A DNA stretch of 64,000 bases, from the NCBI RefSeq assembly GCF_030864005.1, contig NZ_CP132976.1, forward strand, positions 1,984,001 to 2,048,000. The letters are read 5' to 3'. Position 1 is the stretch's first letter. The number at the start of each line of letters is the position of its first letter. This document shows, piece by piece, positions 1-64,000 of this stretch. The notes beneath the pieces were generated by a model, which made no database searches, was not told where the DNA came from, and was given only the letters and a program-made list of their open reading frames with translations. The position numbers and the translations under genes are program-made. Source of the stretch: Achromobacter seleniivolatilans (GTDB lineage: Bacteria; Pseudomonadota; Gammaproteobacteria; Burkholderiales; Burkholderiaceae_B).

Positions 1-2
1 CC

Positions 3-752
3 AATGGTCTGTATCTGTGGGCGGTGTATCAGGGGGACTATCTGGCCCTGATGCGCTACTTCAACGCTGGCCTGTTGTGCATGGCGGTGCTGACCTTGCT
101 GATCGCGCGGCGCGTCATCCCCTTCTTTGCCAAGCGCGGCGTACCCGGCCTGGAGATTCCGCCGCACACGCGCAGCGGCCACTGGCAACTGGGCGCGGGC
201 GTCATCGCCATCGCCTGCCTGCTGGCAGGCCAGCCGCGCATCGCCGCGCTGGCGCTGGCTGCGACCGGCGTCATTGCGCTGACGCAATGGGTGGCATGGA
301 AACCCTGGGCCGTACGGCGCGTGCCCTTGTTATGGATTTTGTACGCAGGGTATGGGAGTCTGGGCGTCGGCTTGCTGGTGGGCGCGGCCCAACTGGGCGG
401 CTATATCATCAGGCCAGCATGGCCCGCGCATGTGATCGGCGTCGCCGGGTTTTCCGTCCTGATTTTGGGAATGGTGACCCGCACGGCACTGGGCCACCTG
501 GGCCGGCCGCTGAAAACCGACCGCAGTATGGTCTTGAGCTATGCGTTGATGATTCTGGCGGCCGTGTTGCGCCTGGCCGCCCTGCTCCCTACCGCCGCCA
601 CGATGGGCTTGCTGCATGCGTCGGCCACGGCCTGGGTTCTGGCGCTGGCGCTGTACCTTTGGCGCTTTTTCCCGATGATGATTCGTCCGCGCGCGGACGC
701 CGCCAAACCGGCGGCGCCCGTCATGCGCGTGATGTCCGTGAAGAGGACGTAG
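3..752 (+). CDS. nnrS: NnrS family membrane protein, 3' part only
   Basis: The frame is already open at the left edge (codons from base 3), so the N-terminal part lies outside the window; about 249 codons remain. The visible protein is a run of hydrophobic helices separated by short basic loops, with the NnrS-like stretch GMVTRTALGHLGRPL in the C-terminal third. NnrS proteins are heme- and copper-containing inner-membrane proteins of about 400 residues linked to nitric-oxide and nitrosative stress and usually under FNR/NNR-type control. The C-terminus is a short charged tail. Family assignment rests on the GHxGRPL-type motif and topology; the exact role here is inferred. Confidence 0.75.
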   Translation, partial: NGLYLWAVYQGDYLALMRYFNAGLLCMAVLTLLIARRVIPFFAKRGVPGLEIPPHTRSGHWQLGAGVIAIACLLAGQPRIAALALAATGVIALTQWVAWKPWAVRRVPLLWILYAGYGSLGVGLLVGAAQLGGYIIRPAWPAHVIGVAGFSVLILGMVTRTALGHLGRPLKTDRSMVLSYALMILAAVLRLAALLPTAATMGLLHASATAWVLALALYLWRFFPMMIRPRADAAKPAAPVMRVMSVKRT

Positions 753-775
753 CCGCGGCAGACGCAGCTGCGAAC

Positions 776-1723
776 TTAACCGCGGCCTTCGCGGCGGTTG
801 ATCGCTTCGATTTCGCGCTTCATCGCTTTGAGCCAGGCCTTTAGCAAGGACTGGTCCTGGAACTGCATCATCTCGTGTTCCAGTTCACGAATATATTCCT
901 GGATGTCCACGATATCGGCGTCCAGGTCTTCAATGACCGTTTCCGGATCGAACGACGCGAACGGGTCCAGGTCATAACGCAGCTTGAAGCCTTCTTCGGC
1001 AAAGCTGGCCTGGCACAAAACTTCATCCAACTGAGCTTGCAGAGCGGCATTGGCCTGCGGCAGCTGGTCATCGGCCACATCTGACGGCGTGGCCTCGCCC
1101 GTCTGTTGGACGGCTTGGCTCAGCCGCTCGCGTTCGGCGTCTTGCAGCGCCTGCCAGGCCACGGCATTCGGGGTGGACGTGCGGGTAGCCAGGCGGGCCT
1201 GCGCCAGCAGCTCTTCCGCCTCTTCATCCTCGTACTTATCCTGAATCAGCGACAGCAGCTGCGTGGGCGTAAAGGCCGCCACATCTTCATCCGCGTCCAG
1301 TTCCAGGGCCTCGATCAGCGCAGCCTTGGCGTCTTCGATGTCTTCTGCAACGTCCGCATCGTATTCAGATCCGGCGTGCTTCTTATAGAGGGTCTTAAGC
1401 CGTCCGGCGTCGCAGCCTTCAGGCAGCTCGCCTTTGGAAGCCAGCAGCAGCAGTTCTTCCGAAAACTCCGTGACCAGTTCAGCGACGAATTCCCGCTCTG
1501 CCTTGGACAAGCCCATATTCTTGTGCGCGTGGTCAAAACACAGCACAAGCTTCATGCGCAACGCGTGCAGTTTTTCTTCCAGCGGGGCGAGTTCTTCGGA
1601 ATACTTGCGCTGATAATCCGCCTCGACTGCCTGCCATTGCTGCAAGCGGGCGCGTTCGGTGTCCAACCTTGCCTGCAGGCGCTCGAACAATTGACGCGGA
1701 CTTTCTAGGGAATGTTCACCCAT
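776..1723 (-). CDS. Conserved hypothetical acidic, helical protein
   Basis: This is a 315-residue soluble protein with no signal peptide or membrane segment. It is strongly acidic and rich in Glu, Ala, Leu and Gln. The first 70 residues and the last 60 look like amphipathic helices or coiled coil (heptad-like Leu spacing in LEEKLHALRMKL and again near the end in YIRELEHEMMQF). No catalytic motif was recognised, and a J-domain HPD motif is absent. It converges with the nnrS-like gene (24 bases between stops) and is divergent from mdtA. Function unknown; a scaffold or chaperone-associated role would only be a guess. Confidence 0.7.
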   Translation of the reverse strand: MGEHSLESPRQLFERLQARLDTERARLQQWQAVEADYQRKYSEELAPLEEKLHALRMKLVLCFDHAHKNMGLSKAEREFVAELVTEFSEELLLLASKGELPEGCDAGRLKTLYKKHAGSEYDADVAEDIEDAKAALIEALELDADEDVAAFTPTQLLSLIQDKYEDEEAEELLAQARLATRTSTPNAVAWQALQDAERERLSQAVQQTGEATPSDVADDQLPQANAALQAQLDEVLCQASFAEEGFKLRYDLDPFASFDPETVIEDLDADIVDIQEYIRELEHEMMQFQDQSLLKAWLKAMKREIEAINRREGRG

Positions 1724-1860
1724 GGACCTGCTCCTTGCTAAGCCAAATTGAATTCAGCCGCCACTCTAAACGATTCGTGCAAACCCCTCTTGAAAAACAC
1801 CATCAATAACGCTAATCATTATTATTAATATAGAATCACGGCTGTCCGCAACACCCTAGC

Positions 1861-3042
1861 ATGGCAGCCCAGATGTCTCTGCCCCTCATCGCGGGCCACT
1901 CCCCTGCACGCAAACGCCTGATTCTGATTGCCGCCGCCCTGTTGCTGGCCTTAGTGATCGGACTCTGGTTGTGGTTAAAGGGAAATAATGGCCCCGCCGC
2001 CCCTCGCCCGCCCGAATACGGGCAAATTCCCGTTGCGGTCAGCGTTGCCGCCGCACGCATCGGCCCCCTGCAACGTGATTTGCATGCGTTGGGCACCATC
2101 ACGCCGCTGGCGCAAGTTACCTTGCGCAGCCGTGTGGACGGCGAATTGACCAAGCTGCATTTCACCGAAGGCCAAGCCGTGGTGCAAGGCCAGTTGCTGG
2201 CCGAAATCGACCCGCGGCCCTATCTGACCGCTCTGGCCGCCGCCGAGGGCGAACTGGCCCGCACCCAGGCGTTGCTGGACAACGCCCAAGCCGATTTGCA
2301 ACGCTACCGCAAGCTGGCTCGGCAGGAATCCGTGGCCGGCCAGCAACTGGACACCGCCGAAGCGCAGGTGCGCGGCTTTACCGCGCAACGCCAATTGAAC
2401 CGGGCGCAAGTGGCGGACGCCGAACGGCTGTTGAGCCATACCCGTATCGTTGCCCCGCAGGACGGCCGGATCGGATTGCGCCGCATCGACGCTGGCAACC
2501 ATGTGCGCGCCGATGACGCCACGGGGCTGACCACGCTGGTGCAGACCATGCCCATCTCGGCCATCTTCAGCATTTCGGAGACGCGGCTGGACATCTTGCG
2601 CAAGGCGCAGGCCAAGACGGCCGTGCTGCGCGTGCAAGCCTGGGATGCCGACGACCGCCGCGTCCTGGCCGAAGGAACACTGGAAGCGCTGGACAACCAG
2701 ATCCAGACCGCCAGCGGCACCGTGCGCCTGCGCGCGCGTTTCGACAATGCCGACGAATCCCTGTTTCCGAACCAATTCGTCAACATCCGGCTGGCTGTCG
2801 TGCAGCAGGACAGCGTCATTTCCATTCCCTCCGCAGCCGTACAGTACGGCTCTGAAGGCTCGTTCGTTTTCGTGATCGGACAAGACAAGCGCGCCACGCG
2901 GCGTGTCCTGCAACTGGGCCAGGCCAACGCCGGCCGCGTCGTTGTTGAAAGCGGCCTGAGCGTCGCCGAACACGTCGTGGTCGAAGGCGTGGACCGCTTG
3001 CACGACGGTCGCGACGTGCACATCGTCGAACAACAAAGCTAA
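1861..3042 (+). CDS. mdtA: RND efflux periplasmic adaptor (membrane fusion protein)
   Basis: 393 residues of the HlyD/MdtA adaptor family. A basic N-terminus is followed by one membrane anchor (about residues 20-40). Then come the lipoyl/barrel-sandwich half motif ([14 protein letters not shown]), a helical hairpin (about 120-190) rich in Ala, Gln and Leu, and the second lipoyl half ([16 protein letters not shown]). Adaptors bridge the inner-membrane RND pump to an outer-membrane channel. It is the first gene of a tight operon (7 bases to mdtB). The start could be base 1861 or the in-frame ATG at 1873; neither has a strong ribosome site. Confidence 0.92.
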
Positions 3043-3049
3043 ACCCCGC

Positions 3050-6000
3050 ATGAGCCTGTCACGCCCCTTCATCCTGCGCCCGGTTGCCACATCCTTCCTG
3101 ATGATTGCTCTGCTGCTGTCAGGCATTCTGGCCTGGCGGATGTTGCCGGTAGCGGCGCTGCCGCAGGTGGACTATCCCATCATTCAGGTCATGACGCAGT
3201 ACCCCGGGGCCAGTCCAAACGTGACGGCGCGCGCCGTCACTGCGCCGCTGGAACGCCGCTTCGGGCAAATACCGGGCCTAAAGCAAATGTCGTCCACCAG
3301 CGGCAGCGGCATCTCGGTGATTACGCTGCAATTCGCGCTGGACGTATCGCTGGGCGTGGCCGAGCAGGAAGTGCAGGCAGCCATCAGCGCCAGCGGCTCT
3401 CTCTTGCCCGATGATCTGCCGACTCCCCCGGTCTATCGCAAGGTCAATCCCGCCGACGTCCCCATCCTGACGCTTGCCATCACGTCGGATTCGCTGCCGC
3501 TGCCCAAGGTCTACGACCTGGTGGACACGCGCATGACGCAACGCCTGTCGCAATTGTCGGGCGTGGGCATGGTCAGCCTGGCGGGCGGCCAGCGGCCCGC
3601 CGTGCGCGTGCAAGTCAACCCCATGGCGCTGGCCGCGCGCGGCCTGCAACTGTCAGACGTGCAAGAAGCCATCAGCAAGGCCAATTCGAATCAGCCCAAG
3701 GGCAGCTTCGATGGCCCCGTGCGCTCGGTCATCATGGACGCCAACGACCAGCTGCAAAGCGCCGAGGAATACCGCGAGTTGATCGTCGCCTGGAAGAATG
3801 GCGCGCCAGTCCGCTTGGGCCAGATCGCCACTGTGGAAGAAGGCGCCGAAGACCGATACCTTGCCGCGTGGGTCGACAAACAGCCTGCGGTATTGGTCAA
3901 CATCCAACGTCAACCCGGCGCCAACGTGATCGCCGTGGCCGATCAGGTCAAAGCATTGCTGCCCCAGCTGACGGCCAGCCTGCCCGCTGCGGCGCAGGTC
4001 CGCATCCTGACCGACCGTACCGAGAGCATCCGCGCATCCGTGCGCGGCGTGCAGATGGAATTGATATTTGCCGTGGGCCTGGTGGTGCTGGTGACGTTCC
4101 TGTTTCTGCGCAACCTGCCCGCCACCTTGATCCCCAGCCTTGCCGTGCCGCTGTCCCTGATCGGCACCTTCGGGTTCATGCATCTTGCGGGCTTTTCCAC
4201 CAACAACCTGACATTGATGGCGCTGACCATCGGCGCGGGTTTCGTGGTGGACGACGCCATCGTCATGCTTGAGAACATTGCGCGCTACCGGGAGCAGGGC
4301 CACAGCCCCATGTCCGCCGCGCTGAAAGGCGCCGGGCAGATCGGCTTCACGCTGGTGTCCCTGACGCTATCGCTGATCGCCGTGCTGATTCCCCTGCTGT
4401 TCATGGAAGACGTGGTGGGCCGGCTGTTCCGCGAGTTCGCCATTACCCTGGCCGTGGCCATCCTGATATCGCTCGCGGTATCGCTCACGCTGACGCCCAT
4501 GATGTGCGCCCGCCTGCTGCCCGCGCATGTGGAAACCCGCCCCGGCCTGCTGGACCGCATCCAGGCCCGCTACGCCGGCTGGCTGGATGTGACGCTGCGC
4601 CACCAGCGCCTGACCTTGATGGTGATGCTGGCCACGGTGGTATTGACTGGCCTGCTCTACCTGGCCGTGCCCAAGGGATTCTTTCCGGTACAGGACGGCG
4701 GCGTGCTGCAAGGCGTGACGCAATCGACGCAAAGCACCTCGTTTGATGCCATGTCACGGCGGCAACAAGCGGTAGCGCAAAGCCTGCTCGCCGACCCGGA
4801 TGTTGAAAGCCTGTCGTCTTTCATCGGTATCGACGGCATGAACACCACGCTGAACACCGGGCGCTTGCTGATCAATCTGAAGCCTTGGAGCGAACGCAGC
4901 GCGTCGCTTGCCGACATCATGGCGCGGCTGGATGCGCGTGCCCGCGACGTCCAGGGCATTTCACTCTTTTTGCAGCCCGTGCAAGAACTGAATATTGAAG
5001 ACCGCGTCAGCCGTGGCCAGTATCAGTTCACGCTCACCTCCCCTGATAGCGCATTGCTTACCCAGTGGAGCAACGCGCTGACGCAGCGTCTGGCGCAGTC
5101 GCCCGCGCTGGCCGAAATATCGTCCGACCTGCAGGGCGACGGCCGCCAGGCGTGGTTGCAGGTGTCTCGCGACACAGCCGCCCGCCTGGGCGTGACCATG
5201 GACGATGTGGTGCAGACCTTGTACAACGCCTTTGGCCAGCGTCAGGTTGCAACCCTGTTCACCCAATCCAACCAATATCGCGTGGTTCTGGAAGTGGACC
5301 GCAAGCTGGCAATGAGCCCGGACGCGCTGGAACGCATCCATCTGCAAACCGCAGACGGGCAAGCCATTCCGCTGTCGGCGCTCGCCACCATCAGCGAGCG
5401 CGCCGTGCCGCTGGCCGTCAACCACCTGTCGCAATTTCCTGCGGTCAACTTGTCATTCAACCTTCCGCCGGGCGGCTCTCTGGGCGAAGCCATTGCCGCG
5501 ATCGAAGCGGCCAAACAAGAAATTGGCATGCCGGCCAGCGTCGAACTGCGTCTGCAAGGCGCGGCATCGGCGTTCCAGGCGTCACTGTCCAACACGTTAT
5601 GGCTGATGCTGGCAGCGGTAGTCACCATGTATCTGGTGCTGGGCATGCTGTATGAAAGCGCCATCCACCCCATCACGATTCTGTCCACGTTGCCATCGGC
5701 CACCGTGGGTGCGCTGCTGGCGCTTTTGATCACCGGGCGGCCGCTGGACCTGATTGCCGTCATTGGCATTATTTTGCTGATCGGGCTGGTAAAGAAGAAC
5801 GGCATCATGATGGTGGACTTTGCGCTGGAAGCCGAAAGAACGCGCGGTCTGGCCCCACAGGCAGCCATCCGCGAAGCCGCGCTGCTGCGCCTGCGCCCGA
5901 TTCTGATGACAACGCTTGCCGCGCTGTTCGGCGCGCTGCCGCTGATGCTGGCGACCGGCTCGGGCGCCGAGCTGCGCCAGCCGCTCGGTTGGGTCATGGT

Positions 6001-6133
6001 GGGCGGGCTGCTGGTCAGCCAGGTGCTGACCCTGTTCACCACGCCTGCTGTCTATCTGTTCTTTCACCGCCTGGGCCAGCGGCGCGGCGCCGCTGCTGCC
6101 AAACCGGCAAGGACTGACGGGCCGGCGGCATGA
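3050..6133 (+). CDS. mdtB: RND multidrug efflux permease, MdtB/MuxB type
   Basis: 1027 residues, the normal length for RND permeases: twelve membrane helices and two large periplasmic loops. Opening residues [19 protein letters not shown] and [15 protein letters not shown] match MdtB. The proton-relay region is visible as [16 protein letters not shown] (paired Asp in helix 4), and the helix 10-11 Lys is in [18 protein letters not shown]. MdtB and MdtC work as a heteromultimer that exports amphipathic drugs and bile-salt-like compounds by proton antiport. Its stop overlaps the start of mdtC (ATGA at 6130), implying translational coupling. The substrate is not deducible from sequence. Confidence 0.95.
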
Positions 6134-9100
6134 TCCGCGCGTTACTGCATCGCCCCATTGCTTGCATCTTCCTGGCGCTGGCGCTGACCCTGCTGGGTGC
6201 GGTGGCGTGGCGGCTGCTGCCGGTTGCGCCGCTGCCGCAAGTGGACTTTCCCACCATCGAAGTCCGCGCCGACCTGCCGGGCGCCAGCCCTGAAAGCATG
6301 GCCAGCACGGTCGCCGCGCCGCTGGAGCGCGCCTTGGGCAGCATTGCGGGCGTCAGTTCGATGACATCGTCCAGCAATCAGGGCGCCACCCGGGTGCAAC
6401 TGCAATTCGATCTGGATCGCGACATCAATGAGGCCGCCCGCGACGTGCAGGCCGCCATCAACGCCGCCCGCGCCGAGCTGCCTTCGGGCATGCCGGGCAA
6501 CCCCAGCTATCGCAAGATCAACCCGTCGCAAGCGCCCATCATGGCGCTGGCGCTCAGTTCCGCGACACGGCCCGCCGGTGATCTCTATGACCTGGGATCG
6601 ACGGTGCTGGCGCAGAAAATCTCGCAAATCAATGGCGTGGGTGAAGTCACGATGGGCGGCAGTTCGCTGCCGGCCGTCCGCGTGCAAGTCAACCCCAACG
6701 CGCTGGCGCACTACGGCGTAGCTCTGGACGAAGTGCGCCTGGCAATTGCGAATGCGGCGCCCATGGGGCCACAAGGCCAGCTGGATTCCGCCGGCCAGCG
6801 CTGGGAAGTCGGAACGCCTGAGCAACCGCGCACCGCCAACGAATACAACAGTCTTATCGTGCGCCACAAGGACGGCGCTGTCATCCGGCTGGCGCAGGTT
6901 GCCAAGATCAGCGATTCGGTGGAAAACCGCTACAGCAGCGGGTTTCACAACCACAATCCGGCCGTGGTGCTGACCATCAGCCGCCAACCCGGCTCCAACA
7001 TTATTGAAACCATCCAGGCCATCAACCAGGCGTTACCCGGCCTGCGCGCGCTGATGCCCGCTGATGTAGACCTGACCGTGGCGCTGGACCGCTCGCCCGG
7101 GATCAACGCCACGCTGCGCGAAGCCCACATTACGCTGGCGCTGGCCACGGCGCTGGTGATCCTGGTGGTATGGCTATTTCTGGGCAACGCGCGCGCCGCA
7201 GCCATTCCCAGCGTGGCAATACCGGTGTGCCTGATCGCCACCTTTGCCGTCATGTATCTATGGGGCTTTTCGCTGAATAACCTGTCCCTGATGGCGCTGA
7301 TCGTGGCTGCCGGCCTGGTCGTGGACGATGCCATCGTGGTGCTGGAGAACATTTCGCGCCATATTGAACGCGGCCTGCCGCCCAAAAAAGCGGCGCTGCG
7401 CGGCGTGCGCGAAGTGGGTTTCACGCTGGTTGCCATGACCTTGGCGCTCAGTGTGGTCTTTGTGTCGATCCTGTTCATGGGCGGCCTGGTGGAACGGCTG
7501 TTCCGCGAATTCTCCATCACGCTCGTCGCGGCTACGGTGATCTCGCTGGTCGTGTCAGTTGCCATCATTCCGGCCTTGTGCGCCCGCTGGCTCAAGCCCG
7601 CTGTCTTGCACGCGGCGCCCCGCCCATCCCGCATGCAAGCCGTGTTCGCCCGCATCCATCATTGGTATGGCGTCTCGCTGTCGCGCGTGCTGGGGCATGC
7701 CCGCCTTACGCTGCTGTTATTGGCGGGCGTGGTCGGCTTGAACGTTTACCTGTATGTGCAGGCTCCGAAAGGGTTTTTGCCGGTGCAAGACACCGGCCAG
7801 CTGGTCGGCTTTGTGCGCGGCGACGACGGATTCTCGTTCCAGGTCATGCAGCCCAAGATCGATCAGTATCGTCAACTGGTGCTGAAACACCCTGCCGTGC
7901 AGGACGTCATCGGCTACAACGGCGGCGGCTTGGGCATCAGCAATTCTCTGTTCCTGATCCGCTTGAAGCCCGTGTCCGAGCGCCGCGAGTCCTCGACCGA
8001 AGTCATCAACTGGCTGCGCACGAATTCGCCGCCGGTGCCAGGCGGCATGTTCTTCCTGAATGTGGATCAGGATCTGCGCATGCCCGGCGGGTTCGGTAAT
8101 TCGGGCGATCACGAGCTTGCCATCATGGCCAGCGACGTCCCGGCACTGCGGCAGTGGTCGCGCAAGATCTCCAAAGCCATGCAAGAGATCCCTGAGCTGC
8201 GCGACGTAGACGCCGAAGGCGATGGTGCCACGCAGCAGGTCGTCATCAATATCGACCGCAGCGCCGCCCAACGCCTGGGGGTGGACATGAACACCATCAG
8301 CAGCGTGCTCAGTAATTCGTTCAGCCAGCGCCAGGTCGCCACGCTGTATGACGCCATGAACCAATACCGCGTGGTGCTGGAGCTGGACCCGCGCTACACC
8401 GAAGACCCGGAAGTGCTGGAACAAGTCCACGTCGTGGCCGCTGATGGCACGCGTGTTCCGTTGACCGCTTTCGCCACCTACGAGCACGGGCTGGTCAACG
8501 ACCGCGTCTTCCATGACGGCCTGTTTGCGGCGGTCGGCGTCGGTTTTTCCCTGGCTGAAGGCGTGTCGCTGGAACAAGGGCTGGCAGCCATCGACGCCAC
8601 CATGGCAAAACTGATGGTGCCGTCCTCGATTCAGACCCGGCTGGGCGGCGACGCCCGCAACTTCCAGCAGAGCCTGCAAGATCAGCCCTGGCTGATCCTG
8701 GCCGTCCTGATCGCGATTTATCTGGTGCTGGGTATCTTGTATGAAAGCCCGCTGCATCCGCTGACCATTTTGTCGACACTGCCCTCAGCCGGCGTCGGTG
8801 CATTACTGGCGTTGCGGCTTGCCAACATCGAGTTCACCCTGATTGCGCTGTTGGGATTATTTCTGCTGGTTGGCATCGTCATGAAGAACGCCATCTTGAT
8901 GATTGACTTTGCAATCAGTCTGGAACGGCGCGAAGGACTGTCACCGGAACAGGCTATACACCGCGCCGCCATGCTTCGGCTGCGGCCCATCGTCATGACC
9001 AATCTGGCGGGTTTGCTGGGCGCCCTGCCCTTGGTGTTGGGCATGGGAGAAGGATCGGAGTTGCGCCGGCCGCTGGGTATTGCCATTGTCGGCGGCTTGA

Positions 9101-9204
9101 TGATCAGCCAATTCTTGACGCTATACACGACTCCCATCGTGTATCTGGCATTGGAAAAACTACGCTTAAAGTGGCGTGCGGCGCGACGCCCGGCCAACGT
9201 CTGA
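6130..9204 (+). CDS. mdtC: RND multidrug efflux permease, MdtC/MuxC type
   Basis: 1024 residues, the second RND permease of the tandem pair. It starts within the mdtB stop codon. The paired Asp motif [16 protein letters not shown] and the late helix [16 protein letters not shown] carry the proton-relay residues. It begins directly with a membrane helix ([20 protein letters not shown]), as MdtC does. Tandem B/C permeases define the MdtABC/MuxABC class. No outer-membrane factor gene follows: the next gene is an unrelated sensor 264 bases on, so the complex presumably borrows a TolC/OprM-like channel encoded elsewhere. Confidence 0.95.
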
Positions 9205-9468
9205 GGCTTACACTCCATTCGGACTACGGCATGAGCACGGCGTAAAAACTGCCTGAAAACTGTCCGGCGCAAACCGGGCATGAATGCCTGCGCGTGTAAT
9301 CGTTTCAATCCTCAAGTGTCCATGGTAATGTCCCTGCGTATATTCTGATAACAACGCGATTAAAAGGAATATTCATACGCCGGCGTCGACAATACTAAGT
9401 CTTAGTTGTCCTCGGACGGCCGTTTATTCCTTTGCTTTTTATTCCATGATGTTTCATACGCTGTTTGC

Positions 9469-12400
9469 ATGGCCACTCTGGCCGAAGAGATCATGATTCT
9501 CCAAACGGAATTTCCCATCGTGGGTATCGGCGCCTCTGCGGGTGGCGTCGAAGCGCTTGAAGGTTTTTTTCGCGGTCTGCCCGCGGACCCAGGCTTGGCA
9601 TTTGTGGTGGTAACCCATCTGAGCCCCGTTCGCGAGAGCCATCTGCCAGAGGTCATCCAGCACTACACCCCTCTCAAAGTGCAGACGGCCACCGAAGCTA
9701 TGCAGGTGGAAGTCAATAACGTTTACGTGCTGCCAGCTGACGCAATCATGTCGATCCAAGACCGACGGCTGCGCCTGCGTAAACGGACGCCAGAGCAACG
9801 CGGGCAACGCCCGATCGATACATTTTTGTCTGCACTGGCGCTGGACTGCGGAGAATTCGCCGCAGGCGTAATTCTCTCGGGCGGCGATTCGGACGGCACA
9901 CTGGGCGTCAAAATAATCAAAGAGCAAGGCGGGCTGACGCTGGCTCAATCCGCGGACGGCTTCGGGCCAAGCAGCCCGGAAATGCCCGGCAGTGCGATTG
10001 CCACAGGCATGGTCGACTTCATCGTGCCCGCCGATCAAATGGGCATCAAGCTGGCCGACTACGCCAACGGACTGCAACACCTGGATGATTTTGACGATGC
10101 GGTGGCGCTGGGCGCCGAACGCGCCCAACTGGAAGCCGCCAAACGCGAGATCTACGACGTACTGCGCAGCCGCATCGGCCACGATTTCAGCGGCTATAAA
10201 AGCAAGACCTTCATGCGCCGCGTCCAACGGCGCTTGCAAGTCAACCAGCTGACCACCATTCAAGAGTACATCGACTTCCTGAAGCAACAGCCTCAAGAAG
10301 CCGGCGCGCTGTTCCGCGATTTGCTGATCAGCGTCACCAACTTCTTCCGCGACGCGGACGCGTTTGACTCACTGAAAGATCTGGTGATTCCGCAACTGTT
10401 GAAAGACCGCGGCGCCACCGAGACCGTGCGTATCTGGGTGCCTGGCTGCGCAACCGGCGAAGAGGTCTATTCGCTGGCCATTCTTTTGCGCGAATGTATG
10501 AGCACGCTCGCCGTCGTGCCCCGGGTACAGATATTTGCCACGGACATCGATGACCGCGCACTGGCCGTTGCCCGCGCCGCCCGCTATCCGGCTGCATTGC
10601 TGGACGGGGTATCGCCCGAACGGCGAGACCGGTATTTCGTGGCTGATGGCGACAGCTATGTTGTCAGCAAGCAGGTGCGCGACCTGTGCATTTTTTCACC
10701 GCACAGCGTGCTGCGCGACCCTCCATTTTCCCGGATCGACCTGGTGTCCTGCCGCAATCTGCTGATCTATTTCGGCGGCGGTATCCAGAAGCAGGTCATT
10801 CCCACGTTTCATTATTCGCTGCGCGCCGGCGGCTACCTGTTCCTGGGCATGTCGGAAAACGTCAGCCAATTCGGCGACTTGTTCAGCCCGGTCGACAAAA
10901 AGCACCGCATCTTCCTGCGCCGCACGGACATCGGCGCCCAGCCACGCCCTTCGCTTACCCTGCCTTCCATGCACAAATCGGATCTGCCTCATTCCGGTCA
11001 CCGCCGCACGCAGACTGGCGTCACGGCATTACGTCAATCCGTTGATAGCCAGGTGCTGACGCAGCATGCGCCGCCGCATGTGCTGGTCAACCGCGACGGC
11101 GACATCGTGTATTACTCAAGCCGCACGGGCAAGTACCTGGAGGCCGCGGCCGGCGTGCCGACTCGCCAGGTACTGACACTGGCGCGCAAAGGCCTGCGGC
11201 TGGACTTGCGCACCTTGCTGCACGATGCCGCCGAAACCGGCCACACCGCGACTCGTGAAAACGTCGCGATGGACAGCGAAGAAGGCCGCGTGCAGATGGT
11301 GTCGCTAACGGTGGAACCGCTGGCCGAGCACAAGGAAGGCGAACCCCTGTTCTTGATCCTGTTTACCGATCAAGGCCCAATGTTAAGCCGCGAGGAAGCC
11401 TACGCGCGCGTGAACGTCGCCCAGCAAGGCGCGGCGCAGCAGATCGAACTAGAGCTGCGCGATACGCGCGAACGCCTTCAGTCCATGATCGAAGAATACG
11501 AGACTGCGCTTGAGGAATTGAAATCCTCGAACGAAGAACTGGTGTCGGTCAATGAAGAGTTTCAGTCCACCAACGAAGAGCTGGAAGCCTCCAAGGAAGA
11601 ACTGGTCTCGCTGAACGAAGAGCTGCATACCGTCAACGCTGAACTCCACGGCAAAGTAGACGAACTGGACCGCAGCAACAGCGACCTGAACAACCTGTTT
11701 GAAAGCACGGCCATCGCCACCCTGTTCCTGGATCGCAATCTGATCATCCGCAGCTTCACGCCTGCGGTGGGCGACGTATTTAATATCCTGCCCAGCGACT
11801 GTGGCCGCCCCATCACCGACCTTGCCAGCCGCTTCGACCTGCCGTCCTTTGCATCCGACATTGCCCAGGTCTACACGCACTACCAGCCGATCGAACGCCG
11901 CATCGCAGGCACGCTGGACGGCAAACACTATTTGCTGCGTCTGGTGCCCTACCGCAGCAGCGACAGCCAGGTCGATGGCGTGGTCGTGACCTTCATCGAC
12001 GTCACGCTTATCACGCGTGCCGAACGACGCCACCGCACGCTGATCACCGAATTGCAACACCGCACGCGCAATCTGTTGGCGTTGGTGCAGAGCGTGGCCC
12101 GCCGGACGCTGGGCGAAGGTGAGCCGTTTGAACGCCTGGACACGCGCCTGGCGGCCTTGGGCCGAGTGCAAGGCTTATTAACCGAGACCAACGGGGACAA
12201 GATCGAGTTCGGCGGAGTCGTACGCCGTGAACTGGACGCCGTGGGCAGCGAGCGGCAGATAGCAGCCCGGGGGCCCGAAGTGCATATCAGCCCGGAACGT
12301 ATTCAAACCTTGGCGCTGGCTGTGCACGAACTGGCCACCAACGCGGTCAAGTATGGCGCGCTGCGCTATGAGTCGGGCCGGCTCAACGTGTCGTGGCATA

Positions 12401-12636
12401 CCGAACTCCAAGCGAATGAGCGTGAACACCTGATCCTGGATTGGACGGAATCCGGCGTGCCTGTGGCGCCCGATGCGACGCGCCGGGGCTACGGGCGAGA
12501 CTTGATCGAGCAATCCTTGGCGTTCAACCTGGGGGCAAAGGCCACCCTGACGTTTAAACAAGATGGCATCGTCTGCCGTATCGACATGCCGATCGAAGCC
12601 TGCGAGGACGAGTCCGCGACGCCGCCAGCCGGCTGA
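9469..12636 (+). CDS. CheB-CheR-PAS-HWE histidine kinase hybrid sensor
   Basis: About 1055 residues. Domains in order: a CheB-type methylesterase with the serine motif GIGASAGGVEAL, a His in THLSPVRESH and an Asp in SGGDSDGT; a CheR methyltransferase with helical N-domain (RRVQRRLQVNQLTT), SAM motif VPGCATGEEVYSLA and CRNLLIYF; a glutamate-rich coiled coil (about 660-740) with repeated SxNEEL units; a PAS-like domain; and a HWE/HisKA_2 kinase (ELQHRTRNLLALVQS, N-box HELATNAVKYGAL). No receiver domain precedes CheB. Such hybrids are soluble signalling proteins outside classical chemotaxis. Starts at 9469 or 9493 are possible; an upstream TTG at 9406 is not favoured. The partner regulator is not in the window. 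Confidence 0.88.
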   Translation: MATLAEEIMILQTEFPIVGIGASAGGVEALEGFFRGLPADPGLAFVVVTHLSPVRESHLPEVIQHYTPLKVQTATEAMQVEVNNVYVLPADAIMSIQDRRLRLRKRTPEQRGQRPIDTFLSALALDCGEFAAGVILSGGDSDGTLGVKIIKEQGGLTLAQSADGFGPSSPEMPGSAIATGMVDFIVPADQMGIKLADYANGLQHLDDFDDAVALGAERAQLEAAKREIYDVLRSRIGHDFSGYKSKTFMRRVQRRLQVNQLTTIQEYIDFLKQQPQEAGALFRDLLISVTNFFRDADAFDSLKDLVIPQLLKDRGATETVRIWVPGCATGEEVYSLAILLRECMSTLAVVPRVQIFATDIDDRALAVARAARYPAALLDGVSPERRDRYFVADGDSYVVSKQVRDLCIFSPHSVLRDPPFSRIDLVSCRNLLIYFGGGIQKQVIPTFHYSLRAGGYLFLGMSENVSQFGDLFSPVDKKHRIFLRRTDIGAQPRPSLTLPSMHKSDLPHSGHRRTQTGVTALRQSVDSQVLTQHAPPHVLVNRDGDIVYYSSRTGKYLEAAAGVPTRQVLTLARKGLRLDLRTLLHDAAETGHTATRENVAMDSEEGRVQMVSLTVEPLAEHKEGEPLFLILFTDQGPMLSREEAYARVNVAQQGAAQQIELELRDTRERLQSMIEEYETALEELKSSNEELVSVNEEFQSTNEELEASKEELVSLNEELHTVNAELHGKVDELDRSNSDLNNLFESTAIATLFLDRNLIIRSFTPAVGDVFNILPSDCGRPITDLASRFDLPSFASDIAQVYTHYQPIERRIAGTLDGKHYLLRLVPYRSSDSQVDGVVVTFIDVTLITRAERRHRTLITELQHRTRNLLALVQSVARRTLGEGEPFERLDTRLAALGRVQGLLTETNGDKIEFGGVVRRELDAVGSERQIAARGPEVHISPERIQTLALAVHELATNAVKYGALRYESGRLNVSWHTELQANEREHLILDWTESGVPVAPDATRRGYGRDLIEQSLAFNLGAKATLTFKQDGIVCRIDMPIEACEDESATPPAG

Positions 12637-12663
12637 TCATTCCCGGTCACGCTACGGCACCCT

Positions 12664-13584
12664 CTACTCCGGCGACCGGGGCGTTGCCGTCAACCTCTCA
12701 GCCACAAACTCCAGAAACTCTCGCGCCAAGGTAGGCAGCGTTCTGCCCTGCAACGTCAACACCTGAATGCTACGCTGCCGCATCTCTGGGTTGGAAAATG
12801 GCACTGCCACCAAGCCATCACTGCCCAATTGCCCCAGCAGTGTCAGATACCCCGACAGCGCCACAATATCGCTGCCCGGCAACATCGGTAAAAACGCCGC
12901 GGAATGGTTCGACACATAAGCAGGTTCAATATGCAGCCCCGCATTCGCGCAGGCGGCATCAAACAACTGTCGCACCGTCGTGCCCAGGTCGCCGACCGAT
13001 AGCGGCACCTGCGCCAGATCACGCATCGACACGCTGCGCCTGCCCGCCAGCGCGTGGTGACGGCACATGACGGCATAGACCGGGGCGCGGGTCAGCAGTT
13101 CGGTCTTCAACCGGTCATCCTGCGCCGTGGTGTACCGCAACGCAATTTGCGACAAACCTTCCAGCACCTGGCGGCTGACCTCTTCAGGACGCTCCACGTG
13201 CAGATGGAAACGCGCTTGCGGATGCGCCCGCTTGAATTCGGCCATGCACATCGGCAGAAATCGATGCGCAAAGCCTTCTGTGCAAGCCAGGCGTATGGTC
13301 ACGTCGCCCAGATGGCTGCGCTGGCGGATTTCGGTCGTTACGCGCTCGGCCTCCAGCGCGGCCGCATTGGCATAGGCAGCAAGCTGGCGCCCAGCCTCGC
13401 TCAGTTCCATGCCACGCGCTTGCCGTTCAAACAAGACGATGCCCAAGCCGTCTTCCAGCTTGGAGATTTGGCGGCTGACTGCGGATGCGGCCACGTGCTG
13501 CGCAGACGCCGCGCCCGCGATAGAGCCGCAGCGCGCCACCTCCAGAAAATATCTCAATCCCAGCGAAATCATGGTTGGCTCCAT
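12664..13584 (-). CDS. LysR-family transcriptional regulator
   Basis: 306 residues, usual LysR length. The N-terminal winged helix-turn-helix is clear (YFLEVARCGSIAGAASAQHV, then SAVSRQISKLEDGLGIVLFER). A linker helix and a two-lobed periplasmic-binding-like effector domain follow. It is transcribed divergently from the M20 peptidase gene with 103 bases between starts. That is the classic arrangement for LysR control of the neighbour; the co-inducer is unknown. An alternative start is the second Met (MISLGLRYF, base 13572). Confidence 0.92.
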   Translation of the reverse strand: MEPTMISLGLRYFLEVARCGSIAGAASAQHVAASAVSRQISKLEDGLGIVLFERQARGMELSEAGRQLAAYANAAALEAERVTTEIRQRSHLGDVTIRLACTEGFAHRFLPMCMAEFKRAHPQARFHLHVERPEEVSRQVLEGLSQIALRYTTAQDDRLKTELLTRAPVYAVMCRHHALAGRRSVSMRDLAQVPLSVGDLGTTVRQLFDAACANAGLHIEPAYVSNHSAAFLPMLPGSDIVALSGYLTLLGQLGSDGLVAVPFSNPEMRQRSIQVLTLQGRTLPTLAREFLEFVAERLTATPRSPE

Positions 13585-13687
13585 AACCCATGCCTTATAG
13601 GCATGGCAAAGATGCTAATTATCTAATTGTGGCATGTAGTCAAAGCGTAATAACTTTGACGCCTCCCCTGAGCAGCAGAGAGCCGTT

Positions 13688-15106
13688 GTGATTCGCGAAC
13701 AAGCCATCCTCCACGCCCTAGAAGCCTATGACAGTGGCGCACTTCAAGCGGCGCTTGCGCGCCGCGTCGCCTACGCCACGGAAAGCGAGGTGCCGGACCA
13801 AGCCCCCGCGCAACACGCTTATCTGAATGAGGATCTGATCCCGCTGCTTGAAGAACTGGGGTTTTCCTGTGTCGTGCACGCCAACCCCGCGGGTGTGGAC
13901 CTGCCTATTCTGGTGGCACGCCGTGTTGAACAGGCAAACCTGCCGACGGTGCTGATGTACGGCCACGGCGATGTCGTGCGCGGCAACGCCGCCAAATGGG
14001 AAACCGGCCGCGACCCATGGCGCCTTCAGGTCGAGGGCGACCGCTGGTATGGCCGCGGCACCGCCGACAACAAGGGTCAGCACTCGATCAATCTGGAAGC
14101 CTTGCGGCAAGTGATCAGCACGCGTGGCGGCAAGCTCGGCTTCAACACAACGTGGCTGATCGAAACTGGCGAAGAGGCTGGCTCGCCCGGTCTGGCCGCC
14201 TTTTGCGAAGCCCAACGCGAAAGCTTGGCCGCCGACGTTTTCATTGCCAGCGACGGCCCCCGTCTCAGCGCCGAACGCCCGACGCTTTTCATGGGCTCGC
14301 GTGGCGCGGTGAACTTTGAACTGAAACTGCGCCCGCGTGAACGCGGCTATCACTCGGGCAATTGGGGCGGTCTGCTGTCCAACCCCGCGATCGTACTGAT
14401 GCACGCCATTGGCACGCTGGTGGATGCCAAAGGCAGAATCACCGTCCCCGGCCTGCGCCCACCGCCCATCCCTGCCCCGGTCGTGGCAGCGCTGGCTGAC
14501 CTGGAAGTAGGCGGCGGCCCGGACGACCCCGAGATCAACACGGGATGGGGCGAGCCCGGCCTCTCCGCTGCCGAACAGGTTTTCGGATGGAACAGCCTGG
14601 ACGTGCTGACTTTTGGCTCGGGCGATCCAGCCAAACCCGTCAACGCGATTCCCGCAGAAGCCGTTGCCTGGTGCCAATTGCGCTTTGTCGTCGGCACCGA
14701 TTGGCGGGCCCTGGAAACCCATGTGCGCGAACATCTACGCCAGGGCGGCTTTGAAGACGTGCAAATTCGCGTAGGCATGCAGGCAGGCGCCACGCGCCTG
14801 TCGCCCGACAACGCTTGGGTGCGCTGGGCAGCCGCATCGCTGGAACGCACCACTGGCAAGCGGCCGGCGCTGCTGCCCAACTTGGGCGGCTCATTGCCCA
14901 ACGACATCTTTGCCGACCAGTTGGGCCTGCCGACGTTGTGGGTACCCCACTCCTATCCCGCATGTGCGCAACACGCGCCGAACGAACATATGCTTGGCAG
15001 CGTTGCGCGTGAAGGGCTGGCTATCATGGCCGGCCTGTTCTGGGATTTGGGCGAACAAGGCGAATCACTGCGCCAGATGGCCTCTGTATCTACGCACCAA
15101 GCCTGA
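13688..15106 (+). CDS. M20 family metallopeptidase (dipeptidase/acylase-like)
   Basis: 472 residues of the M20/M28 zinc peptidase fold. Metal and catalytic motifs are intact: MYGHGDVV (His ligand and Asp), GRGTADNKGQ (bridging Asp) and IETGEEAGSPG (general-base Glu and ligand Glu). The inserted dimerisation (lid) domain lies around residues 210-360. Translation starts at a GTG preceded by a GAGAG-like ribosome site. It is followed after 44 bases by a Bug solute receptor gene and is divergent from a LysR gene. Together they suggest a small catabolic unit hydrolysing a dipeptide or N-acyl amino acid. The exact substrate is not deducible. Confidence 0.88.
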   Translation: MIREQAILHALEAYDSGALQAALARRVAYATESEVPDQAPAQHAYLNEDLIPLLEELGFSCVVHANPAGVDLPILVARRVEQANLPTVLMYGHGDVVRGNAAKWETGRDPWRLQVEGDRWYGRGTADNKGQHSINLEALRQVISTRGGKLGFNTTWLIETGEEAGSPGLAAFCEAQRESLAADVFIASDGPRLSAERPTLFMGSRGAVNFELKLRPRERGYHSGNWGGLLSNPAIVLMHAIGTLVDAKGRITVPGLRPPPIPAPVVAALADLEVGGGPDDPEINTGWGEPGLSAAEQVFGWNSLDVLTFGSGDPAKPVNAIPAEAVAWCQLRFVVGTDWRALETHVREHLRQGGFEDVQIRVGMQAGATRLSPDNAWVRWAAASLERTTGKRPALLPNLGGSLPNDIFADQLGLPTLWVPHSYPACAQHAPNEHMLGSVAREGLAIMAGLFWDLGEQGESLRQMASVSTHQA

Positions 15107-15150
15107 TTTTCTTGCTTTTTTGTCCCAACTGACTGATCGAGAGCCCCGCA

Positions 15151-16131
15151 ATGTCCGCTAGATTTTGTGCCGCCGTGATGGCCTTCAACCTTGCTGTCGC
15201 CGCGTACGCAGGCGAGGCCCACGCCGCCTATCCCGAGCAGGCGATCAAGATCGTTGTGCCCTTCACGCCGGGCGGCGCCACTGACGCCGTGGCCCGCTTG
15301 CTGGCCAATCGGCTTTCCACCAAATTGGGACAGTCGGTGATTGTGGAAAACCGGCCGGGCGCATCGACCGTGATCGGCGCGGACGTTGTGGCCCGCGCAC
15401 AGCCCGACGGCTACACGCTGATGCTGTCGGGCAGCACGACCTACACCGTGTTGCCGGCCTTGAAGGCCTCGCTGCCCTACGACCCCGTGCGCAGCTTTGA
15501 ACATATCGCTATCGTCGCCATGGCGCCTGTCGTGCTGTTGGCACAGAACGGTCTGGCGGCCACCACCGTGCAGGAGGCAGGTGCGCTGGCCAAGCAGCAA
15601 AGCAATAAGGGCGGGTTGATGTACGGCACGTTCGGCCCCGGCTCGGCGCCGCATCTGGCGGGCGAAATGTTCGCCGAAGCCGTGGGCGCGAAGATGTTGC
15701 CTGTGCCGTATAAAGGCAGCGCCCAACTGATCACTGCCATGATCGGCGGCGAAGTCGCGTTGGGCGTGGACACGGTATCGTCCGCGGCGCCGCAGGTACG
15801 CGCAGGCAAGGTGCGCGCGCTGGCCGTGACGGGCGAACGCCGCATGCCGCAATTGCCCGATGTGCCCACCTTTGCCGAAGCGGGCCTGCCGGAAGTGTCT
15901 TTTGTAGGCTGGTACGGCTTGGTCGCCCCCGCCCGCACGCCGGCCCCGGTGCTGCAAACGCTGAACCGTGCGGTAGCTGAAATCATGGAAGATCCGCAGG
16001 TACGCAAGTCCGTCGCGGACTTGGCGCTGGACCCCGTCTACATGCCCGCACAGCCCTTCCAGGACAAGATCGCGAAGGAACTCAGCACCTTCACGGCGGT
16101 TGCGAAGCGAGCGAATATCACTTTGGACTGA
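15151..16131 (+). CDS. Bug/TctC-type periplasmic solute-binding protein
   Basis: 326 residues with an N-terminal signal peptide (cleavage near AGEAHAA). The Bug family signature follows: YPEQAIKIVVPFTPGGATD, then IVENRPGASTVIGADVVA and DGYTLML, the loops that hold a carboxylate ligand. Bug proteins are hugely expanded in Bordetella and Achromobacter and often stand alone without TctAB membrane partners, as here. It probably forms a unit with the upstream M20 peptidase. Ligand unknown; a carboxylated compound or amino-acid derivative is likely from the family. Confidence 0.92.
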   Translation: MSARFCAAVMAFNLAVAAYAGEAHAAYPEQAIKIVVPFTPGGATDAVARLLANRLSTKLGQSVIVENRPGASTVIGADVVARAQPDGYTLMLSGSTTYTVLPALKASLPYDPVRSFEHIAIVAMAPVVLLAQNGLAATTVQEAGALAKQQSNKGGLMYGTFGPGSAPHLAGEMFAEAVGAKMLPVPYKGSAQLITAMIGGEVALGVDTVSSAAPQVRAGKVRALAVTGERRMPQLPDVPTFAEAGLPEVSFVGWYGLVAPARTPAPVLQTLNRAVAEIMEDPQVRKSVADLALDPVYMPAQPFQDKIAKELSTFTAVAKRANITLD

Positions 16132-16137
16132 ATGAAA

Positions 16138-16160
16138 CGGCCGGGCCATGGACCCGGCCG
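16138..16160. terminator. Perfect 8-bp inverted repeat between convergent genes
   Basis: Arms 16138-16145 (CGGCCGGG) and 16153-16160 (CCCGGCCG) flank a 7-base loop just after the Bug gene stop and before the convergent katE stop. There is no strong T-tract, but the position and GC-rich stem suggest a bidirectional transcription stop. Confidence 0.55.
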
Positions 16161-16185
16161 CTTCAAGACGGTATCCCGTCAACGT

Positions 16186-18576
16186 CTACACGGCAGGCGG
16201 CTGCGTTTCCCGCTCAGGATGGCGGTGCTTGGCCAGCGCTTCTATGAAAGCCGCCGCGCTTTTCGCTGGCGCGCCGCCCCCCATCAGCAAACCACCATCA
16301 GCATCATTGGGCGCAATGCCCGCGGACCCGAACAGCTGCGCGCCACGCCCCAACGCCAACAGCGTTTTGCCATGACGGAACGCATCGCGCAGGAACTCCA
16401 GCGCGCGGCCGTCCGCTTGCAAGCGTGTCACCGCGGCTTCGCCGCCCGGCACCACCGCGCCATCAAATACGCCCGATGGATGGTTGTCCAACGACGCATC
16501 CGCGTCCAGCGCTGCGCCGCCCTCTGCATGCAACGGCCCGATCCGCTGACCCACCAGCCGCACAACCACACCCGCCTTGATCAAGGCGTCCGCCACGGCC
16601 GATACCGCGCCGCCATCGACACCCTCGGCCACCAGGATCGCGACCTTGCGTGTAGCGACGCCGCCGTCGCCCGGCCGTGCTGTCAAGGACAGCGCAGGCG
16701 ACACGTCCACCTCAGCCTTGGGCGGTTGGGCGATGGCGCGCGGCAACGGCTCGGGCAAAGCCATACCCAATTTATCCGCCACAGCCTGGGCCAGTTCATC
16801 CGACACATTGCGCAGCGACGCAACCATGCGCACGCGGATCGCCGGTACCGTCAGTTTGCTCAGTTCAAAGGCAAACGCATTGATGATGTGCGCTTGTTCC
16901 CAATCCGTCTGGCTGTTGAAGAAAAGCGTGGCCTGGTTGTAGTGCTCTGCGAACTTCTCGGGATGCCCGCGCAGCTCGTCGCCCGTATCCGGTTCGGGAA
17001 ACGACACAAAACCTGCCATGCCGGCCTGAAATGGACAGCCGCCCGCCAACGAGTTCGGCTCGTAGGCCACGCGTCCGCGATGGATTGCTTGCCGGTGCAT
17101 GCCATCGCGCTGATTGTTGTGCACCGGCGCGAGCGGCGCGTTGATCGGGATCTCGTGAAAATTCGGGCCGCCCAGGCGTGAAATCTGGGTATCCACATAA
17201 GAATGGATACGGCCGGCCAACAAGGGATCATTGGTGAAATCCAGCCCGGGAACAATGTGCGCGGTACAGAAGGCGACCTGCTCAGTCTCGGCAAAGAAAT
17301 TGTCGGGATTGCGATCCAGCACCATGCGGCCGATCGGCACAACGGGCACCAGCTCTTCGGGCACGAGCTTCGTGGCGTCCAGCACATCGAAACTAAAGCG
17401 TTCCGCATCTTCTTCCGTGAACACCTGCACGCCCAGCTCCCATTGCGGCCCGTTGCCGCCGTCAATGGCTTCCCACAAATCCCGCCGGTGAAAGTCGGGA
17501 TCAGCGCCCGACACCTTGACGGCTTCGTCCCAAACCTGCGAATGGGTGCCCAGTACGGGGTTCCAATGAAATTTCACCAGCCGGGATTCACCCTGGGCGT
17601 TCACGAAGCGGAACGTATGCACGCCAAAGCCCTGCATCATCCGGTAGCTGCGAGGAATGCCGCGATCCGACATGACCCACATCAGCATGTGCGTGGATTC
17701 CGGCATCAGCGACACAAAGTCCCAGAAGGTATCGTGCGCGGACGCCGCTTGCGGCATGCCATGGTGCGGCTCTGCTTTGACCGCGTGCACCAGGTCCGGA
17801 AACTTCATCGCATCCTGGATGAAGAAAACGGGAATGTTGTTGCCCACCAAATCCCAGTTGCCTTCGTCCGTGTAGAACTTCACGGCAAAACCGCGCACAT
17901 CGCGCGCGGTGTCCTTCGATCCGCGTTCGCCCGCCACCGTTGAAAACCGCACGAATACCGGCGTGCGTTTGCCTTTTTCCGCAAACAAGGACGCTGCCGT
18001 CAGGTCGGTCAGCGGTTTGTAGCATTCGAAATAGCCGTGGGCAGCAGAGCCCCTGGCATGCACGATGCGTTCGGGGATGCGCTCATGATCAAAATGCGTG
18101 ATCTTCTCGCGCAGAATAAAGTCCTTCAGCAAGGCGGGCCCGCGCAGGCCCGCTTTGAGTGAATGCTGGTTATCGCTGACGGGCACACCTTGATTCGTTG
18201 TCAGCATCTGCCCCGTGGCGTCAGAGCGCACGCGCGACAGCCGCCCGTCGGCCTCATTGGCGCCGGGCTGGGCCGCATCCACCGTCTTATCTGAGACCTC
18301 GCTTTCCGACAAGGAACTTGCGCCCACTGACGGATCGGCCAAGGGCACATGAGCCCCCGTGTAAGGACAGCGCGCGGCCTTGTCGCCATACTCTTCGGGC
18401 TTGCCCGCATTGTGCGCAATGGCACCCACGGTCGCACCCACAGCGGCAGCCCGCTTCAACGCGGGATGGCTGGGTTTGCCGGAAGGCCCGGAGGCCGGGC
18501 CGCTGTCGGTATTCATGTAGGCGGTATCTAGCGCGGCGCCGGGGCCCGGTTTGCCTGCTGGTTTCTTACTTGCCAT
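16186..18576 (-). CDS. katE: Large-subunit catalase HPII with C-terminal DJ-1/PfpI-like domain
   Basis: 796 residues from the ATG at 18576, chosen for its GGAGACC ribosome site; a longer upstream frame is not needed. A low-complexity N-terminal extension of about 130 residues precedes the catalase core. Core motifs: [18 protein letters not shown] (distal His), [36 protein letters not shown] (distal Asn), and the heme-Tyr region [16 protein letters not shown]. The last 160 residues form a flavodoxin-like DJ-1/class-I amidotransferase fold ([16 protein letters not shown]), typical of HPII enzymes. It degrades hydrogen peroxide to water and oxygen in the cytoplasm. It sits 10 bases downstream of a ferritin-like gene, so co-transcription is likely. 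Confidence 0.94.
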
Positions 18577-18586
18577 GTCGGGTCTC

Positions 18587-19201
18587 CTAGCTGTTGAGCA
18601 TCTTGTCGCGCGCCTGCTCGGCTCGCGATGCGCCGATAGCGGACTCCACCTTCTTGACCTCTTCGGGCGGCGGCAACACGGCGGGGAATCCCAGGGACTC
18701 AATCCAGAGCTCCCGCGACCAGCCTTGCGTGTGATACAGGTGATGCTCCTCGTCGGTCGCAACCGCCTCATGGGCTTGCTTCAGGATCTTGGCCTCGCGG
18801 CCGGTGTGATGCTCGGCAATGAAGCCGATCAGCGACCAGTTGGCATGATCTTTCGTCTCAGCCAGCACCACGCACTCGGTAGCCACCAATTGCGCGGCAT
18901 TCGCGTCGCCTGCGCTGACCGCCATCTTCATGGCCTTGACCAGCGACTCACCCAGATGCCGCACCACATCGCGGCCCGGCGACTTGGCCTCGGGGTCCAG
19001 CCCCAGTTGTTCAAACACCGTCAGCAGCACGCGCTGGTGCGTGCGGGTTTCTTCCAGATACTCGCGCCACTCCTTCTTCAGGTCCTCATTGACGGCACAA
19101 GACACCGCAGTCTCGTAGACGGACAAACCGCCGATCTCGGTTTCCAGTGCCTGGTACAGCAGTTCTGTGATTTGTGCGTCATTACCGGATTTGCGTTTCA
19201 T
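18587..19201 (-). CDS. Ferritin-like (DUF892/YciF-like) four-helix protein
   Basis: 204 residues starting at the ATG at 19201, which has a GGAG ribosome site. The sequence is all-helical with spaced Glu/His pairs suited to a di-metal ferritin-like site: QALETEIGGLSVYETAV, EEWREYLEETRTH-like and DEEHHLYHTQGW. Such proteins are linked to oxidative, osmotic or stationary-phase stress; the chemistry is not established. Its TAG stop overlaps the katE ribosome binding site, implying translational coupling and a shared peroxide or stationary-phase role. Family assignment is by helical pattern and context. Confidence 0.75.
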   Translation of the reverse strand: MKRKSGNDAQITELLYQALETEIGGLSVYETAVSCAVNEDLKKEWREYLEETRTHQRVLLTVFEQLGLDPEAKSPGRDVVRHLGESLVKAMKMAVSAGDANAAQLVATECVVLAETKDHANWSLIGFIAEHHTGREAKILKQAHEAVATDEEHHLYHTQGWSRELWIESLGFPAVLPPPEEVKKVESAIGASRAEQARDKMLNS

Positions 19202-19407
19202 CAGGGTGCTCCTAGTTCGGTGACCTCGACGACGGGACCGCCCTGGTGCGGACAGCCTTGCGGGATCGAATCGCGTATCCAGCAATCCCCATGCCCAGTG
19301 ATTTCCGCCCGGCTGTAGACGTGCGCGCCGCCTAAATGCCGCTTCGCTTTCAGGAAAGCGCAGAAACTACAACAATACTTACCATGGCAACTCCGGCCCC
19401 AATTCGC

Positions 19408-19431
19408 TTAGAATTGGAACCATTCTCAATA
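19408..19431. promoter_or_regulatory. Candidate Fur box in the divergent region
   Basis: The stretch TAGAATTGGAACCATTCTC (19409-19427) is an imperfect palindrome that matches about 12 of 19 positions of the classical Fur consensus by eye. It lies between the ferritin-like/katE operon and the PepSY/DUF3325 pair, both plausible iron-regulated targets. Not tested by a weight matrix. Confidence 0.4.
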
Positions 19432-19504
19432 CAAACTCAACCGTCCGGCTCGCGGCGGCATTAACAACAAGAGGCTCGTTCTGAAATCCGGTTTCCGCCT
19501 ATCG

Positions 19505-21115
19505 ATGGCCTGGTTGCACACCTGGGTCGGCCTGTGGTTTTCCTGGCTGCTGTACACGGTGTTCCTCACAGGCTCCTTGGCCATCTTTGCCGAGCCCATC
19601 ACGCATTGGATGACGCCCGAGCACCACGCCGCCGAAGCCCAGGCCGCGCAGCAGGAAAGCGCGCCCGTGGACCGCGCCCGCCGTTTTGATCTGGCCGTGG
19701 ACTACATGACGCGCAACCATTCCGGGGCGGGCATGTGGGAAATCTGGCCCATCAACCGCGGGCACGACAACGGCCTGTCCGTGTATTGGTTCGACAAGAA
19801 CGGGATGTATGCCGACGCCGAGCTGGACCCGGCAACCGGCGCAGAGCTGGATGACCATCACGATGAAGAAGGCCGCGCCACGATGGGCGGCACGCACTTC
19901 GTCAACTTCCACTACATGCTGCATGAAAGCCGCTACGGCTTGTGGATCGTGGCGTTCGCCACCATGGCAATGCTGGTCGCGCTGATCTCCGGGGTGGTCA
20001 CGCACAAGCGCATCTTCAAAGACTTCTTCACGTTTCGCGCCAAAAAGGGCCAGCGGTCCTGGTTGGATGCGCACAACGCCGTGGCGGTGCTGACCCTGCC
20101 CTTCCAGTTCATGATTGCCTACACCGGCATCATGATCTCCAGCGCGGAACTGATGCCCGCACCGGTTGCCGCGCACTACGGCACCGGCATGGCCGCCGCC
20201 CGCCAGTATCTGGCCGAGATGTCGGGCGAAGACAGGCCCGCACGCACGGGCGGCACCCTGGCCGTGCCCAAGCTTGAACCCCTTGTGGCGCAGGCGGAAA
20301 AGCTGATCGGCCAGACCGCGCGCGCCATCGTCATCAATAACCCCGAAGACGGTTCCATGCGCATCGGCGTATACGGCTGGAACGAAGAAAACGACACCTT
20401 CCGCAGCATCAGCGCCACCACCGGCATGGCCGAGTTCTCGGCCGCCACTGGCGAAGTGCTTCGCGTGCGGCTTCCGGGTGATGTGAACGGCGGCACGCCG
20501 TCGCTGGTGCGTCAGGTGATGTCTGACCTGCACATGGGGCAGTTCGGCGGATTGGGCCTCAAGTGGCTGTACTTTATTTGCGGCCTGGCCGGCGCGGCCA
20601 TGATGGGCACGGGCGCCGTGCTGTTCATGGTGAAGCGGCGGGTAAAAATGGGGAACGAATTCGGTGCGGCCACGGCTCGCATGTACCGTCTGTTCGAAGG
20701 CCTGAACGTTGCCGCGCTGGCCGGGCTGGCCGTGGCGTGCATCGGCTTCTTCTGGGCCAACCGCCTATTGCCGGTGGCATTGGAAAACCGCCCGCTTTGG
20801 GAACTGCGCTGCTTCTTCGGCCTGTGGGCGTTGATGCTGGCGCACGCCTGGTTGTGCCGCCCGCGCACCGCCTGGATCACGCAGCTGGGGCTGCTGGCTG
20901 CGTTGTGCCTGCTGCTTCCCGTGGTGTCGTTCGTGACGCTTGGAGACCATCCCTACGCGCAGATCGGACGCGGTGACTGGGAAAGCGCAGGGGTCGAACT
21001 GACCGCCATTGCCTTTGGCGTACTATCCGCCTGGGCGGCCATCCGTATGTGGAAGAAGCCTCAGTCCGCGCCCGCCCAGCGCAAACCCCGCGCGAACCAA
21101 GAGGCAGCGGCATGA
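19505..21115 (+). CDS. PepSY-associated transmembrane protein (iron-uptake reductase-like)
   Basis: 536 residues with about seven membrane helices. A first helix near the N-terminus (WLHTWVGLWFSWLLYTVFLTG) precedes a large periplasmic PepSY region, followed by more helices towards a basic C-terminus. The family (FoxB/FhuE-associated types) is found with siderophore receptors and is thought to help release iron from imported siderophores. Homologues usually begin with an extra KSGFR-type segment. That segment is present in frame upstream (CTG at 19481, preceded by AAGAGG), so the real start may be a rare CTG. Its stop overlaps the next gene (ATGA). Confidence 0.85.
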   Translation: MAWLHTWVGLWFSWLLYTVFLTGSLAIFAEPITHWMTPEHHAAEAQAAQQESAPVDRARRFDLAVDYMTRNHSGAGMWEIWPINRGHDNGLSVYWFDKNGMYADAELDPATGAELDDHHDEEGRATMGGTHFVNFHYMLHESRYGLWIVAFATMAMLVALISGVVTHKRIFKDFFTFRAKKGQRSWLDAHNAVAVLTLPFQFMIAYTGIMISSAELMPAPVAAHYGTGMAAARQYLAEMSGEDRPARTGGTLAVPKLEPLVAQAEKLIGQTARAIVINNPEDGSMRIGVYGWNEENDTFRSISATTGMAEFSAATGEVLRVRLPGDVNGGTPSLVRQVMSDLHMGQFGGLGLKWLYFICGLAGAAMMGTGAVLFMVKRRVKMGNEFGAATARMYRLFEGLNVAALAGLAVACIGFFWANRLLPVALENRPLWELRCFFGLWALMLAHAWLCRPRTAWITQLGLLAALCLLLPVVSFVTLGDHPYAQIGRGDWESAGVELTAIAFGVLSAWAAIRMWKKPQSAPAQRKPRANQEAAA

Positions 21116-21462
21116 ACATGAACGACGTATTCGCCATTGTGATGGCATTGCTGCTGACCTATTCCGGCATGGCTTGCCTGAGCCTGGCCATGCCGCGCCA
21201 CTACGATCAGGTGTGGGGGCAAGATCCGTCTACCGGCCATACCCGCGTACTGCGCGGCGCAGGGACGTTGCTGCTGGCGTTGGCTCTGCTGCCTTGCGTG
21301 GGCCTGTGGGGCAACACCGTGGGCGTAGTGGCGTGGCTGGGCTGGCTGTCCGCTGGCGCGTTGCTGTGGGTCGGGATGCTCTCTTGGGCCCCCCGCCCAG
21401 CCGCCGGCACCGCCGCCTTGGCGGTAGCGATTTCCCTGGCTGGCGTGGGCATCGGATTCTGA
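21112..21462 (+). CDS. DUF3325-type small membrane protein
   Basis: 116 residues with three to four hydrophobic helices and few charged residues. The family motif-like stretch SGMACLSLAMPRHYDQVWG is near the first helix. The start ATG overlaps the stop of the PepSY gene, so the two are translationally coupled. In other Alcaligenaceae and pseudomonads this small protein accompanies PepSY membrane proteins in siderophore-uptake operons. Its molecular role is unknown. Confidence 0.75.
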   Translation: MNMNDVFAIVMALLLTYSGMACLSLAMPRHYDQVWGQDPSTGHTRVLRGAGTLLLALALLPCVGLWGNTVGVVAWLGWLSAGALLWVGMLSWAPRPAAGTAALAVAISLAGVGIGF

Positions 21463-21505
21463 CCCGGCCGGGGTTTTGCGGTTTTTTCGCACCGTTCCTC
21501 GGCGT

Positions 21506-21519
21506 TTGACCCGCATCAA
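21506..21519. promoter_or_regulatory. FNR/Anr-like binding site upstream of nrdD
   Basis: TTGAC-CCGC-ATCAA matches the FNR/Anr consensus TTGAT-N4-ATCAA at nine of ten defined positions. It lies about 100 bases upstream of the anaerobic ribonucleotide reductase start, where oxygen-dependent activation is expected. Confidence 0.65.
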
Positions 21520-21555
21520 ACCAAGCTGACATCGCGTCGACGCAGCGCGTCAGCA

Positions 21556-21602
21556 GCACCATATGTAGTGGTAGAGTCTTTACACCCTACTACATATGGT
21601 GC
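21556..21602. promoter_or_regulatory. Pair of NrdR boxes upstream of nrdD
   Basis: Two 16-base boxes, 21556-21571 (GCACCATATGTAGTGG) and 21587-21602 in the opposite orientation, share a perfect 12-bp inverted repeat (ACCATATGTAGT). Each resembles the NrdR consensus ACACTATATATAGTGT. Their centres are 31 bases apart, three helical turns, which is the usual spacing of NrdR box pairs. The second box covers the upstream in-frame ATG at 21596, which argues that translation starts at 21608. Confidence 0.75.
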
Positions 21603-21607
21603 CAACA

Positions 21608-23602
21608 ATGCCTATCCAACACATCCTCAAGCGCGATGGCCGCGTCGTGGCCTTTGATCGCGACAAGATCGCGCACGCCATGGCGGCCGCGGGCAACAGC
21701 ACCGGGGAATTGGATCTGGCGGGCGCGCAAGCGCTGACGGACAGTGTCATCGCCGCGTTGGCAGACCAACCCTGCCCTGGCGTGGAAACCATCCAGAATC
21801 GTGTCGAAGACGCGCTTGTCCGCGCGGGCCACTGGCGCACCGCGCGCGCTTACATCGTCTACCGCGAACAGCATGCCCGCCTGCGTTCCATGCGCCACAC
21901 TCTGGTGGACGTGGAAAGCGCCATGGAGGAATACCTTGAACAGCGCGACTGGCGCGTCAATGCCAACGCCAACCAAGGCTACAGCCTGGGCGGTCTGATC
22001 CTGAACGTGGCGGGCAAGGTCACTGCCAACTATTGGCTGTCCAATGTTTTCACCCCCGAGGCCGGCCGCGCCCACCGCGAAGGCGACATCCATATTCATG
22101 ACCTGGACATGCTTAGCGGCTACTGCGCTGGCTGGTCCTTGCGCCAACTGCTGACCGAAGGGTTCAACGGCATTCCCGGCAAAGTGGAGTCCACCCCGCC
22201 CAAGCACATGTCCGCCGCAATTGGTCAGATCGTGAATTTCCTGGGCACCCTGCAAAACGAATGGGCAGGCGCGCAGGCATTCAGCTCCTTTGACACCTAT
22301 ATGGCGCCCTTCATCCGCCGCGACGCGATGACCTACGCCGAGGTAAAGCAGTCCATTCAGGAACTGATCTTCAACCTGAACGTGCCCAGCCGCTGGGGCA
22401 CACAAACGCCATTCACCAATCTGACCTTCGACTGGACCTGCCCGGCAGATCTGAAAGAACAGATTCCGTATGTGGGCGGCGAAGAAATGCCGTTTGCCTA
22501 CGGTGATTTGCAGGTCGAAATGGACATGATCAACCGCGCCTACATCGAAGTCATGATGGCGGGCGACGCCAAAGGGCGGGTATTCACATTCCCCATTCCC
22601 ACCTACAACATCACGCCCGACTTTGACTGGGACCATCCCAACACCGACCGCTTGTTCGAAATGACGGCGCGTTACGGGCTGCCCTACTTCCAGAACTTCC
22701 TGAATTCGGATCTGGAACCGCACATGGTCCGCTCCATGTGCTGCCGCCTGCAACTGGACCTGCGTGAGCTCCTGAAACGCGGCAACGGATTGTTCGGTTC
22801 TGCCGAGCAGACCGGGTCGGTGGGTGTCGTGACCGTCAACTGCGCGCGGCTGGGCCATACCTGCCGCGGCAACGAGGCGCAACTGATGGAACGTCTGGAC
22901 TACCTGCTGGGCCTGGGCCGCGACGTGCTCGAGACCAAGCGCAAGGTTGTGCAGCGCTACATCGACCAGGGCCTCTATCCCTATACCCGCCGCTATCTGG
23001 GCACCTTGCGCAATCACTTCAGCACGCTGGGCGTGAACGGCATCAACGAGATGATCCGCAACTTCACGAACGACGAAGACGATGTCACGACCGGCGCTGG
23101 CCACGCGCTCGCCGTGCGTTTGCTGGACCGCGTCCGCGAGCGCATGACTGAGTTCCAGGAACAGACTGGCCACCTCTACAACCTGGAAGCCACTCCCGCC
23201 GAAGGCACGACCTACCGCTTTGCCCGCGAAGACAAGAAACGCTACCCCGACATTCTGCAAGCAGGCACCGAAGCGCAACCGTACTACACGAACTCCAGCC
23301 AGTTGCCTGTCGGCCATACCGACGATCCGTTCTACGCGCTGCAATTACAGGAAACGCTGCAAAGCAAATACACGGGCGGCACGGTGCTGCACCTGTACAT
23401 GAACGAGGCGGTGTCGTCCGCCGACGCCTGCAAACAGCTGGTACGCCGCGCGCTGTCCAATTTCCGGCTGCCCTACATCACGGTCACGCCCACGTTCTCG
23501 ATCTGCCCGAATCACGGCTATCTGGCCGGACACCACGAGTTCTGCCCCAAATGCGACGCCGAACTGATGGCCAAGCAATCCGCGTGCTGCGCGCCTGTCT
23601 AG
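21608..23602 (+). CDS. nrdD: Anaerobic (class III) ribonucleotide reductase, large part lacking the glycyl-radical tail
   Basis: 664 residues. An N-terminal ATP-cone (ILKRDGRVVAFDRDKIAHAM, residues about 4-90) binds the allosteric nucleotide, and the ten-stranded barrel of class III reductases follows. Near the end are ITVTPTFSICPNHGYLAGHH-type residues and CPKC, the usual C-terminal zinc-binding segment. The protein then stops: the glycyl-radical motif that normally follows is missing. That motif is encoded by the next small gene. The start at 21608 was chosen because the earlier ATG lies inside a NrdR box. Function: reduces ribonucleotides to deoxyribonucleotides without oxygen. Confidence 0.9.
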   Translation: MPIQHILKRDGRVVAFDRDKIAHAMAAAGNSTGELDLAGAQALTDSVIAALADQPCPGVETIQNRVEDALVRAGHWRTARAYIVYREQHARLRSMRHTLVDVESAMEEYLEQRDWRVNANANQGYSLGGLILNVAGKVTANYWLSNVFTPEAGRAHREGDIHIHDLDMLSGYCAGWSLRQLLTEGFNGIPGKVESTPPKHMSAAIGQIVNFLGTLQNEWAGAQAFSSFDTYMAPFIRRDAMTYAEVKQSIQELIFNLNVPSRWGTQTPFTNLTFDWTCPADLKEQIPYVGGEEMPFAYGDLQVEMDMINRAYIEVMMAGDAKGRVFTFPIPTYNITPDFDWDHPNTDRLFEMTARYGLPYFQNFLNSDLEPHMVRSMCCRLQLDLRELLKRGNGLFGSAEQTGSVGVVTVNCARLGHTCRGNEAQLMERLDYLLGLGRDVLETKRKVVQRYIDQGLYPYTRRYLGTLRNHFSTLGVNGINEMIRNFTNDEDDVTTGAGHALAVRLLDRVRERMTEFQEQTGHLYNLEATPAEGTTYRFAREDKKRYPDILQAGTEAQPYYTNSSQLPVGHTDDPFYALQLQETLQSKYTGGTVLHLYMNEAVSSADACKQLVRRALSNFRLPYITVTPTFSICPNHGYLAGHHEFCPKCDAELMAKQSACCAPV

Positions 23603-23615
23603 CACGCAATACCCC

Positions 23616-23631
23616 GCCGGGCTTGCCCGGC
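23616..23631 (+). other. Intercistronic hairpin between the two nrdD parts
   Basis: GCCGGG-CTTG-CCCGGC forms a perfect 6-bp stem with a tetraloop. It lies in the 49-base gap between the large nrdD stop and the ribosome site (AAGGAG) of the small glycyl-radical gene. It could alter mRNA stability or the ratio of the two products; no T-tract follows, so full termination is unlikely. Confidence 0.5.
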
Positions 23632-23651
23632 ACATACCCCAAGGAGTCACC

Positions 23652-23831
23652 ATGCAAACCTTGATCGCCCCCGCCGCCACCGCCGCCCCTGCCATCCAGC
23701 TGGACGACAGTCAGCGCGTTCGCTGCGAAATCTGGACCCGCGTGATGGGCTATCACCGCCCTGTCTCTTCCTTTAACACCGGCAAACAAGGCGAATTCAA
23801 TGAACGCCGCTTCTTCGTCGAACAACGCTGA
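23652..23831 (+). CDS. Stand-alone glycyl-radical domain of anaerobic ribonucleotide reductase
   Basis: 59 residues from an ATG with a strong AAGGAG ribosome site. The core CEIWTRVMGYHRPVSSFN, then GKQGEFNERRFF, is the glycyl-radical segment normally fused to the C-terminus of NrdD; Gly33 in RVMGY is the expected radical site. It is in a different frame from the large nrdD gene and is separated by 49 non-coding bases, so a single frameshift does not explain the split. Its 3' end overlaps nrdG by 32 bases, giving a coupled nrdD-small gene-nrdG unit. The product presumably docks onto the NrdD barrel, as YfiD does with pyruvate formate-lyase; this is inference. Confidence 0.85.
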   Translation: MQTLIAPAATAAPAIQLDDSQRVRCEIWTRVMGYHRPVSSFNTGKQGEFNERRFFVEQR

Positions 23832-24570
23832 ATCGGCTGCACGCAGGCTGGCCGTAAGGCCAGCCTATGCCGCGCCGCCGCAGCCCGTGGCCCAGCCGCT
23901 GCCGCGGCACTCGCCCGCGATTGGCGGACTGGTGCCTTTTTCGACCGTAGACTGGCCGGGGCAACTGGCCGCTGTGGTCTTTATCTCTGGCTGCCCGTGG
24001 CGCTGCCATTACTGCCACAACACAGAACTGCAAACCCGCGCCGCCCGTTATGACTGGCGCGAGACCCGCGCCTTTCTGGAAACCCGCCAGGGTCTGCTGG
24101 ATGCCGTGGTTTTTTCAGGCGGCGAACCCTTGAGTGAGCCCCGTCTGCCGTCCTTGATTCGTGACGTGCGCCGCATGGGGTATCGCGTGGGACTGCACAC
24201 GGCTGGCATTTATCCGCTAAGGCTGGCCGATGTATTACGCCACCTGGATTGGGTCGGACTGGATATCAAAGCAGATGCGCAAGGCTACGACGACATCACG
24301 GGACGCCGCGATTCCCAACGCCCCGCCCTGGCCTGCCTGACGCAGCTGTTATCCGCCGGGACCGACTTTGAATGCCGAATCACCTGGCACCCCGATTGGC
24401 TGGACGAACCGAGGCTATTGGCATTGGCCAGCGAACTGGCGCGGCGGGGAGTACAGCGATTTGCCGTGCAAGCTGCGCGCAGCGCGCCAGGCACCCCAGC
24501 CGCCCGCGCGTTAAGCGCGCCGGCTCAGGCCCAAATGGCGCAACGCTTCACTGAGTTCGCCTACCGCTAG
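23800..24570 (+). CDS. nrdG: Anaerobic ribonucleotide reductase-activating radical SAM protein
   Basis: 256 residues. The radical SAM cluster motif CPWRCHYC (Cys65, Cys69, Cys72) binds the [4Fe-4S] cluster that cleaves SAM. The downstream VVFSGGEPLSEPRLP is the GGE motif. It creates the glycyl radical, here on the separately encoded small protein. It starts inside the small gene (32-base overlap). It is longer than E. coli NrdG (154) and belongs to the longer activase type, with a 40-residue Pro/Ala-rich N-terminal lead that may be partly untranslated if a later start is used. Confidence 0.92.
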   Translation: MNAASSSNNAESAARRLAVRPAYAAPPQPVAQPLPRHSPAIGGLVPFSTVDWPGQLAAVVFISGCPWRCHYCHNTELQTRAARYDWRETRAFLETRQGLLDAVVFSGGEPLSEPRLPSLIRDVRRMGYRVGLHTAGIYPLRLADVLRHLDWVGLDIKADAQGYDDITGRRDSQRPALACLTQLLSAGTDFECRITWHPDWLDEPRLLALASELARRGVQRFAVQAARSAPGTPAARALSAPAQAQMAQRFTEFAYR

Positions 24571-24687
24571 GCCAGGCGCGCTTTCAATGCCGCGGTGCGG
24601 CAGCCTGACCAGATGGCGTCCGTAACAGCCATCACTTCCCATCACACAGCCCCTGCGTTCACGCTGATTGCATAAAGCGTGACGGAT

Positions 24688-24708
24688 GGGGCGGGTTACG
24701 CCCGCCCC
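24688..24708 (+). terminator. GC-rich hairpin after nrdG
   Basis: GGGGCGGG (24688-24695) and CCCGCCCC (24701-24708) form a perfect 8-bp stem around a 5-base loop, about 120 bases after the nrdG stop. It lacks a T-run; likely a transcription stop or mRNA end stabiliser. Confidence 0.5.
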
Positions 24709-24806
24709 GCTCTGCCCGTCATTGCAGTCTGGCTTGATCCTGCGCAAGGCAACGCCACCCCCCTTGCTCTAGCCTCTGTCCACTTGACCAGAGGAAAGAC
24801 TTCAAC

Positions 24807-25973
24807 ATGACGTGGTTCAAATCACTCAACCTCGCCGGACGCGAATTGCTACCCATCGTTCAGGGCGGCATGGGCGTCGGCGTATCTGCACATCGCCTGG
24901 CTGGCGCGGTTGCCAGTCAGAACGCGATGGGCACCATCGCCAGCGTCGATTTGCGCCATCACCACCCCGATCTGGTCGAAAAGACCGACAAATGCAATGA
25001 CCGCGACATGATCGACAGCGCCAACCGCGAGGCGCTGCACCGCGAGGTCCGAGCCGCGCTTGAAACGGCGCAAAACCGGGGCCTGATCGCTGTCAACGTC
25101 ATGAAAGCCGTGCGCGACCACCCTGCCCTGGTGCGCCAGGCGTGCGAAAGCGGCGCGCAAGCCATCGTGATGGGCGCAGGCTTGCCGCTGGATCTGCCCG
25201 ACATGACGGCAGATTTTCCCAAGGTAGCGCTGGTGCCAATTTTGTCCGAAGCGCGCGGTGTAGCCGTGGTGCTGAAAAAATGGATGAAGAAAGGCCGCAT
25301 GGCCGACGCCGTTGTGATCGAACATCCGGGACACGCAGGCGGCCACCTGGGCGCAGCCAAGCTGGACGATATTCACGACGAGCGCTTCGATTTCAAACGT
25401 GTGCTGGCCGAATGCCACGCCCTGTTCAATGAACTGCAACTCGGCCGTGACGCGCCCCGCCTGATTGTCGCAGGCGGCGTGGGCAGCCATGAACAGGTGC
25501 GCCATTGGCTGACCCATGGCGCCGACGGCGTGCAAGTCGGCACCGCCTTTGCCGTCACCGAAGAAGGCGACGCGCACGAGAATTTCAAGCGTGTTCTGAT
25601 GGATGCAGACCCCGACAACCTCGCGGAATTCACGAGCGTCGCCGGTCTGCCTGCACGCGCCGTCCCAACACCGTGGCTCACGCGCTATCTCCGTCAGGAA
25701 AAAACGCTGCAAGCCAGCACGCGCAATGACCCGCGCCGTTGCAGCCAACGCATGGACTGCCTGACGCAATGCGGCCTGCGTGACGGCATGGCGCGCTTCG
25801 GCCAATTCTGCATCGACTTAAAGCTTGCCGCCGCCATGCGTGGTGAAGTCAGCCGCGGCCTGTTCTTCCGTGGCGCGTCCAAACTGCCCTTTGGCGGCGC
25901 GATGCGTTCGGTGCGCGAGCTGATGGACTATCTGCTGCACGGACAGATGCCGGCCGCTGCGCCTGCCGCCTGA
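24807..25973 (+). CDS. Nitronate monooxygenase (2-nitropropane dioxygenase family)
   Basis: 388 residues, FMN-dependent TIM barrel. Diagnostic segments: VQGGMGVGVSAHRLAGAVA near the start, VIEHPGHAGGHLG (flavin-binding and catalytic-His region), IVAGGVGSHEQVRHWL and DGVQVGTAFAVTEE. The enzyme oxidises propionate 3-nitronate or alkyl nitronates. Long members with a Cys-bearing C-terminal extension, as here (CSQRMDCLTQCGL), are common in beta-proteobacteria. It is a single gene with a GAGGAAAG ribosome site and converges with the sensor kinase gene. Confidence 0.85.
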   Translation: MTWFKSLNLAGRELLPIVQGGMGVGVSAHRLAGAVASQNAMGTIASVDLRHHHPDLVEKTDKCNDRDMIDSANREALHREVRAALETAQNRGLIAVNVMKAVRDHPALVRQACESGAQAIVMGAGLPLDLPDMTADFPKVALVPILSEARGVAVVLKKWMKKGRMADAVVIEHPGHAGGHLGAAKLDDIHDERFDFKRVLAECHALFNELQLGRDAPRLIVAGGVGSHEQVRHWLTHGADGVQVGTAFAVTEEGDAHENFKRVLMDADPDNLAEFTSVAGLPARAVPTPWLTRYLRQEKTLQASTRNDPRRCSQRMDCLTQCGLRDGMARFGQFCIDLKLAAAMRGEVSRGLFFRGASKLPFGGAMRSVRELMDYLLHGQMPAAAPAA

Positions 25974-26012
25974 CACCGCCGCAAGGTGGCAGCGGTCCGC
26001 TAAGTTACTTAT

Positions 26013-27485
26013 TTAACGGGCAGCCGCCAGATCAAACTGGAATACCGCGCCGGGTTCGGCGCGGTCGACCAGCCGGATTTCACTGTGATGCAGCTGCAGA
26101 ATGCGCTGCACAATCACCAGCCCCAAACCGCCGCTATCTCGCGGCCCGCTGTTCAGCGCAGACGCTCTGGTAAACAGCCCCGCGCGCAATTCATCAGGGA
26201 TGCCTGCGCCGGAATCACTAACCTGAACCTGCACCGAATTCTGCGCATATCCCAGCCGCAACTCGATGTGCCCGCCCGGCGGGCTGTGACGGATGGCGTT
26301 GTCCAGCAGGTTTGTCAGCACGCGTTCGATCAAGCCCACGTCGGCGCGCACGGGCGGCAGTTCGCGGGGAATGTCGGTTGTCAATTGCTGGCGCCGCGCT
26401 TCAGCGGCCAGTTCAAACTTCTGGATCACATCCTGCACCAGATCGGGCAAGGAAAAAGTCTCTGGCTCCAACCGCACCAGCCCAGATTCCAAGCGAGCGA
26501 GTTCAAACAATTCCTGCGCCAAACGGCCCACCTTGCGGCTTTGCGCCAGCGCAATGTCCAGATAGCGGCGGCGCTCGGCGGCGTCCAGCGTTTCGTCTTT
26601 CAAGCGTAGCGTTTCCAGGTAGCCATGCAACGAGGTCAGCGGCGTACGCAAATCGTGCGAGATATTGGCCACGAGATCACGCCGCTGCTGATCCTGCCGC
26701 GTCAGTTCGCGCCATTGCTCGGAAATACGCCGCCCCATCTGCACGAAGCTGCGGCGCAGCACGACGATCTCATCGGCGTTCTTGTCCGATGCATCGCCCG
26801 GCCGCTCCAGCGCAGCCAGCCCTTTGCCGTCATCACCTTCAAAATCGCGTACCGCACGCGTCAGATCACGAAGCGGCCGGGTAGTCAGGCCAAACGCCAC
26901 CAACCCTGCCACCAGCCCCAGCAACGCCACCAGCGCGATCGACCACAGGGTTGTGCGCAACACCGAACTGGCCGACACAGACATAGCCAGCGCGTCGTGG
27001 GCCTGCCCTTGCAGCACCACGTAAACGTAGCCTTGTTCTTGCCCCGCGACCTTGACCGGTGCAGCGCTGAAGACTTTTTTCACGCCCGCATTGCGCGGGT
27101 CGTCGCCAACAATGGGCAGCATTCCGCCCGCCAGCAGCCGTTGGACCGGCTCCAGATTCACGCGATCCAGTTTGATCTGGCCGGCAGGCGCCGCGTCGCC
27201 CACAATGCGGCCGTCGCTCGCCAGCAAATAAACCTCCACCGCCGGATTGACCGCCATCAGCATGTCAAACAGCGAGCGCACCGAGGCGGGCTTCCACCCA
27301 TTGGCGTCCATCAATTCATTGGTGCCCGCGATGTGCTGCGCCAGTCCGGTGGACAGCCGCTGCACGACCTCTTGCTCGTAGCGCGTGTTGGCTGCCACCT
27401 GCAACCAAGCGGACGCTCCGCAGCAAGCCAGCAACAGCAAGGCGAAGACGGCGGACAGACGCTGTGCCAATGTCAGGCGCTTCAT
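26013..27485 (-). CDS. Sensor histidine kinase
   Basis: 490 residues. An N-terminal membrane helix (about 7-28), a periplasmic sensor loop (about 30-175), a second helix (about 180-200), HAMP, then HisKA with phospho-acceptor His in LVANISHDLRTPLTSLHGY. The ATPase domain carries N-box LTNLLDNAIRHSPPGG, G1 DSGAGIPDELR and G2 DSGGLGLVIVQ. Its ATG overlaps the stop of the response regulator by four bases, so the two are coupled. The pair is divergent from the cytochrome b/YedY-like/Msr cluster, suggesting that it senses envelope oxidant stress; that link is inferred from position. Confidence 0.92.
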   Translation of the reverse strand: MKRLTLAQRLSAVFALLLLACCGASAWLQVAANTRYEQEVVQRLSTGLAQHIAGTNELMDANGWKPASVRSLFDMLMAVNPAVEVYLLASDGRIVGDAAPAGQIKLDRVNLEPVQRLLAGGMLPIVGDDPRNAGVKKVFSAAPVKVAGQEQGYVYVVLQGQAHDALAMSVSASSVLRTTLWSIALVALLGLVAGLVAFGLTTRPLRDLTRAVRDFEGDDGKGLAALERPGDASDKNADEIVVLRRSFVQMGRRISEQWRELTRQDQQRRDLVANISHDLRTPLTSLHGYLETLRLKDETLDAAERRRYLDIALAQSRKVGRLAQELFELARLESGLVRLEPETFSLPDLVQDVIQKFELAAEARRQQLTTDIPRELPPVRADVGLIERVLTNLLDNAIRHSPPGGHIELRLGYAQNSVQVQVSDSGAGIPDELRAGLFTRASALNSGPRDSGGLGLVIVQRILQLHHSEIRLVDRAEPGAVFQFDLAAAR

Positions 27486-28210
27486 GACGTGCCTCCTGCG
27501 GTTTCAGGCGCCGTCGCAAATTTATAGCCCCGGCCCCACACCGTCAGAATGCGCTGCGGGTTGGACGGATCGGTCTCGATCTTGGTGCGCAGCCGGTTGA
27601 TGTGCGTATTGACGGTGTGCTCGTAACCTTCGTGCTGATAACCCCAAACCTGATTCAGCAGATCCATGCGCGAGAAAACCTTGTCCGGGTGCCGCGCAAA
27701 GAAATGCAGCAGATCAAATTCACGCGGGGTCAGATCCAGCCGCCGGTCATCAACCTGCGCGGTTCGGGCCACGGGATCAATCGATACGCCGTGTAGCGTC
27801 AGGCTGCCGGCGTCGATGCGGGCATTGCGTTCCAACGCCTCGGTACGGCGCAGCAGCGCCCGAACCCGCGCCACCAGTTCCAGCATCGAAAAGGGTTTGG
27901 CCAGGTAGTCGTCTGCGCCCAATTCCAGCCCCAGGATGCGATGCACCTCGCTGGATCGGGCGCTGGTGATGATGATGGGCGTGTAACGCGTCATCGCGCG
28001 CGCCCGCTTGCAGATTTCCAGGCCATCGATACCGGGCAGCATCAGATCCAGAACCAGCGCATCCCAATTGCCCTCTTCCAGCCGCCGCATGCCGTCGTTC
28101 CCGTCGGCAGCGTGTTCCACCGCATAGCCTTCATCGCGCAAGTGCAAGCGCAGCAATTCGGCAATGTGGGCGTCGTCTTCAACAATCAGCACGCGTCGGG
28201 GCGTATCCAT
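27482..28210 (-). CDS. OmpR-family response regulator
   Basis: 242 residues from the ATG at 28210. Receiver domain: RVLIVEDDAHIAELL, phospho-acceptor Asp55 in LVLDLMLPG, and Lys in LAKPFSMLELVARVRALLRR. The C-terminal winged helix is of OmpR type (LTPREFDLLHFFARHPDKVF, then EHTVNTHINRLRTKIE). First gene of the two-gene operon with the kinase. The divergent gap (28211-28354) to the cytochrome b gene is the likely place for its operator. No strong ribosome site is visible at the chosen start. Confidence 0.92.
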   Translation of the reverse strand: MDTPRRVLIVEDDAHIAELLRLHLRDEGYAVEHAADGNDGMRRLEEGNWDALVLDLMLPGIDGLEICKRARAMTRYTPIIITSARSSEVHRILGLELGADDYLAKPFSMLELVARVRALLRRTEALERNARIDAGSLTLHGVSIDPVARTAQVDDRRLDLTPREFDLLHFFARHPDKVFSRMDLLNQVWGYQHEGYEHTVNTHINRLRTKIETDPSNPQRILTVWGRGYKFATAPETAGGTS

Positions 28211-28354
28211 AGGGGGCTCGGGCCAGGTCAATACCGCCATTGTCGCCAATCCGCTCCGGCGAGTTATCACATTTATTTTAAGTTTGCGTGAGGACTTGGA
28301 TATCGGCCCCGGGAAAGAATGGCTCCAACGACAAAAAGCCCCCGGAGACATCCC

Positions 28355-28987
28355 ATGCTGGCCCCTCCCGTAAGTCTCGACCCCACGGCCCCATTGCCGC
28401 CTTCCGGCAAGATCCACCCCGGCTGGCTGCGCATCATGCACTGGGTCAACGCTCTGGCCGTGCTGATCATGGTGACCAGCGGCTGGCGCGTCTACAACGC
28501 GTCGCCGATCTTTGACTTTGCCTTTCCCAACAACCTGACGCTGGGCGGCTGGCTGGGCGGCGCCTTGCAATGGCATTTTGCCGGCATGTGGCTGCTGTTT
28601 GCCAATGGCCTGTTGTATCTGGCGTTAAACATCGCCACCGGCCGCCTCTGGCGCAAATTCCTGCCCGTCAGCCCGCGCGGCGTGGCCTCTGACTTGGGCG
28701 CCGCACTGCGGGGCAAGCTGTCGCACGCTGATCTGCGCCACTACAACCAGGTTCAACGGGTGGCCTACCTGTTTGTCATGGCCGACATCGTCGTGCTGGT
28801 GCTGTCCGGGCTGGTGTTGTGGAAATCCGTGCAATTCGACCTGCTGCGCGAGCTGTTGGGCGGCTATGAATTCGCGCGCCGCATTCATTTCGTCGCCATG
28901 GCGCTGCTGGTGGCCTTTGTAGCCGTCCATCTGGTGATGGTGGCGCTGGTGCCCCGCAGCCTGATTGCAATGATCCGCGGCAAATAA
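28355..28987 (+). CDS. Cytochrome b561-type membrane subunit (YedZ1/MsrQ-like role)
   Basis: 210 residues from the ATG at 28355, chosen because GGAGA lies seven bases upstream. Four membrane helices carry heme-ligand His residues (HPGWLRIMHWVNAL in the first, LQWHFAGMWLLF, then RRIHFVAMALLVAFVAVHL in the last). This is the cytochrome b561/NiFe-hydrogenase b-subunit fold. It would pass quinol electrons to the periplasmic molybdoenzyme encoded 11 bases downstream. First gene of the presumed oxidant-defence operon, divergent from the two-component system. Confidence 0.85.
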   Translation: MLAPPVSLDPTAPLPPSGKIHPGWLRIMHWVNALAVLIMVTSGWRVYNASPIFDFAFPNNLTLGGWLGGALQWHFAGMWLLFANGLLYLALNIATGRLWRKFLPVSPRGVASDLGAALRGKLSHADLRHYNQVQRVAYLFVMADIVVLVLSGLVLWKSVQFDLLRELLGGYEFARRIHFVAMALLVAFVAVHLVMVALVPRSLIAMIRGK

Positions 28988-28998
28988 AGGAGCCCGAC

Positions 28999-29790
28999 GT
29001 GAGCCAGAAAAGATGCCTGTCGCTGCTCGGCCTGGATGGCCCGGCCATCTTGAAAGAAGCCAAAAACCTGCTGGTCCGCCGGGTGGAACAACCCTCGCGC
29101 CGGGCATTCCTGCGCAACAGCCTGACCTTGGGCGGGCTGGCCATGCTGTCGGGCTGCTCCTTGTCCGACGATGAAAACGTCGAAAAAGCGCTTGGCGCCG
29201 TATCGCGGTTCAACGACCGCGTGCAGGGCTGGCTGTTCGACCCCAACAAGCTTGCTCCGACCTACCCGGACGCCATGATCACCCGGCCGTTTCCGTTCAA
29301 CGCCTATTACGGCATTGACGAGGTACGCCATGTCGACGAGGAATCCTTCCGCCTGGAAGTGACCGGCCTGGTTGCCGACAAGCGTCAATGGCGGCTTGAA
29401 GAACTGCGCGCCATGGCGCAGATCGACCAGGTCACGCGCCATATCTGCGTCGAAGGCTGGAGCGCCATCGGCAAGTGGGGCGGCGTGCCCTTCTCCACAT
29501 TCCTGAAGCGCGTAGGTGCGGATCTGACCGCGAAATACGTCGGTTTCAAGTGCTCGGACGACTACTACACCAGCATCGACATGCCCACGGCGCTGCACCC
29601 GCAAACCATTCTGGCGCTGACCTACGACGGCCAACCGCTACCACCCGAATACGGCTTCCCCATGAAGCTGCGCATGCCTACCAAGCTTGGCTACAAAAAT
29701 CCCAAGCACATACGGGCAATTTTCGTCACCAACACCTACCCAGGCGGTTACTGGGAGGACCAGGGCTACAACTGGTTCGGCGGCAGCTAG
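28999..29790 (+). CDS. YedY-like periplasmic molybdopterin oxidoreductase
   Basis: 263 residues, GTG start with an AAAGGAG ribosome site. A twin-arginine export signal (SRRAFLRNSLTLGGLAML, about 33-50) is followed by a lipobox-like SGC. The sulfite-oxidase-fold domain has the molybdenum-ligand Cys150 in RHICVEGWSAIGKWGGVPF. C-terminal segments PMKLRMPTKLGYKNPKHI and GYWEDQGYNWFG are typical. The best functional analogue is YedY1 of the Azospira hypochlorite-scavenging system, or MsrP, which reduce periplasmic methionine sulfoxide. It pairs with the preceding cytochrome b and lies 41 bases before the methionine-rich protein gene. Confidence 0.88.
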   Translation: MSQKRCLSLLGLDGPAILKEAKNLLVRRVEQPSRRAFLRNSLTLGGLAMLSGCSLSDDENVEKALGAVSRFNDRVQGWLFDPNKLAPTYPDAMITRPFPFNAYYGIDEVRHVDEESFRLEVTGLVADKRQWRLEELRAMAQIDQVTRHICVEGWSAIGKWGGVPFSTFLKRVGADLTAKYVGFKCSDDYYTSIDMPTALHPQTILALTYDGQPLPPEYGFPMKLRMPTKLGYKNPKHIRAIFVTNTYPGGYWEDQGYNWFGGS

Positions 29791-29831
29791 GTGAAATCCT
29801 GTCTTACCCCTATCCATCAAAGGAACGCATC

Positions 29832-30158
29832 ATGAAGAAACTCACCACCGCCGCTTTTTCCCTGTGCCTGGCCTTTGGCGCCGTGACGGCTCATGCCGCC
29901 GACACCATGGGCAAGGACAGCATGAGCAAAGACAACATGGCAAAAGACAGCATGTCCAAGGATGGCATGTCCAAAAGCGGCATGACCAAAGATGGCATGG
30001 CCAAGGATGGAATGTCCAAAGACAGCATGTCCAAAGACGGAATGTCGAAAAACAGCATGTCCAAGGACGGGATGTCGAAAGATGGAATGTCCAAGGATGG
30101 CATGTCAAAAAACAGCATGTCGAAGGACGGAATGTCCAAGGACGACATGAAGAAGTAA
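29832..30158 (+). CDS. Exported methionine-rich pentapeptide (MxKDx) repeat protein, MrpX-like
   Basis: 108 residues: a Sec signal peptide ending AHA (residues 1-22), a three-residue linker, then sixteen consecutive five-residue units of the form M-x-K-D/N/S-x and a final MKK. The mature chain has 17 methionines in 86 residues, is almost free of hydrophobic core residues and contains no Cys, Trp or Tyr, so it is probably unfolded. The family is known as penta_MxKDx. Setting it between a YedY-like reductase and exported MsrB/MsrA suggests a sacrificial methionine pool that reacts with hypochlorite or other oxidants and is then reduced again. Confidence 0.9.
   Translation: MKKLTTAAFSLCLAFGAVTAHAADTMGKDSMSKDNMAKDSMSKDGMSKSGMTKDGMAKDGMSKDSMSKDGMSKNSMSKDGMSKDGMSKDGMSKNSMSKDGMSKDDMKK
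29907..30146 (+). repeat. Sixteen tandem 15-bp units encoding MxKDx
   Basis: Sixteen in-frame 15-base units, each starting ATG, vary mainly at codons 2 and 5 (for example ATGTCCAAGGATGGC and ATGTCGAAAAACAGC). Synonymous drift between units shows that the array is under protein-level selection rather than freshly slipped. Confidence 0.9.
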
Positions 30159-30233
30159 TTCCAGCGCAACCGGCTGCCTGCGGGTCTCGTTCAACGAACC
30201 CGCAATCCCTGCCCCTTTAGATAGAGCCACGCC

Positions 30234-30728
30234 ATGACATTGAATCGCAGACATTTCCTGAGCCTGGGCGGGGCCGCGGCCCTCACGGCCGGCCTGGCCC
30301 CGTTGTTAGCCGCGCGCGCCGCCACCCCCGCCGCCACCTTCCCCTACGTGTTGACCGACGCGCAATGGCGCGAACGGCTCACACCCGTGCAATACGACGT
30401 ATTGCGTCACGAAGGCACCGAACGGCCCTACTCCAGCCCGCTCAATGACGAACACCGCAAAGGCACGTTCTCGTGCGCAGGCTGCCAGCAAAAAGTCTTT
30501 TCTTCGGAAACCAAGTTCGACAGCGGCACCGGCTGGCCCAGCTTTTGGCAACCATTGCCCAAGGCTGTAGGCGAAACACGCGACAGCAGCTTCGGCATGG
30601 TCCGCACAGCCGTCTACTGCGCAAACTGCGGCGGCCACCTAGGCCACGTCTTTGACGACGGCCCACGGCCCACCGGCCTGCGCTACTGCATGAATGGCGT
30701 AGCCATGACCTTCGCCCCGCAAGCTTGA
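30234..30728 (+). CDS. msrB: Exported methionine-R-sulfoxide reductase
   Basis: 164 residues. A Tat-like signal (NRRHFLSLGGAAALTAG) precedes a complete MsrB domain: zinc Cys81/84 (CAGC) and Cys129/132 (CANC), substrate region DSGTGWPSFWQP, and catalytic Cys152 in LRYCMNG. MsrB normally has RYCIN; Met replaces Ile here. It reduces the R-epimer of methionine sulfoxide, here in the periplasm. It lies 75 bases after the methionine-rich repeat gene and 31 bases before msrA. Confidence 0.93.
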   Translation: MTLNRRHFLSLGGAAALTAGLAPLLAARAATPAATFPYVLTDAQWRERLTPVQYDVLRHEGTERPYSSPLNDEHRKGTFSCAGCQQKVFSSETKFDSGTGWPSFWQPLPKAVGETRDSSFGMVRTAVYCANCGGHLGHVFDDGPRPTGLRYCMNGVAMTFAPQA

Positions 30729-30759
30729 CCCACATACGCGACACACAGGACTTCACGCC

Positions 30760-31464
30760 ATGACCCCCACCCACAAGCCCCGCCCCCTGCTCGCGCTACT
30801 GGCCGCCGCCTGCGGTCTGCTGGGCGCGGGCGCCGCGCAAGCCGCCGAAACCGCCTTCATCATTCCACCGCCCGCGATGGATCAGACCACCACCGCCGCC
30901 GCCACAGAAAAAGCCGTGATCGCCGGTGGCTGCTTCTGGGGCGTGCAAGCGGTCTTCCAGCACGTCAAGGGCGTCACCAGCGCCGTGTCTGGATATGCCG
31001 GCGGCAAAGCAGACACCGCCAACTACGACACCGTCAGCGGCGGCCGCAGCGGCCACGCCGAAGCCGTCGAAATCAGCTATGACCCCAAGCAGGTCAGCTA
31101 CGGCCAACTGCTACAGATCTACTTTTCGGTAGCGCATGACCCGACCCAACTGAATCGTCAGGGGCCGGACAGCGGCACGCAATACCGGTCGACGGTATTT
31201 CCAGAAAGCGACAGCCAGCGCAAAGTGGCCGAGGCTTACATCGCCCAACTGAACAAGGCCGGCGTGTACTCGAAGGCGCTGGCAACCACCGTCGAACCGC
31301 TGCAAGGCTTCTACCCGGCCGAGAGCTACCACCAGGATTATCTCGTCCGCCATCCGTACAGCATGTACATCATGGTGAACGACATCCCCAAGGTTGAAAA
31401 CCTGGCCAAGACCTTCCCTGACAGATATCGGGACAAGCCGGTGCTGGTTGGAGACAAGGGGTAG
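30760..31464 (+). CDS. msrA: Exported methionine-S-sulfoxide reductase
   Basis: 234 residues. A Sec signal (LLALLAAACGLLGAGAAQA) is followed by a spacer rich in Thr/Ala and the MsrA domain. Catalytic Cys58 lies in AGGCFWGVQ; the substrate and fold motifs SGYAGGKADTANYDTVSGG-like and HAEAVEISYDP follow. The conserved FYPAESYHQDYL is near the C-terminus. It reduces the S-epimer of methionine sulfoxide, complementing MsrB so both epimers formed by chemical oxidation can be repaired outside the cytoplasm. Last gene of the cluster. Confidence 0.93.
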   Translation: MTPTHKPRPLLALLAAACGLLGAGAAQAAETAFIIPPPAMDQTTTAAATEKAVIAGGCFWGVQAVFQHVKGVTSAVSGYAGGKADTANYDTVSGGRSGHAEAVEISYDPKQVSYGQLLQIYFSVAHDPTQLNRQGPDSGTQYRSTVFPESDSQRKVAEAYIAQLNKAGVYSKALATTVEPLQGFYPAESYHQDYLVRHPYSMYIMVNDIPKVENLAKTFPDRYRDKPVLVGDKG

Positions 31465-31702
31465 AAGGGTCGAGCGGAATCGCGCCTCGCCAAGCACCCA
31501 GCGGGCGCGCTTGTGCGGAGTCGCGTCCGCTCGCAACCAGGACCGATGGCTTGCGATAGACTCCCGGGCTTGTTCCTGAACACGACCTTCATCCATGCCC
31601 CGAACGGTTTTCGAGATTCCCGTCATCAGAACGTGCGCAGAAGGTGCCCTCAGGATCAACCTCTGAACCAGTCAGTTCGGCTTCTACACAGGAATTTATT
31701 CA

Positions 31703-32146
31703 ATGAGCAGCATTTTTCCAGGTGATCTGTGGGCGGTGGGTGAAACACGCGTCAACGATTTGTCGGTCATCGTTCGTTTTCGTACCGAGCTGCCATCGGC
31801 GGCTGATCGCGAGCTCAATGAGAACCTGATCATTATTTCCTGGCCCTATATCGGCATCGCGTCCGGCATGCCCAATGACGAAGACAAGAAGAACACCAAT
31901 AGCTTCGAGGAAGCCATCGAAAATGGCTTCGAAAACTCCAGCATCGGAGTGCAGGTGGCTTGCCTGACGGGCAATCATTTGAAGGAATGGCGTTACTACA
32001 CCCATGACGTCGAGGCCTTCCTGGACGCGTTCAATGCCTGCTTGGCGGAGCACCCTGTTTACCCCATCAACCTGCGCATGTTCCAGGATCCCGATTGGAA
32101 AGCCTTATCGGAATTGCAGCCCGAAGGTTCAGGACAGATTCACTGA
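31703..32146 (+). CDS. DUF695-like hypothetical protein
   Basis: 147 residues, cytoplasmic, acidic. The opening segment DLWAVGETRVNDLSVIVRFR and the later CLTGNHLKEWRYYTHDVEAF, with DPDWKAL near the end, follow the DUF695 pattern (bacterial proteins of unknown function, sometimes beside toxin genes). An AGGAA ribosome site precedes the ATG. It stands alone between msrA and the iron-signalling operon, with 238 bases of apparently non-coding DNA upstream. A role as an orphan immunity protein is possible but unsupported. Confidence 0.6.
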   Translation: MSSIFPGDLWAVGETRVNDLSVIVRFRTELPSAADRELNENLIIISWPYIGIASGMPNDEDKKNTNSFEEAIENGFENSSIGVQVACLTGNHLKEWRYYTHDVEAFLDAFNACLAEHPVYPINLRMFQDPDWKALSELQPEGSGQIH

Positions 32147-32278
32147 AAGACGTTCAGCAACGTCTGCGCGTCACGCATAGGGTAGGAAGGTATGAGGCCA
32201 GATCCGGTGCATTCGAAACCGCCAAAAGCAGTTCGCTGAAGAAGCCAGCGGAAATTTCCAGCCTCTGATAATATTCAC

Positions 32279-32300
32279 AAAATGAATGTCGTTCTCATTT
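32279..32300. promoter_or_regulatory. Candidate Fur box upstream of the fecI-type sigma gene
   Basis: AAATGA-N9-TCATTT forms an inverted repeat (32280-32300) just upstream of the ECF sigma start. Iron-signalling sigma genes are normally Fur-repressed, and the site sits where the promoter should be. Match to the 19-bp consensus is only moderate by eye. Confidence 0.45.
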
Positions 32301-32334
32301 AGAGTTTCCCCCTACCTCGAGTCCGCGGGCCACT

Positions 32335-32862
32335 GTGGATTGCACCGTGCCCGTCCCAAACCCCTCGCTTTGCGTCGAAACCCTATATAACGACCATCAC
32401 GGCTGGTTGCGCGGTTGGCTGCGCAGGCGGTTAGGCGACGCCCACCAGGCAGCCGACCTGGCGCACGACACCTTCGTGCGGCTACTGTCTCGGGACGAGC
32501 ACGTAGCCATTCAAGAGCCTCGCGCCTATCTGACCACCATCGCCCAGCGTGTCGTGGCCAACCACTGGCGCAGGGAAAAGCTGGAGCAAGCATATCTGGA
32601 AGCGATTGCCCAGGACCCGCAAGCCCTCGCGCTGTCTCCCGAAGACCGCGCCATCCTGCTGGAAACGCTGGTGGAGATCGCCGGCCTGCTCGACGGCCTG
32701 CCTGTGCTGGTCAAGCGCGCCTTCCTGCTGACCCAGCTTGACGGCCTGAACCACGCTCAGGTTGCCGAAGAACTGGGCATTTCCGTCACCACCGTCAAGC
32801 GTCATATCGCCCGCGCCGCACGGCAGTGCTACTTCCCGGACGCTTTGCCGGTTAAGGCATGA
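32335..32862 (+). CDS. FecI-type ECF sigma factor
   Basis: 175 residues, GTG start (a second GTG at 32347 is possible). Region 2 is visible in LADLAHDTFVRLLSRD-like residues (actually QAADLAHDTFVRLL) and region 4 in LNHAQVAEELGISVTTVKRH, giving a two-domain ECF sigma of the iron-starvation group. It directs transcription of its receptor gene when the anti-sigma regulator signals ligand occupancy. The stop overlaps the fecR-type gene by four bases (ATGA). Confidence 0.92.
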   Translation: MDCTVPVPNPSLCVETLYNDHHGWLRGWLRRRLGDAHQAADLAHDTFVRLLSRDEHVAIQEPRAYLTTIAQRVVANHWRREKLEQAYLEAIAQDPQALALSPEDRAILLETLVEIAGLLDGLPVLVKRAFLLTQLDGLNHAQVAEELGISVTTVKRHIARAARQCYFPDALPVKA

Positions 32863-33911
32863 GCGCTGCCTCCCATCCAGGCCGGCGTTCCGGTCCAGCA
32901 TCGCAAACCACCGCGCCCGTCCCCGCGAACGTCGCCGACCAGGCCGTGCAATGGCTGATCGAACTGCAAGCTGGCGAACCGTCTCCCCGCATGCGGGAGC
33001 AATGGCTACGCTGGCGCAGCTTGCACCCAGACAACGAACGCGCGTGGCAACGCATCGAGTCCGTCAACGGCAGCATGCGCGGTCTGCCATCGCCGCTTAA
33101 GTCTGCCCTGGCGCAAGCTACGCTCACACCCAAGCACTCTGCGCAACGCCGACATGCCGTGAAGACGCTTGCAGCGCTAGTGTTCGTGAGCGCGGGCGCT
33201 TGGACCGCGCAAGAACTGGTGCCGTGGCGTCAATGGACCGCGCAACATCGCACCCGCATCGGCGAGCGCAACACGCTGCTGCTGGATGACGGCAGCCAGC
33301 TCGTCATGAACACCGACAGCGCTATCGACGTGGCTTTCACAGCTTCAGAACGCCGGATTCGGCTGGTGGCTGGAGAAATCCTGATCACCACCGCTCGGGG
33401 TCCGCAGGCTACGGCACGCCCTTTTCTGATTGAAACCGCGCAGGGCGAGGCCCGAGCGCTCGGCACGCGCTACGCCGTACGGCAACTGGCCGACGCCACA
33501 CTGGTCAGCGTTTATGAAGCGGCCGTGGACATTCATCCTCGGCGCGCCGGGGAACGCCATCTTGTCTTGCTGGCCGGTCAGCAATCGCAATTTACCGCCA
33601 CGGAGATCACCTCCCCCTGGAACACGGAAGAAAGCAATCCGGCATGGGCGAGCGGCATGATCATCGCCCGGGGCCTGCGGCTTGCGGATTTTCTGGCCGA
33701 GCTCGGGCGTTACAGCCGTCTACCCATCAGTTGCGACCCAGGGGCCGCCGATCTGCGCGTTTCAGGGTCCTATCCGCTTGCCGATATCGGCAAGGTGCTG
33801 GACACCCTCGCCACCCTATTCTCGCTGGAGGTCCAGCACGTCACGCGGTTCTGGGGCGAGAAATCGCTGCGCCTGACGCGGACTCAGTCAGGAACGAACA
33901 GAGTCAGCTGA
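32859..33911 (+). CDS. FecR-type anti-sigma/sigma regulator
   Basis: 350 residues. The N-terminal cytoplasmic region (about 20-80, ADQAVQWLIELQAGEPSPRMREQ-like with W residues) binds the sigma factor. One membrane helix (TLAALVFVSAGAWTAQ, about 105-120) and a periplasmic FecR domain follow (RLVAGEILITTARG, GTRYAVRQL). The C-terminal part resembles the STN-contact domain (SRLPISCDPGAADLRVSG). It relays receptor occupancy across the inner membrane. It is translationally coupled to the sigma gene and followed by the receptor. Confidence 0.92.
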   Translation: MSAASHPGRRSGPASQTTAPVPANVADQAVQWLIELQAGEPSPRMREQWLRWRSLHPDNERAWQRIESVNGSMRGLPSPLKSALAQATLTPKHSAQRRHAVKTLAALVFVSAGAWTAQELVPWRQWTAQHRTRIGERNTLLLDDGSQLVMNTDSAIDVAFTASERRIRLVAGEILITTARGPQATARPFLIETAQGEARALGTRYAVRQLADATLVSVYEAAVDIHPRRAGERHLVLLAGQQSQFTATEITSPWNTEESNPAWASGMIIARGLRLADFLAELGRYSRLPISCDPGAADLRVSGSYPLADIGKVLDTLATLFSLEVQHVTRFWGEKSLRLTRTQSGTNRVS

Positions 33912-34034
33912 ACCGGGGCGTAAGATCCCCAGAAAGCTGCCGCTAATTATTTTTCCAGAATGTGGTCCGTTTTTGAATTTCGCGGGACATACAAGATGAG
34001 AGCAAACATCTTCAACATCCCCGGAAGGTCGAAA

Positions 34035-36494
34035 ATGGGTAAACAGAAGGCGTCCAGACGCCAGTCCAGTCAACGCCGCGCTCGCGGCGCCATGTCGCAA
34101 GTCATTGTTCGGGTGGCCCTGGGCGGTGCGCTTGCCGTAACGCTGGCCGCCACGGCGGGGCCCGTCCTGGCACAGGCCCCGTCCTCCCAGATCCGCAGCT
34201 ACAACATTCCTGCGGGTACGCTTGAAGACGCCCTGAACCGGCTGGGAAGCGAATCCGGCGCGCTGCTGTCGTTCAGCACCAGCAGCACGGCGGGCTTGAG
34301 AAGCCCGGGCCTGTCGGGCAGCTATTCCGTCCAGGACGGCCTGGCGGCGTTGCTGGCGGGCAGCGGCTTGGAAGCCACACGCCAAGCCAATGGTAGCTAT
34401 GTCATCCGCCGTCCCTCGGGCGCGGCCGCAAGCGGCGGCGTGGCGACCCTGCCCTCGGTCACCGTGCGCGGCAGCGGCACCCTGGACGACGCCTTGGGCC
34501 CAGTGCCGGGGTACGTCGCAAAACGCAGCCTCACGGGCACCAAGACCGACACGCCCCTGATCGAAGTCCCGCAATCCATCTCGGTCATCACCGCCGACGA
34601 ACTCGGCGACCGCAAGGCGGAATCGCTGGACGAAGCCTTGCGCTACACCGCAGGCGTCACGCCGAATCAGCGCCCGCTCGGCAGCGATGATTCATCGATG
34701 CTGCGCGGCTTCACTATAGAAACCACCGGCATTTTCCTGGACGGCCTGCGCAATTCCGGACGTACTTTTTCCTCCTCCATTGAGCCCTATGGGCTAGAAC
34801 GCGTAGAAGTACTGCGCGGCCCCTCCTCTGTGCTGTACGGGCAAGTGCCGCCCGGTGGCATGGTCAATGCCGTCAGCAAGCGGCCCACAACCGAACCCAT
34901 ACGCGAAATCGGCGTCGAGTACGGCACCTACGACCGGCGCACCATCAAGGCCGACTTCGGCGGCCCCATCGACGAAAGCGGCGAATGGAGCTACCGCCTG
35001 ACCATGCTGGGGCGCGAGTCCGACACGCGCCTGGACCATGACAGCGACAATCGCCTGTACATTGCGCCCGCGCTCACCTGGCAGCCCAGCGCCAATACGC
35101 GGCTGACGCTGCTGGCGCGCTACCAGAAAGACAACCAGCAATACGCATTTCCGAATCAGTTGGAGAACCCTGGCCCGCAAGGCCAGGTCGATCCCTCGGT
35201 CAATGTCACCGGCTACGACAACCGGTTCAAGCGCGACAACAAAATGGTCGGGCTGGACTTCGAGCATCGCTTCAACGATACCTGGTCCTTCCGCCAGAAC
35301 CTGCGCTACAACCGCCTGAAGAACGAGCGCACCGATCTGTTCCCTGCCGCGCTGGTCGACGGCTCGATCATCGAACGCTACTTCTGGCCGGTGAACACCG
35401 AGTCCGAGAGTTTCTTCTCTGACTCGCAGGTGCAGGCCAACTTCCGCACCGGCCCACTGGCCCACACGGTGCTGCTCGGCATGGACTACACCAAGATCCG
35501 CAACACCGACAGCTACCCTTATGAAATCGGCTTTGTCGAGCCGCTGGATCTCTACAACCCCGTCTATTCGCGCCTGCCGCTCGTGCCAGCTGCCGATCCG
35601 ACCCGCGAGCGTTCGCCGTCCAAGCAACTTGGCTTGTACGCGCAAGATCAATTGAAGTGGGACAACTGGGTGTTGACGGCTGGCGTGCGGCATGACCGCG
35701 TCCAGCAATCCAGCGCCACAACCGACCTGAATTCCGGCGTCAAGACGACCGGATACGACCAGTCGCCCAACGCCACTACGGGCCGGGCAGGCTTGGTCTA
35801 TCTGTTCGATTCCGGCTGGGCGCCTTATATCAGTTACGCCACATCGTTCTCGCCCGAGCTTGGCAACTCCGTGTCCGGCGCGCCGCTGATTCCGTCGCGC
35901 GGCCGGCAGGTGGAAGCCGGCGTGCGCTATCAGCCGGCCAACCAGCGCAGCATGTACACGGCCTCGGTGTTCGACATCACGCGCAAGAACGTGACGTCGG
36001 CAGTCATCGGCAACCCCGGCAAGGTGAACCAGACGGGTGAGATTTCTGCACGCGGCTTCGAGCTGGAAGCGCGTACGGAACTGACCGCTCGCCTGAGCGT
36101 GATCGCGCAATACACCTACCTGGATACCGATATCAAGAAGAGCAATAACGGCGACCAGGGCCTGCCGCAAAAGGGCGCGCCCAAACACAGCGCGTCGGTA
36201 TGGAGCAAGTACACCTTCCCGGTCGGCGATTCCGTGCAGGCCTACACCGCGCTGGGCGTGCGCTACCTTGGCAAGATGCGTTCCAACTCGGATGGCAACA
36301 ATGAAAACATCACCAACCCCAGCCTGACCCTGTGGGACGCCGCCGTGGGGCTGGAGCGCGGTCCCTGGCGCGTCTCGGTGAACGTCAACAACCTCTTCAA
36401 CAAGCAGGCCTTGTTTGATTGCGGTTATCTGGAGGGCGTCTGCTACCGCAGCGCCGAACGCACCGCCAACCTCAGCGCCTCCTACCGGTTCTGA
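34035..36494 (+). CDS. TonB-dependent siderophore receptor with signalling (STN) domain
   Basis: About 819 residues from the ATG at 34035, preferred for its AAGG ribosome site; in-frame ATGs at 33996 and 33960 would lengthen the lead. A signal peptide ending in Ala-Gln-Ala precedes an STN domain (YNIPAGTLEDALNRLGSESG, about 50-125). Then come a plug domain (TPLIEVPQSISVITADEL, LRGFTIETTGIFLDGLR) and a 22-strand barrel ending in Phe (SASYRF). FpvA/FecA-like receptors with STN both import a ferric siderophore and signal to FecR/FecI. Ligand unknown. Its stop overlaps the PepSY gene start. Confidence 0.93.
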   Translation: MGKQKASRRQSSQRRARGAMSQVIVRVALGGALAVTLAATAGPVLAQAPSSQIRSYNIPAGTLEDALNRLGSESGALLSFSTSSTAGLRSPGLSGSYSVQDGLAALLAGSGLEATRQANGSYVIRRPSGAAASGGVATLPSVTVRGSGTLDDALGPVPGYVAKRSLTGTKTDTPLIEVPQSISVITADELGDRKAESLDEALRYTAGVTPNQRPLGSDDSSMLRGFTIETTGIFLDGLRNSGRTFSSSIEPYGLERVEVLRGPSSVLYGQVPPGGMVNAVSKRPTTEPIREIGVEYGTYDRRTIKADFGGPIDESGEWSYRLTMLGRESDTRLDHDSDNRLYIAPALTWQPSANTRLTLLARYQKDNQQYAFPNQLENPGPQGQVDPSVNVTGYDNRFKRDNKMVGLDFEHRFNDTWSFRQNLRYNRLKNERTDLFPAALVDGSIIERYFWPVNTESESFFSDSQVQANFRTGPLAHTVLLGMDYTKIRNTDSYPYEIGFVEPLDLYNPVYSRLPLVPAADPTRERSPSKQLGLYAQDQLKWDNWVLTAGVRHDRVQQSSATTDLNSGVKTTGYDQSPNATTGRAGLVYLFDSGWAPYISYATSFSPELGNSVSGAPLIPSRGRQVEAGVRYQPANQRSMYTASVFDITRKNVTSAVIGNPGKVNQTGEISARGFELEARTELTARLSVIAQYTYLDTDIKKSNNGDQGLPQKGAPKHSASVWSKYTFPVGDSVQAYTALGVRYLGKMRSNSDGNNENITNPSLTLWDAAVGLERGPWRVSVNVNNLFNKQALFDCGYLEGVCYRSAERTANLSASYRF

Positions 36495-37723
36495 TGCGCG
36501 CGGCGCTGATACTGGCACACCGCTATGCAGGGCTGGCGCTTGCCGGCTTTCTGTTCCTGGCCGGCTTGACAGGCGCCCTGCTCGCCTGGAACGACACACT
36601 GGACGCGCGCCTCAGCCCATCGTTGTTCCATGCCCGCGCGCCCGCACCGAACGCCGCGCCGCTGGACCCGCTGCATCTGCGGGAGCTGGTGGCGCGGGCA
36701 TTTCCAGACACGCAGGTGCTGTATGCGCCGTTGACCGCCGCCCCTGGCGACGCCTATGTCTTCTATCTGCAGGCCGCCGCCGGCGCATCGCTGGCCAACG
36801 ATCAGGTGTTCGTCGACCCCTACACTGGCGTCATTCTGGGCGCGCGCAAATGGGGCGATATCAGCCAAGGCGTCAAGAACCTGATGCCGTTCATCGAACG
36901 CCTGCATTACTCGCTGGCCTTGGGCGACGCCGGCACCTACTTCTTCGGCATCATTGCGCTGCTTTGGACGTTGGACTGCTTTGTCGGCGCCTGGTTGACC
37001 CTGCCGCCGCCCGCAGGCTCTCCTACGCCCGGGCGCCGCAGATCGTGGCTTGCGCGTTGGACGCCCGCATGGAAGCTGCGTTGGAGCGCGGGAGGCTACA
37101 AGCAAACTTTCGACCTGCACCGCGCCGGAGGATTGTGGCTGTGGTTCATGCTGTTCGTGATTGCGTGGAGCGGCGTCTCGTTCAACCTGCCCAGTGTCTA
37201 CGAGCCCGTGATGAAGACGCTGTTCACGCACCAGCCGGGCGAAAGCGCGCTGCCCCCGCCCGGCACGTCCAATCCGAATCCCGCCATTGACTGGCAGGCG
37301 GCACGCGCGACCGGCCGGCGCCTGATGGCGGACGAGGCCCGGGTCCATGGCTTTCACACGATCGAAGAAACCGGGCTGCAATATGACCCGTGGCGGACCG
37401 TCTACACCTACACCGTGCGCAGCACCCTGGACGTGCGCGAGCGCAATGGCCTGACCATGGTGATGTTCGACGCAAACACGGGTGCCCGCCTGAGCGCCTG
37501 GATCCCGACGGGAGCTGCCGCCGGAGACACCCTGCGCTCCTGGCTCGCCAGCCTGCACATGGCGACCATGTGGGGATGGCCCTTCAAGCTTTTCATCTGC
37601 GTAGTGGGTTTGATGGTGGCTATTTTGAGCGTCACCGGTGTGATGATTTGGAGAAGAAAACAGAAGGGCCGCCTGCGGAGCCGTGGTGCTGTTGCCGCTC
37701 ACCGGCACGTACGCTGGTGGTGA
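36494..37723 (+). CDS. PepSY-associated transmembrane protein (siderophore reductase-like)
   Basis: 409 residues from the ATG at 36494 that overlaps the receptor stop (TGATG). The first helix is LILAHRYAGLALAGFLFLAG; a periplasmic PepSY region, two central helices and a last helix (FKLFICVVGLMVAILSVTGVMIW) follow, with a basic tail. The conserved His residues HRYAG, ERLHYSLALGD, DLHRAGG and LHMATMWGWP suggest heme or metal binding, as in FpvG/FoxB-like proteins that reduce or release siderophore iron in the periplasm. End of the iron operon; low-GC DNA follows. Confidence 0.85.
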   Translation: MRAALILAHRYAGLALAGFLFLAGLTGALLAWNDTLDARLSPSLFHARAPAPNAAPLDPLHLRELVARAFPDTQVLYAPLTAAPGDAYVFYLQAAAGASLANDQVFVDPYTGVILGARKWGDISQGVKNLMPFIERLHYSLALGDAGTYFFGIIALLWTLDCFVGAWLTLPPPAGSPTPGRRRSWLARWTPAWKLRWSAGGYKQTFDLHRAGGLWLWFMLFVIAWSGVSFNLPSVYEPVMKTLFTHQPGESALPPPGTSNPNPAIDWQAARATGRRLMADEARVHGFHTIEETGLQYDPWRTVYTYTVRSTLDVRERNGLTMVMFDANTGARLSAWIPTGAAAGDTLRSWLASLHMATMWGWPFKLFICVVGLMVAILSVTGVMIWRRKQKGRLRSRGAVAAHRHVRWW

Positions 37724-38147
37724 TGGTGATATTGGCGGTGCCGGTTTGCACTGCTACAAGCAAAAACAAAAGAGGTGCTGGGCACTAGATGCTGTCGCTT
37801 AACCTCTCGCACCGCTTCTTCCAGCGGTAAGAATGTCGAATGCCCTCGGGATTACGGCTTACAGGTCCAAGATTCCGCGTATTCACTTAGCTACTTTGGC
37901 GTCAAGTGCTTAACTATTTCCCAAGTATTTATCATCGCGGGGGAAAAAGCTAAACCATACTAGCCTATTTTTGTTTAAGTAAATACGCCGAGCGGGATAT
38001 TCCCTCGATCGTTTTTATCGGCGCGTAGCCGTTTTTTGGCGTTGTCTTCATCGAAGACTGCGATATCGAAGGTGTGAAGCACGATCCAGCAACAGCGGAC
38101 GATCTGGTCATAACAATACTAAAGCAATGGCCCACTGTCCGTGGGCT
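37724..38147. other. Gene-poor, AT-richer junction into the accessory region
   Basis: No convincing gene. On the minus strand 37975-38082 a 36-codon frame (ending in NIPLGVFT before the stop) reads like the C-terminal tip of a lost protein; it has no start with a ribosome site. GC content drops by eye relative to the iron operon. Confidence 0.5.
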
Positions 38148-38342
38148 TTACTTTTTTCCTTCAAATGGTTTTACCCCTACGGTGGAGGCCTTAGAAGAAT
38201 ACATACCAATCGCTCCAACAACCATACCAACGAGCGCCAAGATATATATATCAAATCTCAAGGCAATAGCACAGAGCACTATACCAACAACAGAAAATAA
38301 TATACGAATCGGACGGATAAAATTCCCATTTTTTATCAACAT
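38148..38342 (-). CDS. Small two-helix membrane protein, orphan immunity candidate
   Basis: 64 residues with two hydrophobic helices (IRILFSVVGIVLCAIAL and IYILALVGMVVGAIGMY) and a short basic tail. Composition is AT-rich, like the neighbouring cassettes. It lies at the distal end of the minus-strand toxin/immunity array, where immunity genes against membrane-acting toxins occur. A GGGATGA-like ribosome site precedes the ATG. Not recognised as a known family; the immunity role is inferred from position and topology only. Confidence 0.4.
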   Translation of the reverse strand: MLIKNGNFIRPIRILFSVVGIVLCAIALRFDIYILALVGMVVGAIGMYSSKASTVGVKPFEGKK

Positions 38343-38596
38343 TACACATCATCCCTATTTATTTATCATATTTGTGACAACGTCATGGTCTATAGAGAGA
38401 GGGAGAAAGGTGTTGCAGTAAGCAGATATAGCAGAACCGGCACAGGGCCGGTGTCAGCTCAACTCGAAACCTCTGCCGTTCTTGGACGTTGACGTAGGGG
38501 CACGTAAGATGTCGCGGCTCGTTCCGATTATCTATCCACCAATGCCCACTTGCCAGAGTCGCTTAAGAAAAAATCCAGTCAAAAAAACTCACCTAT

Positions 38597-38944
38597 CTAC
38601 GGCTTATATTCAACGAACTCCCACAAAAAGTACCTTGATAATTTATTTCCGATAGAATTCCAATCAGTCCCGCCACATTTGGAAATCAACTCGAGAACAG
38701 TTAACTCGATTTCCTCAAAGTCATAATCCCTAACAATAAGAAATCCTGCTCCGGAAAATGGAGTATGCGCGTGGCTCTCCAACCATTTAAAATTACAAAC
38801 GCACACCTCAAAGTTGTCCGCACCAATCGCATCCTCGACGCCAATTCGCAACCTGAGCGTTATGCAAAATGCATCAGGCAAATTCGCAGAATAATCTCTA
38901 ACGTCAACTTCATCGCTTGATATTTCTCTCAATTGAGCTCGCAA
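38597..38944 (-). CDS. Imm8-family immunity protein
   Basis: 115 residues. The layout matches Imm8: an N-terminal REISSDEVDVRDY segment, a central FEVCVCNFKWLESH strand, LIVRDYDFEEIELTVLEL helix and the diagnostic end NKLSRYFLWEFVEYKP. It starts at a TTG at 38944 with a clear AAGGGAAG ribosome site, 11 bases after the stop of a toxin-tail fragment. Imm8 proteins neutralise polymorphic toxins delivered by contact-dependent or similar systems. The cognate toxin here is only a remnant, so this is an orphan immunity gene. Confidence 0.8.
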   Translation of the reverse strand: MRAQLREISSDEVDVRDYSANLPDAFCITLRLRIGVEDAIGADNFEVCVCNFKWLESHAHTPFSGAGFLIVRDYDFEEIELTVLELISKCGGTDWNSIGNKLSRYFLWEFVEYKP

Positions 38945-38955
38945 TTTCGCTTCCC

Positions 38956-39431
38956 TTATTTCGTAACATTAAGGTGAACGTTCCCGACCTCCACCCTTTT
39001 TCCTTGGCTCTGATCAATTACATAGGTTGATCGAATCCTGAACTCTCTTCCACGCCAGGTCATACAGCTCCGCGTTTTCCTTCCTTGGTGGAGCTTGCGC
39101 CCGGCCAGCATGCTGAGGTTGTCGGCGTCCACGCGCGATACGCCAGAAATGTACGAACCCAAGGTCGCACCGTGGTTCTCCAAAGAGGATGTGGACGTCA
39201 GCGTAATGTCGCGGCCCACCGACAGCGCGACATTGTCGCCCTTGATCAGCGACACCAGGTGGGTCCGTTGTGCTGGGCGTGCAGTTGCTTGTACTGGCTG
39301 TCGTTGTCGCCGAAGCCTTCCAGGAATCGCTGGCCTGCGGTGGCCAGGATCTGGTCGGCGACGAGTTTCTGTTCATAGAAGCCGTAGCCCAGGAGTTGGG
39401 CCACGGTCAAGGTCGCATTTGCGGGCAGCAA
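38956..39431 (-). pseudogene. Truncated duplicate of the CdiA/FhaB exoprotein with toxin tail
   Basis: Two out-of-frame pieces of the large exoprotein are recognisable. One (39260-39400) encodes GYGFYEQKLVADQILAT and GFGDNDSQYKQL; the other (39085-39255) encodes SLIKGDNVALSVGRDITLT and GSYISGVSRVDADNLSM. They match parts of the intact gene near 46070-46170 and 45530-45690 with the intervening sequence deleted and a frame change between. The 5' piece ends in about 35 unrelated residues (REFRIRSTYVIDQSQGKR to NVHLNVTK), probably the C-terminal tip of a toxin, directly before the Imm8 gene. It is a decayed orphan cdiA-CT cassette. Confidence 0.75.
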
Positions 39432-40066
39432 GGTGGCCGCCGTCGTCGCGAGCGAAGTCTTCCAAGCCAGTTAGCTCACAGACCGCCGGCTACCGCCCGA
39501 ATCACATCACTTCTAAACGCCCAACGGAGGGTGCGGCAGCAATTCGACCGCAAGCGCCTGCCTCTGTGCTCTCGCATCACTTGCCGTACGCATAGCTCGG
39601 CTCAGCAAAGCGAAGCACGCCAAACTTCTTGCATTGATAAAAGGGCACTTCTCAGTGCAACGGTAGCGGCTTGGCGGTCTTAGCATCGACTGGGCGGGCT
39701 TTGATAGTTGCTTTGACTCCCACCGCGTCCTTCGCATTCGGGAGTTCGCTATTCAGCACTTTGCACACCGCTTCGGCTGCATCAGAAGCAGGACACGCGG
39801 TTCTCGCGCAAAGCGTCCTAATACCGTAGGTTTTATTTTTTAAAAATCGCAGCGGATGTGCAGATAAGATTCGTGCGAATCGAAATTTGATGTTGAAGCC
39901 TTAGGATGTCAACCGGCAACAACTTCAAATATAAACAGATTAGACAATTAGCAATCGACCAGAAATCGAAAACCATGAAGGAGGATTTTCGTTCATAATT
40001 TACATCGCAAATATCCCATCATTCGGTAAGAATGCAGTGCGGAACATCATCCAACACGGATACACG
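39432..40066. other. Gap without a supportable gene
   Basis: 635 bases. Towards 39435-39475 the minus strand may continue the decayed exoprotein fragment. At 39660-39810 a minus-strand frame (AAEAVCKVLNSELPNAK, stop near 39660) looks protein-like but has no start. The rest, especially 39820-40040, is AT-rich with no recognisable feature. Confidence 0.5.
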
Positions 40067-40432
40067 TTAGCGCTGGTAGCGATCAATCAGCCCAAGAATT
40101 TGAAGATCTGCAAAAAAATCCCCCTTATCTTCATCTGACAAGTCACACGCCATATTATTAATATCGTTAGCCTTTAGAATCCGATCAATAGCGCTTAAAT
40201 GATATTCCATCGCATTGCCCCCCCGACCCGCGCGCAGCATCAGAGCAATAACTTCTAGCATCAAATTTTCAATAGGCCGATCAAACGTGCCTTCCAGCTC
40301 CTCGTACGCATAGCCGACCTCGCTCTCCCCCGCAACCCAGGGGCTATGATGCTGGAGTTTCTCCCGACAATAACTGTAGTAGCAGCCTAAGAACTGCTCA
40401 CGTATTTCTCGGTACCCGACTATGCCATCCAT
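40067..40432 (-). CDS. Small putative immunity protein
   Basis: 121 residues from the ATG at 40432, chosen because AAAAAAGGAA precedes it at the right spacing; a longer frame to 40462 overlaps the upstream remnant. The protein is soluble, mildly acidic and mostly helical (YREIREQFLGCYYSYCREK, ENLMLEVIALMLRAGRG, FFADLQILGLIDRYQR). No family was recognised. It begins two bases after the stop of a deaminase-like toxin tail, the usual toxin-immunity spacing, and shares the low-GC style of the array. It is therefore a likely immunity gene left without an intact toxin. Confidence 0.6.
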   Translation of the reverse strand: MDGIVGYREIREQFLGCYYSYCREKLQHHSPWVAGESEVGYAYEELEGTFDRPIENLMLEVIALMLRAGRGGNAMEYHLSAIDRILKANDINNMACDLSDEDKGDFFADLQILGLIDRYQR

Positions 40433-40434
40433 CA

Positions 40435-40620
40435 CTATTCCTTTTTTGAGAGGACGCACCAACCTTCATTATTATCCATAATATTCGCCGTTATATTGGG
40501 ATATTTATAAATAAGTTGGTCCACCACGATCAAACAACTCTTGCATACCGGCTTTTCAGTAAATATATTCACCTGCCTTCGCCATTGCGTTACCGCCCAA
40601 CTAATCTGTATTATTATCCC
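40435..40620 (-). pseudogene. C-terminal tail of a deaminase-like toxin
   Basis: About 60 residues ending in CVLSKKE. The core VNIFTEKPVCKSCLIVVDQL followed by YPNITANIMDNN carries the zinc-binding PCxxC-type half of the nucleic-acid deaminase toxin fold (TE-x2-C-x2-C, then a helix and YPN strand). The upstream half with the H/C-x-E catalytic motif is absent, and the sequence before it is frame-broken. It is interpreted as a truncated CdiA-CT deaminase domain whose immunity gene follows immediately. Confidence 0.5.
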
Positions 40621-40901
40621 GGCTTTTCTCCGAGTTCCTCCCGAGAGCCGGCACATCCCTCCTCCCCCTTCAGTCTTCTCGCTTCGCAGCCCCGCCCTGC
40701 GGGTCCTTAAGATATCGGTCGCCATATTTTTTTGCACCGAGCGATTTCTTGGATAGATATACCAATACGCAGAAAACCAAGAGATTCCTCGTACACAAGA
40801 AGGCTTGCGACTTCCACCATTGGCTCACTACCGAAAAACACATTGCCCGTGATTTTGCACTTGTGGAACAAGAAGCTCTGCCCCCCACCTAGCGGATAAA
40901 C

Positions 40902-41171
40902 TCAGTCAACTATCAACAGCTCTGTCGGCGGATTCTGCCCTAGGATTTCTGTCCCATTGGCCGCAAGCAAAGAAGCGTTCCTCACGGCATACGACGGAAT
41001 CCCCTTAGTGCGTTCGGCTTGAGCGCCTCCCTTTGCTGCCAAGTCAGGTACTGCCAAATCCCGCACGCCACCGCTCTGCATGAACGATATGTTTGGTAGC
41101 TTGTCGCTGATAATGCGGGCAAGCATGTAGTCCTGTGCTGCTTCGGGAGTGTCAGAATTTTTGTGTTTTAG
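40902..41171 (-). pseudogene. Orphan toxin C-terminal fragment
   Basis: A minus-strand frame of about 89 residues from near 41171 (KHKNSDTPEAAQDYMLARI) to a TGA at 40902-40904 (PPTELLIVD). The same frame continues past the TGA for about 64 more codons (GGGQSFLFHKCKITGNVFFG). No start codon with a ribosome site exists at its 5' end, which abuts the IS256 remnant. The composition and position fit a truncated CdiA-CT domain, perhaps followed by a damaged immunity gene. Family not recognised. Confidence 0.4.
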
Positions 41172-41261
41172 GCATTGCTCTTAAATTGCATCCCTCGCGA
41201 AAGGGCCAGCTGCGAATCGATACGGATTCGGGATAATTCGGTATTCATAGGGGACAGCGAA

Positions 41262-41459
41262 CTAGTGCATCGCGTCGGTCCAATGATGCGTGGCCGATCC
41301 CCATTTGGCGGCGATGTTTTGCAACGCAAACCACACCAGCAAAATGGCCGCATCATCGCGGGAAAAGTGGCCGTGCATTTTGATGATCTTGCGCAGTCGC
41401 GGGTTGACGCTTTCTATCGCATTTGTGGTGTAGATCACACGACGAATCGCAGGCAGAAA
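41262..41459 (-). mobile_element. IS256-family transposase remnant
   Basis: 66 codons of the C-terminal part of a Mutator/IS256-type transposase: IRRVIYTTNAIESVNPRLRK, HGHFSRDDAAILLVWFALQN, WTDAMH. The 5' four-fifths of the gene is missing. The frame ends at a TAG where homologues have CAG (MHQF), so the remnant also carries a nonsense change; the following codons still read FAV as in complete copies. No flanking inverted repeats were found. It separates the intact toxin/immunity pair from the orphan cassettes. Confidence 0.8.
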
Positions 41460-41523
41460 TACGAAAAATAACGACATATTCCCAGGCGCCTCACCAGTCG
41501 TTCTAAAAATTTCCCCCATCACC

Positions 41524-42060
41524 TTATTTCGTTCCTGCCCCACCCTTATTTTCTGATCTTAAATAATCGGCAGCGCCTTCCAAATAACTATTCCAATTAG
41601 AAAAAAGCCGCTCCATATTCTCTTTTGCAGAGTGTTCCCCAGGCCTATACCCATCTTGCGGGGGCATATAGCGAACGAAATTTTCCACTTCCTCAGGAAA
41701 ATCAAAGTCTTCATAAATCAATTCAACGATCTCCAGCGGGTCAGCGATATCGTCTTTATTTTCAAATAACCATTTGAGAGCAATGAAAAGCCATTTTTTT
41801 TGCGAGTTCAAATCATCCCGCTCGCCTTCGTGATCCGCAAGGGCGCACAGCTTCCCCTCAATTTCCACAACATCCAATTCACCCAAGCAAATTAGGTCCA
41901 CCTCTAACGGATTGACCGAACCCCGAGACACATAAAATGCTGCCAAATCTACAATGAAACTCCAATCCACGAGCTTTCGCTCATAACCCCAAACAACATC
42001 TCGCCAACATAAATCCAAGTAATTGCAAATAAATGAGTTAGGAATCACAGGAAAATACAT
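41524..42060 (-). CDS. cdiI: DUF2247-family immunity protein for the adjacent CdiA
   Basis: 178 residues, acidic, soluble. DUF2247 features are evident: YLDLCWRDVVWGYERKLVDW at the N-terminus, KKWLFIALKWLFENKDDIAD in the middle, and LIYEDFDFPEEVENFVRYMP then PGEHSAKENMERLF near the end. The ATG lies one base after the exoprotein stop and has a GGTGA site, so expression is coupled. DUF2247 genes commonly follow polymorphic toxin genes. By position it should bind and block the C-terminal toxin of the 3465-residue exoprotein. Base composition is lower in GC than the core genes. Confidence 0.8.
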   Translation of the reverse strand: MYFPVIPNSFICNYLDLCWRDVVWGYERKLVDWSFIVDLAAFYVSRGSVNPLEVDLICLGELDVVEIEGKLCALADHEGERDDLNSQKKWLFIALKWLFENKDDIADPLEIVELIYEDFDFPEEVENFVRYMPPQDGYRPGEHSAKENMERLFSNWNSYLEGAADYLRSENKGGAGTK

Positions 42061-42061
42061 A

Positions 42062-45000
42062 TCACTTCACCCTAGGCGCGCGTTGATTCGGGATTCCATT
42101 TATCAACCCATTCTCGATAAATCTCTGATGAGTCACTTTACTCGACGGATCAAGGATGTATTCATATATACCTGGTTTTCCATTAAGACCACCAACTGTT
42201 TGCAGTAATATTCTATCCACCCCATCCCCACCTTTGATTGTAAAAATCTCACCCAACGCAAGCTGTTCCTTGGTAAGAAAACTAGCTGCAATATGCGACG
42301 TATCAGCTTTTAAACCGCTGCCAACACGATTAGCGGACAATATTCTATCTGCAATGCTGTTTATATCATTCGCGACGACGGCTTCGCCAACGATTTTGGC
42401 ATTGAACCTCTGAAATATTTCAACCAGCCTCGGCGTACCTAGCATCGAGTACGCAACTTCCTTATCTATGCTTGCCAGATAACTTGCCGCACCTCTAACA
42501 ATTTCGTCATCAGTAATTCCATCGCGCAATTGAATAATCTGGCGATTTATCAGATCTACACTTGAAGGATCATCCTGATAGAACTTCTTCGCCACTTCAA
42601 GAGAGAGAATTGCATCATTGATACTCGAAAACTTCGAGACACAATCAGCACCGCACGGTTTGCCTAGATAAGTTTCCGCGACTGTAACTTTTCTACTAGC
42701 GTTTTCTCCAGGCGTTTTGATGCCAAAACGTGCTTGCTGCTCGGGCGTCCACGTGCCATCTACGTTGCCATTTAGCAGATAGTTCCGCCTTTCCTCGGGA
42801 CTGGCCAAAAACAAGCCCGCCGACTTGTTCTCCGCGATGTACTGTCGTGCAAACTCATCACTGTTAGCGCTGCCGGCTTGGTCGGCCCGCTCATCAACAA
42901 TCCCATAACCTGCAGACAGAAGGCGCTGATATGCTTCTTCAAGTGAAATGCTTTGTCCGGTGGCCTCCGCAACGTATTTCTGCATCCCTTCTGCGTTTTC
43001 CTTCGCCCATTTCCGTTCGTCCGGATGCAACTGCCGGTTGTACATATCCGCAACAGCCGCACCTCCCGCCCCGCTAACGCCACCAACCGCACCCCCGGCA
43101 GCGCTCGCAACGACGTTCAATATCACTTTCGTGACTTGATCACGCATGTCCCCAGATAAGCCCGCAACCGCAAGTTCGACCTGATCTCGCACCAGATTGG
43201 TGGCCAAATCTCCAGCAATGGTCCCCGCAATTGCACCAGCAACGTTCCCGCCCCCCAATGCCGCACCAATGCCCGCAATCGCGGCATGCATGGCAATCGC
43301 CCCTGCTTTGCCCTCTCCCCAGAGATCAGGATCATCCTTCTTCAAATCCTTCAGCACATCCCCCGCAATCTGCATCCCCAGCTGACCAAACGCCTGCTGG
43401 AACTCCAGTTGCTCGCGGACCTTGTCTTTGTCGAAGATCTGCCCGATGCTGCCATTCGCGCCGGCGGTGTCCCGGCTCAGGCCGGCCGTGCTGTCGCGGC
43501 CTGTGCCCTTGTCCGAGCGCACCTCGATCGTGCCCGGCGCAATCGCGGCGTACGTTGTGCCGGAATCGCTGCCGCTGGTATGGCCAAAGGTCAGTCCCGA
43601 AGGACCGAGTCCATTTGCCCCGCCTTTGCTGGCAACGTCGAACGCACCCGACATACCCAGGTTCACGCCGACGGTCGTGGACTTATATGCGGCCTTGTTC
43701 TCCAAGTCAGTGAAACCGAACGTCTCCGTCGACAGCTTGTTCTTGGCTGCGTTTGCGTCGCTGGCGATTACCGCGCCGTCCAATTGCGTGTGCTTGCCGA
43801 CGTAGATGTCGAAGCCCCCAGTCCCTGCATACAGGCCCGACTGTTCGATGACGCTGTCGTAGTTCGACTTGGTCTTGCCGATGCTGGCGCCGATGTAGGC
43901 GCTGCCGGTCATGGAGCCAAAGCTGAAGCTGCCGCCCGCGTTAACCTGGCTTTGCTTGGCGTTGTAGCGGTCGGTGTCCTGCTGGCTGGCGATGGTCAGG
44001 TTGCGGCCGATGTCGGCACGGATGCTGTCGGCGCGCGCTTGTGCGCCGATCATCACGGTGTCGCGGCCCGAGATCAGCGTCAGATTGTCGCGAGCGCTGA
44101 CCTGGGTTTCCTGGTAGGTCGTGCCGTTACCGTTGGCGTTGCCTTTGCCCGCGTAGCCGCTGGCGAAGATGTTGATGCCGCCGCCGCTGCCGCTATCGGA
44201 CACGCCGATGCCCACGCCCACCTTCCAGCCGCTGTTCTTGTTGGTCGAAGTTTCCGTGGAGGTCTGCGCCTGGCTCAGAAGATAGAGGTCATTGGTTGCC
44301 GCCAGCAGCACGTTCTTGCCAGTGACGTCGCTACCGATAATCGACAGATTGCCGGAACCGGCAACTCCCTTCTCGCCTAGCGCCACAATGGATACGTTGC
44401 CGCCCGCCATGATCGACGACCCAAACGCGGTATCTTGCGTGCGCTTGGTCTCGCTGACGGATTTGTTGGAGCTCAGGCTGATCTGGATCTGGGCGCTTGC
44501 GGCTTCTTTGTCCGCCGCCGTTGCCTTTTCACCATTGGCCGCGTCCATCGCGCGATTGGCCTGCACCGCCTGATATGCAGCCTGCCCAACCTTGACGGCC
44601 GCCAACCGGCTGCTCTTGGCTTCGCCGGCTTGGCTGAGCGTGCCATGAATCTGTTGCGCTGCGCCCAGCATGCCCCCGGCGACGCCTATCGTGATACCGG
44701 ATTGCTTGAACTCGTGATACTCGTGCTGGCGGGCTTCGCCCACACCGGCAACGATTGCGACGTTGCGGCCGGCGATCGAGATATCACCGTCCTGCGCCAG
44801 CACCTCGCTGGCAAACACGCCGACATCGCGCCCCGCATCGATGGTCACGTTGCCGCCGACGCTACCCACGGTGCTGCTGGAATAGCCGCCGCTCTCGCCC
44901 TTCATCCAATCGGTTCGCGCTTGCTTGCTGTAGCCGATGTTGAAACCACCGCCCCCGCCCAATCCCGATTTCGTGACTTTCTCGTATTGATAGTCCTTAT

Positions 45001-48000
45001 ACGATTCCGTCGCAGCCGCGATGGTGATATCCCGATTGGCCATCAGCAATACGTCGTTGTCGCCGATGACGTTCGACCCTTGCACGGTCAAGTCACGCCC
45101 TGCCATGAGCGCCACCGTATCGCCCATGAAGTTGGAACCCTTGGCTAGGGTCCAATCGCTGGACGTCTTGGTGTGCGTGGTCTTCGACGACATGAAGCCA
45201 CTGGTCTTGTAATGGGTTTCGCCGTAGGCCGAGCCGGTCTGCACGCCAGCGGTCAGGTTGATGTCCCGGCCTGCACCCACGGCGAGCTGTTGTCCGGCGG
45301 TGACGTCGGCTGCGCGCGCATTGACGTCCTGGCCCGCGATCAGCGTAACGTTACCGTCGGCAGCGATGGTCGAACCAATCTCGCTACTGGTACTCAGGTC
45401 ATGCCGGTTCTTCTTGTTGCCCACCTGCGATTCGCCGTGGCTTTCCTCCAGCGTGGCCAGGGTTATGTCCCGGCCCGCCTGGATGCGCACGTCGTCCTTG
45501 GCGGTGACTTGCGCGGCCGTCAAAGTCAGATCGCGCCCGGCCTGCATGCTGAGGTTGCCGGCGTCCACACGCGATACGCCTGAGATGTACGAGCCCCAGG
45601 TCGCGCCGTGATTCTCGGACGCCGACGTAGATGTCAACGCGATGTCGCGGCCCGCAGACAGGGCAACATTGTCGCCCTTGATCAAGGACACCAGGTTGGC
45701 CAGGTCCTCGCGCGCTGCCAGATCGACAACGGCGCCCTGGATCAGGCCGCCTGCCTGATTGACGATATTGGCGGCGGTCATAACGGTAGCGTCGCGCGAG
45801 CCGATGGTGCCGCTGTTATTGATATCGCCGTCGGCCGCAAGCTTGACGTCGCGGCCGGCCATGAGGGTGCCGTCGCCCTTCAAGTCACCTTCGCGCACCA
45901 GCAGGTAGACCTGCGGGACCAGCACAGTTTCGGTGGTGCCGTCGGGCAGCGTCACAGTCTGTTCGACCAGCCAGACGAGGTCGGTGTTGAGCTGGCGCTG
46001 CTGCGCTTCGGTGAGCGCTGCGCCGAGTGTGATGCCATTGTCCAGAGCGAACTGCGCGCCGTTGGCTAGCAGTTGCTTGTACTGGCTGTCATTGTCGCCG
46101 AAGCCTTCCAGGAAGCGCTGACCGGTTGTGGCCAGGATCTGGTCGGCGACGAGCTTCTGTTCATAGAAACCGTCGCCCAGACGACGAGGCTGGCCAGACG
46201 GGGTGAGGAATTTTGCGCCGGACGGAATCAGGGCATTCAGGCCGCCGGGACGGTTGCCCAGGCCAGCATTGACGGTTCCAGAGGCGCCACTGTTGCCGAC
46301 GGGTGCGCCAGGCTGCTGCAGCAGGTCAAACAGGTAGTCGCTGGATACGGTCGGGCGATTGCCGACGAAACGCGGATCGGTGGCGACCACGTAAGGCGCG
46401 TCGGGCCGGCCATTGACGGCAAAGAGCTGGCTGTCCGGGATGGTGGCCGGGTTGGATACGCTACGCACAACGCTGCCACCCGGCAGGCCAATGCTGGCGA
46501 TCAAGACGGGGCCAGGCGCGCTGGCGCCGGTGGCGCCGGGCGCGCCGCCAGTGAGTGAGATCGGGACATAACCGCCGGAAGTGCCGACGGGCAGTTCGAT
46601 AGATTCCGCTGCCAGGGTCTGCTGGTAGTCGCTAGAGTATTCCTTGCGGTCGCGGTCGCGGGCCTGGGTGACGGTGGCGGTGCCGGCACGCGTGACCACG
46701 CGCTGGCCGCCAGCGCCGATGTTGTTGATCGCGGGGCCAGTGACTGACAGGGCGCCGCCCGCGGCGATCTGGCTCTTATCGTTGGTGACCGTGCCGGTGA
46801 GCGTCATGGACCCGCCCGACAAGATCTTGGCGGGGTCCGATGAGACGGTGCGGGTTTCGGTGACGGTTTCGTCCACCTGGTAGTAGGTGAAGGTGCCTAC
46901 GAGACGGCTGTCGAAATCGGCGTTGAATTCTCGGATACGCTGGTCCAGCTCGATATGCGGGGTTCTATACGCCGCGTATGCATCTTCGTATGCTTGGCGG
47001 CGGGCCGCTTCAGCAGCGCATTCGGCCGGGCCAAAACAATCACGCATCGGCGGTACCCAGACTGGCATGGCTCCGGACGGCGGTGCGACGCCGAAGACGG
47101 CCCAGATCGGGGCATCGTTGCTGTAGAAGAATGACTCGGGAACGGGCCAGCAATCGCCGCCGTTGTCCCCGCCCGAACACGCAACGGTTTCGGGCGTAAA
47201 GGTGATCGGTATCGGCGCGGTTTCGCCAGCGCGGCCCTTCTTGTTCGGCACATAATCAAACGGTGGCCCATATCGCGATGCCGGATACCTGTCCGATGGC
47301 CGCAGGAAACGGCGTTCAGGATCGTCGTCCAGCCACGCAGGAACCTTGCCGCACATCGGCGTGACCTGGTCGCAGAACCAGTTGGTCTCCATGTCGTACA
47401 TGTCGGTCGTGCCCGCGGGGGTCACGTACAACTTGGGGACCGTCAGCACCGGCAGCGTCTGGCTGACGAAGTTGGTGTTGACGTTCTGCAGCGACGCAGC
47501 CGAGATAGCCGCGTTACCAGCCGCCTCGATGGTGGCCGAAGCATTCAGCAGCGCCACAGTCTGGCCGATGGCTTTGCGGTTCGCGTCCAGCGCCCCACCG
47601 ATGCGCAGGTCGGCGCCCGCGTAGATCAGTGCGTGCTCGCGGTTCACCAATGATCCGACGCCCAGGTCCAGGTCGCCGCGCGAAGCGATGACGGCGCCGC
47701 CGCCCGGACCCGCGCCGTTGACGAGTTCTCCGGCGCGGATGGAAATGGTGTTGCCGTAGATGCGGCCAAAGTTGTCGACTCGGCCGGCGGTGATGCTGGT
47801 CGAGCCGCCATCAATGAGGCCCGAGTTAGTCAGGCCGTTGGTAACGTTTATGGTGTTGTTGCGCCCGGCCAGCAGTTCGCCGCTAGTCTGGTTGTTGAGT
47901 GACGCGGCGGAGATCGTCAGGTCGCGTCCGGCGCTGACCGTGGCGCTGTTGTCCATGGCGCCGCCAACGGACATGCTCAGGTCGCGGCCGGCGGCGATGT

Positions 48001-51000
48001 TGCCGGTCTGGTTAAGCGAGCCCGTGTAGGTGAAGGACAGGTCCTGCGCGGATTGCAGGGCGCCCAGGCCTTGCAGGGTTTGGATCATGACGGTGAGCCG
48101 TTCGCCCGCCATCACCTTGCCCTGGTTGTTTTTCAGGAGCGCGGCGTCGACGGTCGCGTAGCGCTGGGCGGCGACTTCGCCGCCGGCGTTGTCCAGTTCT
48201 CCGGTGATGATCGTAAGGTCCTGGCCGGCGCTGATGGAGCCGCCCTGGTTGTTGACGCGGTCGGCGACGATGGAGACCAGCTTGCCTAGCACGCCCTTGG
48301 GCGGCGCGGAAGCGGCGGTCAGCGTGGCGCTGTTGTCCAAGCTGGCGGCGTTCAGGGTCAGGGTTTCGTCGGCCTGGATCAGGCCGCCCCGGTTGTCGAC
48401 GGCCCCCGGCGTGGCAAGGGTCAGGTCCCCGCCTGCCAGCGTGCCGCCAGCGTTGCCGACGCGCGACGCTTCGATCTGCACGTCGCCGGCGGCGGCGATC
48501 AGGCCCGAGGTGTTGTCCAGTTCGCCGCTTAGTTTCAGCGTGGCGTCGCCGGCGGACGTGAGTTTGCCTCCCTGGTTGCGCAGGTTGGCGGCGCCGATGT
48601 CGAGGCTGCCGCCGTGCAGGATGGCGTTGCGCGTGGCGATGTCGCCGGGCGAGGCGAGCGCGAGTTTGCCGATGGCGGACAGGTTGCCGCCGGACAGGTC
48701 CATGCCGCCCGCAGCAAGAGTCATGTCCTTGCCGGCCGCGCTGATGCCCGGATGGGTGATGAAGGCTGCGGTCAGTTTGACGCTGCCCGGCAGGCTGAGC
48801 GTGCCGTCTTCGCCGACGCCTGCGATGAAGCGGCCGGTGTTGCCCAGCGCGCCAACGGCGGTGGCGTTGATATCGCCGCCCGCCAACACGGAGCCGGTGT
48901 TGTTGAGGGTCGTGCCCGCCAGCAGGGTGGCCCCGCCTGCGGCCGACAGGATGCCCGCGTTCTGCAGCGCACCGCCTGCCTGGAGGTCGATGGCGTCGGC
49001 GGCCTGGATGCGGCCGCTGGCGGTCGTGGTCAGGTTGCCGTTGGCGTTGATGGCGACATTGCCCGCCTGCGTGGCGGCGACGCCACCCAGCGTGGCGTCG
49101 GTGCCCGCGCGCAAGGTCATGCCTAGTCCGGCGGCGGCCGATCCCAGGGCGTGCAGCGCGCCGCCGGCGGTGGCGGCGAGCGTCCTGCCCGCCTGCTGGT
49201 TCGACGCGGCGCCCAGGACCAGGTTGCCCCGCTGCGTGTCCAGCGTCAGGTCGCCCTGCAAGGCGGCGACTGTGCCGTCTACGCTCATGCCGTCGCCAGC
49301 TTGGAGCGTTTGCGTGATGCCCGCCAGCATGCTGCCTGCGGCGATCAGCGTTCCTTGCGCCGTGCCGGTGAGCGTGCCGGCGGCTTGCGCTAGCCCTGCG
49401 GCGCCCACGGCCACGTTGCGGCCCACCAGCGTCAGGTTCGCGTCGCTGGCCGCAGTGCCGTCCACGCGCGCATCGCGCGCGGCGGACAGCATCATGTCCT
49501 GCACCGAGGCCAGCGCGCCGGCGGCGACGAGGTCGCGCCGAGCTTGCGCCGTGAGCGTACCTGCAGCCTGCACCTGCCCGCCCTGCTTGACGGTCACGTC
49601 GCGTCCGCCCACAAGCAGGTTGCCGGCGGCGGCGGCGCCCAGCGCGGCCGCCGTGCCGCCCAGGCGCGCATCGCCCGTTGCCATCAACGTAAGGCCGCCG
49701 CCCGCGACGATGACGCCGTCGGATTCCAGGTCGCCGCCCGATTGGGCGGTCAGGTTCTGCGCGGCCTGCATGCGGCCGGCTGCGCCGACGCGCAACTGCC
49801 CGCCGGCGTCGGCCGTCAGGCTGCCTGCCAGCGCCGCCACCGTGCCGTCGATGCCAAGGTTGCGCGTTGCGGACAGGCTGGCGGGGGTGCCCGCGGTGAC
49901 GATGCCGGTCACGAACAGGTCCCGGCCCGCCTGGGCCTGCAGGATGCCGTCGGCGCCCTGCGCCATGTCGGCGGTGCCGGCCGTGCCCGCCACGCGCAGG
50001 TCCTGGTCCGCGCTCAGGAACAGCTTGCCGCTGCCTTGCGCCAGCGCACCCTGCCCGATGGTCAGGTCCGTACCTGCTTCGGCGCGCAGGGCGCCGTTGG
50101 CGACCGTCTTACCGTTCAGGTCGGCGCTTGCCCCCGCGGACAGGAGGATGTCGGTTTCACCGGAGAGGGTGCCGTCCGCAAGCAGCTTGCCGCCGGCCTG
50201 CGCGGTCAGTTGCCGTCCCGCCTGCAGCACGCTGGCGCTGCCCAGCGTCATATCGCCGCCGCTGGCGGCCTTGAGCGTGCCGGCGTCGGCCAGCAGCGTG
50301 CCGTCCACGCGCAGGGCATCCCGTGCGCTGACCTGGGCGGATTGGCCCGCGATGAGCATGCCGGCCAGCGATGCGCTGCCTGCGTCGGCCATGACCGAGC
50401 CGTCGGCCTGCGCGCGCGATGCGGAAGATGTCGTCAGCCCCTGACCGGCCTGCAGGCGCAAGTTACCGGTGGCGAGCGTCTGGCCGTCCAGCGACAAGTC
50501 GCGCACGGCCTGCAGCGACAGGTCTTTCAGGGACGTGATCTTGCCGATGCTTTGCAGGTCGCCGCCGGCACTCAGGCCGACGGGGCCGGCTGCGGCCACT
50601 TGCGCCTGCGCGCCCACGGAAAGGTCGCCGCCCGCGGAGATATTCATGCCCCCGGACGCGGCCGAGACGGCGCCATCGATGGCCAGTTTTCCGCCGGCCG
50701 CCATGGCGGTGTCGCCGTTGGCGCGCAGCGCCCCGGCCAGCGCCAGGTCGCCGCCCGTCTTGGCGGCCACGGCGCCTTCGGCGTCCCATTGCGCGGATGC
50801 GTCCACGCGCAGGTCGCGTCCCGCGTCCAGGGCGAGACGGCCCGTGGCAGCGCCCTTGCCGGACAGCGCGGCGTCGCGCCCCGCCATCAGCGACACATCG
50901 CCGCGCGCGCCGACCTGGCCGCCCACGCGCAGGTCCGCGCCGGCGCGTATCGTCGCGGGTCCGCCCGACTGGATCTGGGCGGTTGTGCCCGTGGTCAGGT

Positions 51001-52459
51001 CCGCGCCGGCCTGCGCATGCAGCGCGCCCGCGGCGGTGACCTGCGCGGGCAGCGTCATGTCCCGACCGGCCATCAGGGCGATGCCGCTCCTGGCTGTCAC
51101 CAGCCCGCTGGAATTGACGCCGGCCTGCGCCGCGCTACCGGGTGCGCCCGATCCCGCGCCGCCCGTGCCAGCACCAGCGCCCGCCCCTGTGCCGCCCGAC
51201 GAGGTTCCGCCACCAGCAGAGCCCCCCGTGCCTGTGCCTCCGGAAGCCGGCGGTGTCACGCCAGGAGTGGACGCATTCCCGCCAATCCGCACATTTCGGC
51301 CAGACTCTGCGCGCACGTCTTGGCCGCCCATCAGCAGGGAGCCGCCCAACGTCAGGTCCTGCCCAGCCGCGACGCGTAGCGCACCCTGAGCCTGCACTGC
51401 GCCTTGCGCGGTGACGTTTACGTCGCCTGCGGCATTTACGTCCACCGATCCGCCGGCGCCGACCGCGCCTTTGATCTCAGCGTTGCGTCCCGCCGCTAGC
51501 GCGACGCCGCCCGCGGCCTGCACCGCGCCGTCCACCGCCAGGTCGCGCCCGGCCGCCAAGCGCAAATCGCGCGCCGCCTGCACGGCGGCGCTGGGCGCGA
51601 TGCGCACGTCTCCCGACGCACTGACCTGCAGGTCGCCCGTCAGGGCCACCAGGTTGCCGCCCACGTTGACGCCAACGCCGGCCTCGGTTCCGATCAGCCG
51701 GATGCTATTTGCGTACATGCCGCCCAGTGCGGCGGTGTCCAGCGCCACCTCAGGCGCCGGGCCTTCGCCAGCCCGGGCCGACAAAGCGCCCGTCGCGTAA
51801 TCTACACGTGCGGCACCCGCAGTCACGTTGAGCCGATCGGCCCAAACGCCAGCGTTGATTTCCAGTGACCGGGCGATCAAGTCGACTTGGCTGGCGCCGG
51901 TGCCGTTCAGGCCCTCGCCCTCGACGCGGATCTTGCCCGCAGCCACGTCCAGCGCGATGTTGCCATCGGGACCAACCTGGGGCCGTCCTGTCGTCAAGGT
52001 AGCGCGGTCGGCGTTCAGGAAGCCGCAGCCATTGCAGGTGATGCCCGCCGGGTTGGCGACGATGACGTTGGCCCGGTTACCACCGACTTCCAGAGTCCCC
52101 AAGAGTTGCGACGGGTTCGGTGCAGTGACCTGATTCAGAATGGTGGCAGCGCGCTGATTGCCCAGCATGACGTTGCCGGCCACCTGCCCCGCAAGCTGCG
52201 TCTGGCTGGCACCGCCGCTGTTGTTCAACACCACGCCAGATGGCCCCACGTTGAACTGGGTGTAGCGGTTGTTGGAGACGCCTCCGGCCGAGGGCGGCGC
52301 GATGTTGACGACGGGCACGCCGTTCGTCACGCTCACCGTCGGCTTCTGCCCGGACACACTCTTGTCGACCGAGATTGGCAAGGTCTGCGCCAGCACCGGA
52401 GTCCAGACTTGCGTGAAGACGATGGACCAGACAATCAACGAACTAAGCTTGGACATCAT
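42062..52459 (-). CDS. cdiA: CdiA/FhaB-like giant two-partner-secretion exoprotein with C-terminal toxin
   Basis: 3465 residues. Signal peptide (1-24); TPS secretion domain (about 25-300, with NPAGITCNGCGFLNADRATL); a long beta-helix of roughly 20-residue AG-x-L repeats (about 290-1650), interrupted near 390-450 by a Gly/Ser/Thr linker. A central segment with three Cys pairs (about 1690-1815) is a candidate receptor-binding region. FHA-2 hemagglutinin repeats (about 2100-2950) and an Ala/Gly-rich pre-toxin helical region (about 3015-3130) follow. A variable C-terminal domain (about 3240-3465) starts near GKPCGADC and ends GIPNQRAPRVK. GC falls in the last domain. It should deliver a toxin into neighbouring cells. 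Its cdiB partner gene is broken. Confidence 0.9.
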   Translation of the reverse strand: MMSKLSSLIVWSIVFTQVWTPVLAQTLPISVDKSVSGQKPTVSVTNGVPVVNIAPPSAGGVSNNRYTQFNVGPSGVVLNNSGGASQTQLAGQVAGNVMLGNQRAATILNQVTAPNPSQLLGTLEVGGNRANVIVANPAGITCNGCGFLNADRATLTTGRPQVGPDGNIALDVAAGKIRVEGEGLNGTGASQVDLIARSLEINAGVWADRLNVTAGAARVDYATGALSARAGEGPAPEVALDTAALGGMYANSIRLIGTEAGVGVNVGGNLVALTGDLQVSASGDVRIAPSAAVQAARDLRLAAGRDLAVDGAVQAAGGVALAAGRNAEIKGAVGAGGSVDVNAAGDVNVTAQGAVQAQGALRVAAGQDLTLGGSLLMGGQDVRAESGRNVRIGGNASTPGVTPPASGGTGTGGSAGGGTSSGGTGAGAGAGTGGAGSGAPGSAAQAGVNSSGLVTARSGIALMAGRDMTLPAQVTAAGALHAQAGADLTTGTTAQIQSGGPATIRAGADLRVGGQVGARGDVSLMAGRDAALSGKGAATGRLALDAGRDLRVDASAQWDAEGAVAAKTGGDLALAGALRANGDTAMAAGGKLAIDGAVSAASGGMNISAGGDLSVGAQAQVAAAGPVGLSAGGDLQSIGKITSLKDLSLQAVRDLSLDGQTLATGNLRLQAGQGLTTSSASRAQADGSVMADAGSASLAGMLIAGQSAQVSARDALRVDGTLLADAGTLKAASGGDMTLGSASVLQAGRQLTAQAGGKLLADGTLSGETDILLSAGASADLNGKTVANGALRAEAGTDLTIGQGALAQGSGKLFLSADQDLRVAGTAGTADMAQGADGILQAQAGRDLFVTGIVTAGTPASLSATRNLGIDGTVAALAGSLTADAGGQLRVGAAGRMQAAQNLTAQSGGDLESDGVIVAGGGLTLMATGDARLGGTAAALGAAAAGNLLVGGRDVTVKQGGQVQAAGTLTAQARRDLVAAGALASVQDMMLSAARDARVDGTAASDANLTLVGRNVAVGAAGLAQAAGTLTGTAQGTLIAAGSMLAGITQTLQAGDGMSVDGTVAALQGDLTLDTQRGNLVLGAASNQQAGRTLAATAGGALHALGSAAAGLGMTLRAGTDATLGGVAATQAGNVAINANGNLTTTASGRIQAADAIDLQAGGALQNAGILSAAGGATLLAGTTLNNTGSVLAGGDINATAVGALGNTGRFIAGVGEDGTLSLPGSVKLTAAFITHPGISAAGKDMTLAAGGMDLSGGNLSAIGKLALASPGDIATRNAILHGGSLDIGAANLRNQGGKLTSAGDATLKLSGELDNTSGLIAAAGDVQIEASRVGNAGGTLAGGDLTLATPGAVDNRGGLIQADETLTLNAASLDNSATLTAASAPPKGVLGKLVSIVADRVNNQGGSISAGQDLTIITGELDNAGGEVAAQRYATVDAALLKNNQGKVMAGERLTVMIQTLQGLGALQSAQDLSFTYTGSLNQTGNIAAGRDLSMSVGGAMDNSATVSAGRDLTISAASLNNQTSGELLAGRNNTINVTNGLTNSGLIDGGSTSITAGRVDNFGRIYGNTISIRAGELVNGAGPGGGAVIASRGDLDLGVGSLVNREHALIYAGADLRIGGALDANRKAIGQTVALLNASATIEAAGNAAISAASLQNVNTNFVSQTLPVLTVPKLYVTPAGTTDMYDMETNWFCDQVTPMCGKVPAWLDDDPERRFLRPSDRYPASRYGPPFDYVPNKKGRAGETAPIPITFTPETVACSGGDNGGDCWPVPESFFYSNDAPIWAVFGVAPPSGAMPVWVPPMRDCFGPAECAAEAARRQAYEDAYAAYRTPHIELDQRIREFNADFDSRLVGTFTYYQVDETVTETRTVSSDPAKILSGGSMTLTGTVTNDKSQIAAGGALSVTGPAINNIGAGGQRVVTRAGTATVTQARDRDRKEYSSDYQQTLAAESIELPVGTSGGYVPISLTGGAPGATGASAPGPVLIASIGLPGGSVVRSVSNPATIPDSQLFAVNGRPDAPYVVATDPRFVGNRPTVSSDYLFDLLQQPGAPVGNSGASGTVNAGLGNRPGGLNALIPSGAKFLTPSGQPRRLGDGFYEQKLVADQILATTGQRFLEGFGDNDSQYKQLLANGAQFALDNGITLGAALTEAQQRQLNTDLVWLVEQTVTLPDGTTETVLVPQVYLLVREGDLKGDGTLMAGRDVKLAADGDINNSGTIGSRDATVMTAANIVNQAGGLIQGAVVDLAAREDLANLVSLIKGDNVALSAGRDIALTSTSASENHGATWGSYISGVSRVDAGNLSMQAGRDLTLTAAQVTAKDDVRIQAGRDITLATLEESHGESQVGNKKNRHDLSTSSEIGSTIAADGNVTLIAGQDVNARAADVTAGQQLAVGAGRDINLTAGVQTGSAYGETHYKTSGFMSSKTTHTKTSSDWTLAKGSNFMGDTVALMAGRDLTVQGSNVIGDNDVLLMANRDITIAAATESYKDYQYEKVTKSGLGGGGGFNIGYSKQARTDWMKGESGGYSSSTVGSVGGNVTIDAGRDVGVFASEVLAQDGDISIAGRNVAIVAGVGEARQHEYHEFKQSGITIGVAGGMLGAAQQIHGTLSQAGEAKSSRLAAVKVGQAAYQAVQANRAMDAANGEKATAADKEAASAQIQISLSSNKSVSETKRTQDTAFGSSIMAGGNVSIVALGEKGVAGSGNLSIIGSDVTGKNVLLAATNDLYLLSQAQTSTETSTNKNSGWKVGVGIGVSDSGSGGGINIFASGYAGKGNANGNGTTYQETQVSARDNLTLISGRDTVMIGAQARADSIRADIGRNLTIASQQDTDRYNAKQSQVNAGGSFSFGSMTGSAYIGASIGKTKSNYDSVIEQSGLYAGTGGFDIYVGKHTQLDGAVIASDANAAKNKLSTETFGFTDLENKAAYKSTTVGVNLGMSGAFDVASKGGANGLGPSGLTFGHTSGSDSGTTYAAIAPGTIEVRSDKGTGRDSTAGLSRDTAGANGSIGQIFDKDKVREQLEFQQAFGQLGMQIAGDVLKDLKKDDPDLWGEGKAGAIAMHAAIAGIGAALGGGNVAGAIAGTIAGDLATNLVRDQVELAVAGLSGDMRDQVTKVILNVVASAAGGAVGGVSGAGGAAVADMYNRQLHPDERKWAKENAEGMQKYVAEATGQSISLEEAYQRLLSAGYGIVDERADQAGSANSDEFARQYIAENKSAGLFLASPEERRNYLLNGNVDGTWTPEQQARFGIKTPGENASRKVTVAETYLGKPCGADCVSKFSSINDAILSLEVAKKFYQDDPSSVDLINRQIIQLRDGITDDEIVRGAASYLASIDKEVAYSMLGTPRLVEIFQRFNAKIVGEAVVANDINSIADRILSANRVGSGLKADTSHIAASFLTKEQLALGEIFTIKGGDGVDRILLQTVGGLNGKPGIYEYILDPSSKVTHQRFIENGLINGIPNQRAPRVK
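51108..51290 (-). repeat. Low-complexity Gly/Ser/Thr/Ala linker in CdiA
   Basis: About 60 codons made almost only of Gly, Ser, Thr, Ala and Pro (TPPASGGTGTGGSAGG and similar) interrupt the regular beta-helix repeats close after the secretion domain. Flexible by composition; it may vary in length between strains. Confidence 0.7.
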
Positions 52460-52484
52460 GCATACCTGATGAGCAACATCTGAT

Positions 52485-52981
52485 TTAGAACTCGAACATC
52501 ACGGCCATCGCGAAGACGGTGGACGCAGTTTTGAGAGATTCGGGTTTGTTCAGCGGTCAGCCGGCCGACAAGTCGTAGCTGGCATTGACGTAAGGCAGGG
52601 AGAGCCGGCCGAGATGCGCACTGGCGCGTAGCGCAGCATCGGTGTGCCGCCTGCAAGGGACTGCTCGGGCACGACAACTCGCGCGGTGACCTGTCCGTTA
52701 TCGATCAGCAGGCCGATCAGGTATTCCTGCAACGCGCGCAGGAGGAAGCTAGGAGTTTCGGTGGAACGGCCAATTCCGCGCGTGCTTTCCGCCGTCCGGG
52801 AAGACAGCACATCCGGACCCTCTGCCGCACGGGCGCGCTGCGCGTCGGCTTCCTGTTCCTGGCAGCCGTGTCTTTCGGTCGCGCGCAAGGTACCGTCCGG
52901 CATCACTTGCGCCATCGCCGGCGCGCCAACCTCGGCCGCACAAAACATCGCCCCCAACCGCAACTGCCGGAATTTGCTCAT
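52485..52981 (-). pseudogene. cdiB: Degenerate cdiB (ShlB/FhaC-type outer-membrane transporter)
   Basis: The N-terminal piece (from 52981) has a signal-like start MSKFRQLRLGAMFCAAEVG and a POTRA-like stretch LLIDNGQVTARVVVPEQSLA, typical of TpsB proteins. A second piece in another frame just before the stop reads NKPESLKTASTVFAMAVMFE and F, matching the conserved barrel end of TpsB proteins. Between them about 400 residues are missing (whole genes encode about 550-590). The intact exoprotein begins 26 bases downstream. So the cognate transporter has been deleted internally and cannot form a pore. Confidence 0.75.
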
Positions 52982-53202
52982 ACGACTGGACGCCCACGGA
53001 TACCCGCTGAGGCGTCGTCCCCTGTAGATCTTGTTCGGCCGACGATTTTGCTACAAGAAACTCATTATTTCAATATATATCCGATGTATCAATTTCAATA
53101 TCAGACTATTTAACTGATCTTGTCGGATATACGCATCGCCTTAGCGAGTTTTGTTGATATTTCGCACGACAGAATTACCTGGACCGTAACAAAACGGCAT
53201 AG

Positions 53203-53415
53203 TCAGGACAGCTTTTTAACGATCGCAGCGGCGGCAAGAAGCCGGCGGACATCTGCTTCAAGTTGATTGTGGAGACGGGCCTCGATCTGGCCTACGGCAC
53301 TGGCCAGGTTGGCCACGAATTCGCCGCCACGCACGCCAGCCTCGATGATCGATCCGGCGGCCAGCTGCTACGCCATCTGCACCAAGTCCAGGTTTGACTT
53401 GATGCTGGCGTTCAT
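53203..53415 (-). pseudogene. Short gene remnant with an internal stop
   Basis: From an ATG at 53415 a minus-strand frame reads NASIKSNLDLVQMA, a TAG, then QLAAGSIIEAGVRGGEFVAN and QIEARLHNQLEADVRRLLAA before a TGA. The amphipathic helical character continues across the TAG, suggesting a nonsense-mutated small gene. Family not recognised. Confidence 0.35.
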
Positions 53416-53534
53416 GTGCTTAAACGAGGCGTCGCTTCTGCCCCATGCTGTTAGCGCCTGGATGCAGTTTCAATCCTTTCAGGCGTCGCTGCGAAAAATG
53501 GCGCCTACGGAACGCGCATCCAGACGCCTTGCCA

Positions 53535-54002
53535 TCACTTCTTCTTATTGCAATCAATCACGCTGGCTTCGGTGATGATGTTCTTGCTGTCGGTATACAG
53601 GGTGATGCTGCAGAAGTAATCGATCACGGTTCGGTTTTCCTCATGGCCAGTCTTGCGATAGATCGGTTCACTACTCACCGGCATCATGCCGCCGACGCCA
53701 CCGCCGCCGATTCCCACCATGGTCTGTCTCTGGCCGACGTACTCGACGCCAGTCTGTACGAAAACCTTCTCGTCCGTGGTGTGGGTCTGCACCCGGTTCC
53801 ACGCGTAGAAACCACCGCTGCCATAGGACGACGGCCCCATGCCCTGATCGGGCCTGCCAAACAACTTGAATGCGTTCTGGGCCGGTTGGCCGACAAGCTT
53901 TTGCGCTGCCACTTCGACGTCATTGGGTGCGGTGGCTGGGGTGGTGCAGGCGCTGATGGCCAAAACCGTGATGGCTAAACAACTGAGCTTGAGTGAAGGC
54001 AA
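53535..54002 (-). CDS. Lipoprotein of unknown function
   Basis: 155 residues from a TTG at 54002, chosen because AGGAG precedes it by eight bases; the upstream ATG at 54044 has no ribosome site and would break the signal peptide. Signal and lipobox: LSCLAITVLAISACTT. The mature part has a motif like KLVGQPAQNAFKLFGRPDQG, a Gly-rich GIGGGGVGGMM loop, and an end with two Cys (FCSITLY, VIDCNKKK). Probably anchored in the outer membrane facing the periplasm. No operon partner. Confidence 0.75.
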   Translation of the reverse strand: MPSLKLSCLAITVLAISACTTPATAPNDVEVAAQKLVGQPAQNAFKLFGRPDQGMGPSSYGSGGFYAWNRVQTHTTDEKVFVQTGVEYVGQRQTMVGIGGGGVGGMMPVSSEPIYRKTGHEENRTVIDYFCSITLYTDSKNIITEASVIDCNKKK

Positions 54003-54418
54003 GGTAAAGACTCCTGGGAAAATACATGCTCCGCGGCATGGCATAGCATGACCGAACGGTTTTTCGTTTTCTGCAGTGGCTCACAAGCCATTCACTTTCG
54101 AAATCAAAGTGATTGCGTTGTGGTGAACAAAACCAAGCGTATGTCTGGCGCGGGCAATTGTAGACGAGCACATACGACGCAATACCTCGGTGATTCCAAA
54201 GACGACAAGCTTGCTGAAATGCCCGCTTGGTACGCGCCATCAAGGCAATAAGCTTGCGCAGTACCGAACTTTTTTGTCGATGCGGCAATCGTGCTCGGAC
54301 TTGCGGTCTGCAATAATTCGACCCGCATGGCAGCCGGAAAAAAGCCATGGCCTGCCGGCCGTGCCGGGCTCTCCGGAGTCCGCTCTAGATTCTTATCTGA
54401 TTGATAAAACAACACCAA
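54003..54418. other. Intergenic region without recognised features
   Basis: 416 bases between the divergent lipoprotein and cytochrome c genes. Both strands have open frames but no plausible start, motif or codon bias; no hairpin with a T-tract was seen. Likely holds the two promoters. Confidence 0.5.
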
Positions 54419-54802
54419 ATGACAGTAAGAGCATTAAGCATCGCGTCGCTAGGCGTCATGATGCTCACCCACGCATCACTCCCCTTCGCGCAAAACATCA
54501 ATGGAAAAAATCTCTACACACAGAGATGTGCCGTATGCCATGGAGCCGACATCAAAGGGACTGGTCCACTAGCGAAGAAAAGCAATCCTCCTACCCCTGA
54601 TCTGACGACCGCTGCGTTCAAGAAGCGGCTCAATGACTATCCGGGCGTTATCGTTTCATCGGTAATTCTTCGACCAAATGGAGACTTGATTCCAAGAACT
54701 CTACGAGAAAACGGTGTACGGATTGCGCCGCACGCCTGGACCGTTCAGGATTTTCGCGATCTCAATAAATACATGAGTGATGTGATCGCAAAAAGCCGGT
54801 GA
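54419..54802 (+). CDS. Periplasmic c-type cytochrome
   Basis: 127 residues from the ATG at 54419. A signal peptide (LSIASLGVMMLTHASLPFAQ) is followed by a single heme-attachment site CAVCHG and a cytochrome c fold of class I size. Met residues near the end (KYMSDVIAKSR) could supply the sixth ligand. A stand-alone electron carrier; partner oxidoreductase not seen in the window. Confidence 0.85.
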   Translation: MTVRALSIASLGVMMLTHASLPFAQNINGKNLYTQRCAVCHGADIKGTGPLAKKSNPPTPDLTTAAFKKRLNDYPGVIVSSVILRPNGDLIPRTLRENGVRIAPHAWTVQDFRDLNKYMSDVIAKSR

Positions 54803-54963
54803 TTGTCAGGCAAGACGTTCGTAGGCCGGCCGCTTGAACGCGCAGTCGAGATCAGCTCGTGACCAAAGCCAACTGGCGGCAGCAACGGTCATTCAATATA
54901 TTTCCGTGCCCGCCAGCTTCAGGCTAAAGTTGCTCGACCATTTGGATCAATGAAGGATTGTGT

Positions 54964-55905
54964 ATGTCCGACGCAAGCCCGCTTTTTGATGACAACGCCG
55001 TATACAGAACCTTGCTGGAATCAACCAAGGCGATTCCTTGGAAACTCGATTGGGCCACGATGAAATTCGCCTACATCGGCCCCCAGATTGAGGCGTTGCT
55101 GGGCTGGAGCGCTGAGAGCTGGGTAAGCGTGGAAGACTGGGCCATGCGCATGCATCCCGAGGATCGCGAATATGTGGTGAATTTCTGCGTCACGCAATCG
55201 CAGGCTGGCGTCGACCATGAGGCAGACTACCGGGCACTGACCAAGGACAACGGCTATGTGTGGATTCGCGACGTGGTGCACGTCGTGCGCAATGACAAAG
55301 GCGAACCCGAAGCGCTGATCGGTTTCATGTTCGACATCACCGAACGCAAGAAGACCGAAGAAAAGCTGCTGAACCTGCAAAAAGAGTTGGAAGCCCTGTC
55401 CTTCAAGGATGGCTTGACCAATATTGCCAACCGCCGCCGCTTTGATAGCAGTTTCGAACTGGAGTGGGAGCGTGCGCACAATGAACGCCAACCCCTGTCC
55501 ATATTGTTGTTCGACGTCGATTTTTTCAAGCAATACAACGATTTGTATGGTCACACGCAAGGTGACAAATGCTTGGTGGATATCGCCCAGACGCTGAGTC
55601 TGGCACTGGATGGCCCTCGCGATCTTGTGGCGCGCTACGGCGGCGAAGAGTTTGTTGCGCTGCTGCCTGGAGCCGATTCAGAGATGGCCCAAAAAGTTGC
55701 TGAACGCTGCCAGCGATTACTCCACAAAAAGTCTGTTTTGCATGCACTGTCACCCCATGGCAGGCGCGTCACTGTCAGCATAGGAGCGGGCACGGTGACG
55801 CCTGATGGACGGGCGGACCGTGCTGGCTTCATCAAGGCCGCGGATCAGCAGCTGTATCTGGCCAAGAACAACGGGCGCAACCGCACGGAGCATGTGCAGT
55901 TGTAG
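54964..55905 (+). CDS. PAS-GGDEF diguanylate cyclase
   Basis: 313 residues from the ATG at 54964 (GAAGGA six bases upstream). An N-terminal PAS_3 domain (FAYIGPQIEALLGWSAESW, MHPEDREYVVNF) with its PAC tail (ALIGFMFDITERKKTEEKL) is followed by a GGDEF domain. The active motif is GGEEF (ARYGGEEFVALLPG) with metal Asp in ILLFDVDFFKQYND. No RxxD inhibitory site precedes GGEEF. No membrane helices or signal, so it is a cytoplasmic sensor making cyclic di-GMP in response to an unknown ligand. Confidence 0.92.
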   Translation: MSDASPLFDDNAVYRTLLESTKAIPWKLDWATMKFAYIGPQIEALLGWSAESWVSVEDWAMRMHPEDREYVVNFCVTQSQAGVDHEADYRALTKDNGYVWIRDVVHVVRNDKGEPEALIGFMFDITERKKTEEKLLNLQKELEALSFKDGLTNIANRRRFDSSFELEWERAHNERQPLSILLFDVDFFKQYNDLYGHTQGDKCLVDIAQTLSLALDGPRDLVARYGGEEFVALLPGADSEMAQKVAERCQRLLHKKSVLHALSPHGRRVTVSIGAGTVTPDGRADRAGFIKAADQQLYLAKNNGRNRTEHVQL

Positions 55906-55922
55906 GCCCAAGTTTTTCCGTC

Positions 55923-58673
55923 TCATCCCTTGGATTTTCCGGATATGGTTGAAGGTTGAATCAGCTTGATGCCGCGCGCGGCGTTGTAGCCGTGTATTTC
56001 CTTCACATCAAGCTTGCGCATGAATTCGATCGTATCGGCGTCGATCACCTGGCCGGGAACCATGATGGGAAACCCCGGCGGATATGGGATGACGAAATTT
56101 GCGGACACCAGCTCGGGGCCATTTTTAAGCCTGTCGTCCAATGCCGGGTTCATCAACGGCAGATATTCGCATTCGTCCTCGTCATAGGCGGCAAAAAATG
56201 CGGTCCGCATATTGCCTTCGGTAGTGGCGCTTGCCGGGTTGTCGCGATACCCGTCGTGAAAGCGGCTGAAATTGGGCAGGTTGGGCACGTCCTCCATCAA
56301 GCTGGCCACCTTGGCGGCGAATGCCGCCCTGCCCGCTTCGCCTTCCGCTCGAAGCCTGGCCTCGATGCCTTCGGAGATATCAAGCAGCACCTTGATCAGC
56401 GCAGCCACATCGCTGCGCGTGTTGTTGATATTGCTTTGCAGAAGCACGCTGTTGCGAGACGTCTTGTTCAGCTGGATGTTGTACTTGGACGCCAGCAGGT
56501 TCTTGAAAGCAGTGCCGTCGAAACCGGCCGTGCCGCACACCAGCGTCAGCCGTGTCGGGTCCAGGCAGAACTCATCGTCCTTCAAGGCCTTAACAGCGGT
56601 CAGCCAGTTGGTTTCAGCGGCAAGGTAGTCTGAAAATCCCGAGGGACGGAATTCTGGCGGGATCATCTTGTCGGCGCCCAGCACGCTGAAATACTTGGAG
56701 ATCAGCGGATGCTGGGCAATTTCGCGCCGGATCGCCAACGCGACTTCAATCGCGCGCATCACCAGTTCGTAGCCCTCCAGTTCCATTTGGCGGCGCGCGA
56801 TATCCAAGGACGCGATGATCTGTGCGTTCGGTGATGTTGACGCATGGATGAACACGGCTTCGTGGAAAGCGGAGACGTGATGGTCATAGTCTTCGTCCCG
56901 CACGGCCACGATCGAACCCTGCCGCAGGCTAGACATGGATTTGTGTACGGAGTCCGTCTCGTAGACGCGTATGCGCATGGCCTTGGGATTGGGCACCAAC
57001 TGACGCTCCAGCAGGCGCGGGTCCTTAGGGTCCCATTGCGCGCCCAGCTCCTGAACCTGGGCATCCCACGCTTGCTGCGCGGCGGGATCATCGCGCCACC
57101 GTTCCAGCGCTGCAGCCGCGCCCATGGCCGTGCGCGGCCGTAAAAAGGGTGACCAGCGTGCAAAGCCAAACCACGCCTCGTCCCATAAAAAGATCAGGTC
57201 AGGCTTGATGGCCAGGCACTCTGCCATCACCTGACGCGTGTTGTAGATGTGTCCATCAAACGTGCAGTTGGTCAGCGTGACCATGGCCACCTTGTCCAGC
57301 CTTCCCTCTGCTTGCAGGTCCAACAGCGCCTGCTTGATGGTGCGCAAGGGCACGGCCCCATACATCGAATACTCGGTCATCGGAAAGGCTTCTACATATA
57401 GCGGCTGCGCCCCGGATAGCACCATTCCATAGTGATGTGACTTGTGGCAGTTGCGGTCCACAATGACGATGTCGCCGGGTTTGGTGACAGCCTGATAGAC
57501 CATTTTGTTGGACGTCGAGGTGCCGTTGGTGACGAAAAAGACATGATCCGCGCCCACGGCGCGCGCGAACTTTTCTTGCGCAACCTTGATGGTGCCTGTG
57601 GGTTCAAGCATGCTGTCCAGGCCCCCGGTGGTGGCGGACGTTTCGGCCAAGAACAGATTCAGGCCGTAGAACTCACCAAAATCACGTATCCAGTTAGATT
57701 TGATGATGGACTTGCCGCGCGCGATGGGCAGCGCATGAAAGGTGCTGATGGGCCGCATGGCATATTGCTTGAGATTGTCGAAATGGGGTGTCGCCTGACG
57801 GTCCCGCACCCCTTCAAGAATATTGAGGTGCACCTCCATGGGTTCCTCTGCCTCGTAGAACACCCGGCGGATGTCGGACGCAGCAGAATCACCCGCAAGC
57901 TGCTCAACCTTGCGATCCGTCAGCAGGTAGATATCCAGTTCCGGCCGTATGTTGGCAATGAAGCGCGCCAGCTTGATACCAATCTCGGACGGCGAGACAC
58001 CCGTGTAGGTATCCATGTGCGCGTACGCCGCCAGAAAGTCCCTCAACAAATTCGCATCGTGCTTGGACGCAAACGGAATACCGTCATAGATGACGACCGC
58101 CTCGATCTTGCCGTTCAGTATCGTGGCCAACACCGCGTCCTCGAAGCTGCCCACCAGCACCGGCTCGTAGACCAAGCCATCGTCGGGCCTGCGCAATTGG
58201 CGGATCTCCTGGCAGACGGATGCAGCGCGCGTAGCTGACATCGGCGAAACGAACAAAGTTTCAAAATAAGGCCGCCGCACGCCAGCGCCCAGACCCGGCG
58301 GCAACCGGTCCGGGGCCTCAGCCGACGTATCGTCGGCGGCATCCCACTCACTTTCGTCATAGCGGTAGCTACCCGACAACAGGGCATTGCTCATGCGAAG
58401 CACGAGGCGCGCGGTGCCTAGTGCATCACCGTCCGCAAGACGGTCATCCACTGCGCGCAGCAGTTGCGCGCCAGGGTAGGCGAAATAGGGTTCCATGGCG
58501 CGCAGATCAGCCAAGGCGCCCTGTACGGGCGCAGATCCTTCCTGGCTTTTGCCCGCCCGAGCCTCGGCCGCCCATCGCTGCGCTTTCGCATTCAGGTCCC
58601 GCCACCGGTCCAGCCGCGCGGCTGAGTTCGAAAACAGGTGGTCCAGATGACTGCCGTTCATGTCACGACTCAT
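55923..58673 (-). CDS. Orn/Lys/Arg decarboxylase (PLP, fold type I)
   Basis: 916 residues from the ATG at 58673 (AGGGGAA site). A long N-terminal part (about 1-270) includes a response-regulator-like wing domain. The PLP core has FVTNGTSTSNKMVYQAVT, DRNCHKSHHYG, LIFLWDEAWFGFARWSP and the Schiff-base Lys in DSVHKSMSSLRQGS. The C-terminal domain is typical of biodegradative decarboxylases (VPGQVIDADTIEFM). It removes CO2 from a basic amino acid, consuming a cytoplasmic proton. It is larger than E. coli AdiA or CadA (about 715-755). Third gene of the asdA-aspT operon; no basic amino-acid antiporter is adjacent. Confidence 0.9.
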   Translation of the reverse strand: MSRDMNGSHLDHLFSNSAARLDRWRDLNAKAQRWAAEARAGKSQEGSAPVQGALADLRAMEPYFAYPGAQLLRAVDDRLADGDALGTARLVLRMSNALLSGSYRYDESEWDAADDTSAEAPDRLPPGLGAGVRRPYFETLFVSPMSATRAASVCQEIRQLRRPDDGLVYEPVLVGSFEDAVLATILNGKIEAVVIYDGIPFASKHDANLLRDFLAAYAHMDTYTGVSPSEIGIKLARFIANIRPELDIYLLTDRKVEQLAGDSAASDIRRVFYEAEEPMEVHLNILEGVRDRQATPHFDNLKQYAMRPISTFHALPIARGKSIIKSNWIRDFGEFYGLNLFLAETSATTGGLDSMLEPTGTIKVAQEKFARAVGADHVFFVTNGTSTSNKMVYQAVTKPGDIVIVDRNCHKSHHYGMVLSGAQPLYVEAFPMTEYSMYGAVPLRTIKQALLDLQAEGRLDKVAMVTLTNCTFDGHIYNTRQVMAECLAIKPDLIFLWDEAWFGFARWSPFLRPRTAMGAAAALERWRDDPAAQQAWDAQVQELGAQWDPKDPRLLERQLVPNPKAMRIRVYETDSVHKSMSSLRQGSIVAVRDEDYDHHVSAFHEAVFIHASTSPNAQIIASLDIARRQMELEGYELVMRAIEVALAIRREIAQHPLISKYFSVLGADKMIPPEFRPSGFSDYLAAETNWLTAVKALKDDEFCLDPTRLTLVCGTAGFDGTAFKNLLASKYNIQLNKTSRNSVLLQSNINNTRSDVAALIKVLLDISEGIEARLRAEGEAGRAAFAAKVASLMEDVPNLPNFSRFHDGYRDNPASATTEGNMRTAFFAAYDEDECEYLPLMNPALDDRLKNGPELVSANFVIPYPPGFPIMVPGQVIDADTIEFMRKLDVKEIHGYNAARGIKLIQPSTISGKSKG

Positions 58674-58752
58674 GGTGTTCCCCTGTTGGTGCAGGCCATG
58701 TCTGCCATGCACGCAATGAATTGAATAGCGATGTCTGGGGCTTCAAGATCCT

Positions 58753-60441
58753 TCAAGCGAGCAGCATGATGACGACCATTCCCCAGATGGTGAGCAAGGT
58801 ATTGCCCACCGCGTAGGTGACTGTGTACCCAAGGCCAGGAACCTGGCTCTTGGCTGCTTCGCACACCATGCCTAGCGCTGCCGTGGTGGTGCGCGCGCCG
58901 GCGCATATGCCGAGGATGAGCGCCGGATGAAAACGGAAGACGAACTTGGCGAGCAGCATGCCAATGATCAGCGGGACGGCGGTGGCGAAGATGCCCCACA
59001 GGAACAGACTGATGCCGAGTTTCTGCAAGCCCGCGACGAATCCGGGTCCGGCGGATATTCCCACCACGGCAATGAATACGTTCAACCCGACGGAGTTCAT
59101 GAACCACAACGTGGGTTCAGGTATCCGGCCGAAGGTCGGGCGTATGCCGCGGAACCAGCCGAACACGATACCGGCGATCAGCGAGCCGCCTGCGGTCGAC
59201 AGCGTCAACGGAATGCCACTGATGTTGATGACAATGGCGCCGATCAACGCACCGGCAGTGATGGCAAGTGAAACGAACGCAACGTCGGTGACGTTGGTGG
59301 GCCGGTCTACGTACCCCACTTCCTTGGCCGTCGCGTTGATGTCCTGGGTGCGTCCGACCACCGTGATTACATCGCCGCGATACAGCTTGGATTTTGGCAG
59401 CACAGGAATGAGCGTTTCGGTGGGTCCGCGCCGTATGCGTTTCAGGAACACGCCTCGCGCACCGGGCCAGCGCGAAAGCTCTTCAAGCGTTTTGCCGTCC
59501 ACTTTCTTGTTGGAAACATAGATATCGACGCCTTCGGTCTGAATGTTGAGCAGCTCGGCATCTTCAACTTCGCGGCCGCTCGGACCCAGCCGGCCAATCA
59601 GCTGATCGCGCTTTCCGCCGATGGCGACGATGTCGCCGGGTTCGATCTGGGTGGTGCGATCCACCTCGATGATGGCGCCGCCCCGGCGTATGCGTTCGAC
59701 GAAGGCGCGCACACCATCATGCGTGCCGGCCTCGATTTCTCCGATGGACTTGCCAATGAAGGGACTTTCCGGCGCCACGGAATAAGCCCGAACCTCGAAC
59801 TCATGCCATTCGGTTGCGCCCTCACCGCCCCGGCCTGCGCCCAGCATCGCTTCGTATTCCTTGCAGGCCCCGACCAGATCGATGCCCAGCAGCTTCGGAC
59901 CGATCTGCGCCAGAATAATGGCCGACCCCACTGTGCCGAAGATATAGGTCACGGCATAGGCGATGGGCATGGCGTCCAACAGCGCCTGGGTTTCTTCGGG
60001 CGTGCGTCCCAGGCGATTGATGGCGTCGGTTGCCAAGCCCATCGAGGCCGAAATGGTCTGCGATCCGGCGAAAAGCCCTGCCGCGGACCCCACGTCGTAC
60101 CCGGCGAGCATCGCAGCTACCACTGCCGCACCTAATGACAACAACGCCATAACGACGGCAAAAAGCGCCTGTGGCAACCCGTCCTTGGCAATGCCGCGAA
60201 CAAATTGCGGCCCAACGCCGTACCCGACGGCAAACAGGAACATCAGGAAAAACACTGACTTCACGTTCGGCGATATCTTGACGCCCAGAATGCCGATGCC
60301 GATGGCGACCAACAAGGTGGCGGTCACGGCGCCCAGACTGAATCCCTTAAAGCTCTTTCCGCCAACCCAGTAGCCGATGCCCAGCGCCAGAAAGATGGCA
60401 ATTTCGGGATAGGCTTTTAGCGTAGCAACGAACCAAGTCAT
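58753..60441 (-). CDS. aspT: Aspartate:alanine exchanger (AspT/AAE family)
   Basis: 562 residues from the ATG at 60441 (AAGGAG site). Two blocks of membrane helices (about 1-165 and 390-562) surround a cytoplasmic region with two TrkA-C/RCK_C domains ([20 protein letters not shown] and [19 protein letters not shown]). Repeated motifs [20 protein letters not shown] and [19 protein letters not shown] mark the transport core. It swaps external aspartate for internal alanine, which with AsdA generates a proton gradient. It is located between asdA and a second decarboxylase. Confidence 0.93.
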
Positions 60442-60475
60442 GGCCGACTCCTTGTTAGGAACCATGCATTCGGGA

Positions 60476-60495
60476 GCGCGCAGCGATGTGCGCGC
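60476..60495 (-). other. Intercistronic hairpin between asdA and aspT
   Basis: GCGCGCA and TGCGCGC form a perfect 7-bp stem around a 6-base loop in the 64-base gap between the asdA stop and the aspT start. Possible mRNA-processing or partial-attenuation element. Confidence 0.45.
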
Positions 60496-60505
60496 GAAGG
60501 TGCTT

Positions 60506-62622
<2,117 letters not shown>

Positions 62623-63831
62623 ATGATTTCCCTCACGCCCGTTCAATCCCTACTCGCTTGCTGCCTGGTGCTCGTTATCGGCCGCATACTGACCACCCGA
62701 GTCGGAATATTGGCCCGTTACAGCATCCCTGACCCCATCGTGGGCGGCCTGCTGTTCGCCGTGCTTATGTACCTGCTGTCGACCTGGGGCGGCGTGTCCG
62801 TCTCCCTAGAGACCAGCATCAAACCCACCTTCCTGCTGTTGTTTTTCGGTTGTATCGGCCTGACCGCAAACCTGAAACTGCTGGCCAAGGGCGGCCCCCG
62901 GCTCATTGCCTTCCTGCTGGCGCTGATTCCGTTCCTGGTTCTGCAAAATGTGGTTGGGCTGGGCATGGCCTGGCTGCTGGACATGCATCCACTTATGGGT
63001 TTGCTGGGCGGCACAATCACGCTGGTGGGCGGCCATGGAACCGGCGCGGCCTACGCGACGCGCTTTGCGGACATCAACAATATCCAGGATGTGATGGCAT
63101 TGGCCATGACGGCGGCTACGCTGGGCTTGGTGTTGGGAGGCGTCGTGGGCGGTCCGGTGGCGGAATGGATCATAAAGCGGCACAAGCTGTCGGGCAGCCT
63201 GGACATCGCCGCCAAAGCTGGCCATCCCGCCCCTGAACTCAGTGAAAGCAAAGAGCCTCCTAACGCAGGCTCGTTCATCAAGTCCATGACTGCGGCCTTT
63301 GTCTGCTTGGTGGTGGGTGGCGTTCTCGCGGCGCTAGTCGAAGGCGCTCCGATCAGCCTGCCCAACTTCTTGTGGTGCCTTGCCACCGGCGTGCTTATCC
63401 GCAACGCCGGACCGTACGTGGGCATAGTGCTGGACGATCGCGCCACAGACATCATCGGCACGATCTCCTTGTCGCTCTTTCTGGGTATGACGATGATGAC
63501 GCTGGACTTGTCCAGCGTGGCGCGTCTGGCCGGACCGCTTGCCCTGATGCTCGCGGTGCAGACAGTATTTTGCGCGCTCTACGCCGCCTGGGTGGTGTTC
63601 CGGATGCTCAAGCGCGACTACGAAGCGGCCATCATGTCGGCAGCTTTCTGCGGTTTTGCGCTGGGTGCAACGGCCACCGCTATCGCCAACATGCAAGCGC
63701 TCACGCGCCGCCACGGTCCGGCGCCGGAAGCCTTCATCGTGGTTCCCGTCACTGGTGCTTTCCTGGTCGATATCCTTAACGTGATTGTCCTGACCTCGCT
63801 GATTTCCTTGCCGTTCGTGGGAGGGATGTAG
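62623..63831 (+). CDS. gltS: Sodium/glutamate symporter
   Basis: 402 residues, normal GltS length, with about ten helices in two inverted repeats. Family motifs: IPDPIVGGLLFAVLMYLL, GGTITLVGGHGTGAAYATRF (first re-entrant loop) and FCGFALGATATAIANMQALT (second). It imports glutamate with sodium ions. A GAAGG ribosome site precedes the ATG. It is divergent from the aspartate decarboxylase operon and two bases upstream of a lipoprotein gene. Confidence 0.94.
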   Translation: MISLTPVQSLLACCLVLVIGRILTTRVGILARYSIPDPIVGGLLFAVLMYLLSTWGGVSVSLETSIKPTFLLLFFGCIGLTANLKLLAKGGPRLIAFLLALIPFLVLQNVVGLGMAWLLDMHPLMGLLGGTITLVGGHGTGAAYATRFADINNIQDVMALAMTAATLGLVLGGVVGGPVAEWIIKRHKLSGSLDIAAKAGHPAPELSESKEPPNAGSFIKSMTAAFVCLVVGGVLAALVEGAPISLPNFLWCLATGVLIRNAGPYVGIVLDDRATDIIGTISLSLFLGMTMMTLDLSSVARLAGPLALMLAVQTVFCALYAAWVVFRMLKRDYEAAIMSAAFCGFALGATATAIANMQALTRRHGPAPEAFIVVPVTGAFLVDILNVIVLTSLISLPFVGGM

Positions 63832-63833
63832 GC

Positions 63834-64000
63834 ATGTTCAAACGACTGATTTTTCTTCTGCTTTGCCTCATGCTGGCGGCCTGCGGTCGTGCACCGGACA
63901 CCGATGTCCTGCGCAACGACGTCGAGCGCAGCCTGACCTCAACCTATGGCAAGGAACTGTTCCGCGTGGCTGAACTCACCCGCATGGGCTCGGCTGCGGA
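63834..64000 (+). CDS. Lipoprotein, 5' part only
   Basis: The first 55 codons of a gene cut by the window edge. A hydrophobic signal with lipobox (LIFLLLCLMLAACG) is followed by a polar mature start (RAPDTDVLRNDVERSLTSTY). It begins two bases after the gltS stop, so the two are co-transcribed. The family cannot be named from this fragment. Confidence 0.75.
   Translation, partial: MFKRLIFLLLCLMLAACGRAPDTDVLRNDVERSLTSTYGKELFRVAELTRMGSAA

What the first reader, a model, noticed from the sequence alone, without database searches (positions are those of the whole stretch)
26013..31464. Complete periplasmic methionine-based oxidant-defence module with its own two-component system
Five genes in line encode a cytochrome b, a YedY-like Tat-exported molybdoenzyme, an unfolded exported protein with 17 methionines, exported MsrB and exported MsrA. 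A kinase/regulator pair is divergent. Established knowledge: in Azospira, MrpX (a methionine-rich peptide) with YedY1/YedZ1 scavenges hypochlorite, and in E. coli a two-component system controls MsrPQ. Here both reductase routes (molybdoenzyme and thiol-based Msr A/B) are combined with the methionine sink. The combination suggests redundant recycling of both sulfoxide epimers.
Basis: partly seen in the sequence, partly recalled or inferred. Interest (0 to 1): 0.75.

Follow-up and report, generated by a model that had tools for sequence, protein, structure and literature searches.

The report
One switch for two methionine-repair routes
A bacterium carries, beside what looks like its own oxidant-sensing switch, a set of exported proteins that seem to soak up oxidants on methionines and to restore them by two different chemical routes; related bacteria keep the two routes in separate places but mark both with the same DNA site.

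Summary
In detail: an Achromobacter-like genome has a kinase/regulator pair divergent from cytochrome b, an exported molybdoenzyme, a 17-methionine MxKDx peptide, exported MsrB and exported MsrA. Most of it is known in kind. Pair, cytochrome and molybdoenzyme correspond to E. coli OrhK/OrhR-C3566-C3567-C3568 (PLoS Pathog 2021), with an operator of the same TCAC-N17-GTGA geometry; the peptide is of the MrpX/BcrX family.

New here: the operator marks a small dual-route regulon. In Pseudomonas the cytochrome-molybdoenzyme-peptide core and the pair-msrB-(dipZ)-msrA cluster are unlinked, yet both carry it (two sites in 21 of 21 genomes of the main search, 5 of 7 of an earlier, stricter one; 26 of 26 pair loci read). 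Unlinked sites in two other genomes led to the same two gene sets. Achromobacter and Bordetella mostly fuse the halves. SigF replaces the pair in 12 of 81 core loci, never with the operator. Linked MsrA and MsrB lack the resolving cysteine of the genome's other copies, so they should need an outside reductant. There are exceptions (four pair-bearing cases without a recognisable site).

Function is inferred, not tested. New variant of a known kind.

The parts
26013..27485 (-). Sensor histidine kinase (OrhK-type; phospho-acceptor His277)
   Evidence: HisKA/HATPase_c; 46% identical over query residues 1-484 to the kinase of an E. coli plasmid copy, histidine there at 278
27482..28210 (-). OmpR-family response regulator (OrhR-type; Asp55), overlapping the kinase gene
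   Evidence: Response_reg + Trans_reg_C; 63% identical to the E. coli plasmid copy
28262..28297 (+). Conserved operator; inverted half-sites TCAC-N17-GTGA at 28267-28291, next to a -35-like GGACTT (28292-28297), 17 nt before a -10-like AAGAAT (28315-28320)
   Evidence: the only site in the 6.86-Mb genome at up to 3 mismatches
28355..28987 (+). Membrane cytochrome b (PF01292), presumed quinol-fed electron donor (C3566-like); the upstream ATG at 28319 overlaps the -10-like box, so 28355 is the likelier start
   Evidence: present in 81 of 81 core loci
28999..29790 (+). Tat-exported, probably lipid-anchored molybdoenzyme of the sulfite-oxidase fold (YedY1/C3567-like); Cys150 is the likely Mo ligand
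   Evidence: lipobox in 79 of 81 loci by pattern, the other 2 by eye
29832..30158 (+). Exported pentapeptide MxKDx repeat protein (MrpX/BcrX/C3568-like), 17 Met at a strict period of 5
   Evidence: TIGR02953
30234..30728 (+). Tat-exported MsrB, 1-Cys type (four Zn Cys plus RYCMN only)
30760..31464 (+). Exported MsrA, 1-Cys type (GGCFWG only after the signal)

Best explanation
The window holds the fused form of an OrhK/OrhR-type regulon for repair of oxidised methionine in the cell envelope. A membrane kinase senses periplasmic oxidant; the phosphorylated OmpR-type regulator binds a ~36-bp operator with TCAC-N17-GTGA half-sites that abuts the -35 region and activates the + operon (and perhaps its own genes). 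The exported MxKDx peptide is oxidised on its methionines in place of other targets. Methionine sulfoxide in it and in other envelope proteins is restored by two routes with separate electron sources: quinol via cytochrome b to the molybdoenzyme, and thiol electrons to 1-Cys MsrB (R epimer) and MsrA (S epimer), supplied by a DipZ-like CcdA-thioredoxin carrier where present and, in the window's genome, perhaps by its single DsbD. Shown here by sequence: gene content, operator conservation, co-distribution with the kinase, split and fused layouts, missing resolving cysteines. Inferred: signal, activation, peptide as sink, electron flow. Shown by others for the E. coli relative: regulator binding to the promoter fragment and activation of the core operon under tert-butyl hydroperoxide.
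For: A copy of the operator is found by best match in the regulator-cytochrome gap of all 29 loci compared, with diverging flanks (28 of 29 keep TCAC), and before the core in 27 Pseudomonas loci without an adjacent pair. In 7 Pseudomonas genomes the kinase orthologue (58-61%) lies away from the core; 6 of these loci were fetched and 6 of 6 have the operator between regulator and msrB, msrA downstream. In 21 further Pseudomonas genomes there are exactly two sites each; 20 of the 21 second sites were fetched and 20 of 20 lie between regulator and msrB. In 300 genomes of the window's order the kinase (E<=1e-120) is in 10 and the operator in 7, all 7 among the 10; unlinked sites lead to the core in G145 and to msrB-dipZ-msrA in G297, 771 kb from its pair. 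A Cupriavidus megaplasmid has pair, weaker site (28 of 36) and msrB-dipZ-msrA. The E. coli relative has the operator (29 of 36) with the geometry published for OrhR, and OrhR binds and activates (PMC8550376; abstract, passages, sections 6 and 10). SigF and operator never co-occur (0 of 81; 12 SigF, 57 operator). MsrB is 1-Cys in 15 of 15 and 33 of 33, MsrA in 26 of 27 and 33 of 33, against paralogues with further Cys in the same genome.
Against: Pair without recognisable site: of the 10 kinase genomes, G110 (pair alone in the 14 kb read, no core), G170 (pair beside msrB-dipZ-msrA) and G070 (kinase 3 kb from an unmarked core, no regulator match seen); a Burkholderia plasmid with the pair alone scores 23 of 36 at best. 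With the stricter pattern only 5 of 7 split Pseudomonas genomes gave two sites: G002 gave one and G007 none, their TCS-side copies being weaker ones found on reading; G007's core (L016) has no operator and no peptide. Core copies in G297 and G267 carry no site at up to 3 mismatches. Nine of 26 pair-type core loci have no msrA or msrB nearby, and each of their genomes has one site, so the thiol half is optional. The E. coli work used tert-butyl hydroperoxide, not hypochlorite, and in the parts I read tested mutants of kinase, regulator, c3566 and c3567, not of the peptide gene. The molybdoenzyme's substrate is untested and its model is of middling confidence (pLDDT 65). The operator was defined from core loci, so its link with an adjacent pair is partly by construction; the unlinked sites are the independent test. 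The 20 second sites were fetched around the site, so they test site-to-gene only.
Confidence: 0.78

Rival explanations
1. The unit serves copper or silver handling: a CusRS/CopRS-like TCS senses metal, the Met-rich peptide binds Cu(I), and the Msr enzymes repair metal-caused damage.
For: Kinase and regulator match heavy-metal subfamilies (cztS_silS_copS 141.8 bits, cztR_silR_copR 174.3 bits). A paper on E. coli MsrPQ under copper stress exists (PMC9302797; title and start of abstract only).
Against: Both scores are far below the curated cut-offs (292.55 and 279.2). One site in the window's genome and two in Pseudomonas, at the core or at msrB in the loci read. A strict MxKDx spacing is not the usual Met cluster of copper proteins (recalled). 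The E. coli relative responds to an organic peroxide. Metal genes around the loci were not searched for.
Confidence: 0.12
2. msrB and msrA are chance neighbours read through from the core promoter, not part of one functional unit.
For: Presence by the core needs at least 10 changes on the core tree, and 13 of 26 pair-type loci lack one or both.
Against: In Pseudomonas, where they are unlinked from the core, msrB-msrA carry the core's operator (26 of 26 pair loci read); in G297 they carry it away from both core and pair. MsrA also lies by SigF-type cores (5 of 8).
Confidence: 0.06
3. The molybdoenzyme acts mainly on another S- or N-oxide (or on sulfite), and only the peptide and the Msr enzymes deal with methionine.
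For: Only distant similarity to MsrP (27% in the fold match; 78.6 bits against a cut-off of 207 for NF003767); sulfite dehydrogenases score as well by fold.
Against: YedY is the best sequence match among solved structures (1xdq, 3.9e-12, against 2.2e-6 for a sulfite dehydrogenase); 78 of 81 core loci keep the Met-rich peptide beside it; related units in Azospira and Brucella are linked to hypochlorite resistance.
Confidence: 0.15

Closest known systems
OrhK/OrhR-C3566-C3567-C3568 of uropathogenic E. coli (PMC8550376)
   Same: TCS with cytochrome b, molybdoenzyme and Met-rich peptide; in an E. coli plasmid copy kinase 46%, regulator 63%, cytochrome 59%, molybdoenzyme 60% identical to the window; operator TCAC-N17-GTGA (published as TCACA-N15-TGTGA) just before the -35
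   Different: No MsrA/MsrB in the published unit as far as I read it; in that strain it is co-transcribed with a toxin operon, which the window lacks
SigF/NrsF-MrpX-YedY1 of Azospira suillum; BcrS/AbcS-BcrXQP of Brucella
   Same: Met-rich MxKDx peptide with a YedY-type molybdoenzyme and membrane partner, for hypochlorite defence (PMC8315932 passages; PMC5748585 passages; the Azospira paper itself is not held)
   Different: Controlled by an ECF sigma/anti-sigma pair; GTAACC...CGAA promoters in 10 of the 12 SigF-type loci here; the window has a TCS and another operator
MsrPQ with YedVW of E. coli
   Same: Periplasmic molybdo-Msr with a membrane electron donor, TCS-controlled (as stated in passages of PMC8550376)
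   Different: Donor of the PF01794 type; the window's genome has such an MsrPQ elsewhere (L085); the window's donor is PF01292
Exported thiol Msr systems such as Neisseria PilB and streptococcal MsrAB with CcdA/thioredoxin (recalled; listings only)
   Same: Exported MsrA and MsrB activity with a membrane thiol supply
   Different: Here separate enzymes, MsrB exported by Tat, both without resolving Cys, and tied to a molybdoenzyme route by one operator

Membership tests
OrhK/OrhR-C3566-C3568 type unit | Kinase/regulator next to cytochrome b-molybdoenzyme-Met-rich peptide | tested here: met
OrhK/OrhR-C3566-C3568 type unit | Operator TCAC-N17-GTGA (TCACA-N15-TGTGA) just before the -35 | tested here: met
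   window 28267-28291; 89 of 91 distinct sites have TCAC-N17-GTGA; published geometry. The outer TCAC/GTGA is shared; the inner A/T of TCACA/TGTGA is not kept on the right side in the window
OrhK/OrhR-C3566-C3568 type unit | Regulator binds and activates under peroxide stress | not testable with these tools
   shown for E. coli only
SigF/NrsF-MrpX (Azospira/Brucella) system | ECF SigF and NrsF next to the core, GTAACC...CGAA promoter | tested here: not met
   absent at the window; SigF-type gene in 12 and the promoter in 10 of 81 loci
MxKDx repeat protein (MrpX/BcrX family, TIGR02953) | Score over the curated cut-off; exported; regular Met every 5 residues | tested here: met
   104.9 against 41 bits; export by reading the signal
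MsrP (NF003767) | Score over the curated equivalog cut-off | tested here: not met
   78.6 against 207 bits; so YedY-like, not filed as MsrP
MsrP (NF003767) | Sulfite-oxidase fold with Mo-ligand Cys in a CVEGW/CVEAW motif | tested here: met
   (Cys150, Glu152, Trp154 invariant in 19 of 19 rows); model of middling confidence
MsrQ | PF01794 ferric-reductase-like membrane protein | tested here: not met
   PF01292 instead
MsrA and MsrB | Family model over cut-off and catalytic Cys (GGCFWG; RYCMN) | tested here: met
MsrA and MsrB | Resolving Cys of the common two-Cys types | tested here: not met
   the genome's other copies have further Cys at such places

The most novel reading that the evidence does not exclude
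A single dedicated operator joins two electron supplies (quinol pool and cytosolic thiols) to one regenerable Met-rich peptide, making a closed oxidant-quenching cycle that can run under changing respiratory or redox conditions; the 1-Cys MsrA/MsrB are specialised to take electrons straight from a DipZ/DsbD thioredoxin domain, and lineages fuse, split or drop either half while keeping the switch site.
Probability: 0.4. Interest if true: 0.7.

Novelty: new variant of a known kind. Interest (0 to 1): 0.55.

Why it matters
It gives a sequence-level definition of an OrhR-type regulon well outside E. coli, predicts that molybdo- and thiol-based methionine repair are switched on together, and offers a natural experiment: the same two halves fused in Achromobacter, split in Pseudomonas, and the core run by a sigma factor in other bacteria. 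It also raises a testable question: how exported 1-Cys MsrA and MsrB are reduced.

Tried and rejected
Methionines in the kinase sensor as the oxidant sensor: Met65 is kept in 27 of 28 and Met83 in 28 of 28 kinases next to the core, window included, but the E. coli relative has Leu at 65 and Met83 sits in a motif that may be structural, so I make no claim. A Cys pair in TM1 (25 and 21 of 28) was only noted.

HprR membership: the regulator scores 150.6 against a cut-off of 353; rejected.

DipZ as part of the window's unit: no full-length match in the window's genome or three relatives, only 32-33% identity to the thioredoxin part; rejected for the window. One DsbD_TM protein (667-aa open frame) exists elsewhere.

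A general promoter scan found no sigma-70 consensus site in 27900-31700; the -35/-10 proposed rest on conservation over 91 aligned sites.

Adjacent ECF sigma genes in the 'neither' group: a crude motif search in 7 loci found none.

Kinase family search: 5,017 of 8,000 scored candidates at E<=1e-60, best 120 listed, no functional name among those; not used further.

Literature: no paper on an MsrB-DipZ-MsrA regulon of this kind was seen in the listings of searches; the library lacks many journals and the Azospira paper, so absence is weak. A review (PMC12846084, passages) repeats the E. coli work.

The core tree is a short search with 9 of 78 inner branches starred; change counts from it are rough. 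The chance figures (3.0e-12 by genome and 1.7e-7 by genus for operator within kinase genomes, 3.8e-8 for SigF/operator exclusion) ignore relatedness.
Full report
What is there. The window is from a 6.86-Mb genome close to named Achromobacter species (molybdoenzyme 93-94% identical in L003, L004 and L014). The kinase gene overlaps the regulator gene; both run against a five-gene line with gaps of 11, 41, 75 and 31 nt. The peptide is 108 aa, 86 aa after the predicted cut, with 17 methionines at an exact period of five and 104.9 bits to TIGR02953, cut-off 41. The molybdoenzyme has a twin-arginine motif followed by a lipobox; a pattern finds this in 79 of 81 loci, and the two misses show RR and SGC/GGC by eye. 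MsrB starts with a twin-arginine signal.

The core elsewhere. With the window that makes 81 loci. Cytochrome b is beside the molybdoenzyme in 81 of 81. A Met-rich peptide follows in 78: 77 by pattern and L021 by eye; L068 ends too soon to tell, and L016 and L075 show none. By regulator the 81 fall into 30 with adjacent pair and operator, 27 with operator but no adjacent pair (all Pseudomonas by title), 12 with a SigF-type gene (10 of them with a GTAACC...CGAA promoter), and 12 with neither. Pfam confirms SigF (sigma-70 regions) and NrsF (232 bits) in L051, the one checked. No locus of the 81 has both SigF and operator.

The operator. Aligning the regulator-cytochrome gap of 29 loci showed one conserved block in otherwise divergent sequence. 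In the window it is 28262-28297. Over 91 distinct sites (scored at 28 of 36 or better) the half-sites TCAC-N17-GTGA hold in 89, and conservation runs on through a -35-like hexamer to a -10-like one. The window's genome has one site at up to 3 mismatches. The consensus came from core loci, so the link with an adjacent pair is partly built in; the tests below use sites away from the core or away from the pair.

Tests in chosen genomes. In 13 genomes the kinase is in 10 and the operator (up to 3 mismatches) in 9 of those 10, in none of the 3 without kinase; the reversed pattern found none. Seven of the 10 are Pseudomonas with the kinase away from the core: five gave two sites, G002 one, G007 none. 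Six of these seven pair loci were fetched (not G006): 6 of 6 have a copy between regulator and msrB, with msrA downstream, those of G002 and G007 being weaker. In 47 further genomes, with a looser pattern at up to 2 mismatches, 22 with an adjacent pair have one site each, except that of Bordetella genomosp. 2 with two from a tandem copy; 21 Pseudomonas have exactly two each; 4 of the 'neither' kind have none; the reversed pattern finds none in 47. Twenty of the 21 second sites were fetched (not that of G336) and 20 of 20 lie between regulator and msrB. Of the 26 Pseudomonas pair loci read in all, 15 show a DipZ-like gene between msrB and msrA and 11 do not.

Tests in the order. In 300 genomes the kinase (E<=1e-120) is in 10 and the operator in 7, all within the 10; the reversed pattern hit once in 300. 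In G145 one site precedes the core and another, beside the pair, precedes msrB-dipZ-msrA; in G297 the site precedes msrB-dipZ-msrA 771 kb from the pair; in G267 it stands between pair and msrB-dipZ-msrA; in G219 it precedes msrA; G150 and G249 (same genus as the window) have the full fused unit. A Cupriavidus megaplasmid has pair, a weaker site (28 of 36) and msrB-dipZ-msrA. Against: G110 (pair alone in 14 kb, no core), G170 (pair beside msrB-dipZ-msrA, no recognisable site), G070 (kinase near an unmarked core) and a Burkholderia plasmid (pair alone, best 23 of 36); core copies in G297 and G267 are unmarked.

The known relative. PMC8550376 (abstract, passages, sections 6 and 10) reports that C3564/C3565 (OrhK/OrhR) of uropathogenic E. 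coli activates c3566 (cytochrome b), c3567 (molybdoenzyme) and c3568 (Met-rich peptide, likened there to MrpX), that the regulator binds the promoter fragment, that a repeat TCACA-N15-TGTGA lies just before the -35, and that the operon responds to tert-butyl hydroperoxide. A DNA search with regulator to molybdoenzyme matched 357 of 5,426 E. coli genomes; only 8 rows were seen, each covering 47% of the query over regulator, cytochrome and molybdoenzyme. A plasmid copy has kinase 46%, regulator 63%, cytochrome 59% and molybdoenzyme 60% identical to the window, the histidine at 278 as in the paper, and the operator at 29 of 36 positions with TCAC-N17-GTGA. So a TCS-driven core is already known. 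What I did not see in print is the thiol half in the same regulon, or the split and fused layouts.

The thiol half. Core-linked MsrB has four Zn cysteines and the catalytic one in 15 of 15, and MsrB of the fetched pair and site loci in 33 of 33 (three have one more before the mature part). MsrA has only the GGCFWG cysteine after the signal in 26 of 27 (L022 has another in a strand region) and 33 of 33 (26 have one more near the signal). The genome's other MsrB has FDAGCGWPS, and its other MsrA has GGCFWC and GYC. One-Cys enzymes should leave a sulfenic acid for an outside thiol (recalled). The Pseudomonas carrier has DsbD_TM-like, thioredoxin-like and Thioredoxin_10 parts. The window's genome lacks it but has one DsbD_TM protein.

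How fixed is the layout. Both msr genes lie within 8 kb of the core in 13 of 26 pair-type loci with at least 4 kb downstream, 0 of 26 Pseudomonas cores, 0 of 8 SigF-type (five have msrA alone) and 2 of 10 of the rest. Among Achromobacter loci with that much sequence, 8 of 9 have both (window included; L013 has neither), and so do 2 of 2 Bordetella. On a quick tree of the 81 molybdoenzymes the regulator class needs at least 9 changes and msr adjacency at least 10 (few branches well supported).

The enzyme. Solved YedY (1xdq) is the best sequence match (3.9e-12), sulfite dehydrogenases follow. A model of middling confidence (mean pLDDT 65, pTM 0.62) matches YedY and sulfite dehydrogenases about equally. 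It falls well below the MsrP cut-off. I call it YedY-like, working like MsrP by analogy with the Azospira, Brucella and E. coli relatives, not an MsrP member. The genome has a canonical-looking MsrP-MsrQ pair elsewhere.

Verdict. A real, well-conserved unit; a fused variant of the OrhK/OrhR type extended by an exported thiol route. The regulon claim is strong at sequence level; signal, sink role and electron flow remain inference.

Noticed in passing
L008 around 9100-9450 (Achromobacter pulmonis LMG 26696): Kinase, regulator and operator are missing together: the nitronate monooxygenase gene is followed by what looks, by eye, like the kinase's 3' end and then the cytochrome gene's early part, while molybdoenzyme, peptide, msrB and msrA remain.
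   Followed up: partly
L018, L041, L043, L046, L058, L063, L073 upstream of the core: A third promoter-like signature, TGTAAKA followed about 16 nt on by GAC[CTA]A, in 7 of the 12 loci with neither SigF nor operator; no adjacent sigma gene found by a crude motif.
   Followed up: partly
L012 (Bordetella genomosp. 2): The unit from operator to msrA is present twice in tandem, operators 4,837 bases apart.
   Followed up: no
L156 (Rahnella sikkimica plasmid) and plasmid records: Kinase relatives (E<=1e-60) on 91 plasmid records, 63 predicted conjugative, mostly Escherichia; the Rahnella one has pair, operator (30 of 36), cytochrome, molybdoenzyme and an annotated MXKDX repeat protein.
   Followed up: partly
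L038, L065, L069, L077, L078, L021 downstream of the core: In some Polaromonas and Variovorax (and L021) a DipZ-like gene follows the core; the one checked (L038) lacks the C-terminal Thioredoxin_10 part.
   Followed up: partly
L016 (Pseudomonas sp. H1h): A core without operator and without a Met-rich peptide by pattern, although the genome keeps a pair-msrB-dipZ-msrA locus with a site.
   Followed up: no
window 32335-33911: An ECF sigma/FecR-like pair lies shortly after the module; by reading the translations it does not look like SigF/NrsF (no domain scan made).
   Followed up: no
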